Source: Polyangiaceae bacterium
GTDB lineage: Bacteria; Myxococcota_A; Polyangia; Polyangiales; Polyangiaceae
Assembly (NCBI GenBank): GCA_029261965.1
Contig: JAJDAH010000119.1
Location: 1-34,709, forward strand
DNA length: 34,709 bases
Reading direction: 5' to 3'
Position numbers and translations under genes: made by a program. How positions within the stretch are numbered: the stretch's first letter is position 1; every line of letters starts with the position of its first letter. The notes under the pieces were generated by a model. The model was not told the DNA's origin, made no database searches, and saw only the letters and a list, made by a program, of their open reading frames with translations. This document shows positions 1 through 34,709 of this stretch, in pieces.

Positions 1-120
1 CCTCGACGCGGCACTCATTCCCTCGACGCGGCACTCATTCCCTCGACGCGGCACTCATTCCCTCGACGCGGCACTCATTCCCTCGACGCGGCACTCATTC
101 CCTCGACGCGGCACCCATTG
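1..120. repeat. 20-bp tandem repeat array, six units, at the window edge
   Basis: Five identical 20-bp units beginning CCTCGACGCG and ending CATTC run head to tail from base 1 to 100. A sixth unit (101-120) differs at two positions, ending CCCATTG. There are no spacers, so this is a VNTR or iteron-like array and not CRISPR. Twenty is not a multiple of three, so the array cycles through all frames: the plus strand stays open while the minus strand meets a TGA. It ends 5 bases before the stop codon of the minus-strand lipoprotein at 126. The window starts exactly on a unit boundary, so the true copy number is unknown and an assembly effect is possible. Confidence 0.95.
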
Positions 121-125
121 CCCCC

Positions 126-527
126 TCAGCGCGACTGGTGCGGCTCGTCGAGTCGGGCGTCGAGGTACGGCGCGCCGGAGGCGTATCCGCTCCGGTAGAG
201 CAGCCAAAGGTGCTCGTGCCGTTCGCCGAGCTCGTCGAGCGTGAGGTCCCGGTCGAGACTTCGGCCGGCGGTGCTGGCGACCGAGAAGCGCGGTCCATCT
301 TGCCCTTGGTGCACGAGCAATCTTTCGTCACGAAGCCTGAGCACCACGATGACCCGTGCGCCGTCGGCGGTGCCGAGTGCCGAGCCCGTCTTGCCTGGCG
401 CAAGATCCGGCGATTGCACGGTGGCCGCGTCGTCGGCGGGGGCAAGATCTCCAAGGGCCGGCCCCGAGCAAGCGGCGACGAGCGCCAAAGCGAACGTGCC
501 GCCGACCGAAAGTAGAAGTCTCTGCAT
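126..527 (-). CDS. small lipoprotein of unknown function
   Basis: The 133-residue product begins MQRLLLSVGG and has a hydrophobic signal segment ending in a lipobox (LVAAC, Cys20), so it should be lipidated and exported. A disordered Ala/Asp/Pro-rich linker follows to about residue 55. A compact C-terminal domain (56-133) contains RVIVVLRLRDERLL and HEHLWLLYRSGYAS. I do not recognise the family. I chose the ATG at 527 over an upstream start at 623 because it gives a proper signal peptide and because a good -35/-10 pair sits immediately before it. The gene ends right at the tandem array. Function unknown; lipoprotein status is well supported by sequence. Confidence 0.75.
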   Translation of the reverse strand: MQRLLLSVGGTFALALVAACSGPALGDLAPADDAATVQSPDLAPGKTGSALGTADGARVIVVLRLRDERLLVHQGQDGPRFSVASTAGRSLDRDLTLDELGERHEHLWLLYRSGYASGAPYLDARLDEPHQSR

Positions 528-533
528 GTCGCG

Positions 534-561
534 ATTGTAGGGGGTGACACGTTTTGGCCAA
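534..561 (-). promoter_or_regulatory. sigma70-like promoter, probably giving a leaderless mRNA
   Basis: On the minus strand TTGGCC (556-561) is followed by a 16-bp spacer and TACAAT (534-539), close to the TTGACA/TATAAT consensus (4 of 6 and 5 of 6). Six bases separate the -10 box from the A of the ATG at 527, so transcription would start at or within a base of the start codon. No Shine-Dalgarno sequence fits in that gap, consistent with a leaderless transcript. The -35 overlaps the palindrome TTGGCCAA (554-561), which could also serve the divergent gene at 602. Confidence 0.5.
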
Positions 562-601
562 CTTGTTTTGTGTACTCCCCCGGCCCGTGTACCTTGGGTG
601 C

Positions 602-1291
602 ATGAAGAAGAAGGGCAGGCCAACCCGTTCGGGTCGCACGCCTGCGAAAGCCAAAAAGCCCACGAGCCGCGCCGCGCGGAAGGCGCCGGCGCGCCGAAGG
701 AGCCCGCGCTCCGCCCCCGGCTCGAGGAAGCTCGCTGAGCTCAGCACCCGATTCGAGCAGCTGCGAAAGAAGCTCGACGACGAGGTCGGCGCGGCGAAGG
801 ACCTCGGTCTGGTGCTCGAAGAGGGGGAGCGGTTGATCGGCGATGGCTATCGCGATTGGGTCGAAAAACGCCTCGAGATCACGATGGAAGTCGCGCGAAA
901 TCACCGCCGCGTGCTCGAGGTCAGCCGCACCAATCCGGCGCTGTTCAAGAAGTACAAGGGGATCGGCGCGGCGAAGATGACGCGGATTGGTCGCGTGATT
1001 CCGGCCAAACGCGACAAGGCCCTCCGGAGCAAAGCCGGCGCAAAGAGCGTGCGCGACATGACCGATGCCGAGTTCAACCTCGCCACCCGGCCGTACCTGA
1101 AAAAAAAGCCCGTTATCACGGGGAACATGTTGGCCCACGGTCTACGGATGAAGGTCCAGGCCATGGTCGAGCAGTTGTCGGCCTCGTCCACGTTGCCTCA
1201 GGTCGACAACGGTGCGATTCGCACTGGGCTCAAGGCCGATCTCGGCCGGCTCCTCAAGGCCGCCGAGACCGTGCGAAAACGACTGCGCTGA
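602..1291 (+). CDS. DUF3102-like protein with a basic N-terminal tail
   Basis: A 229-residue protein. Residues 1-43 are an extremely Lys/Arg-rich tail of the kind that binds nucleic acid. Residues about 46-115 are helical, with a pattern (LGLVLEEGERLIG, DWVEKRLEITMEVARNHRRV) that resembles DUF3102-type domains, which are linked to DNA-binding and plasmid or ICE replication/partition proteins. This is resemblance only. Residues 118-180 carry GIGAAKMTRIGRVIPAK and PYLKKKPVITGNM, which I do not recognise. The ATG at 602 (MKKKGRP) is preferred to an upstream in-frame start at 554, which would add 16 unrelated residues inside the promoter region. A 7-bp stem (1323-1329 with 1345-1351) lies downstream without a T-tract. 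Confidence 0.65.
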   Translation: MKKKGRPTRSGRTPAKAKKPTSRAARKAPARRRSPRSAPGSRKLAELSTRFEQLRKKLDDEVGAAKDLGLVLEEGERLIGDGYRDWVEKRLEITMEVARNHRRVLEVSRTNPALFKKYKGIGAAKMTRIGRVIPAKRDKALRSKAGAKSVRDMTDAEFNLATRPYLKKKPVITGNMLAHGLRMKVQAMVEQLSASSTLPQVDNGAIRTGLKADLGRLLKAAETVRKRLR

Positions 1292-1417
1292 AATCCCGCG
1301 CCTGCGGTCCCCTCCCGGAGCTCCGCGGGTTGGCGGGTCCAAAGCCCGCGGACGGCGTCGCCACACCGGACCCCCCTGGCGGTTCGGGTGAGGTTTCCCT
1401 AAGTTCCCGCTCACGCG

Positions 1418-1882
1418 ATGGCCAAACGACGTCAACTCGAAGCGGGCGACACCGCGCCAAATTTCACCCTCTCCACTCAAACCGGCGACAGCTGGGAGCT
1501 CTACCCGAGCCTCGAAGATGGCCCGGTGGTGCTCTTTTTCTATCCGAAAGACGACACGCCGGTTTGCGCGGCCGAGGTGTGCGCGTTTCGGGATCGGCAC
1601 GAAGTGTTCACCGGTCGGGGCGCGCGGGTGGTCGGTGTGAGCTCCGACAGCGTGTCCTCACACCAGAGCTTCGCGAATCGTCACGATCTGCCGTACACGC
1701 TGCTGAGTGACCTCGGTGGCGAGGTGCGGGCGTTGTTCGGGGTGAAAAAGAGCCTCGGGTTCATGGATGGTCGAGTGACGTTCATCGTCGACAAGGGCGC
1801 GGTGGTGCGTCACGTGCACCAAGCGCAGTTCGGGGTGAAGGGCCATGTCGAGAGCGCGCTCGAAGTGCTCGACGGTCTCTAG
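1418..1882 (+). CDS. bcp: thiol peroxidase of the Bcp/PrxQ group
   Basis: This 154-residue cytosolic enzyme should reduce hydrogen peroxide and organic peroxides using thioredoxin. The AhpC/TSA fold is clear: APNFTL at 14-19, VVLFFYPKDDTPVC at 37-50, and the peroxidatic Cys50 with a second Cys55 five residues later (C-A-A-E-V-C), the usual atypical 2-Cys arrangement of the PrxQ group. The canonical TPGC has become TPVC, a modest variation next to the active site. Length is normal for the family. The C-terminal region (TFIVDKGAVVRHVHQ) is standard. No strong Shine-Dalgarno precedes the ATG. It is followed by a convergent gene 22 bases later. Confidence 0.92.
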   Translation: MAKRRQLEAGDTAPNFTLSTQTGDSWELYPSLEDGPVVLFFYPKDDTPVCAAEVCAFRDRHEVFTGRGARVVGVSSDSVSSHQSFANRHDLPYTLLSDLGGEVRALFGVKKSLGFMDGRVTFIVDKGAVVRHVHQAQFGVKGHVESALEVLDGL

Positions 1883-1904
1883 GTCCCCCCCCGGCCCCTG
1901 CGAC

Positions 1905-2273
1905 TCAGCGGCACAGCTGGCGTGCTCGGCGCACGCCCTTGGCGCCGTCGTTGGTGATGAATCGTGCGCCGACGTCGAGCCACTCACCGCACGGCTTCAG
2001 GGTCGTCTTGGCGACGCGCGTGCTCTTCGTCTTCGCCCGGGCGTTTTTGGTCGCGCGGGGCGCGACGCCGCGAATGAACATCTCGTCGAGCTCGATGTGA
2101 TTCGTCGTGAAGTCCGTGGCTTCGGGTACGGCGGCGACCGTTGCACTCGCTCTAGTGGTCTCGTCGTCCGGCGCCGAGGTGAACGCGTTCGCGTCGATCT
2201 GGATGTACGCGGCAGAAGCCGTGAGAGCGGCGGCTGTGACGAAGCTCGAAGCGGCGATGACTTTTTTCCACAT
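1905..2273 (-). CDS. small secreted basic protein, unknown
   Basis: The 122-residue product starts at ATG 2273 with a good ribosome binding site (GGGAGT, complement of 2281-2286, 8 bases upstream). Residues 1-22 form a signal peptide (MWKKVIAASS followed by an Ala-rich core), so it is exported. The middle is acidic and Thr/Ala-rich. The C-terminal half is strongly basic (RATKNARAKTKSTRVAKTT) and ends with a short segment holding two cysteines (KPCGEWLDVG and RRARQLCR) that could form one disulfide. I do not recognise a family. It is transcribed in the direction of the bcp terminator and may be the last gene after the barrel gene at 2529, though 255 bases separate them. Confidence 0.65.
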   Translation of the reverse strand: MWKKVIAASSFVTAAALTASAAYIQIDANAFTSAPDDETTRASATVAAVPEATDFTTNHIELDEMFIRGVAPRATKNARAKTKSTRVAKTTLKPCGEWLDVGARFITNDGAKGVRRARQLCR

Positions 2274-2465
2274 GGTGAAGACTCCCGGCTGGTGTGTGTC
2301 GATGTGTGCTGATGTAGTTGCAGGGCGCGTGCCATCGCGTTCGGAGCCCAAAGACAGCGTTTCGACGGCGCTCGTCGGTGGCGAGTGCAAGTCCTTGCAC
2401 CCCTTGGCGGTCACGACCGTGCACCCGGTTGCACGGATGGCTCGGGGCGAGCGCGCCTGGCCCCC

Positions 2466-2498
2466 GCCGCTGCCCCGCCGCTGCCCCGCCGCTGCCCC
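2466..2498. repeat. 11-bp direct repeat, three perfect copies
   Basis: GCCGCTGCCCC is repeated three times head to tail in the 255-bp gap between two minus-strand genes, just beyond the stop codon of the barrel gene. Eleven bases is one helical turn, so the copies lie on one face of the DNA. The rest of the gap (2274-2528) shows nothing else I can assign. A polymerase-slippage origin is the simplest reading. Confidence 0.85.
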
Positions 2499-2528
2499 GC
2501 TCAGCTGCTGTCGCTCGGGCGACGTGGC

Positions 2529-4400
2529 TCAGAGCCGAATCGTCAGATCGAGCCGACCGCCCTCGAACGGAGGAAAGATGCGGCACACCCCCGACACACA
2601 GCGCAGGCCGCCGCGGCGCTGGCCGACGAACAAGGCGACGTTCGATCCGCTCGTGATGTTGTACTTGGCTTGCCCATTGAAGTAGCGGCGCGGAGTGGCG
2701 GGATCGGTGTCGAGCTCCACCCCAAAGGACATCGTCAGCTTGTCCCAACCGAAACCGGTGACGTGCTGCGCCTGGGTGTAGGTTTCGTTCGGCCCGCCGA
2801 GCGTCTGCCGCCGGCGGCGGTGCCAGCCTTGTAGCTGGAGCGAGAAGGGTCCGCCGAGCGCCCGAATCACGTCGTAGCGCACGTAGACCTCTTCGTAGAA
2901 CACGTGGGTCTCGAGACCGCGACCGTCGCTGATTCGGCGATCGGTTTCGTCGATTCTACTCCCGACGACGGCTTCGGCTCGGCTCTGCCGCTCTTGGGAC
3001 GTGATTTCTGTTCCGACGGCAAAGTCCCAGACACGATTGAGGTCGTCGTCGCTCGTGCGACAGGTCTCGTTGCTCGCGGATTCCGCCCAGGTGTCGTATC
3101 GGCCGACCCAGGCGAACACGCTCTCGTCGTCCCCGAGCTCGACGTCGAGCTTGCTGCGACCACCGGTCGTGCAGGTGTTGAAGTCCCCGAACTCCGTGTC
3201 CACCCAGAACGCCTCGGTAGTCGGTGGAGACGAGTACTGGACGACGGCGAACTCCGGCGCCTGGCTGAGATCGACGTTGGCGGCGAGAGGAAAAAAGCTC
3301 CGGTAGTGTTTGAGCTCGGTCGTCAAACTGAGCGGTTTGGCAAACAGCGCCAAGCTGCCGTAGACGGCGTGGCCGCCGAGGTCGACCTCCGGCGTTTGGG
3401 AGTGCTGGAGCTGTTGACCGGCGACCTCGACGTACGCTGCGCCGTGACCGAACAGATCCGGGAAGCTCGCCGAGACGCTTCCGGTGAGCATGGTGTCCGC
3501 AGTGCGCACGATGTCCTGGTTCACCGCCGGCTGACGATCGAGGAGCGAACCCTGCACGGCGAGCTTGACCTTCTTCAGGCTGCCCTCGAGTTGGGCACCG
3601 AAAAGGTGATCTGGCGCGTAGCTCGGACTCGGCGACGGATCGAAGAACGTGTCGATGGTTCTCGGCATGCCGACCTCGGTCAACTTGTCGAATCCTTCGG
3701 TCACACTGCCATCGACCGAGAGGTAACGGCCGCTCGCTTCATCGAGACGGAGCGGATTCATCGTGCCGCCGAGTCCCGTCAGCTTCAGGCGCACGTCCCC
3801 GGCTCGCACGCGTCCGGTCACGCGACCGCCGCGAACGGTCGTGTCGCTCGACAGCTCGTCGAGCTTTCGAACGCTCAGCACGAGCCCACGACCGAGCTCG
3901 GCGTAGAAGTCCCCAACCGTGACCTCGACGTGGGGCGACGTGTAGCCGACGTACACCTTCGCCGGATAGACCCAGTTGATGTAGCGTGACGACAGATCGT
4001 CGCCAGCTTCGAGGGTCTTCTGCACGAAGAAGTCGGCATCCGCGGCGACGAAGGGTGGGGCGAGGATGCCGTTTCGGTCTCGCAGCATGTCGAGTCCCAC
4101 GCCGGCGGGGCTCGGCCGCGTGAGGAACCAGGCGCTGTCCAACCGAAAACCCGCCTCGAAGTCCTTCCACGTCGCTTGGACGTTCAGACGATTGTACCAG
4201 TACGCCCAATCGTCGTCGGTTCTGGTCTCGGCGGCGCCGGCGCGCGTGTTTCGGTTGTCGACGTTCACTGCGACACTCGACGCGTTGGTGACGTCCACGG
4301 TCACCGGCGTCTCGCCGACGGGTCCCGCTTCGAACGCTCCGGCCTCGGCCAGGAGCGTGGTCGCGAGCAGCGCGGCGGCACAAGGGACGTGGAAGCGCAT
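2529..4400 (-). CDS. outer-membrane beta-barrel-like protein (possibly DUF6029-type)
   Basis: A 623-residue exported protein. Residues 1-23 form a signal peptide (MRFHVPCAAALLATTLLAEA). The rest is rich in alternating hydrophobic/polar strands with aromatic girdle residues, as in outer-membrane barrels. The segment VTVGDFYAELGRGLVLSVRK (about residues 150-170) resembles DUF6029-like proteins, but I hold that loosely. The C-terminus ends GGRLDLTIRL, a strand with the hydrophobic pattern of a final barrel strand, though it ends in Leu and not Phe. Upstream by 29 bases on the same strand is a TlpA-like redoxin lipoprotein, so the two are probably co-transcribed. The start at 4400 is chosen because only it gives a signal peptide. 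Substrate unknown. Confidence 0.75.
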   Translation of the reverse strand: MRFHVPCAAALLATTLLAEAGAFEAGPVGETPVTVDVTNASSVAVNVDNRNTRAGAAETRTDDDWAYWYNRLNVQATWKDFEAGFRLDSAWFLTRPSPAGVGLDMLRDRNGILAPPFVAADADFFVQKTLEAGDDLSSRYINWVYPAKVYVGYTSPHVEVTVGDFYAELGRGLVLSVRKLDELSSDTTVRGGRVTGRVRAGDVRLKLTGLGGTMNPLRLDEASGRYLSVDGSVTEGFDKLTEVGMPRTIDTFFDPSPSPSYAPDHLFGAQLEGSLKKVKLAVQGSLLDRQPAVNQDIVRTADTMLTGSVSASFPDLFGHGAAYVEVAGQQLQHSQTPEVDLGGHAVYGSLALFAKPLSLTTELKHYRSFFPLAANVDLSQAPEFAVVQYSSPPTTEAFWVDTEFGDFNTCTTGGRSKLDVELGDDESVFAWVGRYDTWAESASNETCRTSDDDLNRVWDFAVGTEITSQERQSRAEAVVGSRIDETDRRISDGRGLETHVFYEEVYVRYDVIRALGGPFSLQLQGWHRRRRQTLGGPNETYTQAQHVTGFGWDKLTMSFGVELDTDPATPRRYFNGQAKYNITSGSNVALFVGQRRGGLRCVSGVCRIFPPFEGGRLDLTIRL

Positions 4401-4429
4401 GCCGCGGAGCTCGACGTCGGCGCTAGCTC

Positions 4430-5053
4430 TCAGTTTCGCTCGCCGAGAGCCCGGTCGATCTCGGCGAAGAGGATTGCGGGTTGATTGCCGTTGGTCTGAG
4501 TGATCACCGTCCGAGTGCGCGTGTCGATGATCATGTTGAACGGTTGAAGCAGGGGGTCGGCAAACACGCCCATTCGAAAGTCGGGGTCGAGAACGAAAGG
4601 TGCCGCGATGTCGAATGTGCGGGCCCAAGCGGCGAGGTTGTCCCGCGTGGCTGGTTGTCGGTCCGCGTCTTGGAACAGCGTGCCGAGCAAGCGCAATCCG
4701 TCGGCTTCACGCTTCTGCACTTCGTCCTCGAGTTTCGGCTGACTGCCCGTCCCGCCCCACTCGACCTCGCACGCCTCGCACCAGATGGCTGCGGTGTTCA
4801 CCATCAACACCCTCGCGTCGGGATCCGAAAAGAAGTCGTCGAAGCAAACCGGCTCGGCGTCGAAAGCCTTCGGGTCGAATCCCGCGGCTCTCGGACTACG
4901 CCATCCCGAAAAGCAGAGATTGTCGACGGTGGCACCGCTCGAGAACGCGCCGGGGTCGATGAGCTCCCGGAGCTCCGGCGGGATGTTGGGCCCGTTGTTG
5001 CCACATCCCGCGAGCAACAGGATGAGCGACAACGGCCCCAGAGTCTTTTGCAT
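4430..5053 (-). CDS. TlpA-like redoxin lipoprotein
   Basis: A 207-residue lipoprotein with lipobox LLAGC (Cys17) and a thioredoxin-fold domain. The redox motif is W91-C92-E-A-C95 in the usual place after a beta strand (LMVNTAAIWCEAC), and FVLDPDF and PFNMIIDTRT follow as expected for TlpA/ResA-like proteins. It should act in the periplasm as a thiol-disulfide oxidoreductase. Two extra cysteines (Cys47 and Cys70) lie before the fold and could form a structural disulfide. ATG 5053 has a strong upstream AGAGGAAG about 9 bases away. The barrel gene begins 29 bases downstream, suggesting one operon in which the redoxin may maintain disulfides of that barrel, which is inference. Confidence 0.88.
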   Translation of the reverse strand: MQKTLGPLSLILLLAGCGNNGPNIPPELRELIDPGAFSSGATVDNLCFSGWRSPRAAGFDPKAFDAEPVCFDDFFSDPDARVLMVNTAAIWCEACEVEWGGTGSQPKLEDEVQKREADGLRLLGTLFQDADRQPATRDNLAAWARTFDIAAPFVLDPDFRMGVFADPLLQPFNMIIDTRTRTVITQTNGNQPAILFAEIDRALGERN

Positions 5054-5272
5054 CGTCAACCGCTTCCTCTCGAACCCGAAGCTACGTTCGCCCCCGACAT
5101 GCAGTTTCGCTCCCGGGCCGGCTAGTTCCGCCTTCGACCGCTCGTTCGCCCTCGACCGCCCCGCGCGGGGGCCATACAAAATGCCGCGGGCGCGGCGAGC
5201 ACTCGGCTCGCGCGCGCCCGTATCGGCGCTCATTGGCCCGCGACTCGACGAGAGTCGCAGACGCTCACGAGA

Positions 5273-5602
5273 TCACTTGGGGCAGTGCGCGTTGCAGCCG
5301 CCGTTCCCTTTGCACTCGTTCTGGCCCTTGCACTCGTTCTTGCCGTCGACCGCGCAGCCGCCTTTGCCTTTGCACTCATTCATGCCCTTGCAGCATTCCT
5401 TGCCCTCGGCAGCAGCCTCGTCCGTGGCCTCCGCGGCGTCGTCCATGCCCTCGGGAGCAGCCTCGTCGACCATCGAGTCGGTGTCAGGGGCGGCGGGGGC
5501 CTCGGGGGCCTCGGGGGCCTCGGGGGCCGGGAGGGAGTCGCCACAGGCAACAGCCAACAGTCCTGCAGCCGCTGCGGCGGCCATGCTCTTTGCAATCTTC
5601 AT
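5273..5602 (-). CDS. Cys-rich lipoprotein with CKG motifs, bufferin (BufA2)-like
   Basis: A 109-residue protein with a lipobox (LLAVAC, Cys20), then a low-complexity Ala/Pro/Glu stretch built on 9-bp DNA repeats (about 5493-5535), then a Cys-rich tail. The tail carries two copies of a 13-residue motif, CKGMNECKGKGGC and CKGQNECKGNGGC, and nine cysteines in residues 70-107. The CKG-N-CKG-x-GxC pattern resembles BufA2-type bufferin precursors, post-translationally modified copper-binding peptides. Unlike those, it carries a lipobox, and no DUF692 (BufB) or DUF2063 (BufC) partner is in the window. The start is firm: AAGGAG lies 8 bases before ATG 5602. A plain metal-binding lipoprotein is the alternative. 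Confidence 0.75.
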   Translation of the reverse strand: MKIAKSMAAAAAAGLLAVACGDSLPAPEAPEAPEAPAAPDTDSMVDEAAPEGMDDAAEATDEAAAEGKECCKGMNECKGKGGCAVDGKNECKGQNECKGNGGCNAHCPK

Positions 5603-5782
5603 TGCTCGTTCTCCTTGATGCGTTTTTTCTGAATGTGGGTCTCGCCCGTCGGGGCACCTTGTAGCGGAGGATGACACGGTGGTCGAGACGGATTCCGGAC
5701 CCAAACTTCGAGGGAATGCTGGATCCTCCGCACCTTCTCCTTCCCGTGCAGTGAGCCTGAAAAAGCGAAACTGGGTGTACCG

Positions 5783-7244
5783 GTGCATCGTATGGCGATG
5801 ATCGACCGGCTCACCGCTTGTTTGTGCTTGGCCGTCGCGGCCTCGATGTTCGCGGCGTGCGGCGCCGAGTCTTCCACGGCGCGAGCAGTCGCGCCGGCTG
5901 CGTCGAGCGCCACGGCGCCGGGTTGGACCTACGAGGTGCGCGCCACCCCCGATGCGAGCGAGCTCGAAATAGCCGCGACGTTCTCCACGACCGCGACGAG
6001 CGAGCTGAGTGTCGACCCCCGCGCGGAGAGTCATGTGCACGACGTCGAAGTGCTCGCCGGGGCGGAGTGGTCCGCGGTGAGTCCGCGAGAGGGTTCGTGG
6101 CTGATCGATGATTGTTCGGGTGGCGCAGGTTGCCGCGTTCGTTATCGCTTCGAGCTCGGATCGTTGGCGGCCGAGCGCCGGAGCGCCGATTGGGCCGTGC
6201 GAATCCACCGCACGATCGTGACATCGCCGTCGTCGTGGCTGCTCAGGCCGCTCGGGATCGAGCCGGGTGTGCCGTATCGGTTTCGTGTGTCGGGCGAACC
6301 GGAGTTCGTCAGCGGCGTCGGGCTCGGCCGGGCCGCGGGGCAGTTCGAAACGGACAGCTCGCTGGTTTCGATGAGTCCCTATTCCGCCTTCGGCGAGTTT
6401 CGGCGGTTTCGGATCGCGGCGGACGGCGGAGTCGTCGACGTCGCCATTGCAGCGGGCGAGCTCCCTCTGGCCGACCGGAAGATCGTCGAGTGGCTCGACC
6501 GCTCCGCGCGTGGTCTGTCGGCGTACTTGGGGCGCTTTCCCGTGAAGCGCGTGCTCGCGCTGGTCGTTCCCTCTCGGCGGGGAAAGATCCACGGCAAGCA
6601 AAAGGGCGGCGGCGGTTCGACCATTCTGATGACCATCGGGCCGTCTGCCGCCCAGGCGGACTTAGACAATGATTGGCGGGGGCCTCACGAGATGGTCCAT
6701 CTCGCCGTGCCGTCGATGCCGTACCGATACCGGTGGATCACCGAAGGGCTCGCCACGTACGTCGAACCGATGGCGCGCACGAGTCGGCAACTACGCGCCG
6801 GAGGTTCTATGGAAGGAGCTCGTGGAGATGTTGCCGAACGGTCAGCCCCAGGCCGGGGACCAGGGGCTCGACCGAACCGCGACCTGGGGCCGCATCTACT
6901 GGGGCGGTGCGTTGTTTTGGCTCGTCGCCGACGTGGAGATCCGTGAGCGAACGAACAACCGCCAATCGCTCGGCGATGCATTGGCGGGGGTTTTGAAGGC
7001 CGGGGGCAACACCGAAGTGTCCTGGGCGCCGGCGCGCTTCTTTCGCACCGCCGACGAAGCCATCGGCATTCCGGTTCTTCAGAAGCTTCATCGTCGAATG
7101 GGGGCGTCACCTTCGCCGGTGGATTTGAAGGCGCTGTGGCGACGACTTGGGGTCAGCGTACGCAACGACGCGCTCGTCTTCGACGAAGGAGCCGAGCTCG
7201 CACATGTGCGCCGCGCGATCAGCGCGCGGGCCCCGAAGGACTAG
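5783..7244 (+). pseudogene. gluzincin-like metallopeptidase lipoprotein, frameshifted
   Basis: Two overlapping frames together make one protein of about 486 residues. The first frame starts at GTG 5783 (ATG at 5792 or 5798 also possible), has a lipobox (MFAAC), and reaches HEMVH at residues 302-306 and E321 in ITEGLATY. This is the HExxH plus downstream Glu zinc-site layout of MA-clan peptidases. After VEPMAR (near 6771-6789) the first frame becomes Arg-rich nonsense, while another frame continues sensibly (RVGNYAPEVLWKEL) to the stop at 7242. The junction is at GCGCGC (6773-6778), where loss of one GC pair, or gain of one base, would explain the shift. Sequencing error or a genuine inactivating mutation are both possible. 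The zinc site itself is intact. Confidence 0.75.
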
Positions 7245-7407
7245 CGCGTCCCCAGGTTTTCCACTCGTTCTATCCGGGCCAACGATTCCGTCGCTGCTGG
7301 AAACCCCGTGTTCCGGCGACGACTGTGGCCGGTTTCTCTCGACACCTCGCGTCAGACCCTCTACTGATCGCTGCCCCGACTCAGGGCCGGGAAGGAAGGG
7401 ATGGAGC

Positions 7408-7620
7408 ATGAAGCGTCTAGCAGTTGTTTTGAGCGTCGTAGCGCTCACGTTTGGATTGGGTTGCTCGAACAAGAAGAAGGAATGCGAAGAAGCCTGCGCC
7501 AAGACCGTTGCGGCTGGCGAGGCCAATTGCAAAGGCCAAGCTGGGCCGGCTGCGGACGCCTGCACCCAGGCGGTCAAGCAGGCCGCTGATCAGTGCAAGG
7601 CTGCCTGCGGCAACCTCTGA
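7408..7620 (+). CDS. small lipoprotein with regularly spaced cysteines
   Basis: A 70-residue product with signal sequence and lipobox (FGLGC, Cys19). The mature part is predicted all-helical and contains cysteines at 26, 30, 41, 52, 63 and 67: C-x3-C, then three intervals of exactly x10, then C-x3-C. The symmetry suggests a disulfide-stapled helical hairpin, with Gly/Pro at 43-47 (GQAGP) as the turn. GAAGGAAGG about 8 bases before ATG 7408 fixes the start. I do not recognise the family. It follows the frameshifted peptidase by 163 bases, in which I see nothing else, and precedes the structured leader of ettA. Confidence 0.8.
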   Translation: MKRLAVVLSVVALTFGLGCSNKKKECEEACAKTVAAGEANCKGQAGPAADACTQAVKQAADQCKAACGNL

Positions 7621-7649
7621 TCGACCGAGCATTTTTACAATAAAGCGTT

Positions 7650-7721
7650 GGTCGCTCTCCCACCAAAGGGAGGAAGGCCCTGACGGCGGAAGGAGCGACC
7701 CTCTTTCCGCCGTCCGCGTTT
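7650..7721 (+). terminator. terminator or attenuator hairpin ahead of ettA
   Basis: A perfect 10-bp stem, GACGGCGGAA (7682-7691) with TTCCGCCGTC (7705-7714), has a 13-nt loop and is followed by CGCGTTTT. This is a Rho-independent-type terminator placed only 20 bases before the ettA start. Its loop contains GAGCGACC (7693-7700), complementary to GGTCGCTC at 7650-7657. The latter overlaps a small hairpin CTCCC/GGGAG (7657-7661 with 7668-7672). The elements could form alternative structures, as in an attenuator. It may equally be just the terminator of the small lipoprotein gene. Confidence 0.65.
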
Positions 7722-7734
7722 TGTGAGGAAACCG

Positions 7735-9405
7735 ATGCCCGAATTCATTTTCACGATGCAGGAGGTGACGCGAGTCCATCCTCCCGACAAAAAAGTCCTC
7801 GAGAACATCACGCTGGCGTTCTTTCCCGGCGCGAAGATCGGGGTGATTGGTTCGAACGGCTCCGGCAAGAGCTCGCTCCTCCGGATCATGGCCGGGGTGG
7901 ACAAAGAGTTCCTCGGCGAGGCGAAGCCGCACCCGGGAACCAAGGTCGGCTACTTCGCTCAAGAGCCGGAGCTTGGCGACGCAAAGACGGTCAAAGATGC
8001 GGTCTACGAAGCGGTCGCCGAGACGCGGGCGCTCATCACGAAGTTCGAAGAGGTCAGCTCGAAATTCGAGCAGCCGATGAGCGACGACGAGATGAACGAC
8101 TTGCTCGAGGTCCAAGGCAAGCTCCAGGACGAGATCGATGCGGCGGATGCGTGGAATCTCGATTCGAAAGTCGAGATCGCGATGGAAGCGCTTCGGCTAC
8201 CGCCCCCGGAGTCCGAACTCGAGCACCTGTCCGGCGGAGAGCGGCGGCGGGTCGCGCTGTGTCGCGTGCTGCTCGAGAAGCCCGATTTGCTCTTGCTCGA
8301 CGAGCCGACGAACCATCTCGACGCCGAGAGCGTCGCGTGGCTGCAGCGCTTTCTCCACGACTTTCCCGGCACCGTCGTGGCCGTAACGCACGACCGCTAC
8401 TTCCTCGACGACGTCGCCGAGTGGATTCTCGAGCTCGATCGCGGGCGCGGCTATCCGTACAAGGGCAACTATACCGGCTGGCTCGAGCAGAAGCAGGCTC
8501 GCCTCGCCCAGGCCGACAAGCAGGACACCGCGCGCCAGAAAAAGCTCGAGAGCGAGCTAGAGTGGGTGCGAGCGTCGCCTCGCGCCCGCCAGGCCAAGAG
8601 CAAGGCGCGCTTGAACGCCTACGAGGACCTCGTCAAACAAGCGGCCGAGCGAAGGGTCGACGGCGGCGAGATCTCGATTCCGCCCGGGCCTCGACTCGGC
8701 GATCTCGTGATCGAAGCCGAGCACCTGACGAAGGGGTTCGAGGACAAGCTTCTCATCGACGACTTCGAGTTTCGACTGCCCCGAAGCGGCATCGTCGGGG
8801 TCATCGGTCCGAACGGTGCGGGCAAGACCACGCTCTTTCGTATGCTCGTCGGCGAAGAAAAGCCGGACGACGGCGAGCTTCGCCTCGGGGAGACCGTCAA
8901 GATCGCCTACGTCGATCAGTCTCGCGACGCGCTCGCGGGGGACGACAACGTCTGGCAGGCGATTTCCGGGGGCGCCGAGACCGTCGAGCTCGGAAAACGC
9001 GAGGTCAGCTCGCGCGCCTACTGCGGGTGGTTCGGCTTCAAGGGGAGCGATCAGCAGAAGCTGGTGAAGACGCTCTCCGGGGGTGAACGCAACCGGGTTC
9101 ACTTGGCGAAGCTGCTCAAGAGCGGGGGGAACCTGATCTTGCTCGACGAGCCGACCAACGATCTCGACGTCGACACCCTGCGCTCGCTCGAAGAAGCTCT
9201 GCTCGACTTCCCCGGTTGCGTCGTCGTCATCAGCCACGACCGCTGGTTCCTCGATCGCATCGCCACTCACATGTTGGCGTTCGAGGGCGACAGCAAAGTC
9301 GAGTGGTTCGAAGGGAACTACCAGGCCTACGAAGCCGACCGCCGACGCCGATTCGGCGAGGACGCGGACCAACCGCGCCGAATCAAGTACAAGAAGCTAC
9401 GGTAG
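7735..9405 (+). CDS. ettA: energy-dependent translational throttle protein EttA (ABC-F)
   Basis: A cytosolic ABC-F ATPase of 556 residues, almost exactly the length of E. coli EttA. EttA binds the ribosomal E site and gates entry into elongation according to the ATP/ADP ratio. Both ATPase halves are complete: first Walker A GSNGSGKS (39-46), signature LSGGERRR (166-173), Walker B/DEPTN ([12 protein letters not shown], 185-196); second Walker A GPNGAGKT (358-365), LSGGERNR (448-455), DEPTNDLD (471-478). The arm region (about 95-140) and the linker (about 255-310) are present. The N-terminus ([11 protein letters not shown]) and C-terminus (RRIKYKKLR) match the EttA subgroup. ATG 7735 is preferred over GTG 7723 because GAGGA lies 6 bases before it. 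Confidence 0.95.
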
Positions 9406-9411
9406 TCCCAA

Positions 9412-10683
9412 ATGGAAACGAGGGCGGGGTTTCTCAAGGCACTCGGCCCCGGGCTTCTGTTCGCGGCCGCCGCGGTAGGCGTCTCCCACGTCGTGCAGTC
9501 GACCCGGGCCGGGGCCCAGTTCGGTCTGGCTCTCGTCGGCGCCGTCTTCTTGGCGAACCTCTTCAAGTACGCGCCGTTTCGTTTCGGGCCGATGTACACG
9601 GCGGCCACCGGTAAATCGCTTCTAGAGGGCTATCGGCGACAGGGCCGCTGGGCGCTCGGCATCTACGCGCTCGTCACTCTCGCGACGATGTTCATCGTGC
9701 AGGCGGCTGTCACCGTCGTGACCGCCGGGCTCGCGTTGGCCGTCACAGGCGTTCGAATGAGCCCGATCACGATGAGCGCCGTCCTTCTGGCGCTCTGCGG
9801 CGCCCTTTTGCTCATCGGCCGCTACCACTGGCTCGACCGCCTGGTGCGCGTGCTCGTCGTCATTTTCACGGTGAGCACGATCGCAGCGACGGTGCTCGTT
9901 TTGCCTCGCATCGACTGGGGGCAGTCCTGGTGGCTCGGTGCCGCCGATCTCGACCGCGCAACGATCTTCTTCGTCGTGGCGCTCGTCGGTTGGATGCCGT
10001 CGGCCATCGACGTCGCGGTTTGGCAGTCGCTTTGGGCGCTGGCGCGCCGTCACGACACTGGCCACGCGCCGACCCTGAAGGAGTCGATGCTCGACTTTCA
10101 CATCGGCTACATCGGGACGGTCGTCTTGGCGTTCTGCTTCCTCTTGATGGGCGCCGGCGTGATGCACGGCCAAGGCGTCGAATTCGAAGCCTCCGCTGGC
10201 GGGTTTGCGGCGCAAGTCATCGGACTGTACCGGTCGACCTTGGGCGACTGGGCGAAGTACATCATCGGTCCCGCGGCGTTCGCCGTGATGTTTTCGACGA
10301 CGCTGACCGTCATCGACGGCTTCCCGCGAGCGGTGGCGATCCTGGTGGCGCGGTTTCGCGGGCCCGAAGGCGACGACTACGAGCTCGAGCAGCCGGCTCA
10401 GCGACGCACCTATTGGATCGCCGTCGTCACCCTCGCGGCGGGCTCGATGCTCGTGCTTTGGCTCTTGCTCACGTCGCTCAAAGCCATGGTGGACATCGCC
10501 ACCACTCTCTCGTTTCTGACCGCGCCGGTGCTCGCCGGGTTGAACCATCGCGCGATGACGTCCGACGATGTGCCCGAAGAGGCTCGGCCGAAAAGTTGGC
10601 TGGTCGGGTTGAGCGGGCTCAGCATCTTCGTGCTGGGGGCGTTCGCTCTTTACTATTTGTACTTCAGGTACCTTTCGGGCTGA
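9412..10683 (+). CDS. Nramp-like transporter without the canonical metal-binding motifs
   Basis: A polytopic inner-membrane protein of 423 residues with about 11 hydrophobic segments. The start GPGLLFAAAAVG and AGAQFG (33-38) match Nramp (SLC11) helix 1. Where true Nramps have DPGN, this protein has G23-V-S-H26, and where helix 6 has MPH, it has M195-P-S. Those residues coordinate Mn/Fe in characterised Nramps, so the substrate may differ (another cation, or something organic). It begins 6 bases after ettA and is likely co-transcribed with it. Its 3' end overlaps the convergent BASS gene by 20 bases. The family assignment is good; the substrate is unknown. Confidence 0.82.
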   Translation: METRAGFLKALGPGLLFAAAAVGVSHVVQSTRAGAQFGLALVGAVFLANLFKYAPFRFGPMYTAATGKSLLEGYRRQGRWALGIYALVTLATMFIVQAAVTVVTAGLALAVTGVRMSPITMSAVLLALCGALLLIGRYHWLDRLVRVLVVIFTVSTIAATVLVLPRIDWGQSWWLGAADLDRATIFFVVALVGWMPSAIDVAVWQSLWALARRHDTGHAPTLKESMLDFHIGYIGTVVLAFCFLLMGAGVMHGQGVEFEASAGGFAAQVIGLYRSTLGDWAKYIIGPAAFAVMFSTTLTVIDGFPRAVAILVARFRGPEGDDYELEQPAQRRTYWIAVVTLAAGSMLVLWLLLTSLKAMVDIATTLSFLTAPVLAGLNHRAMTSDDVPEEARPKSWLVGLSGLSIFVLGAFALYYLYFRYLSG

Positions 10684-11599
10684 CCAACTTGTCGTCGGAG
10701 GATCGCGACCACGCAGCCGCGAGCGCCGATCCCGTCAAGTTGTGCCAGACGCTGAACACCGCGCCGGGGAGCGCGGCGGCGGCGGTGAAGTACTTGTTGG
10801 CCAAGGCGACGCCGAGACCCGAGTTCTGCATGCCCACCTCGATGGCGAGCGTGCGGCACGTGCGGGCGTCGAACCCGAGCAGTCGACCGCATCCGTAGCC
10901 GACCGCGAGACCGATCCCGTTGTGCAGGGCGACCGCCAGCACCACCTGCGGGCCGAGGGTGGCTATCCTCTTTTCGTTGAGCGCGACGATGATCGCGATG
11001 ATGACGACGATGGCCGCTACCGAGACGAGCGGGAACACGTCGCGTACGCGCGTCAGACGCTGCCCGAAGTACGTGTTGATGACCGTGCCGAGCACCACGG
11101 GCACCACGACGATCTTCAGCACGCTGAGCAACATGTTCGACCAATCGATCTCGACCGTTTGGCCGAGGTAAACGAGCGCGAGGGTCGGGGTCGCCACGAG
11201 CGCAACCACGGTGGAAACCGCGGTGAGACTGATCGACAACGCGACGTCGCCCCGAGCGAGGTACGTGATGACGTTCGACGCCGTACCGCCGGGGCAACAC
11301 CCCACGAGCACCAAGCCAACGAGTAAATCGCGCTCGAGCCCGAGCCCGGTGGCTACCCCGAGGGCAATGAGCGGCATGAAACCGAACTGGAGCACCACCC
11401 CGATGCCGATCTTACGAGGCTGCCGGGCCACTTCGGCGAAGCTCCCTCCAGTGAGCGTCATGCCCATGCCGAGCATCACCACCCCGAGCAGCGGCACGAT
11501 GGCCGGTTTCATCGGCGTAAAAATCTGCGGGGCCGCCAGCGCACCGAGCGAAAAGAGCACCGCCCAGAGCGGGAAGAGATCGCCGAGCCGCCGCAGCAT
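10664..11599 (-). CDS. BASS-family (bile acid:Na+ symporter-like) transporter
   Basis: A 311-residue inner-membrane protein with about 10 hydrophobic segments. It carries the family motifs CCPGGTASNV (100-109), ALHNGIGL (223-230) and EVGMQNSGLG (253-262), which form the sodium-binding crossover region in BASS transporters. The family moves organic anions such as bile acids, pantoate, pyruvate or other carboxylates with Na+, and sequence alone does not tell which. The gene runs convergent to the Nramp-like gene and shares 20 bases of 3' coding sequence with it. The start ATG 11599 lies 86 bases from the divergent DUF3179 gene. Length is normal. Confidence 0.92.
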   Translation of the reverse strand: MLRRLGDLFPLWAVLFSLGALAAPQIFTPMKPAIVPLLGVVMLGMGMTLTGGSFAEVARQPRKIGIGVVLQFGFMPLIALGVATGLGLERDLLVGLVLVGCCPGGTASNVITYLARGDVALSISLTAVSTVVALVATPTLALVYLGQTVEIDWSNMLLSVLKIVVVPVVLGTVINTYFGQRLTRVRDVFPLVSVAAIVVIIAIIVALNEKRIATLGPQVVLAVALHNGIGLAVGYGCGRLLGFDARTCRTLAIEVGMQNSGLGVALANKYFTAAAALPGAVFSVWHNLTGSALAAAWSRSSDDKLVSPKGT

Positions 11600-11685
11600 G
11601 TCGAAGACCGGTCTACCCCGAATCGCCCGGGGGCGCGGAAAACCGGGAGGGAAACTCGCCAGTTCTCTGTTCCGTATTTCCCGGC

Positions 11686-12912
11686 ATGTGGTCGAAGCAA
11701 GCGATGGCGCTCATCACGGCGGGCGCCGCCCTCCTCTCGACCGGATGCCACGCGTGTTCGAGCCACGAAAGCAACGCCAAGGCCGTCGTCCCCGCCCCCA
11801 CCACCGCTTCGGATGCGTCGAGGGTCGCCGTGGGCAGGGTCTCCGTCGAGCTCCTGCCGCAGGAAGATCCGCCGCCGGGTGCGGCGGCGGAGTTCAAGAC
11901 GGACTTTTCGCGCCACGTCGTTCCGTTCTCCGAAATCTTCTCCGGCGGACCACCAAAGGACGGCATCGCCGCCATCGACGACCCGAAGTTCGAACGGGTC
12001 GGCGAAGCCGACTCCTGGTTGAAACCCGAAGAGCCGGTGGTTCGAGTCGCCGTTGGCGACGAGGTGCGCGCCTACCCGATACAGGTGCTGATGTGGCACG
12101 AGCTCGTGAACGACACGGTGGGCAAGGAAGCTCTCGTCGTCACTTTCTGTCCGCTATGCAACACCGCGATCGTGTTCAAGAGGTCGCTCGCGGGGGCGGT
12201 GTTCGACTTTGGAGCGACCGGTCGGCTTCGGAACAGCAACCTCATCATGTACGATCGACAAACGGAAACCTGGTGGCAGCAAGCCACTGGCGAGGCCATA
12301 GCCGGTAAGCACGTCGGACAGAAGCTCGACTTTCACCCCGGTGAGATGATTTCCTGGGGCGACTTCAAGAGCCGGCATCCGACGGCGACCGTCCTGTCTC
12401 GAGATACGGGATTCCGGCGCGCCTACGGGCGAAACCCCTACAGCGGATACGACGACATCGACAAGCCGCCGTTTCTCTTCCGCGGCGAGACCCCGAAGGT
12501 GCTTCCGCCGGTTGCCCGGGTGCTCACCATAGAGGTCGGAAAGGAGGCGGTGGCCTTTCCTTATCGCGTGCTGAAGCGCGAGCTCGTGGCGAACGACACC
12601 GTCCTGTCGAAGCCGGTCGTCGTATTCTGGAAGCCCGGAACGAGCTCGGCGCTCGACGATTCGACCGTGGCGGGCGGACGGGACGTCGGCGCCGCCACCG
12701 CGTATTCGCGACGGCACCTCGGTCGTTTGCTCACGTTCGAAGCGAAGGGCGCACGCTTCGTCGATGCTGAGACCGGGAGCGTTTGGAATGCTCACGGCGT
12801 GGCCGTCAGCGGCGAGCTCGAGGGCGCGGTGCTGTCACCCGTCGTCGCCATCAACCACTTTTGGTTCTCCTGGGCCGCGTTCAAGCCCGAGACTCGCGTT
12901 TTCGGGCAGTAA
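11686..12912 (+). CDS. DUF3179 domain lipoprotein
   Basis: A 408-residue lipoprotein (LLSTGC, Cys21) with a Ser/Ala-rich linker to about residue 50 and then a full DUF3179 domain. Diagnostic segments are VRAYPIQVLMWHELVND (128-144), VTFCPLCNTAIVF (152-164, with FCPLC), GRLRNSNLIMYDRQT and WWQQATGEAI, and near the end WFSWAAFKPET. The family is widespread but its function is not established. The conserved CPLC and the repeated His/Asp pattern suggest a metal- or redox-binding extracytoplasmic protein, which is inference. It is divergent from the BASS gene with an 86-bp shared upstream region. Confidence 0.92.
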   Translation: MWSKQAMALITAGAALLSTGCHACSSHESNAKAVVPAPTTASDASRVAVGRVSVELLPQEDPPPGAAAEFKTDFSRHVVPFSEIFSGGPPKDGIAAIDDPKFERVGEADSWLKPEEPVVRVAVGDEVRAYPIQVLMWHELVNDTVGKEALVVTFCPLCNTAIVFKRSLAGAVFDFGATGRLRNSNLIMYDRQTETWWQQATGEAIAGKHVGQKLDFHPGEMISWGDFKSRHPTATVLSRDTGFRRAYGRNPYSGYDDIDKPPFLFRGETPKVLPPVARVLTIEVGKEAVAFPYRVLKRELVANDTVLSKPVVVFWKPGTSSALDDSTVAGGRDVGAATAYSRRHLGRLLTFEAKGARFVDAETGSVWNAHGVAVSGELEGAVLSPVVAINHFWFSWAAFKPETRVFGQ

Positions 12913-13020
12913 GTCTCGTGGGCCAAGTGCCCGAGATTCGACTGAAAATGGTCCCCGCGCTCGGGGCCGGCGAACAAAGACTCGCCGCAGCGCACGAATT
13001 TGGCGATTCAGCGTTGCACG

Positions 13021-13608
13021 ATGCCGGCCGAGCCGAAGGTGGACGGGCGACGAGCTCGGCGCGAGCGGTCGCGCGAAGCCGTCGTCGAAGCCTTGCTCGA
13101 CCTGTTGCGCGAGGGCAAGGGTGTGCCCGCCGCCAAGGACGTCGCGGATCGCGCGGGCGTCACCGAGCGCACGTTGTTCAACCTCTACGGCGACAAGGTC
13201 CAGCTGATGATGGCCGCGGTGGTCCGGTTCCGACAACACGCCGAAGAGACCATGCCCGTCGTTCCCACGCTCGGTACGCTCGAAGAACGTGTCGAAGCGT
13301 TCTTCGGGCCCTTCGCCTTGTTTCTCGAAGAGTACTCGGCGATTCGATGGGCGGCGCTCACGCAAACCGTGGCGGTGCCCGACATGCATCGCGGGGTCGT
13401 GCTTCGTCGGGTCCGGTCATGCATGGCGGAGCTCTTGGCGCCCGAGGGCATCGACATCGACGAAGACACGGAGCTCGGGGCCGCGGTGGCCGCTGCGGTG
13501 GATCCGCTCACTTGGCGGCAGCTGCGAATCCAGCAAGACCTCACCATCGATGCGGCGCGAGACGTCGTGGTCTTGAGTGTGCTCGCGCTCGCTCGGGCAC
13601 GGGGCTGA
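13021..13608 (+). CDS. TetR/AcrR-family transcriptional regulator
   Basis: A 195-residue regulator with an N-terminal TetR helix-turn-helix: a helix at 15-31, then AAKDVADRAGVTERTLFNLYGDK (38-59), where NLYGDK replaces the usual HFxxK segment. The C-terminal ligand/dimer domain (65-195) has no recognisable ligand signature. ATG 13021 is preferred to an upstream TTG at 13000. There is no strong ribosome binding site. It lies 108 bases after the DUF3179 gene and converges on the FHA gene with 8 bases between stop codons, so its target is not evident from context. Confidence 0.9.
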   Translation: MPAEPKVDGRRARRERSREAVVEALLDLLREGKGVPAAKDVADRAGVTERTLFNLYGDKVQLMMAAVVRFRQHAEETMPVVPTLGTLEERVEAFFGPFALFLEEYSAIRWAALTQTVAVPDMHRGVVLRRVRSCMAELLAPEGIDIDEDTELGAAVAAAVDPLTWRQLRIQQDLTIDAARDVVVLSVLALARARG

Positions 13609-13616
13609 GTCGCCGC

Positions 13617-14456
13617 TCAGGCCTTGAGGCGAAAAATCTTCTCGAGCCCTTCGAGTCGCTTCTGAGCGAACCGCTCCGACGGGGTCAAGTCGCGGCGTCT
13701 GAGGGCGGCGAGATACTCGCTGAACGGACCGAGCGCGATGCGGTCGACTTTCGGCGCGACTTCGTACAGGCGATCGACGGTCTCGATTGGCATCGGGACG
13801 ACGAGCGTCGAGTACAACGCCAGCAGGTAGTCTATCCATTTGCCGCGTCTGGTCGCGAGCGCGAGCTTGAGAGCGTAACTTTCGAGGCTCGCTTTCATCG
13901 ATGGATCCACGCTTCGGCCGACTTTCACATCTTCGAGTGCGGCTTCGAGCAGTGGCGTCAGCACACGAACGGCTTCGGCCACGTCGCCCAGGGCGAGCGC
14001 TTTGTCCGCGATGCCGCCGAGCAAGTCGACGGCGTTTGCGCGCCCAGTGGCATCCTCCTCCGCGATAGCGGTGTCCCGCGGGACGGTCTGGACTCCGGTG
14101 GCGATGGTGTCGTCGCGCACTCGGACCTCGGTGGCGTGCACCCGGTACCTCATGCGTTGCTGACCGATCACGATCTCGTCCCCGGACTCGAGCACCGTGG
14201 GCTGCTCGATCTTCACGCCGCGAAGCAACACACCGTTCGCACTACCGAGGTCCTGGATGATCGTGGCATTTGGCGTGATGACGATCTTCGCGTGCCGTCG
14301 GGACGCCAGGTGGTCGTCCAAAACGACCGCGCACTCGGGGCTGCGTCCGATTGTCGTTTCGCCGCTCAACGGGACCGAGTTGCCGCGAAGCTCGAGCCAA
14401 TGAGTCCGGTTCGACGGACTGACCGCTTGGATCTGAGGAAGAGTTTCGCCGGACAT
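13617..14456 (-). CDS. FHA-domain protein
   Basis: A 279-residue soluble protein with an N-terminal forkhead-associated domain, which binds phosphothreonine peptides. All key residues are visible: GR (37-38) in TTIGRSPECAVVLDD, SRRH (52-55), and DLGSANG (69-75). Residues about 130-279 form an all-helical region (LLGGIADKALALGDVAEAVRVLTPLLEAAL) that looks like TPR-like helices without a clear repeat register, ending QKRLEGLEKIFRLKA. Such proteins in Myxococcota are usually readers for Ser/Thr kinases, but no kinase is encoded nearby. It lies 86 bases after the flippase-like gene on the same strand, so it may or may not belong to that operon. Confidence 0.9.
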   Translation of the reverse strand: MSGETLPQIQAVSPSNRTHWLELRGNSVPLSGETTIGRSPECAVVLDDHLASRRHAKIVITPNATIIQDLGSANGVLLRGVKIEQPTVLESGDEIVIGQQRMRYRVHATEVRVRDDTIATGVQTVPRDTAIAEEDATGRANAVDLLGGIADKALALGDVAEAVRVLTPLLEAALEDVKVGRSVDPSMKASLESYALKLALATRRGKWIDYLLALYSTLVVPMPIETVDRLYEVAPKVDRIALGPFSEYLAALRRRDLTPSERFAQKRLEGLEKIFRLKA

Positions 14457-14542
14457 GGGCCTCGGGGGGCCTTAGTTATCGTTCGGAGCCGGCGCTCGCG
14501 CAAGCGTCGACCAGTCGATTCAGCGTCGAGCTTTTGTAGTTG

Positions 14543-15559
14543 TCACGGCTCGGCGGAGCGGGCCTCGGCGCCGCGCGACGACGTGCCCACGGCCTCCGTC
14601 GGGTAAAGCACGACGATGGGATAGCTCATGGCGGCGAACGCCCAAGTGCGCAGTCGGCGGATGAGTCCCACCGAGACCCCTGCGGCCGCGCTCATGCCGA
14701 GTAGCTCGAACACGTAGCCATGGCCTCCCTCGAACGCGCCTAACGCGCCGGGAATGAAAGCAAAAGCGGTGTTGACCAGCACACCCACGGCCCCGATGAA
14801 ATACGCCGTGGAAAAGTCGACGGTCATGCCGAGGAGCAAAACAGCGACATACACGTCCACCGAACGAAGCAGCCTCCCCGCCATGTGGGCAATGAACGAC
14901 AGCCAGAGACGCCCCTGACGCTTCGTCCAAAGGGTCGACAAGGTCTGATCGACGCGGTCGAGGCGCTCGCGGGTTTCTGGGCGAATTCGCACTCGAACGA
15001 GCGCGAGCCAGTGGGTGAGGGTGCTCACCAGGCGGCCCCGGGCTTGCTGTCGGATCAGGAATGCAAAACCTACCACCCACATAGCTAGGAGTGTTCCGGC
15101 GGTCGCCAAAGCCGCCGGATGGTCCGAGAGCACGAACACACCCAACATCAACCCCGTGACCATGAAAACGAGGCTGGCCAAGAAGAACATCGTCTTGTCC
15201 AACAGGACGATGCTGCTTCCGGTTTCCAGCCCGACGTGTTTTTTCAGCATGAGAGCTTTCACCGGTTCTCCACCCATGTTGAAAAACGGGGTGAGCGTGT
15301 TGACCGACTCTCCCCCGACTCGGATGAGAAACACCGTGAGCCACTTCATCCGGTGAGCCGGGTCGAACAAGAGCCACATTCCCGTCGCGGCCATCGTGCG
15401 CCACCCGAGGGCGATCAATATGAGCCAGAGAAAGCCCCAGCCGACACTCATCGCGTGAGCGAGCACTTCCTTCGGGCCGGCGCGCCACACCAACACACCC
15501 AAGAGCGTCAGCCCGAGAAGAAGGAGCGCGACGCGCTTGGCCGTGCCTTTTTTTTTCAT
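14543..15559 (-). CDS. LPG_synthase_TM (flippase-like) integral membrane protein
   Basis: A 338-residue polytopic protein of the lysylphosphatidylglycerol-synthase transmembrane group, which also includes HpnL and AglD-like proteins and is often proposed to translocate lipids. Family hallmarks are RVGGESVNTLTPFFNMGGEP (81-100), the G-E-P-V-K-A motif, and PGALGAFEGGHGYVFELLG with the FEG segment. It has about eight hydrophobic helices. Its ATG overlaps the TGA of the sulfotransferase by one base (15559), implying translational coupling. It is the last of four linked genes and could flip the product made by the other three, which is inference. The start codon is followed by a run of A (Met-Lys-Lys-Lys). 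Confidence 0.88.
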   Translation of the reverse strand: MKKKGTAKRVALLLLGLTLLGVLVWRAGPKEVLAHAMSVGWGFLWLILIALGWRTMAATGMWLLFDPAHRMKWLTVFLIRVGGESVNTLTPFFNMGGEPVKALMLKKHVGLETGSSIVLLDKTMFFLASLVFMVTGLMLGVFVLSDHPAALATAGTLLAMWVVGFAFLIRQQARGRLVSTLTHWLALVRVRIRPETRERLDRVDQTLSTLWTKRQGRLWLSFIAHMAGRLLRSVDVYVAVLLLGMTVDFSTAYFIGAVGVLVNTAFAFIPGALGAFEGGHGYVFELLGMSAAAGVSVGLIRRLRTWAFAAMSYPIVVLYPTEAVGTSSRGAEARSAEP

Positions 15560-16404
15560 CAGCCGGAGTAACCGAACCAGGGGTCGAGCTCGTCCTCGAC
15601 GATTTTGGAAATCTTCTCGATGTCCGTGGCGGCCAGGTAGTCCACGTAGCCGCCGACCTTTCCACGCCGAGCCTTGAAGGAGCTCGGATCGCTCGCGTCG
15701 CCGGGGCGCAGACGCTTCGTCGTGTACTGCATCGAGGCCTCGCGCTTGCGAAGCTTTTCGATGTCGTTGGCGCCGACGGAATCTTCGATGACGCCGTCGC
15801 CGATGTCTTTCACCCCCATGAAATCGAGAATCTCACGGAGCTTCCTTTTCGGGTCCGCGTGGATGTCCTCGTAGCGCACGAGCAAGAGCGCTTGGGGCAC
15901 GTCGCGGTTTTGGGCCCAGATGTTGTAGTAACGAATCATGCTGAAGAGCGAGCCGCGCTCTTGCCAGATGAACTCCGGGAGCTCCTTGTCGGTCACCTTC
16001 CAGCGTTTGGTCATCTGAAAGTGCAGCGACACGATGGCGTCGCGCGGATCGCGTACCAGTAGAACGACCTTCTTCTGGCGGTACCGGTCTTTGGTGAGGC
16101 TCAGTTGACGGGGCAGCTTCCAGTGCGGCTCGTCGTCGTGGATGGCCCTGACGAGCGGGATGTTCGGGTGCGCTTCGGTGAACTCGTGGAATTCGAGAGG
16201 TTCCTTCGGAATGATAGCGGTGTGTCTCGACAGCGCGGTGTGAACGAGCAGTCGGACCCAGGTGCCGCCGGTTTTCGGGAACCAGACGATGAAGACGTCG
16301 GCTTTGTGATTTTTGTACCACTGGAGCGGCGAGTAGCGTTCGCCGAAGATCGACAAGCGCGGCTTGAAAAAACCGCGAGCACGTACGGTCAGCGAATCGA
16401 GCAT
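15559..16404 (-). CDS. PAPS-dependent sulfotransferase
   Basis: A 281-residue cytosolic or membrane-associated sulfotransferase. The 5'-phosphosulfate loop is VWFPKTGGTWVR (40-51), the 3'-phosphate motif is RDPRDAIVSL (118-127), and near the C-terminus RRGKVGGYVDYL corresponds to the RKGxxGDWK region of the family. A candidate catalytic His is in RAIHDDEPHW (His89 or His94). The enzyme should move a sulfuryl group from PAPS to a hydroxyl or amine. The substrate is not shown by the sequence. It begins 4 bases after the CDP-alcohol transferase gene ends and overlaps the flippase-like start by one base, so its acceptor is most likely a product of that pathway. Confidence 0.92.
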   Translation of the reverse strand: MLDSLTVRARGFFKPRLSIFGERYSPLQWYKNHKADVFIVWFPKTGGTWVRLLVHTALSRHTAIIPKEPLEFHEFTEAHPNIPLVRAIHDDEPHWKLPRQLSLTKDRYRQKKVVLLVRDPRDAIVSLHFQMTKRWKVTDKELPEFIWQERGSLFSMIRYYNIWAQNRDVPQALLLVRYEDIHADPKRKLREILDFMGVKDIGDGVIEDSVGANDIEKLRKREASMQYTTKRLRPGDASDPSSFKARRGKVGGYVDYLAATDIEKISKIVEDELDPWFGYSG

Positions 16405-16408
16405 GCGC

Positions 16409-17638
16409 TCAGGGTTGCGAGCTCGAGAGCGTCGGTGCGAGACGCGCGCGAGCGCGTGCGGACTTCAGCCAGCCGAGCAGGAAGTACGCGTTGGCGGCGA
16501 GCACGAAGCCGACGACGATGAAAAACAGCACGTGATAGGAGGTGGGGCTCTGCAGGATGGCGGGCAGCACCGCGAGGACCATCAATACGAGGGAAAACTG
16601 GTCGCGCTCGCCGAGCACCTTCACCTTGTCGAGCAGACGAAACAGGAGCCCGGCGCGCTTCTTGTCGACGTTGGCCCGAAAGTCCGACGCGATGGCAGTC
16701 ATCGTGCCGCCGAGCTTGTTCTTGTGCACGTAGAGGAACATCCCGCCGATGAGCACGAAAGTGAGTCCCATCGTTCCGAAGCCGAGCAGGTCGACCCATG
16801 GCGCCCAAGGTGGATTCGTTTCAGCCGCGAACTGCGAATAACCGATCGTGAGGCACAACATGAAGGCGATGTACGTGATGTTGTCCCCGACGGAGTCCAT
16901 CCACGCCCCTCGTTCGCTCTCCATGAACTTGCTGCGGGCGAGCTCGCCGTCGCATCGGTCCAGGGCGGAGCTGAGCTGCATGATGACGCCACCGATGGCG
17001 ATGGCGTAGAAGTTCCCCGTCACGAAGAAGAGCGAGCCGATGATGCCGGTGACGGTGTTGGCGAACGTCATCTGGTTCGGCGTCATCGGCGTCTCGACGA
17101 GGATCTTCGTCAGCGGAATCGAGAAGAGCGAATTGAAGTGTCGGGAGACCGGTCCCGACGTGGCCTTCGTGATGTTTCGGAAGACGGTTCGCTTGGCTTC
17201 ACGCAGGTCGGCCTTCTCTTTTATGGGTACGACGTAAGCGCCGCGCGGAGGGTCTTGCCAGAGCGGCGCCGACGACTCGTGACCCTGACCGTGTTTGACG
17301 AGAAGTGGCGCCCCGGGCACCGAGACGCTGCCACTCGCTTCGTCGATGGCTTTCCACACCGGGTGACCGAGCACGACGTCCGCGCTGGCTTCGACTCGCG
17401 GCAGATCCGTCTCGGGGACCTTGCCCCAGACGATGTTGATGGGCTCGAGTCGTTCGTCGCCGGCGAGCAGCTGCCGGGCGGCGTCGAGTGGATCGCCGAC
17501 GATGACGACTTGTTTCGCTCCGTTCCGGTAGGCACCAATGACTAGTCGGGTCAGCACCGGGACGCGGCACACACGCCAGAACGCCGGGTTGTCTTTCGGC
17601 GCCGCGCTCGGCAACTGCAGGACCAGCTGGAAAGTCAT
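16409..17638 (-). CDS. CDP-alcohol phosphatidyltransferase with degenerate N-terminal nucleotidyltransferase-like domain
   Basis: A 409-residue protein. Residues 1-150 look like an alpha/beta domain with a nucleotidyltransferase-type pattern (RVPVLTRLVIGAYRNGAKQVVIVGD, in pieces 25-49) but lack the GxGTR loop. Residues 155-409 are a membrane CDP-alcohol transferase with the complete motif D227-x2-D230-G-x2-A-R-x8-G244-x3-D248-x3-D252. The lead-in SGPVSRHFNS and ETPMTPNQMT resembles DIPP-synthase-like enzymes, whose archaeal members are fused to an active cytidylyltransferase. Here the active cytidylyltransferase is the separate upstream gene, overlapping by 4 bases (ATGA). It should join a CDP-activated alcohol to a second alcohol in the membrane. 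Confidence 0.9.
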   Translation of the reverse strand: MTFQLVLQLPSAAPKDNPAFWRVCRVPVLTRLVIGAYRNGAKQVVIVGDPLDAARQLLAGDERLEPINIVWGKVPETDLPRVEASADVVLGHPVWKAIDEASGSVSVPGAPLLVKHGQGHESSAPLWQDPPRGAYVVPIKEKADLREAKRTVFRNITKATSGPVSRHFNSLFSIPLTKILVETPMTPNQMTFANTVTGIIGSLFFVTGNFYAIAIGGVIMQLSSALDRCDGELARSKFMESERGAWMDSVGDNITYIAFMLCLTIGYSQFAAETNPPWAPWVDLLGFGTMGLTFVLIGGMFLYVHKNKLGGTMTAIASDFRANVDKKRAGLLFRLLDKVKVLGERDQFSLVLMVLAVLPAILQSPTSYHVLFFIVVGFVLAANAYFLLGWLKSARARARLAPTLSSSQP

Positions 17639-18438
17639 CGCGCGCTTTCACCCTCGCTCGCGGAGGCCGGCGAAGCTAGCGTGACTTTCTCGGGAGTGGT
17701 CGGGCCCTGGGGAAAGAGTCGTTCCGCCGCCCGAAGGTCGTCGACGTCGTCGATTTCCGCCCAACGACGACCACCGACCTGGCAGAGCCCGAGGCTTGCC
17801 GCGCCGCTCTTCACGAGGTCCGCGAGCACGGCCTCGTAGTACTGGTCGTTGCGACCGGCGGCCACGTACTGCCCGAGGGCGGGGAAGTAGGTGTCGACCG
17901 AGAAGTCTCGGGAGAAGCGGTACACGTTCACGGTCTTCTGCGCCCGCGAGTAGTCGAACCCGGGCGGCTGGTCGCGCTTGAGGACCATTCGCTCGGCGAC
18001 GGTGCCCTGTGCCACTACGACCGTGCCGTCCATGAAGTTGCGATATTCGTCGACGAGCGCCGTCGCGGGCCCTTCGGTGTCGCTGATGTCCTCGAAAATC
18101 CCGTAGTCGAGCAGAAGGTCGCTTTCGAGCAGAAGCACGTCGCTCTCGACGTGCTCGCGGGCGAGCCACAGCGAGTAGATGTTGTTCGTCGTCGCAAAAT
18201 CGGGGTTCGCCACGTAGTCGAGCTGCATGCGGTCGAGGCGAGTGCCGAAGGCGGCGCGAATTCGGTCCGCGCGATAGCCGACGACGAGCACCGTGCGCTT
18301 CACCCCCACTGCCTCCAGGGCCTCGAGCATGTAGCCGAGCAGCGGCCGGCCATGAACCGGCACCATGCACTTGGGCTGCTGGCTCGTGAGCGGCTGCAGC
18401 CGCGTGCCCTGGCCTGCGGCCAGAATTATCGCCTGCAC
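17635..18438 (-). CDS. LicC/PntC-like cytidylyltransferase
   Basis: A 267-residue NTP-transferase-fold enzyme. The nucleotide loop is LAAGQGTRLQPLT (6-18) with Lys23. TTNNIYSL (83-90) is a signature shared by phosphocholine (LicC) and phosphonate (PntC) cytidylyltransferases, and metal-binding Asp107 lies in LLLESDLLL. The C-terminal EIDDVDDL (228-235) gives the second metal ligands. It should make a CDP-linked small alcohol or phosphonate from CTP. The GTG at 18438 is chosen because translation upstream of it contains no fold. The next gene overlaps by 4 bases. No pepM is present, so a phosphonate substrate is not supported by context. Confidence 0.9.
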   Translation of the reverse strand: MQAIILAAGQGTRLQPLTSQQPKCMVPVHGRPLLGYMLEALEAVGVKRTVLVVGYRADRIRAAFGTRLDRMQLDYVANPDFATTNNIYSLWLAREHVESDVLLLESDLLLDYGIFEDISDTEGPATALVDEYRNFMDGTVVVAQGTVAERMVLKRDQPPGFDYSRAQKTVNVYRFSRDFSVDTYFPALGQYVAAGRNDQYYEAVLADLVKSGAASLGLCQVGGRRWAEIDDVDDLRAAERLFPQGPTTPEKVTLASPASASEGESAR

Positions 18439-18548
18439 AGCGGGCCTACATAGCTGGCATCGGCCATATCGACCACTTTGTACGCTACAAGCGGACGAGG
18501 AAACATCGGTCACCCGGGGCGGCATGGCCTCGGCCGACGTGCAGAATC

Positions 18549-18632
18549 CGAGCCATGGCTCGAGCTCGCGGCCGGCGACCTGGACGGGCCAACCCCTCGT
18601 GTTTTCTAGGCCTTTTTTCCGTTCGGGCCTAG
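18549..18632. other. palindrome and hairpin between the two minus-strand operons
   Basis: The 280-base gap 18439-18718 holds no gene. It contains a perfect 14-bp palindrome CGAGCCATGGCTCG (18549-18562), overlapping the 8-bp palindrome CGAGCTCG (18561-18568). Further right is a 7-bp stem CTAGGCC/GGCCTAG (18606-18612 with 18626-18632) with a 13-nt loop, and no T-tract follows on either strand. The palindrome could be an operator for the lipid operon that starts at 18438. The stem could mark the end of the upstream operon. Confidence 0.45.
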
Positions 18633-18718
18633 GCGGTTGAACCAGTTCGGTGTCGCCAAAGAACATCACGACTGTGTTCCCCAGTCACACTTCGGCTTGG
18701 GGCCCCCGCTGCCCGGAT

Positions 18719-20233
18719 TCAGGATCTGACGCCTGTGGCGACCGGATCGACCGCCGGATCCTCGGTGATCGCGGCGTGGCGTTTCAGCAAGAGAAACGTC
18801 GCGCCTAGCCAGATCACGACGAATATCAAGTTGACCGCGGCGATCGTCGGCAGTCCCCAGCCCAGCGCGGAGGTGCCGACCAAAAAAAGCCCCGCGGCGA
18901 GCACGTCGCCGACGCGCACCACGAGCGTGTCGACGGCCTGCTTGGCCTTGTACTTGGCGTCGCGAGTCGTGGGCAGCCACACCATCGCCTTGCCCGTGTT
19001 CATGATCGAGTAGTCGGTCGAATTCTCGGCCGTCTTGGCCCAGCGAAGCGCGACCAGACCAACTCCAGCGGCGAAGAGCCCGTAGGTGCCGAGAGCCACG
19101 ATTGGCAGCGCCAAGAGAACGCCCTTGAGCCCGATGTATTTGGCGATCCGCGACACGACGAAGGCCTGCAACAAGAGCGCCGCGATGTTCACGTAGAAGA
19201 AGAAGTCGCCGTAGAACTTGCCGATGTACGGCCCCGCCGAGCTCACCTCACCGCTGGCAACCGCCGCCTGCGCGTTCTGCACGACGATGTCCGTCAGCAG
19301 TAGCTCACCGGTGGTGTTGACGACGTTGAGCAGCAGAATGACGGCGGCGATGAGTCGGAGGTATGGCGACTTCAAAATGAGCGAGAACCCGCCGCCAGCA
19401 CTGTTCTCGTCTTTCGGCTCGGGCTTCTGGTCGTCCGATCCGGGCTTCTGTGGTGATCCGTCCGAGCGGCGCGCAACGGTGACCATCAACAGCGTGAAGA
19501 CGACCAGAAGAATCACCGGCACCTGAAGCAAGATGAACGACGGATCGACTCCGGAGTCGGCGATCCATTCCTGGAACCCGTCGAGAACCGGCGCTTGGCC
19601 GTCTTTGTTTTCCGGTGCGAGGTAGCCGTAGAAAAGGCTCGCGGCCTTCGCCCCCACGGGACTGCCGGCGGTGGCGCCGACGCCGATGATCGGAAACAGG
19701 CGTTTGCCCTGCTCCTCCGAGTAGATGTCATTTCCGAAGGACCAGAACTGCGCGATCATCGCGACGCTGAAGATGCCGACCCAGATGTAGAAGACGAAAC
19801 CCAGCATCGGCACCGCGGCGAGCCGCATCACGAAAAAAAGCTCGATGCACGCGATGAAGAAGATGCTCACGCCGACGATGAGACGAATCCGCGTGACCTT
19901 CGACGCGAGCCAAGAGTAGGCCGGCACGAAACCGACGAGCAGGAGCGCTTGGAAAGTCGCCGCGACCGCTTTCAGCTGCGCGCCCTCCTGCTTGATGATC
20001 ACGTCTTTGAGCCATTGGGGCAGGCTCGTTTGGGTCACGAGCTGAAGATCTTGAGCCGCCGACGCCGCCACCAACGGCTCGCGCACCGTCTTGAGCACGT
20101 AGTAACAAACGAGCAGGATGAAGATCGTCGACAGCATGACCAGCGCCGTCGACCCCTCACCATTTTTGACCTCACTGAATGGCGCGAGAGCTTTGTCGGT
20201 CAGCGTGCGCTTGGTATTGCCGGCGTCGCTCAT
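18719..20233 (-). CDS. ATP/ADP-translocase-like (Npt1/Npt2) membrane transporter
   Basis: A 504-residue polytopic protein with about 11-12 hydrophobic helices. VLKTVREPLV near residue 50 and MVWLPTTRDAKYKAKQAVDT with VVRVGD near residue 430 are the characteristic segments of nucleotide-exchange carriers first known from Chlamydia and Rickettsia. Many free-living bacteria have divergent members of unproven substrate, so true ATP/ADP exchange should not be assumed. A hydrophilic loop (about 265-295, RRSDGSPQKPGSDDQKPEP) is unusually long. Its ATG overlaps the stop of the SUMF1-fold lipoprotein gene by 4 bases, so the two proteins are translated together. Confidence 0.85.
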   Translation of the reverse strand: MSDAGNTKRTLTDKALAPFSEVKNGEGSTALVMLSTIFILLVCYYVLKTVREPLVAASAAQDLQLVTQTSLPQWLKDVIIKQEGAQLKAVAATFQALLLVGFVPAYSWLASKVTRIRLIVGVSIFFIACIELFFVMRLAAVPMLGFVFYIWVGIFSVAMIAQFWSFGNDIYSEEQGKRLFPIIGVGATAGSPVGAKAASLFYGYLAPENKDGQAPVLDGFQEWIADSGVDPSFILLQVPVILLVVFTLLMVTVARRSDGSPQKPGSDDQKPEPKDENSAGGGFSLILKSPYLRLIAAVILLLNVVNTTGELLLTDIVVQNAQAAVASGEVSSAGPYIGKFYGDFFFYVNIAALLLQAFVVSRIAKYIGLKGVLLALPIVALGTYGLFAAGVGLVALRWAKTAENSTDYSIMNTGKAMVWLPTTRDAKYKAKQAVDTLVVRVGDVLAAGLFLVGTSALGWGLPTIAAVNLIFVVIWLGATFLLLKRHAAITEDPAVDPVATGVRS

Positions 20234-21408
20234 TCGGGTGCCGGTAGGTGCGACCCGTCGGCGTCTTTGGCGTTGTCACCCATGGTGGTGCCGCAGAGCG
20301 TGTTGCAGATGAGCGCGGAGCGGGGACAACGGCTGTTACCCGGACACGGTTTGCAGTCGCAGTGCCCCTTTTTCTTCTTGAGCTCCAGCATGTCTTGTAC
20401 TTCCACGCGGGTGAAGCCGGCGAGCTTCTCCACCGACTCGAAGCGCCACTCCTTCTTCTTTTGCTTTGGCGTACGCGGATCGGTCTCTTTGCCGTCCGCC
20501 TCGGCGCAGCAACGGAAGCCGAGGAAGTAGTAGTAGAAGCCCTCGTTGTGCGTGTAGATTTTCGGGCGGCACTGGTTGCGCACGCCTTTGTACCAAGGTC
20601 CGCCGGTGTTCACGCTGTCGAACTTGCCTCGCCAGTTCTTGGTGAAGGTTTCGCTCGAGACGACCTCGTCGTTGTTGCCCGGTAGATCGGCGACGCCGAA
20701 GTCGCTGATGCACTCGGGTTGGCTGCCGCTCGGCACACCGTGCCAGAGCCGAGCGATCTCCCGGGCGTTGCGATAGCCCACTCGCTTCATGTCGGGGGAG
20801 TCCCACATGTGGTCGCCGTTGCACTTGCGTGCATCGCGTACGTAGCCGTGAGGGAAAGGTTTCATCTCCGGCCCCTCGCAAGCGAAGGTCCACTCGCTCT
20901 CGGTGCAGAGGCGCTTGCCGATGCCCGCGCACTTGACCTGCGCCTGGTAGTAGTTGTTCATGACCTCCGGGCGCTCGCCCAACTTGTTGGGCCAAGCGTA
21001 GGTGTCGATGCAGTAGCGTTTTTTGACCTTGTTCCCGATACACACGGTCGGCGGAGTGAACTCCTCACAGACCTTCTTCTTGTTCGACTTGTCGAACCAG
21101 CTCTTGTTGCAGGTCTGTTTCACCTCGGTGCAGTACTCGCCGTCGACGAGCTTCATGCCCGAGGGGCACGCCCCCGATTCGGCGGGAGTCTCTTTGCCCG
21201 GCGCGGGATCGCCCGCGGTGGGTCCTGTGGCCGTCGAAGTCGGACCCGGGGCGGTGGGGGGTGCGGTGCCGCTCGCCAATGAAGCCTCGGTCGGAGCCGG
21301 CGAGTCGCCGGCCCCCGGCGGGACCGATTCGTCGGGCACCTCCGGGACTTGGGGGGTCGCGGCACACGCGATGATGAAAGCGAGCGGGACGGCAGAGTAT
21401 CGGCGCAC
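20230..21408 (-). CDS. SUMF1/FGE-fold lipoprotein
   Basis: A 392-residue lipoprotein (FIIAC, Cys15) with a Pro/Ala/Thr-rich linker to about residue 80. The SUMF1 fold follows: CPSGMKLVDGEYC, YCIDTYAWPN, AQVKCAGIGKRLCTESEWTFAC, and the end GFYYYFLGFRCC. Numerous extra cysteines occur, including a C-terminal CDCKPCPGNSRCPRSALICNTLC cluster (given here only in outline) that may be disulfide-bonded or bind metal. I do not see the formylglycine-generating active-site cysteine pair, so a structural or binding role is more likely than sulfatase maturation. GTG start at 21408. It begins 9 bases after truD and overlaps the transporter by 4. Confidence 0.88.
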   Translation of the reverse strand: MRRYSAVPLAFIIACAATPQVPEVPDESVPPGAGDSPAPTEASLASGTAPPTAPGPTSTATGPTAGDPAPGKETPAESGACPSGMKLVDGEYCTEVKQTCNKSWFDKSNKKKVCEEFTPPTVCIGNKVKKRYCIDTYAWPNKLGERPEVMNNYYQAQVKCAGIGKRLCTESEWTFACEGPEMKPFPHGYVRDARKCNGDHMWDSPDMKRVGYRNAREIARLWHGVPSGSQPECISDFGVADLPGNNDEVVSSETFTKNWRGKFDSVNTGGPWYKGVRNQCRPKIYTHNEGFYYYFLGFRCCAEADGKETDPRTPKQKKKEWRFESVEKLAGFTRVEVQDMLELKKKKGHCDCKPCPGNSRCPRSALICNTLCGTTMGDNAKDADGSHLPAPE

Positions 21409-21417
21409 GCCGCCTGT

Positions 21418-22530
21418 TTACGACTCGGGCTCCGATGTCGCAATGCCGGAGGAACTCGCCGGCGGTGAGGCGGCGGCGCCCGCCGCGAAGGGCACAAACC
21501 ACGGGGCGCGCGTGAGCTCACGGACCACTTGGGTCGCGTAGCTACCCGGAGGAAGCGTGAAACTGACACTCAGACGAGTGGCGTGGTCAGCGCGAATTTC
21601 GAGCGCTTCCGGTCGCAACATGACGTCGCGACGCGTGCCGGGAGCGAACTTCGCGAGCGAGGAGAGCTCCGACTCGGACAGACCGAGGGACGCGACGATC
21701 TCGTTTTCGAGTTCGAGGGCGCGATCGGCGGCAGGGAACATTTTGGGCCCGTGCAGTGGACCTTGGGGGTGCAGATCGCCCGAGGTGTAGCGTTCGGCCT
21801 CGGCGTCGAGATCCGCCACCACGAAGCGCGAGCCCGATCCGTCGAGCCGAACCACCTCGCCGAGCAACAAGCTCTCGAGGCCCCGCTCGATTCGCGCGAC
21901 GACATAGCGGTTGAACCCCTCCGACTGGATGACGCTCGCGTTGAGCTTGTTCTTGAACCCGCCTTTGGGGCCGCGTCGGTCTTTTGCGCGGAGCCAAGCG
22001 AGCGCCTTGTCGAGGTTGCGCCCTTGGTAACCGAAACGCTGATGCCCAAAGTAATTTGGCAAGCCGACTTTGCCGAGCCTCTCGGCGAGAACCTGGGCGT
22101 TCGCGAGCGCATCTTCGGCGACGTCCTTCAAGACGATGACGAAGCGATTCGCCAGCAGGTGCCCTGTGCGCAGCTTGTTCTTGTGGCGCGACGTCTCGAG
22201 CACTTCGAGGCCGTCGGGCAGTCTCCAATCGTCGACGGGTCGGCCGCCGGCCGGGAGCGATACCCACTGAGTGGTGATCGCGTGTTTGTCTTTGAGCCCG
22301 GCGTAGCCTACGTCTCTCGGAGACACATCCGCGGCCTTGGCGAGAAACCGTGTCGCGTCCGGTGTGGTCCACCCTCGCTTCTGCAAGCGCACGTAGAGGT
22401 GTGGCCCTTCGCCGGACGGCGAATAGAGCGGCACCTCCTCCACGCGAAAGTCCTCTGGGTCGCCGCCGATCCGGCCGTCGGTGCCCGGCAAGTCCGCGTG
22501 AAAAATCGGCGGCTCGGTGGGAGCGAACAC
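21418..22530 (-). CDS. truD: tRNA pseudouridine(13) synthase TruD
   Basis: A 370-residue cytosolic enzyme converting uridine-13 of tRNA(Glu) to pseudouridine. All three TruD motifs are present: GYAGLKDKHA (75-84) with catalytic Asp81, NYFGHQRFG in the middle, and LPPGSYATQVVRELT near the C-terminus. EDFRVEE (26-32) is the conserved N-terminal motif. The C-terminal tail past residue 345 is Ala/Ser-rich and probably disordered. It starts at GTG 22530, four bases after the yqeY stop, and its stop is 9 bases before the SUMF1 gene. The gene thus sits between a tRNA amidotransferase-related gene and an envelope pair. Confidence 0.95.
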   Translation of the reverse strand: MFAPTEPPIFHADLPGTDGRIGGDPEDFRVEEVPLYSPSGEGPHLYVRLQKRGWTTPDATRFLAKAADVSPRDVGYAGLKDKHAITTQWVSLPAGGRPVDDWRLPDGLEVLETSRHKNKLRTGHLLANRFVIVLKDVAEDALANAQVLAERLGKVGLPNYFGHQRFGYQGRNLDKALAWLRAKDRRGPKGGFKNKLNASVIQSEGFNRYVVARIERGLESLLLGEVVRLDGSGSRFVVADLDAEAERYTSGDLHPQGPLHGPKMFPAADRALELENEIVASLGLSESELSSLAKFAPGTRRDVMLRPEALEIRADHATRLSVSFTLPPGSYATQVVRELTRAPWFVPFAAGAAASPPASSSGIATSEPES

Positions 22531-22534
22531 GGAC

Positions 22535-22987
22535 TCAGCTTCGGATCTGCTTGACCGCGAGCGAGACCGTCTTGCCGTCGACGGCGGCGCCGGATTGCTT
22601 TGCGGCGGGACGAGCGGCGAGGTGTTTCATCGCGACGCCAGTGGCCTGGCCGTCGTTGTTGGCGCTCTTGATGGCCTCGTGAACGGGCCCGAGGGCCTCG
22701 ACGACCTCGGTTTGCGAGAGCGTTTTTGGCATGAGGGACCGCAGGATTTCGAGCTCCTTCTCCAGCGTCTCCCGCTGCTCCGCATCGTCAGAGGCGCCGA
22801 GGGTCTCCTCGTTCGACTTGACGAGCTTCTTGACGACCGCGAGCACCGCGTTGTCGTCGTCAGAGCCCTCGCTCCGCGCCGCGTTGGTCTGGGCCTCGCC
22901 CAGCACGACTTTGAGGATCTCCTTTTCGACGGTGTTGCGCGCCTTCATGGCGTCCATGACGCGCTTCTTGATGTCGTCGATGAGCAT
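22535..22987 (-). CDS. yqeY: YqeY / GatB-like domain protein
   Basis: A 150-residue helical protein of the YqeY family, which shares the C-terminal domain of GatB, the tRNA-dependent amidotransferase subunit. Visible signatures are MKARNTVEKEILKVVLGE near the N-terminus, the helical ELEILRSLMPKTLSQTEV, and the second-half KSANNDGQATGVAMKHL, which fits the family tail. Its precise role is unsettled, although a role near tRNA metabolism is suggested. The start ATG 22987 gives the standard MLIDDIKKRVMDAM beginning. It is the first gene of the operon, with truD following after 4 bases. Confidence 0.93.
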   Translation of the reverse strand: MLIDDIKKRVMDAMKARNTVEKEILKVVLGEAQTNAARSEGSDDDNAVLAVVKKLVKSNEETLGASDDAEQRETLEKELEILRSLMPKTLSQTEVVEALGPVHEAIKSANNDGQATGVAMKHLAARPAAKQSGAAVDGKTVSLAVKQIRS

Positions 22988-23064
22988 GGCTGGCGAGGAT
23001 GCTAGCAGTTGCCGGCCCGAAAGGATCTGCTTCAGGTCGCGGAGAATGTGCCGTTCCCCGGGGC

Positions 23065-23415
23065 ATGCTCCCCGTCGCCGACGCCGACTTGTCGTTTTTC
23101 GACGACCAGCAGGCGGTGGCAGAGTCGGTGGCTCGGGTGGGCACCCTCCCCGGTTTTGTCGAGGATGCGGGGCAAAGGCTCCGCGACCTGGCACTCGCCG
23201 CCGCTCGCGGCGACACCGACGAAGCGCACTGCCTCGCCCGGTCGCTCGAACGGGCGAGCCGCGTGGTCGGCGCGACCTATTTGGCGGATTGGTGCGAGAA
23301 GCTCGAGCAAGGATCGTTCGACGAGGCCGACGAGCTCGTCAGGCGCGCTCGGGTGGAGCTCGACGGGATCACCCACGAAATCGGCCTGCTGCTCGCTTCC
23401 GACCCCGTGCGCTAA
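23065..23415 (+). CDS. HPt-like (histidine phosphotransfer) domain protein
   Basis: A 116-residue helical protein. The segment EAHCLARSLERASRVVGATYLADWCEKLEQ (in pieces, from residue 53) follows the HPt pattern in which a phospho-His is followed by Leu-Lys-Gly and then Gly-Ala and Cys-x2-Leu-Glu. His55 is present, but the usual Lys and Gly after it are Ala and Arg, so phosphotransfer competence is uncertain. Start at ATG 23065, with only a GC-rich stretch before it and no clear Shine-Dalgarno. It is divergent from yqeY (77-bp gap) and 10 bases upstream of the membrane protein gene, so probably co-transcribed with it. Confidence 0.65.
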   Translation: MLPVADADLSFFDDQQAVAESVARVGTLPGFVEDAGQRLRDLALAAARGDTDEAHCLARSLERASRVVGATYLADWCEKLEQGSFDEADELVRRARVELDGITHEIGLLLASDPVR

Positions 23416-23425
23416 CATCGCGCTC

Positions 23426-24547
23426 GTGACGAGCGCGTCGAGCCAATCCCCCTGGCTCCGAACACCGGCGTGGGACCTGTGCCTGCTCGCCTTTTGCTGG
23501 GTGCCTTTCTACCTCTGGGTGGTCTTCGGCCTCGGTCTCGGTGGTGAGGCGTTCGGTGCCGAGCCGCTCGGTCCGCGACAGTCTCGCGACGCGCTGGTGC
23601 TCGCCATCGCTGTCGCGCTCGGCTTCACCTATGTGCACCGCCACTACACCTTCTTGCTCGTGTACGGCGACAAGAAGGCGTTCGGCGAACGGGCGAGGTC
23701 TTACGTGCTCGCCCCGGTTTTCATCGTCGCATGCGTGGCGCTCGCCCGCTCGGCGGACGGTGTGGTGCTCTTGAAGGCCGGGCCAACGTCGGTGACGCCG
23801 TGGATTCTCCTGATGTTGACGAGCGGGCTCTGGAACGTCTGGCACACCGTGCAGCAGCGATACGGCATCTGTCGGGTCTACGCCGCCAAAGCCAAGGGCG
23901 GGCTCGAGCTCCGGGCGCACGCGAACCGAGACCGCATGCTGCTCTGGTCGGCGATCGTCCTAGTCGCGATCACGCTCTTGCTCTTTCGCGGCGAAACTTT
24001 CGCGGGGATCAGCAACGCGCGCAGCGTCTACGCGGCGCTCTCACCGCTCGTGGCGAGCACGTCCTCGAGGATCGTTCTAGGTCTGATGTCCGCCGCGATT
24101 TTCGGGCTGTTCGCTTGGTGGCTGCGCCACGAGCTCGCCGCCCCGCTCACGCTTAGACAACGCCTTCCCCGGTGGAGCTTCTTGCTGTCGACGCTGGCGC
24201 TCCTGGGGGTTTTCGTCGTGCACGGCCCCATCGTCGGGTACCTGTGCTTCGGCGCGGCCCACGCGCTCGAATACCTCTCGTTCGTTCACCATTTCGGGCG
24301 GGGCAAATTCGAACGCGACCCCGAAAACAAGAGCTTGGCGGCCACGACGCTGAGAAAACCGCTCGTGTGGGCGCCGGTGCTCATTACCGGTCTCGGCCTC
24401 GCGTATCTGTTCTTGCGCGACTACCGGAATACCGAGGTCTACCTGACCTACTACGTCGCGACGTCGATGCTGCACTTCCTCTACGACGGCTGGATCTGGA
24501 AGGTCCGTAACCCCGAAGTCGCGCGCCCCCTCGGCGTGGGGGCGTGA
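23426..24547 (+). CDS. polytopic membrane protein with conserved-looking histidine cluster
   Basis: A 373-residue protein with about nine hydrophobic segments. I do not recognise the family. Histidines cluster where a metal site could form: H71-x-H73 in YVHRHYTFLLVYGDKKAF, W139-H140-x-V-Q-Q-x-Y-G, H266, H279 in AAHALEYLSFVHHFG with H288-H289, and H350 in LHFLYDGWIWKVRNPE. This layout resembles membrane di-iron oxygenases and desaturases in general style only. The GTG at 23426 is chosen as start because the frame upstream belongs to the HPt-like gene's region and has no membrane character. It follows that gene by 10 bases. Confidence 0.75.
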   Translation: MTSASSQSPWLRTPAWDLCLLAFCWVPFYLWVVFGLGLGGEAFGAEPLGPRQSRDALVLAIAVALGFTYVHRHYTFLLVYGDKKAFGERARSYVLAPVFIVACVALARSADGVVLLKAGPTSVTPWILLMLTSGLWNVWHTVQQRYGICRVYAAKAKGGLELRAHANRDRMLLWSAIVLVAITLLLFRGETFAGISNARSVYAALSPLVASTSSRIVLGLMSAAIFGLFAWWLRHELAAPLTLRQRLPRWSFLLSTLALLGVFVVHGPIVGYLCFGAAHALEYLSFVHHFGRGKFERDPENKSLAATTLRKPLVWAPVLITGLGLAYLFLRDYRNTEVYLTYYVATSMLHFLYDGWIWKVRNPEVARPLGVGA

Positions 24548-24598
24548 ACCCGGAACGAGACGAGTGACGGGGTCGGGCCCGGTTGATACTCTCGGGGA

Positions 24599-25213
24599 GT
24601 GTCACCCCGCGCCAAGACCCGACCGCTCGGTAGCCCCGCCCAATGGGACGATGATCCGACGGTAGTCTGGTCCCCCGAGTGGGCGGGTGGCGGCGAAGAG
24701 ACGACCCAGGTCGAGCTCGACAAGGTCGAGGAAATCGAGCCTGAGCCCGAGCCCCCGCTCGGTCACGACGCGACGATGGAGTCCGCGGACTCCCGCGGCC
24801 CAACCCAAGCGCATCGTCCCGACGTCGAGGTGGAGGTGCGCAAGGTCTCCATAGACCGGGCAAACGCCCAGCCCGTGGTCTACGAGATCTGGACGAAAAA
24901 TCGCGTCTACAACCTGGATGCCCAGCTCATCTGCGTGGAAGTGATCGATCTCGCCACCGGCGCCCCCAACGATCGCCACCCGTTCTTGACCGCGCGCCTG
25001 GTGGGCGGTCAGAAACAGGGTCCGAAGGAAACCGAGCTCAGCTACCCCATGCCGAGCCCCGGCTCGGACGCGGTTTTCCAAAAATCGAACGAAGCCAACA
25101 AGATCACCCTCAGCACCACCTCGCGGGTGACCCGCGTCATTCTCCACGTGCAACGCACCATCGTGACGCACAAAGAGAAAGACGGCGCCTGGGGCCGCAT
25201 CACGAGACACTGA
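24599..25213 (+). CDS. unrecognised cytosolic protein with acidic linker
   Basis: A 204-residue protein with no signal peptide. Residues 1-55 are Pro/Trp/Glu-rich and probably disordered, with EIEPEPEPPL. Residues 75-204 form a beta-rich domain (VEVEVRKVSIDRAN, VYEIWTKNRVYNLDAQL, CVEVIDLATG) that may be an immunoglobulin-like or similar sandwich. I do not recognise it. The GTG at 24599 is the only plausible start upstream; GGGGAG overlaps it too closely to serve as a normal ribosome binding site, so translation could begin elsewhere. The next gene on the strand begins 256 bases later, in which only short direct repeats are visible. Confidence 0.6.
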   Translation: MSPRAKTRPLGSPAQWDDDPTVVWSPEWAGGGEETTQVELDKVEEIEPEPEPPLGHDATMESADSRGPTQAHRPDVEVEVRKVSIDRANAQPVVYEIWTKNRVYNLDAQLICVEVIDLATGAPNDRHPFLTARLVGGQKQGPKETELSYPMPSPGSDAVFQKSNEANKITLSTTSRVTRVILHVQRTIVTHKEKDGAWGRITRH

Positions 25214-25248
25214 ACGCGCGGGACCACCGCGGCGACCCGTAGCCAACC

Positions 25249-25286
25249 GCGCCCACTCGCCCGCGCCCACTCGCCCGCGCCCACTG
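25249..25286. repeat. 14-bp direct repeat, about 2.7 copies
   Basis: GCGCCCACTCGCCC is repeated at 25249-25262 and 25263-25276, with a third partial copy to 25286. It sits between two plus-strand genes. No promoter boxes or stems are evident in it. Confidence 0.85.
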
Positions 25287-25469
25287 CAATCTTCGTGGTG
25301 CGGCGTATCGCGCTCCATGATTCCCCGGGCAAGGGGCGTGAACCGTTGTCGAAGGTCGGGGCGTAGTCGCCTGTTCCCGGCGTGGCTGCCCCCGGCGCTT
25401 TTTCCCCGGTTTCCGTTCGGCACACGCCTTGCTCTACCCACCGGGCTCGAACAGCTCGGAGGTTTGCGG

Positions 25470-26384
25470 ATGCGCGGCATGAAGTTGGGTTTGGGGCTCG
25501 CGTTGGTTTTGGTGTCGGCGCCAGCGACGGCGCAGATCTCCGCCGCTGGGGGTCTCGCGGCGACCGTGCCCGGCGCATCGCCCGGTGTGCCGCCGCCCGG
25601 GGCGCCGGTGGGACCGGCGACGCCCCTCGCGCCCGCGGCGGCGTCGAACGAGCCGGCATCAGATGCGACCGCACCGCAGGTGCCGCCACCCGCGCCCTAT
25701 CGTGCGCCCACCTACCACTCGGCGCCGACCTACGCGCCCGTGTACGGCGCTCAGCCGGCGTCTCCCGAGGCCGCGCCGATGTACCCGCCGGCTCGGTACG
25801 ACCGTGCGGAGAAAAAGCAGGACGAGGAGATCGACCCGTGGCTCCGGCCCTCCTTCGGGTTTCGTTTGGGCGGCTATTCCTTCCGCAACGTCGACGAGGA
25901 CGGCGACACCAAGTGGAACGAAGCACAGACCGGAGGCATCGGTGCGTTCGGAACGCTCGACTTCGGCCACTACGTCTACAGCGAGCTCGGGCTCGACTTC
26001 TACAGCTCCGACGGTGGCGCGGTGGAACGCGAAGGCATCGACCGGTTCTCGACCGCGATCACTGGCGCCGTCGGAGTGCGAATGTTCCCGAAGTTCGTCA
26101 TCACTCCCAACGTGCACATCGGCCTCGGCGCACAGTTCAACAAGGTCGAGGCCGTCGAGCTGGGTATCGACGAGACGCGGCTCGATCCGGTGATGTTCAT
26201 CGGCGTCGGCGTCGAGGGCAACATCGGTGACCACGTTCGGCTCGGGCTGAACGTGCGCTTCCTCGCCGCGTTCTACGCCGAGGTCGCCGAACCTCCGCCC
26301 GGAAACCTGGCGGCGCCGGGTGAGCTCGAAAACGACTTTGGCCCCGCGGCCCAAGCCCAGCTCTTCTTCCGCTATGCGCTCTGA
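25470..26384 (+). CDS. outer-membrane beta-barrel protein with Pro-rich N-terminal linker
   Basis: A 304-residue exported protein. Residues 1-22 are a signal peptide (MRGMKLGLGLALVLVSAPATAQ, in two pieces). Residues 25-115 are a Pro/Ala/Tyr-rich linker with YRAPTYHSAPTYAPV. From about 130 the protein shows alternating beta strands (SFGFRLGGYSFRNVDEDGD, GAFGTLDFGHYVYSELGLDF, and the final AQAQLFFRYAL) typical of an OmpA/Opr-like barrel of about 8-10 strands. The strong GGAGG (25458-25462) seven bases before ATG 25470 fixes the start and rules out the longer reading from 25317. Its role is unknown; it stands alone, converging on the radical-SAM gene. Confidence 0.82.
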   Translation: MRGMKLGLGLALVLVSAPATAQISAAGGLAATVPGASPGVPPPGAPVGPATPLAPAAASNEPASDATAPQVPPPAPYRAPTYHSAPTYAPVYGAQPASPEAAPMYPPARYDRAEKKQDEEIDPWLRPSFGFRLGGYSFRNVDEDGDTKWNEAQTGGIGAFGTLDFGHYVYSELGLDFYSSDGGAVEREGIDRFSTAITGAVGVRMFPKFVITPNVHIGLGAQFNKVEAVELGIDETRLDPVMFIGVGVEGNIGDHVRLGLNVRFLAAFYAEVAEPPPGNLAAPGELENDFGPAAQAQLFFRYAL

Positions 26385-26490
26385 GGTCGCTCAGGTGCGG
26401 TCGAGCCTCGAGCGGGTGATCGCCCGTCGGGCGCTTCGGTGGCTCTCGGCGATCGAAAACCGCGTTTGGTGCTTGCCTCGGCGGTGAGAG

Positions 26491-29304
26491 TCACTCCGCG
26501 GGCGCGGCGGCGACCGGCGCCGGCGTTCGGTGTGCGGCGAGATTCATCGGGCTCGATGCGCCCGAGAGCATGTTGATGCGGACCGCGACGTGCGGAAACT
26601 CCGCGTCCCCGGTCACCGCTTCGACGATCTCGCTCACCTTGGCCGAGCCCGTGGGCGTGATGAGCGCCGTCGCGACGAGCGGAACGAGCCGCCCGACGAC
26701 CCCGGCTTTTTCGAGCGCTTGCAGAGCGCGCTCGTCGCCGAGCTCGAGATGGGTCACGAGCGCGCGCACATCGACCATCTTGCCGAGGCCTTTGATGGTG
26801 CGTCTCACCGAGAGACTGCCCGTGGCGAGAAACTTCGCGACCGCTTCTTCGAGGCCGGCGCGGCCGCCGTGGGAACCGAGCGCGATTTCCGGTAGCGCGA
26901 TGACGTAGCGCGCCCCGCTGATCACCCGAGCCAGGCGCGGGTCGTCCGGGCCGAGCTTTTTGGCTTCGAGAAAGCGCATGCCGCCGGGTGCCGCCGCGCT
27001 CAGCTGGGCGGCGAGCGCCTCGGGATCCGGAGCGTCGATGAGCTTGCAGTCGATGTGCTCGTCGAGACTCGCGATGCCGAGCGAGAGCGCGGGGCCGTAG
27101 CTCATGGCCGGTTTGGGGTGGAAACCCTCGGTGTAGGCGGTGCGAACACCGGCGCGGCGGATGAGCCGCGGCAGCTCGCGCATCAGGTCGAGATGACCGA
27201 GAAGCGCCGCCGGTCCCGTCTTGGTGAAGCGCAGCCGCCACCGCTCGGGCTCGCCACCGGGACGCGGCGGACGAAACGACTCGGGTCGCTTCTTCAGTTT
27301 CCTGAGGCTCTTCTGGTTCAGGTTCGCCGGCGCATCGACGACGGGTAGCCGCGCGCGGACGCCGGGTTGGGTGGCGCCCATCTGCGTCAGAAAGTCCATG
27401 CGCTCTTTGCGCATCTTCGTCATGTCGCAGGCGACGCCGCAGTCGTAGCAGACGAGCTTCTTCTGGTCGGCCTCGGCGTCTGCCAGGTTGGTGTGGTGAA
27501 TGAAGCGCCCGACCGCTTTGCCGCACGGCGGGCTCAGCCGACTCTTGAGACTCTTGCGGTACTCTTTGGCCAGAAAGCCCTCGGCCAGTCCGACGTCGAA
27601 ATGATCCCACGGCAGGCGCGCGGTCACGGGGATCGTGCCGAGGAAGCGGTCGGCTTCGATGCCGAAGTGTTGGAAAGCCTCTTGCCAGACCTCGTCCTTC
27701 AGCTGGTCTTCCCAAGAGTCGAAGCGTGCGCCGCGCATGTACGCTCGCTCGAGCACCGGACCCAGGGTGCGATCGCCGCGAGCAAAAACGCCTTCGATGA
27801 CGCTCGTTTTCGAGTCGTGCATCCGAAGCTGAAGCCCTCGCACCCGCGCGACCCCGTCGCGTAGCAGTGACTGCTTTCGGGCGATTTCGTCGAGCGTGTC
27901 CATCGCGCACCACTGAAAGGGCGTGTGCGGTTTCGGGATGTGGCTCGAGCAGCTGACGGTGACCTTGGCGCGGTTGTTCCCGACGCGTTTTCCGACCGCG
28001 AGGGCGTTCTTGCCGACCTCGACGATGCCCTCGACGTCTTCGTCTTCTTCCGTCGGCAGGCCGATGATGAAGTAGAGCTTCATCTTGTCGAAGCCGCGGG
28101 TGAACACGCGCTCGGCCGTTTCGAGCAACTGCTCTTCGGTGACGTTCTTGTTGATGACGTCGCGCATCCGCTGGGTGCCGGCTTCCGGCGCGAAGGTGAG
28201 CCCCGAGGCGCGGACCTGCCGCATGTCGTCGAGCAAGTCTTCGCTCAGGCCGTAGGCCCGAAGCGAGGCGACGCCGAGGCTGACTCGCTCGGGAGCCGTC
28301 TTTTCCACGAGCTTCTTGATCATCGGCGAGATGCAACTGACGTCGGCGGTGGAAAGCGCCGTCAGGCTGACTTCGTCTTGCCCGCTCTTTTCGAGCGCAC
28401 GCACGACAGTGTCGACGACTTGCTCCGGGTTTCGCTCGCGCACGGGGCGGTAGATCATGCCCGCTTGGCAGAAGCGGCACCCTTCGGTGCAACCGCGAGC
28501 GACCTCGATGCTCATGCGGTCGAAGATCGCCTCGGGTCCGCCGACGGGACCGTCATCCGGGAATGGGTAGTCGTCGATGTTCTCGACGAAGGCGCGGGTC
28601 ACCGGGAACGGCACGTCATCGTGTTTCGGCCCGGTGGCGACCACGAACCCGGTGTCGGTCTGGCGCTCGGTTTCGTAAAGCGACGGTACGTAGACGCCGG
28701 GCAGCTGGGCGAGGCGACGCAGGCGCTCGGCGCGTCCGAGACCTTCCTCCGCCATGTCCGCCCACGCGAGCGCGATGTCGGTGGTGACCTTCTCGCCGTC
28801 GCCGATGACGATGGCGTCCATGAACATGCCGAGGGGCTCGGCGTGCGTGGCGACCGGGCCGCCGGCGATGACGAGGGGGTCGGCGTCAGTTCGGTTCTCC
28901 GACCGGAGCGGGATCCCGCCGAGGTCGAGCATGGTGAGCACGTTCGTGTAGGTGAGCTCGTACTGGAGACTGAACCCGACGACGTCGAAGTCCGTCAGCG
29001 GGCGAGCGCTCTCGTTGGAGACGAGCAGTTGCCCGTGCTCGACGAGCTTCTGCTGCATGTCGACCCACGGCGTGTAGGCGCGCTCGGCGAGCGTGCGCGG
29101 GTCGTCGTTCAGGATCTTGTAGAGAATGCGGTAGCCGAGATGGCTCATCCCGATGTCGTAGATGTCGGGAAACGCCAGGCACACTCGCGCGCGGACCGCG
29201 TTCCAGTCCTTCTGCCGCGCGCCGTGCTCCCGGCCGGTGTAGCGGCTGGGTTTTTCGACGTCGCGGAGGAACTTCGCGTAGGGGTGTTCGAACAGATGGG
29301 GCAA
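26491..29304 (-). CDS. TIGR03960-type B12-binding radical SAM protein fused to DUF2344
   Basis: A 937-residue protein combining three parts. Residues 35-200 resemble a cobalamin-binding region (FPDIYDIGMSHLGYRIL, GFSLQYELTYTNVL). Residues 262-520 are the radical SAM barrel with its iron-sulfur motif C272-T-E-G-C276-R-F-C279. From about 690 to 900 is a DUF2344-type domain (RFTKTGPAALLGHLDLMREL, EGFHPKPAMSYGPALSLG). This architecture is known and widely conserved; its reaction has not been established as far as I know. The C-terminal tail (PAPVAAAPAE) is disordered. Next to it on the same strand is a 189-bp gap and then a lipoprotein, so an operon is not obvious. Confidence 0.93.
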   Translation of the reverse strand: MPHLFEHPYAKFLRDVEKPSRYTGREHGARQKDWNAVRARVCLAFPDIYDIGMSHLGYRILYKILNDDPRTLAERAYTPWVDMQQKLVEHGQLLVSNESARPLTDFDVVGFSLQYELTYTNVLTMLDLGGIPLRSENRTDADPLVIAGGPVATHAEPLGMFMDAIVIGDGEKVTTDIALAWADMAEEGLGRAERLRRLAQLPGVYVPSLYETERQTDTGFVVATGPKHDDVPFPVTRAFVENIDDYPFPDDGPVGGPEAIFDRMSIEVARGCTEGCRFCQAGMIYRPVRERNPEQVVDTVVRALEKSGQDEVSLTALSTADVSCISPMIKKLVEKTAPERVSLGVASLRAYGLSEDLLDDMRQVRASGLTFAPEAGTQRMRDVINKNVTEEQLLETAERVFTRGFDKMKLYFIIGLPTEEDEDVEGIVEVGKNALAVGKRVGNNRAKVTVSCSSHIPKPHTPFQWCAMDTLDEIARKQSLLRDGVARVRGLQLRMHDSKTSVIEGVFARGDRTLGPVLERAYMRGARFDSWEDQLKDEVWQEAFQHFGIEADRFLGTIPVTARLPWDHFDVGLAEGFLAKEYRKSLKSRLSPPCGKAVGRFIHHTNLADAEADQKKLVCYDCGVACDMTKMRKERMDFLTQMGATQPGVRARLPVVDAPANLNQKSLRKLKKRPESFRPPRPGGEPERWRLRFTKTGPAALLGHLDLMRELPRLIRRAGVRTAYTEGFHPKPAMSYGPALSLGIASLDEHIDCKLIDAPDPEALAAQLSAAAPGGMRFLEAKKLGPDDPRLARVISGARYVIALPEIALGSHGGRAGLEEAVAKFLATGSLSVRRTIKGLGKMVDVRALVTHLELGDERALQALEKAGVVGRLVPLVATALITPTGSAKVSEIVEAVTGDAEFPHVAVRINMLSGASSPMNLAAHRTPAPVAAAPAE

Positions 29305-29493
29305 CGGTTTCGGAGCTCGGCGAGGTCGCCGGAGTGAAGCACTGCGAGAACGGAACCGCTATCGATCCGAATCGCTGCTCGGACCGGTAGGACGCCGTGC
29401 TCGACGTATCGTCGCTAAATGCCTCGAAATCCTGCGGCCGTCGCCACCGCGCTGGCGGATCTCGAACGGGTGATGCGCCGGGTCGGGATCCGG

Positions 29494-29997
29494 CTAGTTG
29501 CCCATGCCGCCGAAACCGCCACCGCCACCGAAGCCGCCGCCGCCGCCCATGCCGCCGCCGCCACCTTGTCCGCCGCCGCTGCCACCGAATCCGCCGTTGC
29601 CCCCTTGGCCACCGGGAACGACACAACCGTCGGTGGTGAACGTGCAGGAGTCAGAGCAGACCAGGCGCCCTTCGGGGAGCGTCCCCATGGTCACGCTGTC
29701 ACAGGTCTCGCCGTTGAGCTCGTTGCCGTCGCACATCTCCCCAGGCTCGACGACGCCGTTGCCGCACTGTTGCGCGGGCGCGAGCCCGCACTCGTCGCGG
29801 CACTCGTCCTCGGCGTCGCCCTTGCACAGACATCGGTCGAGGCAACTCGGACACGCGGCGCAGTCGGGCGCGCCGGAGCAACCCGGCGGGCCTTCGCGCT
29901 TGTTTTCGAAGCTCTCGATGCCCGTCGAGCCGCACCCGAACGCCATGACGAGCGCGGTCGAGCCGACGAGGCCGAGTGCAAGAAAGTTTTTGAGCAT
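29494..29997 (-). CDS. DUF4215-type Cys-rich lipoprotein with Gly-rich tail
   Basis: A 167-residue lipoprotein (MAFGC, Cys22). Residues 38-75 are Cys-dense (CAACPSCLDRCLC, CRDEC). Residues 78-125 are a Myxococcus-type cysteine-rich repeat of the DUF4215/TIGR02232 kind (CGNGVVEPGEMCDGNELNG, then C-x14-C-x3-C-x6-C), common on the surface of myxobacteria. Residues 129-167 are almost pure Gly with Phe, Met and Gln, a low-complexity tail likely to be disordered or to stick to surfaces. The start ATG 29997 has AGGA 5 bases upstream. Partners unknown. Confidence 0.85.
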   Translation of the reverse strand: MLKNFLALGLVGSTALVMAFGCGSTGIESFENKREGPPGCSGAPDCAACPSCLDRCLCKGDAEDECRDECGLAPAQQCGNGVVEPGEMCDGNELNGETCDSVTMGTLPEGRLVCSDSCTFTTDGCVVPGGQGGNGGFGGSGGGQGGGGGMGGGGGFGGGGGFGGMGN

Positions 29998-30122
29998 GCT
30001 GTCCTGGAGCCCGCAGCGCTAGGTCATCGTTCTTGACCGTCAATGTCAAGCTCGATTCCCCGAACGGACACCTCCGTCCGACCCACGGTCCGAGCGCCGG
30101 GGTATGCTCGCGGGTGGTGACG

Positions 30123-30530
30123 ATGGAAAAGCGGTCACGCGACAATCTGCGCGAGCTGGTGACGGGCAAGAGCGACGACGCGCTCTACGACGCCATCGGC
30201 TCCGACTTCGAGAGCCTGCTCGACGAGGTCTTCGAGGCGATGGCCGGAGCTTTCGTGCCCGAACGAGCAGGTGACGCGAGCGGTGTCGTGCAGTGGAACA
30301 TCGGTACGCCCCAGGGCATCCGTTGCTACCAGCTCGCTTTCGAGAGCGGACGGTGCCAGGCCCGCCGCGGCGACCGAGACGCTCGTGTCACGCTCACCGC
30401 GCTCCTACCGGATTTTTTGAGGATCGCCGCCGGCCAGCTCGACCCGATGGAGGCTTACTTCAAACGGGCGATGACTGCGTCGGGTGATCTATTGTTCGCC
30501 AAGCGGCAAGAGGCGTGGTTCGAGCGGTGA
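30123..30530 (+). CDS. SCP2 sterol-transfer family protein
   Basis: A 135-residue cytosolic protein with the SCP-2 fold: SDFESLLDEVFEAMAGAFVPE, then GVVQWNIGTPQGIRCYQLAF, and the final TASGDLLFAKRQEAWF. SCP2 proteins bind hydrophobic ligands such as lipids or acyl groups; the ligand here is not predictable. ATG 30123 is chosen over an upstream TTG at 30033 because the first 30 residues of the longer frame are not family-like. It ends 10 bases before the M61 peptidase gene, so the two are probably one transcript, though no functional link between them is known. Confidence 0.88.
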   Translation: MEKRSRDNLRELVTGKSDDALYDAIGSDFESLLDEVFEAMAGAFVPERAGDASGVVQWNIGTPQGIRCYQLAFESGRCQARRGDRDARVTLTALLPDFLRIAAGQLDPMEAYFKRAMTASGDLLFAKRQEAWFER

Positions 30531-30540
30531 GGGTTCAGCG

Positions 30541-32478
30541 GTGCGGGGCCGCGCGGTGAGAAGCAGCACGGGTGCGTTCGGTCGGAGCTTTGCGGTTGCC
30601 GCCGTTGGGCTCGCCGCGGTCATTGGATGCGACGGGCAGCCGACCCCCACCGCCTCGACCGCGAGCGCTCCGTCGCCAACGGCCAGCGCCACGCCGACCG
30701 CGCCGTCCGCCCCCGCTCCCGCCGCCCCGCGAGGTGACGGCCAAGCCATCGAGCACACCGTGCGGTTCGGCCAAGCGCATCAGCACGGGCTCGAGGTGGA
30801 AAGCATCTTCCCCGTCGAGAAAGGAAAACCCCTCGAGCTTCGCATGGCGGTCTGGACTCCGGGCTCCTACCTCGTGCGCGAGTTCAGCCGCCACGTCGAA
30901 GACTTCGCCGCCTCCACTCTAGATGGTGCCCCGCTCGAGAGCCGCAAAGTCCGAAAGAACCGTTGGCGCGTCGAAACGGGATCGGCCGATCGCGTCGTCG
31001 TGCGCTATCGCCTCTACGCCTCCGAGCTCGCCGTCAGGACCAACTACGTCGACGACGAGCTCGCCGTCCTGAACGGCGCGCCGACCTTCTTGGTTGGCGA
31101 CGACCTCACCCAGCCCCACGACGTGCGCCTCGAGCTGCCGGCCCGCTGGAAAAAAAGCGTCACTTCGCTCGACCCCCACCCGGACGGCGACGAGCACCGC
31201 TATCTCGCCAAAGACTTCGACCTGCTAGTCGACTCGCCCATCGTCGTCGGTAACCCCGAAATCTTCGAAAAGAAAATTGCCGGCGCTGAGCACGTGCTCG
31301 CCAACTTCGGAGGCCAGGGGGTTTGGGGGGGAAAAAAGTCCGCCGAAGACGTCTGGAAGATCGTCGAGGTGCAAACCGATTTCTGGGGCACCGTTCCCTA
31401 CCCCAGATACGTCTTCCTCAACGCCATCGTCGAAAGCGGGGGTGGGCTCGAGCACCTCTACTCGACGCTGATGATGACTAGCGCCTTCCAGACCCGAACC
31501 CGCAAGGGCTACGTGCGCTGGCTCGGTCTCGTGAGCCACGAATTCTTCCACACGTGGAACGCCAAGCGCCTGCGTCCGGTCGAGCTGGGCCCCTTCGACT
31601 ACGAAAACGAGGTCTACACCCGAGCGCTCTGGATCGTCGAGGGCATCACCTCGTACTACGACGATCTCTTGCTAGTTCGAGCGGGCATCACCAAGAAGAA
31701 GGAGTACCTCGCGGCCCTTTCGGATTCGATTCATCGCGTGGAAACCACGCCCGGCAGAAACAGCCAACCGCTGAGCCGTGCTTCGTTCGATGCGTGGATC
31801 AAGTTCTACCGGCCGGACGAGTCGTCGGTTAACACTTCGATCAGCTACTACCGAAAAGGCGCGGTGGTGGGCTTCTTGCTCGACGCGGAGATCCGTCGAC
31901 GGAGCGGAGGCAAAACGAACCTCGACGACGTGATGCGCGCGGCCTACGAGAAGTTCTCCGGAGAAAAGGGCTACACCACCGAACAGTTTCGCGCGCTCGC
32001 GAGCGAAGTCGCCAACGAGCCGCTCGACGAGCTCTTCCGGCACGCCGTCGACGGAACCGGCGCGCTCGACTACGACCCCGCGCTCGACTACTTCGGCCTG
32101 CGCTTCCAGGAGCCCAAAAAAGACGACGACAGCGAAGAGGTGGGCTGGCTCGGTGCCGACGTCGGCTCTGACCGCCTGATGGTTCGCCAAGTCATTCGCG
32201 GAATGGCCGCGCACGAAGCCGGCGTGCTGCCCGGCGACGAGATCCTCGGCATCGACGAGCACCACATCGCCCCCGGCCAGCTCGAATCGCGCCTCGCCGC
32301 CTACCGCCCTGGAGACGAAGTGGTCCTACTCGTCGCCCGGCGCGGCCAGCTCAAAAAAATAGGCGTCCGACTCGGCGAGAAACCCGCCGAAACTCACCGC
32401 CTAGAAGAACACCCCAACGCCACCTTCGCCCAAAAAACCCGACTCTCCGCCCTCCTCGGCCGCCGATCGCCACGCTGA
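30541..32478 (+). CDS. M61 glycyl-aminopeptidase-like lipoprotein with PDZ domain
   Basis: A 645-residue lipoprotein (AAVIGC lipobox) with a Ser/Thr/Pro linker. The M61 catalytic core is complete: H333-E334-F-F-H337 in HEFFHTWNAKRLRP, downstream E367 in VEGITSYYDD, and the preceding GGLEHLYSTLMM segment typical of the family. A PDZ domain occupies about residues 540-625 (HEAGVLPGDEILGID). The enzyme should cut N-terminal Gly, Ala or Ser from peptides in the envelope. The GTG at 30541 has GAGG 8 bases before it; a second in-frame GTG at 30556 is possible. Codon choice in the last 100 codons is notably C-rich, and CTA leucine codons increase. Confidence 0.93.
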   Translation: MRGRAVRSSTGAFGRSFAVAAVGLAAVIGCDGQPTPTASTASAPSPTASATPTAPSAPAPAAPRGDGQAIEHTVRFGQAHQHGLEVESIFPVEKGKPLELRMAVWTPGSYLVREFSRHVEDFAASTLDGAPLESRKVRKNRWRVETGSADRVVVRYRLYASELAVRTNYVDDELAVLNGAPTFLVGDDLTQPHDVRLELPARWKKSVTSLDPHPDGDEHRYLAKDFDLLVDSPIVVGNPEIFEKKIAGAEHVLANFGGQGVWGGKKSAEDVWKIVEVQTDFWGTVPYPRYVFLNAIVESGGGLEHLYSTLMMTSAFQTRTRKGYVRWLGLVSHEFFHTWNAKRLRPVELGPFDYENEVYTRALWIVEGITSYYDDLLLVRAGITKKKEYLAALSDSIHRVETTPGRNSQPLSRASFDAWIKFYRPDESSVNTSISYYRKGAVVGFLLDAEIRRRSGGKTNLDDVMRAAYEKFSGEKGYTTEQFRALASEVANEPLDELFRHAVDGTGALDYDPALDYFGLRFQEPKKDDDSEEVGWLGADVGSDRLMVRQVIRGMAAHEAGVLPGDEILGIDEHHIAPGQLESRLAAYRPGDEVVLLVARRGQLKKIGVRLGEKPAETHRLEEHPNATFAQKTRLSALLGRRSPR

Positions 32479-32493
32479 CTCACTGCCCCGGCG

Positions 32494-33366
32494 TCAACTC
32501 TTCTTTTCTTCCCCGGCTTCGATCGCGCAGCGAAGGGCGCGCGCGGCGTGGGCGCGCGCGTATTCGGTCCAGCCGAGCACCCGCGACGTGCCGTGCACCA
32601 CCGCGATCCACGGATCCGCCTCGGCCCGAAGACCGTGCACCACCTCGGAGATCACCTCCATCGACGTGTGCACCTTCACGTCCCGCGGAAGCGACCGGTA
32701 CACCACCTCCGCACAATCGTGCACGGCCGTCTGCGCCGAACCGAGCGCCGGGCTTCGGATCGCCGCGTGGGCGCGTTGAAGCAGCGTCGCCAACGAACGC
32801 ATGCGCCGCCGACTGATGCCCGCGAGCTTCCACGCGGTGGCCGCGCGCTCCACCCCGACCTGCTCCCACTCGTCGATCTCGCCGCGTGCGATCAGTTGCT
32901 CGAGCCACGTCGAAAGAGAGCGCGCCATGCGCATCCAGTCCGGCGCGTGCTTGGGTAGACGGGGCAGCGCCTCGAGCGGCGCCATCAGCGGAAACGACGC
33001 CGAAGACGCCGGCGACTCGTCGATCAAGCTGACGTGTGAGAAGTCCTTGGCCGACAGCGGTAGCAAATCTTCGGCAGCGTACTCAAAGGCCGTCGGCTGC
33101 TCGTTTCGGACGTCGGAGAGATTGGGCGTTCGCCGCCACGTCTGCCGGTGCGGGTCGAGCTTCTTCTCGCCGGCCTCGGCCCTGTCGTCGCCCTCGAGCT
33201 TGACGGTTCTCGACCCGTCGATACCTGCCGGTTTCTCAGCCAACTCACGCCCAGCGTACCACGCTGCCAACTGGCGAAACCGGCCACCACCGCCGGCGGC
33301 CGCCACCGCCGCCAGGCGCAGAGCTCGCGGATCTCCCGAGGTTTTTCGACCCTCAGTGCGCGGCAC
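32494..33366 (-). CDS. unrecognised minus-strand protein divergent from the integrase
   Basis: A protein of about 290 residues from GTG 33366. I do not recognise it. Residues 1-75 are low-complexity and charged. Residues 110-290 look like a helical domain with HAPDWMRMARSLSTWLEQL, VERAATAWKLAGISRRRMR, and an ending PWIAVVHGTSRVLGWTEYA. The sequence is balanced in composition, unlike most shadow frames, and it converges on the M61 gene with 15 bases between stop codons. The start is uncertain: an upstream ATG at 33534 would overlap the integrase by 143 bases. It could be a cargo gene of the integrase, but no attC site follows it. Confidence 0.55.
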   Translation of the reverse strand: MPRTEGRKTSGDPRALRLAAVAAAGGGGRFRQLAAWYAGRELAEKPAGIDGSRTVKLEGDDRAEAGEKKLDPHRQTWRRTPNLSDVRNEQPTAFEYAAEDLLPLSAKDFSHVSLIDESPASSASFPLMAPLEALPRLPKHAPDWMRMARSLSTWLEQLIARGEIDEWEQVGVERAATAWKLAGISRRRMRSLATLLQRAHAAIRSPALGSAQTAVHDCAEVVYRSLPRDVKVHTSMEVISEVVHGLRAEADPWIAVVHGTSRVLGWTEYARAHAARALRCAIEAGEEKKS

Positions 33367-33391
33367 GCGGCTCGCAATACCGCCGAGCGAA

Positions 33392-34465
33392 ATGACAAAA
33401 AAAGGTCGCTCTCCCTCCGGCCCACGGCGCGCGCTCCTGGCTCGTAACAAGAAGCTGCACGCCAACATCCAGCGCTTCGTCCCTCGTCCGGGCTTTCTCG
33501 CCCCGGCCGAGCGCGAGGAACTCGTCCGCCTCACGCGGCGCCGGCTCCAGATCGCGCACTACAGCAAGAAAACCGAACGGAGCTACGTCTCCTGGCTCGT
33601 GCGTTTCATCGACTTTCACCAAGGGCGCGACCCCAAAACCCTGGGTGCGAGCGAGGTCACCGCGTTCTTGAGCCATCTGGCGACGGTCCAGAACGTCAGC
33701 TCGTCGACCCAGAACCAAGCCCTGTCGGCAATCCTCTTCCTCTTTCGCCACGTGCTGAAAGTCGATCTCCCTTGGATGCACGACATCGCCCGCGCGAAGA
33801 AGTCTCTACGACTTCCCGTCGTGCTCGCCCGAAAGGAAGTGCGCGCCATCCTCTCCGAACTGAGCGGTCAACCGTCTCTCGTGTGCCACATGCTCTACGG
33901 ATGCGGCCTCCGTCTGTCCGAGTGCATGCAGATGCGCATCAAAGACCTCGACCTCGAACGCTTGCAGGTCGTCGTTCGCGACGGGAAAGGACAAAAGGAC
34001 CGAGTCACCCTCCTGCCCAAGGGCCTCGTGCGCCCCCTCATCGACCAGCTGGCTACTGTCCGCCAACAATTCGATCGAGACCTAGCCCAGGACACCCGAG
34101 TCCAGCTCCCCTCCGCCCTCGAGCGAAAATACCCCAACGCGCCGCTCGACTGGTCCTGGCGCTGGGTCTTTCCCGCCGCTCGCACCTTCACCGAAAAAAA
34201 CACCGAGCGCCGCTACCGCCACCACCTCCATCAGAGCGCCGTACAGCGCGCCGTCCACCAAGCAGTAAAAGCCGCTGGCATCAGCAAAACCGCCAGCTGC
34301 CACACCTTCCGCCACTGCTTCGCCACCCACCTCCTAGAAGACGGCTACGACATCCGCACCATCCAAGAGCTCCTCGGCCACAAAGACGTCAACACGACCA
34401 TGATCTACACCCACGTCCTAGAGCAAGGCCTCTTCGGCGTAAAAAGCCCCCTAGACCGCCTCTGA
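33392..34465 (+). CDS. integron-type tyrosine recombinase (IntI-like)
   Basis: A 357-residue tyrosine recombinase. The core residues are R174 ([11 protein letters not shown]), H304 and R307 (CHTFRH), H330 (LLGHKD) and Y339 (MIYTHV), with Lys199 in RDGKGQKDR. It also has the insertion seen only in integron integrases (about 238-262, [20 protein letters not shown], before VFPA), and the tail GVKSPLDRL is typical of IntI. It would recombine attI with attC folded sites. A basic 30-residue extension precedes the usual start. No attC-like RYYYAAC/GTTRRRY pair was found on either side within the window. It lies 25 bases from the divergent gene's start. Confidence 0.9.
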
Positions 34466-34493
34466 CCGATCTCACGTCCGAGCACGGAGAGGC

Positions 34494-34520
34494 CCGCCGC
34501 GGCTCCGAGAGCCCCGGCGG
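34494..34520 (+). terminator. hairpin downstream of the integrase, no T-tract
   Basis: CCGCCGCGGCTC (34494-34505) pairs with GAGCCCCGGCGG (34509-34520) across a 3-nt loop with one mismatch. It lies 28 bases after the integrase stop. No run of T follows, so it is at best a weak terminator or stability element. Confidence 0.4.
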
Positions 34521-34709
34521 CTCGAAGACCTCCGGCGCACCCCCACCAACCCGTGACACTGCCAATCCCTCGCAGCCTTACCCCGCAGCACTATCAATTA
34601 GCCTCGCAAGTTTCCCAACGTTTCACGCCCCCCTCGCAATACTATCTCCCCCGTTCCCGCCCCCCAAAATCCCCCTTCCCAGCATATTCTCCGCTGGATC
34701 TCTGTCCCC
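34521..34709. other. right-edge stretch with strong C-over-G bias, no gene seen
   Basis: The final 189 bases contain no open frame I can support. In the last 149 bases I count about 70 C and 18 G on the plus strand, a marked skew unlike the coding regions. TCCCAAC near 34610 is one mismatch from an attC RYYYAAC core, but no GTTRRRY partner follows before the window ends. Confidence 0.6.

Follow-up and report, generated by a model that had tools for sequence, protein, structure and literature searches.

PAPS-dependent sulfation of a membrane lipid occurs in the making of sulfolipid-1 of Mycobacterium tuberculosis and of animal sulfatide, both of which are glycolipids formed with no CDP-activated headgroup step. 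A putative inositol-lipid cluster of Bacteroides vulgatus and Prevotella contains an NTP transferase and a CDP-alcohol phosphatidyltransferase that are thought to yield a CDP-activated headgroup and a phospholipid, together with MIPS, a HAD hydrolase and, nearby, a homologue of LPG synthase; a sulfotransferase is not named in the portion of the report drawn on here (PMC9246714). The operon described below, which lies in a 34,709-nucleotide stretch of DNA from a Polyangiaceae bacterium (the whole stretch analysed, hereafter the window), is predicted to resemble this type of CDP-headgroup lipid cluster, with the sulfotransferase added as a new part. It shares with that cluster the nucleotidyltransferase, the CDP-alcohol transferase and the LPG synthase homologue, and differs from it in that a sulfotransferase is present, the cytidylyltransferase falls outside the MIPS-linked IPCT-type clade, MIPS is absent from its contig (C23; the single MIPS match of the genome is on contig C236), and no HAD hydrolase occurs among the nine proteins in and around the operon that were scanned with Pfam. 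PAPS-dependent lipid sulfation is the predicted likeness to sulfolipid-1 and sulfatide, whereas a CDP-activated headgroup step belongs only to the pathway proposed for the window. The first-pass annotation knew of no described pathway with this exact combination, and the four genes are likewise named together in no open-licence title or abstract that we found, in a search with subscription journals mostly outside its scope.

The operon occupies positions 14543-18438 of the minus strand and consists, in order of transcription, of the following genes:

17635..18438, minus strand: LicC/PntC-type cytidylyltransferase (NTP_transf_3), 267 aa, GTG start; called from Pfam, motif and structure matches
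16409..17638, minus strand: CDP-alcohol phosphotransferase (CDP-OH_P), 409 aa; called from Pfam and the full catalytic motif
15559..16404, minus strand: PAPS-type sulfotransferase, 281 aa; called from Pfam and motifs
14543..15559, minus strand: LPG_synthase_TM/flippase-like membrane protein, HpnL-like, 338 aa; called from Pfam and NCBIfam

Along the operon, the first two genes overlap by 4 nt (ATGA), the second and third stand 4 nt apart, and the last two overlap by 1 nt (TGATG). The placement of the genes, their common strand and their spacing (-4, +4 and -1 nt) agree with the first-pass annotation, as do its four family labels, all of which score above the Pfam cut-off. The frame of the cytidylyltransferase is open up to 18669 and homology starts only at 18438. 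Homologues at 36-58% identity back all four reading frames, and signature motifs are intact in the cytidylyltransferase, the CDP-OH_P protein and the sulfotransferase, the three proteins covered by the motif check.

The cytidylyltransferase exceeds the curated cut-offs for NTP_transf_3 (48.8 bits) and NTP_transferase (44.9 bits). LicC (1jyk) is its top match among solved structures in single-sequence and profile searches alike, with a phmmer E-value (7.2e-17) that is the best obtained yet marks a distant relationship; PntC (6pd1) comes 13th among the single-sequence matches and 3rd with the profile, where PntC and IPCT are among the next-best matches after LicC and the alignment contains one IPCT-type row. 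Judged by sequence, 'LicC/PntC', the label of the first-pass annotation, is a fair one. The protein carries GQGTRLQPLTSQQPK, which fits the consensus GxG(T/S)Rx4-8PK of LicC/PntC-type enzymes, and its residues E105 and E202 align, in sequence alignment only, with PntC E104 and E196, described in the part of the PntC report used here as facing the amine (PMC6697681). E202 is common to many cousins, and the alignment with LicC shifts by one residue between the single-sequence and the profile search. The window enzyme has in common with LicC and PntC a sequence family, the GxG(T/S)R..PK motif and, going by the alignment, acidic residues that may face the amine, but it is distant from both, is tied to a membrane CDP-OH_P protein and a sulfotransferase, and by Pfam has neither a PEP mutase nor an aminotransferase domain fused to it. 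Its score against the IPCT-DIPPS family (NF041135) is 61.3 bits, below the cut-off of 580, and a structure prediction for the protein alone reached a pLDDT of 37.1, too low for fold comparison.

The CDP-OH_P protein matches CDP-OH_P_transf with 42.4 bits, above the curated Pfam cut-off, and has the full motif DxxDGxxARx8Gx3Dx3D at position 227. The motif DxxDGxxAR...Gx3Dx3D, which is the CDP-alcohol phosphotransferase catalytic motif (PMC9246714), is present in all eight CDP-OH_P proteins checked, including that of the window. An N-terminal part of about 150 residues, with a mixed alpha/beta predicted secondary structure, precedes the membrane CDP-OH_P domain. The nearest solved relatives, AF2299 (4o6m) and the bifunctional IPCT-DIPPS (4mnd), share the catalytic motif, the membrane domain and an extra N-terminal part before it. 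In contrast to IPCT-DIPPS, the N-terminal part of the window protein gives no Pfam NTP_transferase match, and although IPCT-DIPPS (NF041135) is its best NCBIfam match (5e-24), the score of 85.1 bits is far below the cut-off of 580. Structure prediction for this protein and one homologue gave a pLDDT of 46.6, again too low for fold comparison.

The sulfotransferase scores 80.1 bits against Sulfotransfer_1 (cut-off 22) and also exceeds the Pfam cut-off for Sulfotransfer_3. PKxGGTW, VRDPRD...S and R[RK]GxxGG, motifs that we take to be PAPS-binding, are kept in all seven close members of the family, that of the window included; the profile aligns with structures of cytosolic sulfotransferases along its positions 39-283, and a crude hydropathy scan detected no membrane segment. 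APS kinase, which is required for PAPS, was found above cut-off in each of the five carriers searched. The last protein of the operon matches LPG_synthase_TM (PF03706; 95.4 bits against a cut-off of 33.4) and the NCBIfam 'flippase-like domain' TIGR00374 (51.5 against 43.2 bits). It resembles HpnL/LPG_synthase_TM proteins (TIGR03476, PF03706) in being a membrane protein that matches over residues 14-309 of 338, but it misses the HpnL subfamily cut-off (118.3 against 195.65 bits for TIGR03476) and sits with sulfotransferase genes.

The four genes are a real set, the signs of which are their families, their intact signature motifs and their co-conservation in rearranged order. Searches of 317 genomes of the class (178 of them with a completeness of 90% or more and a contamination of 5% or less), in which the best 5-8 first-look candidates per genome were scored, placed the close sulfotransferase clade at seven loci in five genomes. 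The first-pass annotation would have taken a sulfotransferase or flippase-like gene that is not conserved beside its partners as refuting the system, and the searches did not show this: all seven loci have a CDP-OH_P gene no more than 4.3 kb away (directly adjacent in six), and four of the five genomes that carry the flippase clade have the close sulfotransferase clade 0-7 kb away. All five flippase-clade genes lie within about 7 kb of some sulfotransferase gene: the two adjoin in three genomes, in G246 they are about 7 kb apart with other genes in between, and in G252 a different, unrelated sulfotransferase is directly upstream. Both clades occur almost exclusively in one small group of the 317 genomes, where they are near CDP-OH_P genes. 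CDP-OH_P proteins of the window type (E<=1e-45) occur in four copies in the class set, each directly upstream of the sulfotransferase clade, and at 29 control loci of more distant CDP-OH_P relatives no sulfotransferase of the window clade was present in the flanking DNA examined (about 1.5 kb at most). All four families occur together at two of the seven loci, or at three if a MOP/Wzx-like flippase, found upstream of the set in G264 in place of the flippase clade, is counted. The idea of a four-gene system is supported in part: the sulfotransferase, flippase and CDP-OH_P genes co-occur, and the cytidylyltransferase is inside the cluster at only three of the seven loci. In G246 it is on a separate contig, and G244 (a genome that is 89% complete) gave no match to it at E<=1e-35. 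The conserved order in distant genomes that had been looked for did not emerge, as gene order differs between loci and the carriers belong to two families within one order and so are not independent.

That the four genes are mere neighbours with no common product, the sulfotransferase acting elsewhere, is very unlikely. Tight gene spacing is common in bacterial genomes, the window's own genome holds 36 first-look candidates for sulfotransferase-like sequences, and more distant sulfotransferases lack the partners: in a draw of 377 genomes from the phylum, 23 matched at E<=1e-40, of which 19 belong to other classes, and 16 loci from these 19 genomes (32-38% identity) had no partner genes in flanking stretches no longer than 1.5 kb, nor did the distant sulfotransferases (33-39%) of G240 and G133, within the class, in the stretches examined. 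Set against this is co-occurrence that is specific to the clade and persists despite the rearranged order, with naive overlap odds, uncorrected for kinship, of 6e-8 for the flippase and 1e-8 for the cytidylyltransferase (the latter at a cut-off picked after viewing the list).

We propose that the operon directs a short pathway. The cytidylyltransferase would use CTP to activate a small amino alcohol phosphate, for which ethanolamine phosphate or something closely related is the likeliest candidate. From the CDP-activated donor, the membrane CDP-OH_P protein would transfer the phosphate headgroup to the hydroxyl of a lipid, for instance diacylglycerol or ceramide. The sulfotransferase, with PAPS, would sulfate a hydroxyl or amine on the product or on the lipid acceptor, and the LPG_synthase_TM protein would bring the anionic lipid to the other side of the inner membrane. 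A sulfated lipid of some kind, with inositol and phosphonate headgroups counted in, is the probable product. For the narrower claim of an exported sulfated lipid phosphodiester with a headgroup other than inositol or a phosphonate, we would put the case at slightly short of evenly balanced. More tentatively still, the product may represent an undescribed lipid class, a sulfated aminoalcohol phospholipid or sulfated ceramide-phospho-aminoalcohol made by a Kennedy-type route with a dedicated sulfotransferase and flippase; we keep this suggestion cautious in view of the inositol clusters that contain cousins of the cytidylyltransferase. If the proposal is correct, it would extend the headgroup chemistry known from CDP-dependent phospholipid synthesis by sulfation and give a cargo class to PF03706, a flippase-like family with poorly defined cargoes, and the swaps to an unrelated sulfotransferase in G252 and an unrelated flippase type in G264 would single out sulfation and flipping as what is conserved. 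The gene set is small and would be testable by lipidomics and heterologous expression.

A lipid product fits with the DAG-kinase-like gene present in the G243 and G246 clusters. The same two clusters have a further gene (L064:6457-7452 and L158:5709-6653) for which neither copy gave a Pfam match and the G243 copy gave no NCBIfam match, and which may resemble the Tam41 CDP-diacylglycerol synthase. The DAG-kinase-like genes also count against a non-lipid product, namely a sulfated phosphodiester that is soluble or sits at the cell surface, such as a di-myo-inositol-phosphate-like osmolyte or a surface-glycan decoration, and of which the flippase-like protein would move a carrier-linked intermediate. 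Such a product is suggested by the top-scoring NCBIfam family for the CDP-OH_P protein, since the DIPPS family makes a soluble diester, by the MOP/Wzx-like polysaccharide flippase of G264 and by the varied surface pathways in which PF03706 proteins are found; no glycosyltransferase family was detected by Pfam among the cluster genes scanned, which were part of the neighbouring genes, and we consider this product unlikely.

For the headgroup donor of the proposed sulfated lipid, we favour an amino alcohol phosphate on the basis of the PntC-like glutamates (E[SAG]D with YYE corresponds to PntC E104 and E196), the CobD-fused relatives of the cytidylyltransferase and the separation of its clade from the MIPS-linked enzymes. 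In a tree of 29 rows, the window enzyme falls inside an 11-row set (94/93, slightly below the tool's strong-support mark and with no settled branching inside the set), and a wider set comprises 13 rows (97/91). The 11-row set includes two cytidylyltransferases fused to CobD-like PLP domains. A CDP-OH_P gene follows each of the two; one of these genes is PssA-like and the other is 59% identical to it. 6oux/SMUL_1544 is reported to have a role in making ethanolamine phosphate.

Inositol is the main rival. In this alternative, the cytidylyltransferase would produce CDP-inositol, the CDP-OH_P protein would deliver inositol phosphate from it to a lipid and the sulfotransferase would act on the inositol ring, giving a sulfated inositol phospholipid or inositol-phosphoceramide, an outcome we rate as rather improbable although ahead of a non-lipid product. 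The match to DIPPS and AF2299 and the MIPS locus had made inositol the favoured headgroup at an earlier stage; besides IPCT-DIPPS as best NCBIfam match and 4mnd among the solved relatives, the single MIPS gene of the genome adjoins two CDP-OH_P genes, an IPCT-like enzyme and two radical SAM genes, and a radical SAM gene of G264, 68% identical to one at that locus, is 10 nt upstream of the CDP-OH_P/sulfotransferase pair. Cousins of the cytidylyltransferase stand beside an IPCT-type enzyme and a CDP-OH_P gene in L145, L149 and L151 (with MIPS also in the cluster in L145 and L151), and in G128 a member of the wider set (L142) is about 4 kb from MIPS. The putative inositol-lipid cluster of B. vulgatus, with its NTP transferase and CDP-OH_P pair near MIPS, points the same way. 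However, the three MIPS loci found in carriers each have their own IPCT-type cytidylyltransferase, and these form a clade (100/100) apart from the window enzyme; MIPS was not found in G246 (94% complete) or G244, both of which carry the sulfotransferase and flippase; and the window clade reads E[SAG]D where 4jd0, which we take to be an IPCT, has CGD and 2xme has MGD. Inositol was demoted because of these IPCT-type enzymes at the MIPS loci, the tree separation and the CobD-like fusions of the two relatives, and is kept as first rival because some inositol clusters do contain cousins of the window enzyme. Two cytidylyltransferase clades are thereby told apart that a single Pfam label would merge.

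A phosphonate headgroup such as aminoethylphosphonate, giving a sulfated phosphonolipid, was also considered, in view of the PntC-like glutamates and of a PEP mutase with the motif EDKxxxxxNS encoded in the window's own genome. We regard it as highly improbable and set it aside, as four of the seven genomes searched match PF13714 but only the window's own has the motif, and there the PEP mutase is on another contig, in the same frame as an apparent CTP_transf_like domain (from reading the sequence, not from Pfam).

Two types of CDP-OH_P protein partner the one sulfotransferase clade, and as they are only 24-29% identical over their aligned parts, the donor or the acceptor may differ between clusters. 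Separately, a wide contig scan with the CDP-OH_P protein returned two loci, L039 (51%), which entered the analysis, and L040 (37% over 95 residues), the second of which, from a Clostridiales MAG, has a weak cytidylyltransferase match about 3.4 kb from the CDP-OH_P match.

The first-pass annotation placed four minus-strand genes at 14543-18438 of the window and proposed that they make a sulfated phospholipid or phosphodiester lipid and then move the product across the membrane. We find the genes as claimed, with Pfam matches above cut-off to the cytidylyltransferase, CDP-alcohol transferase (CDP-OH_P), sulfotransferase and LPG_synthase_TM flippase families, and the junctions of -4, +4 and -1 nt between them are borne out on the sequence. 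The three enzymes keep their signature motifs intact: the cytidylyltransferase has GxG[TS]R..PK, the CDP-OH_P protein has DxxDGxxARx8Gx3Dx3D, and the sulfotransferase has PKxGGTW, VRDPRD...S and R[RK]GxxGG. The window is an entire contig (C23, 34,709 bases) of a 9.59-Mb genome in 480 contigs (G000). Upstream of the operon lie:

18719-20233, minus strand, TLC ATP/ADP-translocase-like protein (PF03219, 60.5 bits), its gene ending 280 nt upstream of the operon
20230-21408, minus strand, FGE-sulfatase-domain protein, its gene overlapping the TLC-like gene by 4 nt

TLC proteins are chiefly familiar from plastids and from bacteria that live inside cells, which makes such a gene unusual in a 9.6-Mb genome.

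A profile built from the window sulfotransferase and two relatives gave nine matches in 7 of the 317 genomes of the class (E<=1e-30); the class searches scored, for each genome, its 5-8 best first-look candidates, and of the 317 genomes 178 reach 90% completeness or more with contamination of 5% or less. Seven close loci (E<=1.4e-113) fall in five genomes, here called carriers. The matches in G240 and G133 are distant (33-39%), and partner genes are absent from the stretches fetched around them. At all seven close loci a CDP-OH_P gene lies within 4.3 kb of the sulfotransferase gene:

Window, CDP-OH_P directly upstream
C48, second copy in G000, CDP-OH_P directly upstream
G264 (L039), CDP-OH_P directly upstream
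G264 (L062), CDP-OH_P directly upstream
G246 (L063), CDP-OH_P divergent and adjacent
G244 (L065), CDP-OH_P divergent and adjacent, truncated at the contig end
G243 (L064), CDP-OH_P about 4.3 kb away

One of the two G264 loci is placed as in the locus of record JAEPMI010000008.1. Two types of CDP-OH_P accompany this sulfotransferase clade. The window type has four copies among the 317 genomes (E<=1e-45), each adjoined by a sulfotransferase; the second type (G243, G246 and G244, the G244 piece being assigned by its match to the G243 protein) shares only 24-29% identity with the first over the aligned part. On C48 the CDP-OH_P copy (L041:7408-8487) is interrupted by an in-frame TAG, and the adjoining sulfotransferase frame is open. 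The control was a set of 29 loci from 97 related genomes that hold more remote CDP-OH_P relatives; their flanking sequence, up to about 1.5 kb of it, contained no clade sulfotransferase. APS kinase was found in all five carriers.

The window flippase clade occurs in 5 of the 317 genomes at E<=1e-40 (G000, G243, G244, G246 and G252). The flippase and sulfotransferase genes are neighbours in the window, in G243 and in G244; in G246 they stand about 7 kb apart, with several genes in between. The chance of such an overlap between flippase and sulfotransferase genomes is 6e-8, a naive figure that ignores kinship, four of the five sulfotransferase genomes belonging to one family. G252 yielded nothing from the close sulfotransferase clade at E<=1e-30; at L157:9332-11238 its flippase gene is preceded, at a distance of 98 nt, by a gene for a sulfotransferase from a different subfamily (Sulfotransfer_3, 50.6 bits; Sulfotransfer_1, 30.6 bits; both above cut-off). 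Farther upstream only a 58-residue piece resembling CDP-OH_P was matched, no intact CDP-OH_P frame was found, and the full four-family set was not seen there. In G264 no flippase of the window clade was found at E<=1e-40, and at its second locus a MOP/Wzx-like flippase gene (PF13440, 28.5 bits against a cut-off of 23) lies 49 nt upstream of the CDP-OH_P, sulfotransferase and cytidylyltransferase genes. The predicted functions of sulfation and membrane transfer thus come back with a different protein in the role, a sulfotransferase from another subfamily in G252 and the MOP flippase in G264.

A profile of the window-type cytidylyltransferase (CYTIDYLYLTRANSFERASE) matched 44 of the 317 genomes at E<=1e-35, with the best four (E<=7.7e-98) being G264, G000, G243 and G246. 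Because its gene is clustered only in the window, L062 and L064, the four families occur together at two of the seven loci, or at three if the MOP flippase is counted. In G246 it lies on a separate contig, and in G244 it was not found at E<=1e-35. The available stretches of L039 and C48, where the contig ends at most about 1.1 kb upstream of CDP-OH_P, hold neither a clade flippase nor a cytidylyltransferase gene. Gene order differs between the three clusters (NTP, cytidylyltransferase; CDP, CDP-OH_P; ST, sulfotransferase):

Window, NTP-CDP-ST-flippase
G264, MOP-CDP-ST-NTP
G243, ST-flippase-...-CDP-NTP

Overall, the proposal that the operon makes and moves a sulfated lipid is supported in part.

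Three additional genes are common to the G243 and G246 clusters:

MobA-like nucleotidyltransferase, 69% identical between the two
DAG-kinase-like lipid kinase, 56%
Gene without a Pfam family, beside the DAG-kinase-like gene (L064:6457-7452 in G243, L158:5709-6653 in G246), 58%

The presence of the lipid-kinase-like gene favours a lipid as the product.

Inositol was examined first as the headgroup, because, among solved structures, AF2299 and IPCT-DIPPS, an inositol enzyme, come closest to the CDP-OH_P protein, and because G000 has one gene for inositol-phosphate synthase (MIPS). Cousins of the window cytidylyltransferase also occupy inositol-type clusters in G059, G064 and G235 (L145, L149 and L151; MIPS in L145 and L151), which hold two different cytidylyltransferases, one of the IPCT type, and a CDP-OH_P, and a further relative in G128 (L142), from a 13-row set of the tree (97/91), lies about 4 kb from MIPS. 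However, each of the three MIPS loci in the carriers has its own nearby cytidylyltransferase of another type; in a tree of 29 rows these and three similar enzymes form a clade (100/100) apart from the window enzyme, and MIPS was not found in the carrier genomes G246 and G244. The window enzyme falls in an 11-row set nested in the 13-row one; beside it are its three counterparts from the carriers (L064, L062, L136), a pair of fusion proteins, and five more rows, of which two are identical. The set's support of 94/93 is just below the tool's strong-support mark, with no resolution inside the fork. The window set has E[SAG]D at positions 105-107, like PntC (LLLESD), whereas 2xme (IPCT) has MGD and 4jd0 CGD. 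In a sequence alignment, E105 and E202 align with PntC E104 and E196, which the published account places near the substrate amine, LicC having aspartates there (PMC6697681). Since E202 is common to many cousins, only E105 discriminates.

The two fusion proteins, from two genera, join the cytidylyltransferase to a PLP domain:

L137:267-2189 (G199), followed by a PssA-like CDP-OH_P gene
L138:6007-7977 (G006), followed by a CDP-OH_P gene with 59% identity to the one in L137

Their best NCBIfam match is CobD, and as the scores lie below its cut-off we regard the domains as kin of CobD and not members; the nearest solved structure to that of G199 is 6oux, a threonine-phosphate-decarboxylase-like enzyme. 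CobD-type enzymes produce amino alcohol phosphates, and each fusion with its CDP-OH_P gene could possibly form a self-contained amino alcohol phospholipid pathway. With modest confidence, we favour ethanolamine phosphate or a closely related compound over inositol as the headgroup.

From family and linkage, the cytidylyltransferase would convert CTP and an amino alcohol phosphate to a CDP-amino alcohol, CDP-OH_P would combine this with a lipid alcohol to give a phospholipid and CMP, and the sulfotransferase would use PAPS to sulfate that phospholipid or its acceptor; the flippase would last move the predicted sulfated lipid across the membrane. The window set yields a specific, testable prediction. 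The nearest described system we found comes from Bacteroides vulgatus and Prevotella: a putative alternative inositol-lipid cluster in which an NTP transferase, a CDP-alcohol phosphatidyltransferase and a HAD hydrolase lie near MIPS, and a homologue of LPG synthase is encoded nearby (PMC9246714). The first two steps, putative in both, would work alike, but the window contig has no MIPS, no HAD hydrolase was matched among the nine window proteins scanned at and near the operon, and a sulfotransferase is added. Among the titles and abstracts found in an open-licence paper library, none describes the four-gene combination.

Related genes occur elsewhere in G000. On C236 the sole MIPS gene is grouped (L042:487-7703) with an IPCT-like cytidylyltransferase gene and two genes each for CDP-OH_P and radical SAM proteins, and a radical SAM gene whose product is 68% identical to one of these radical SAM proteins lies 10 nt upstream of the CDP-OH_P and sulfotransferase pair in L039; radical SAM chemistry may modify the lipids of these clusters. 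On C442 (L043:5564-8032) a CDP-OH_P gene, its product 63% identical to one copy at the MIPS locus, is divergent from a neighbour that, as named by sequence reading and with uncertain start codons, resembles a serine palmitoyltransferase or AONS-family enzyme, hinting at phospho-sphingolipids. On C141 (L095:2710-7669) a PEP mutase with the EDKxxxxxNS motif is in frame with a cytidylyltransferase-like N-terminus, upstream of alcohol-dehydrogenase-like and glycerophosphotransferase-like genes (likewise named by reading), and these genes probably represent a separate phosphonate pathway.
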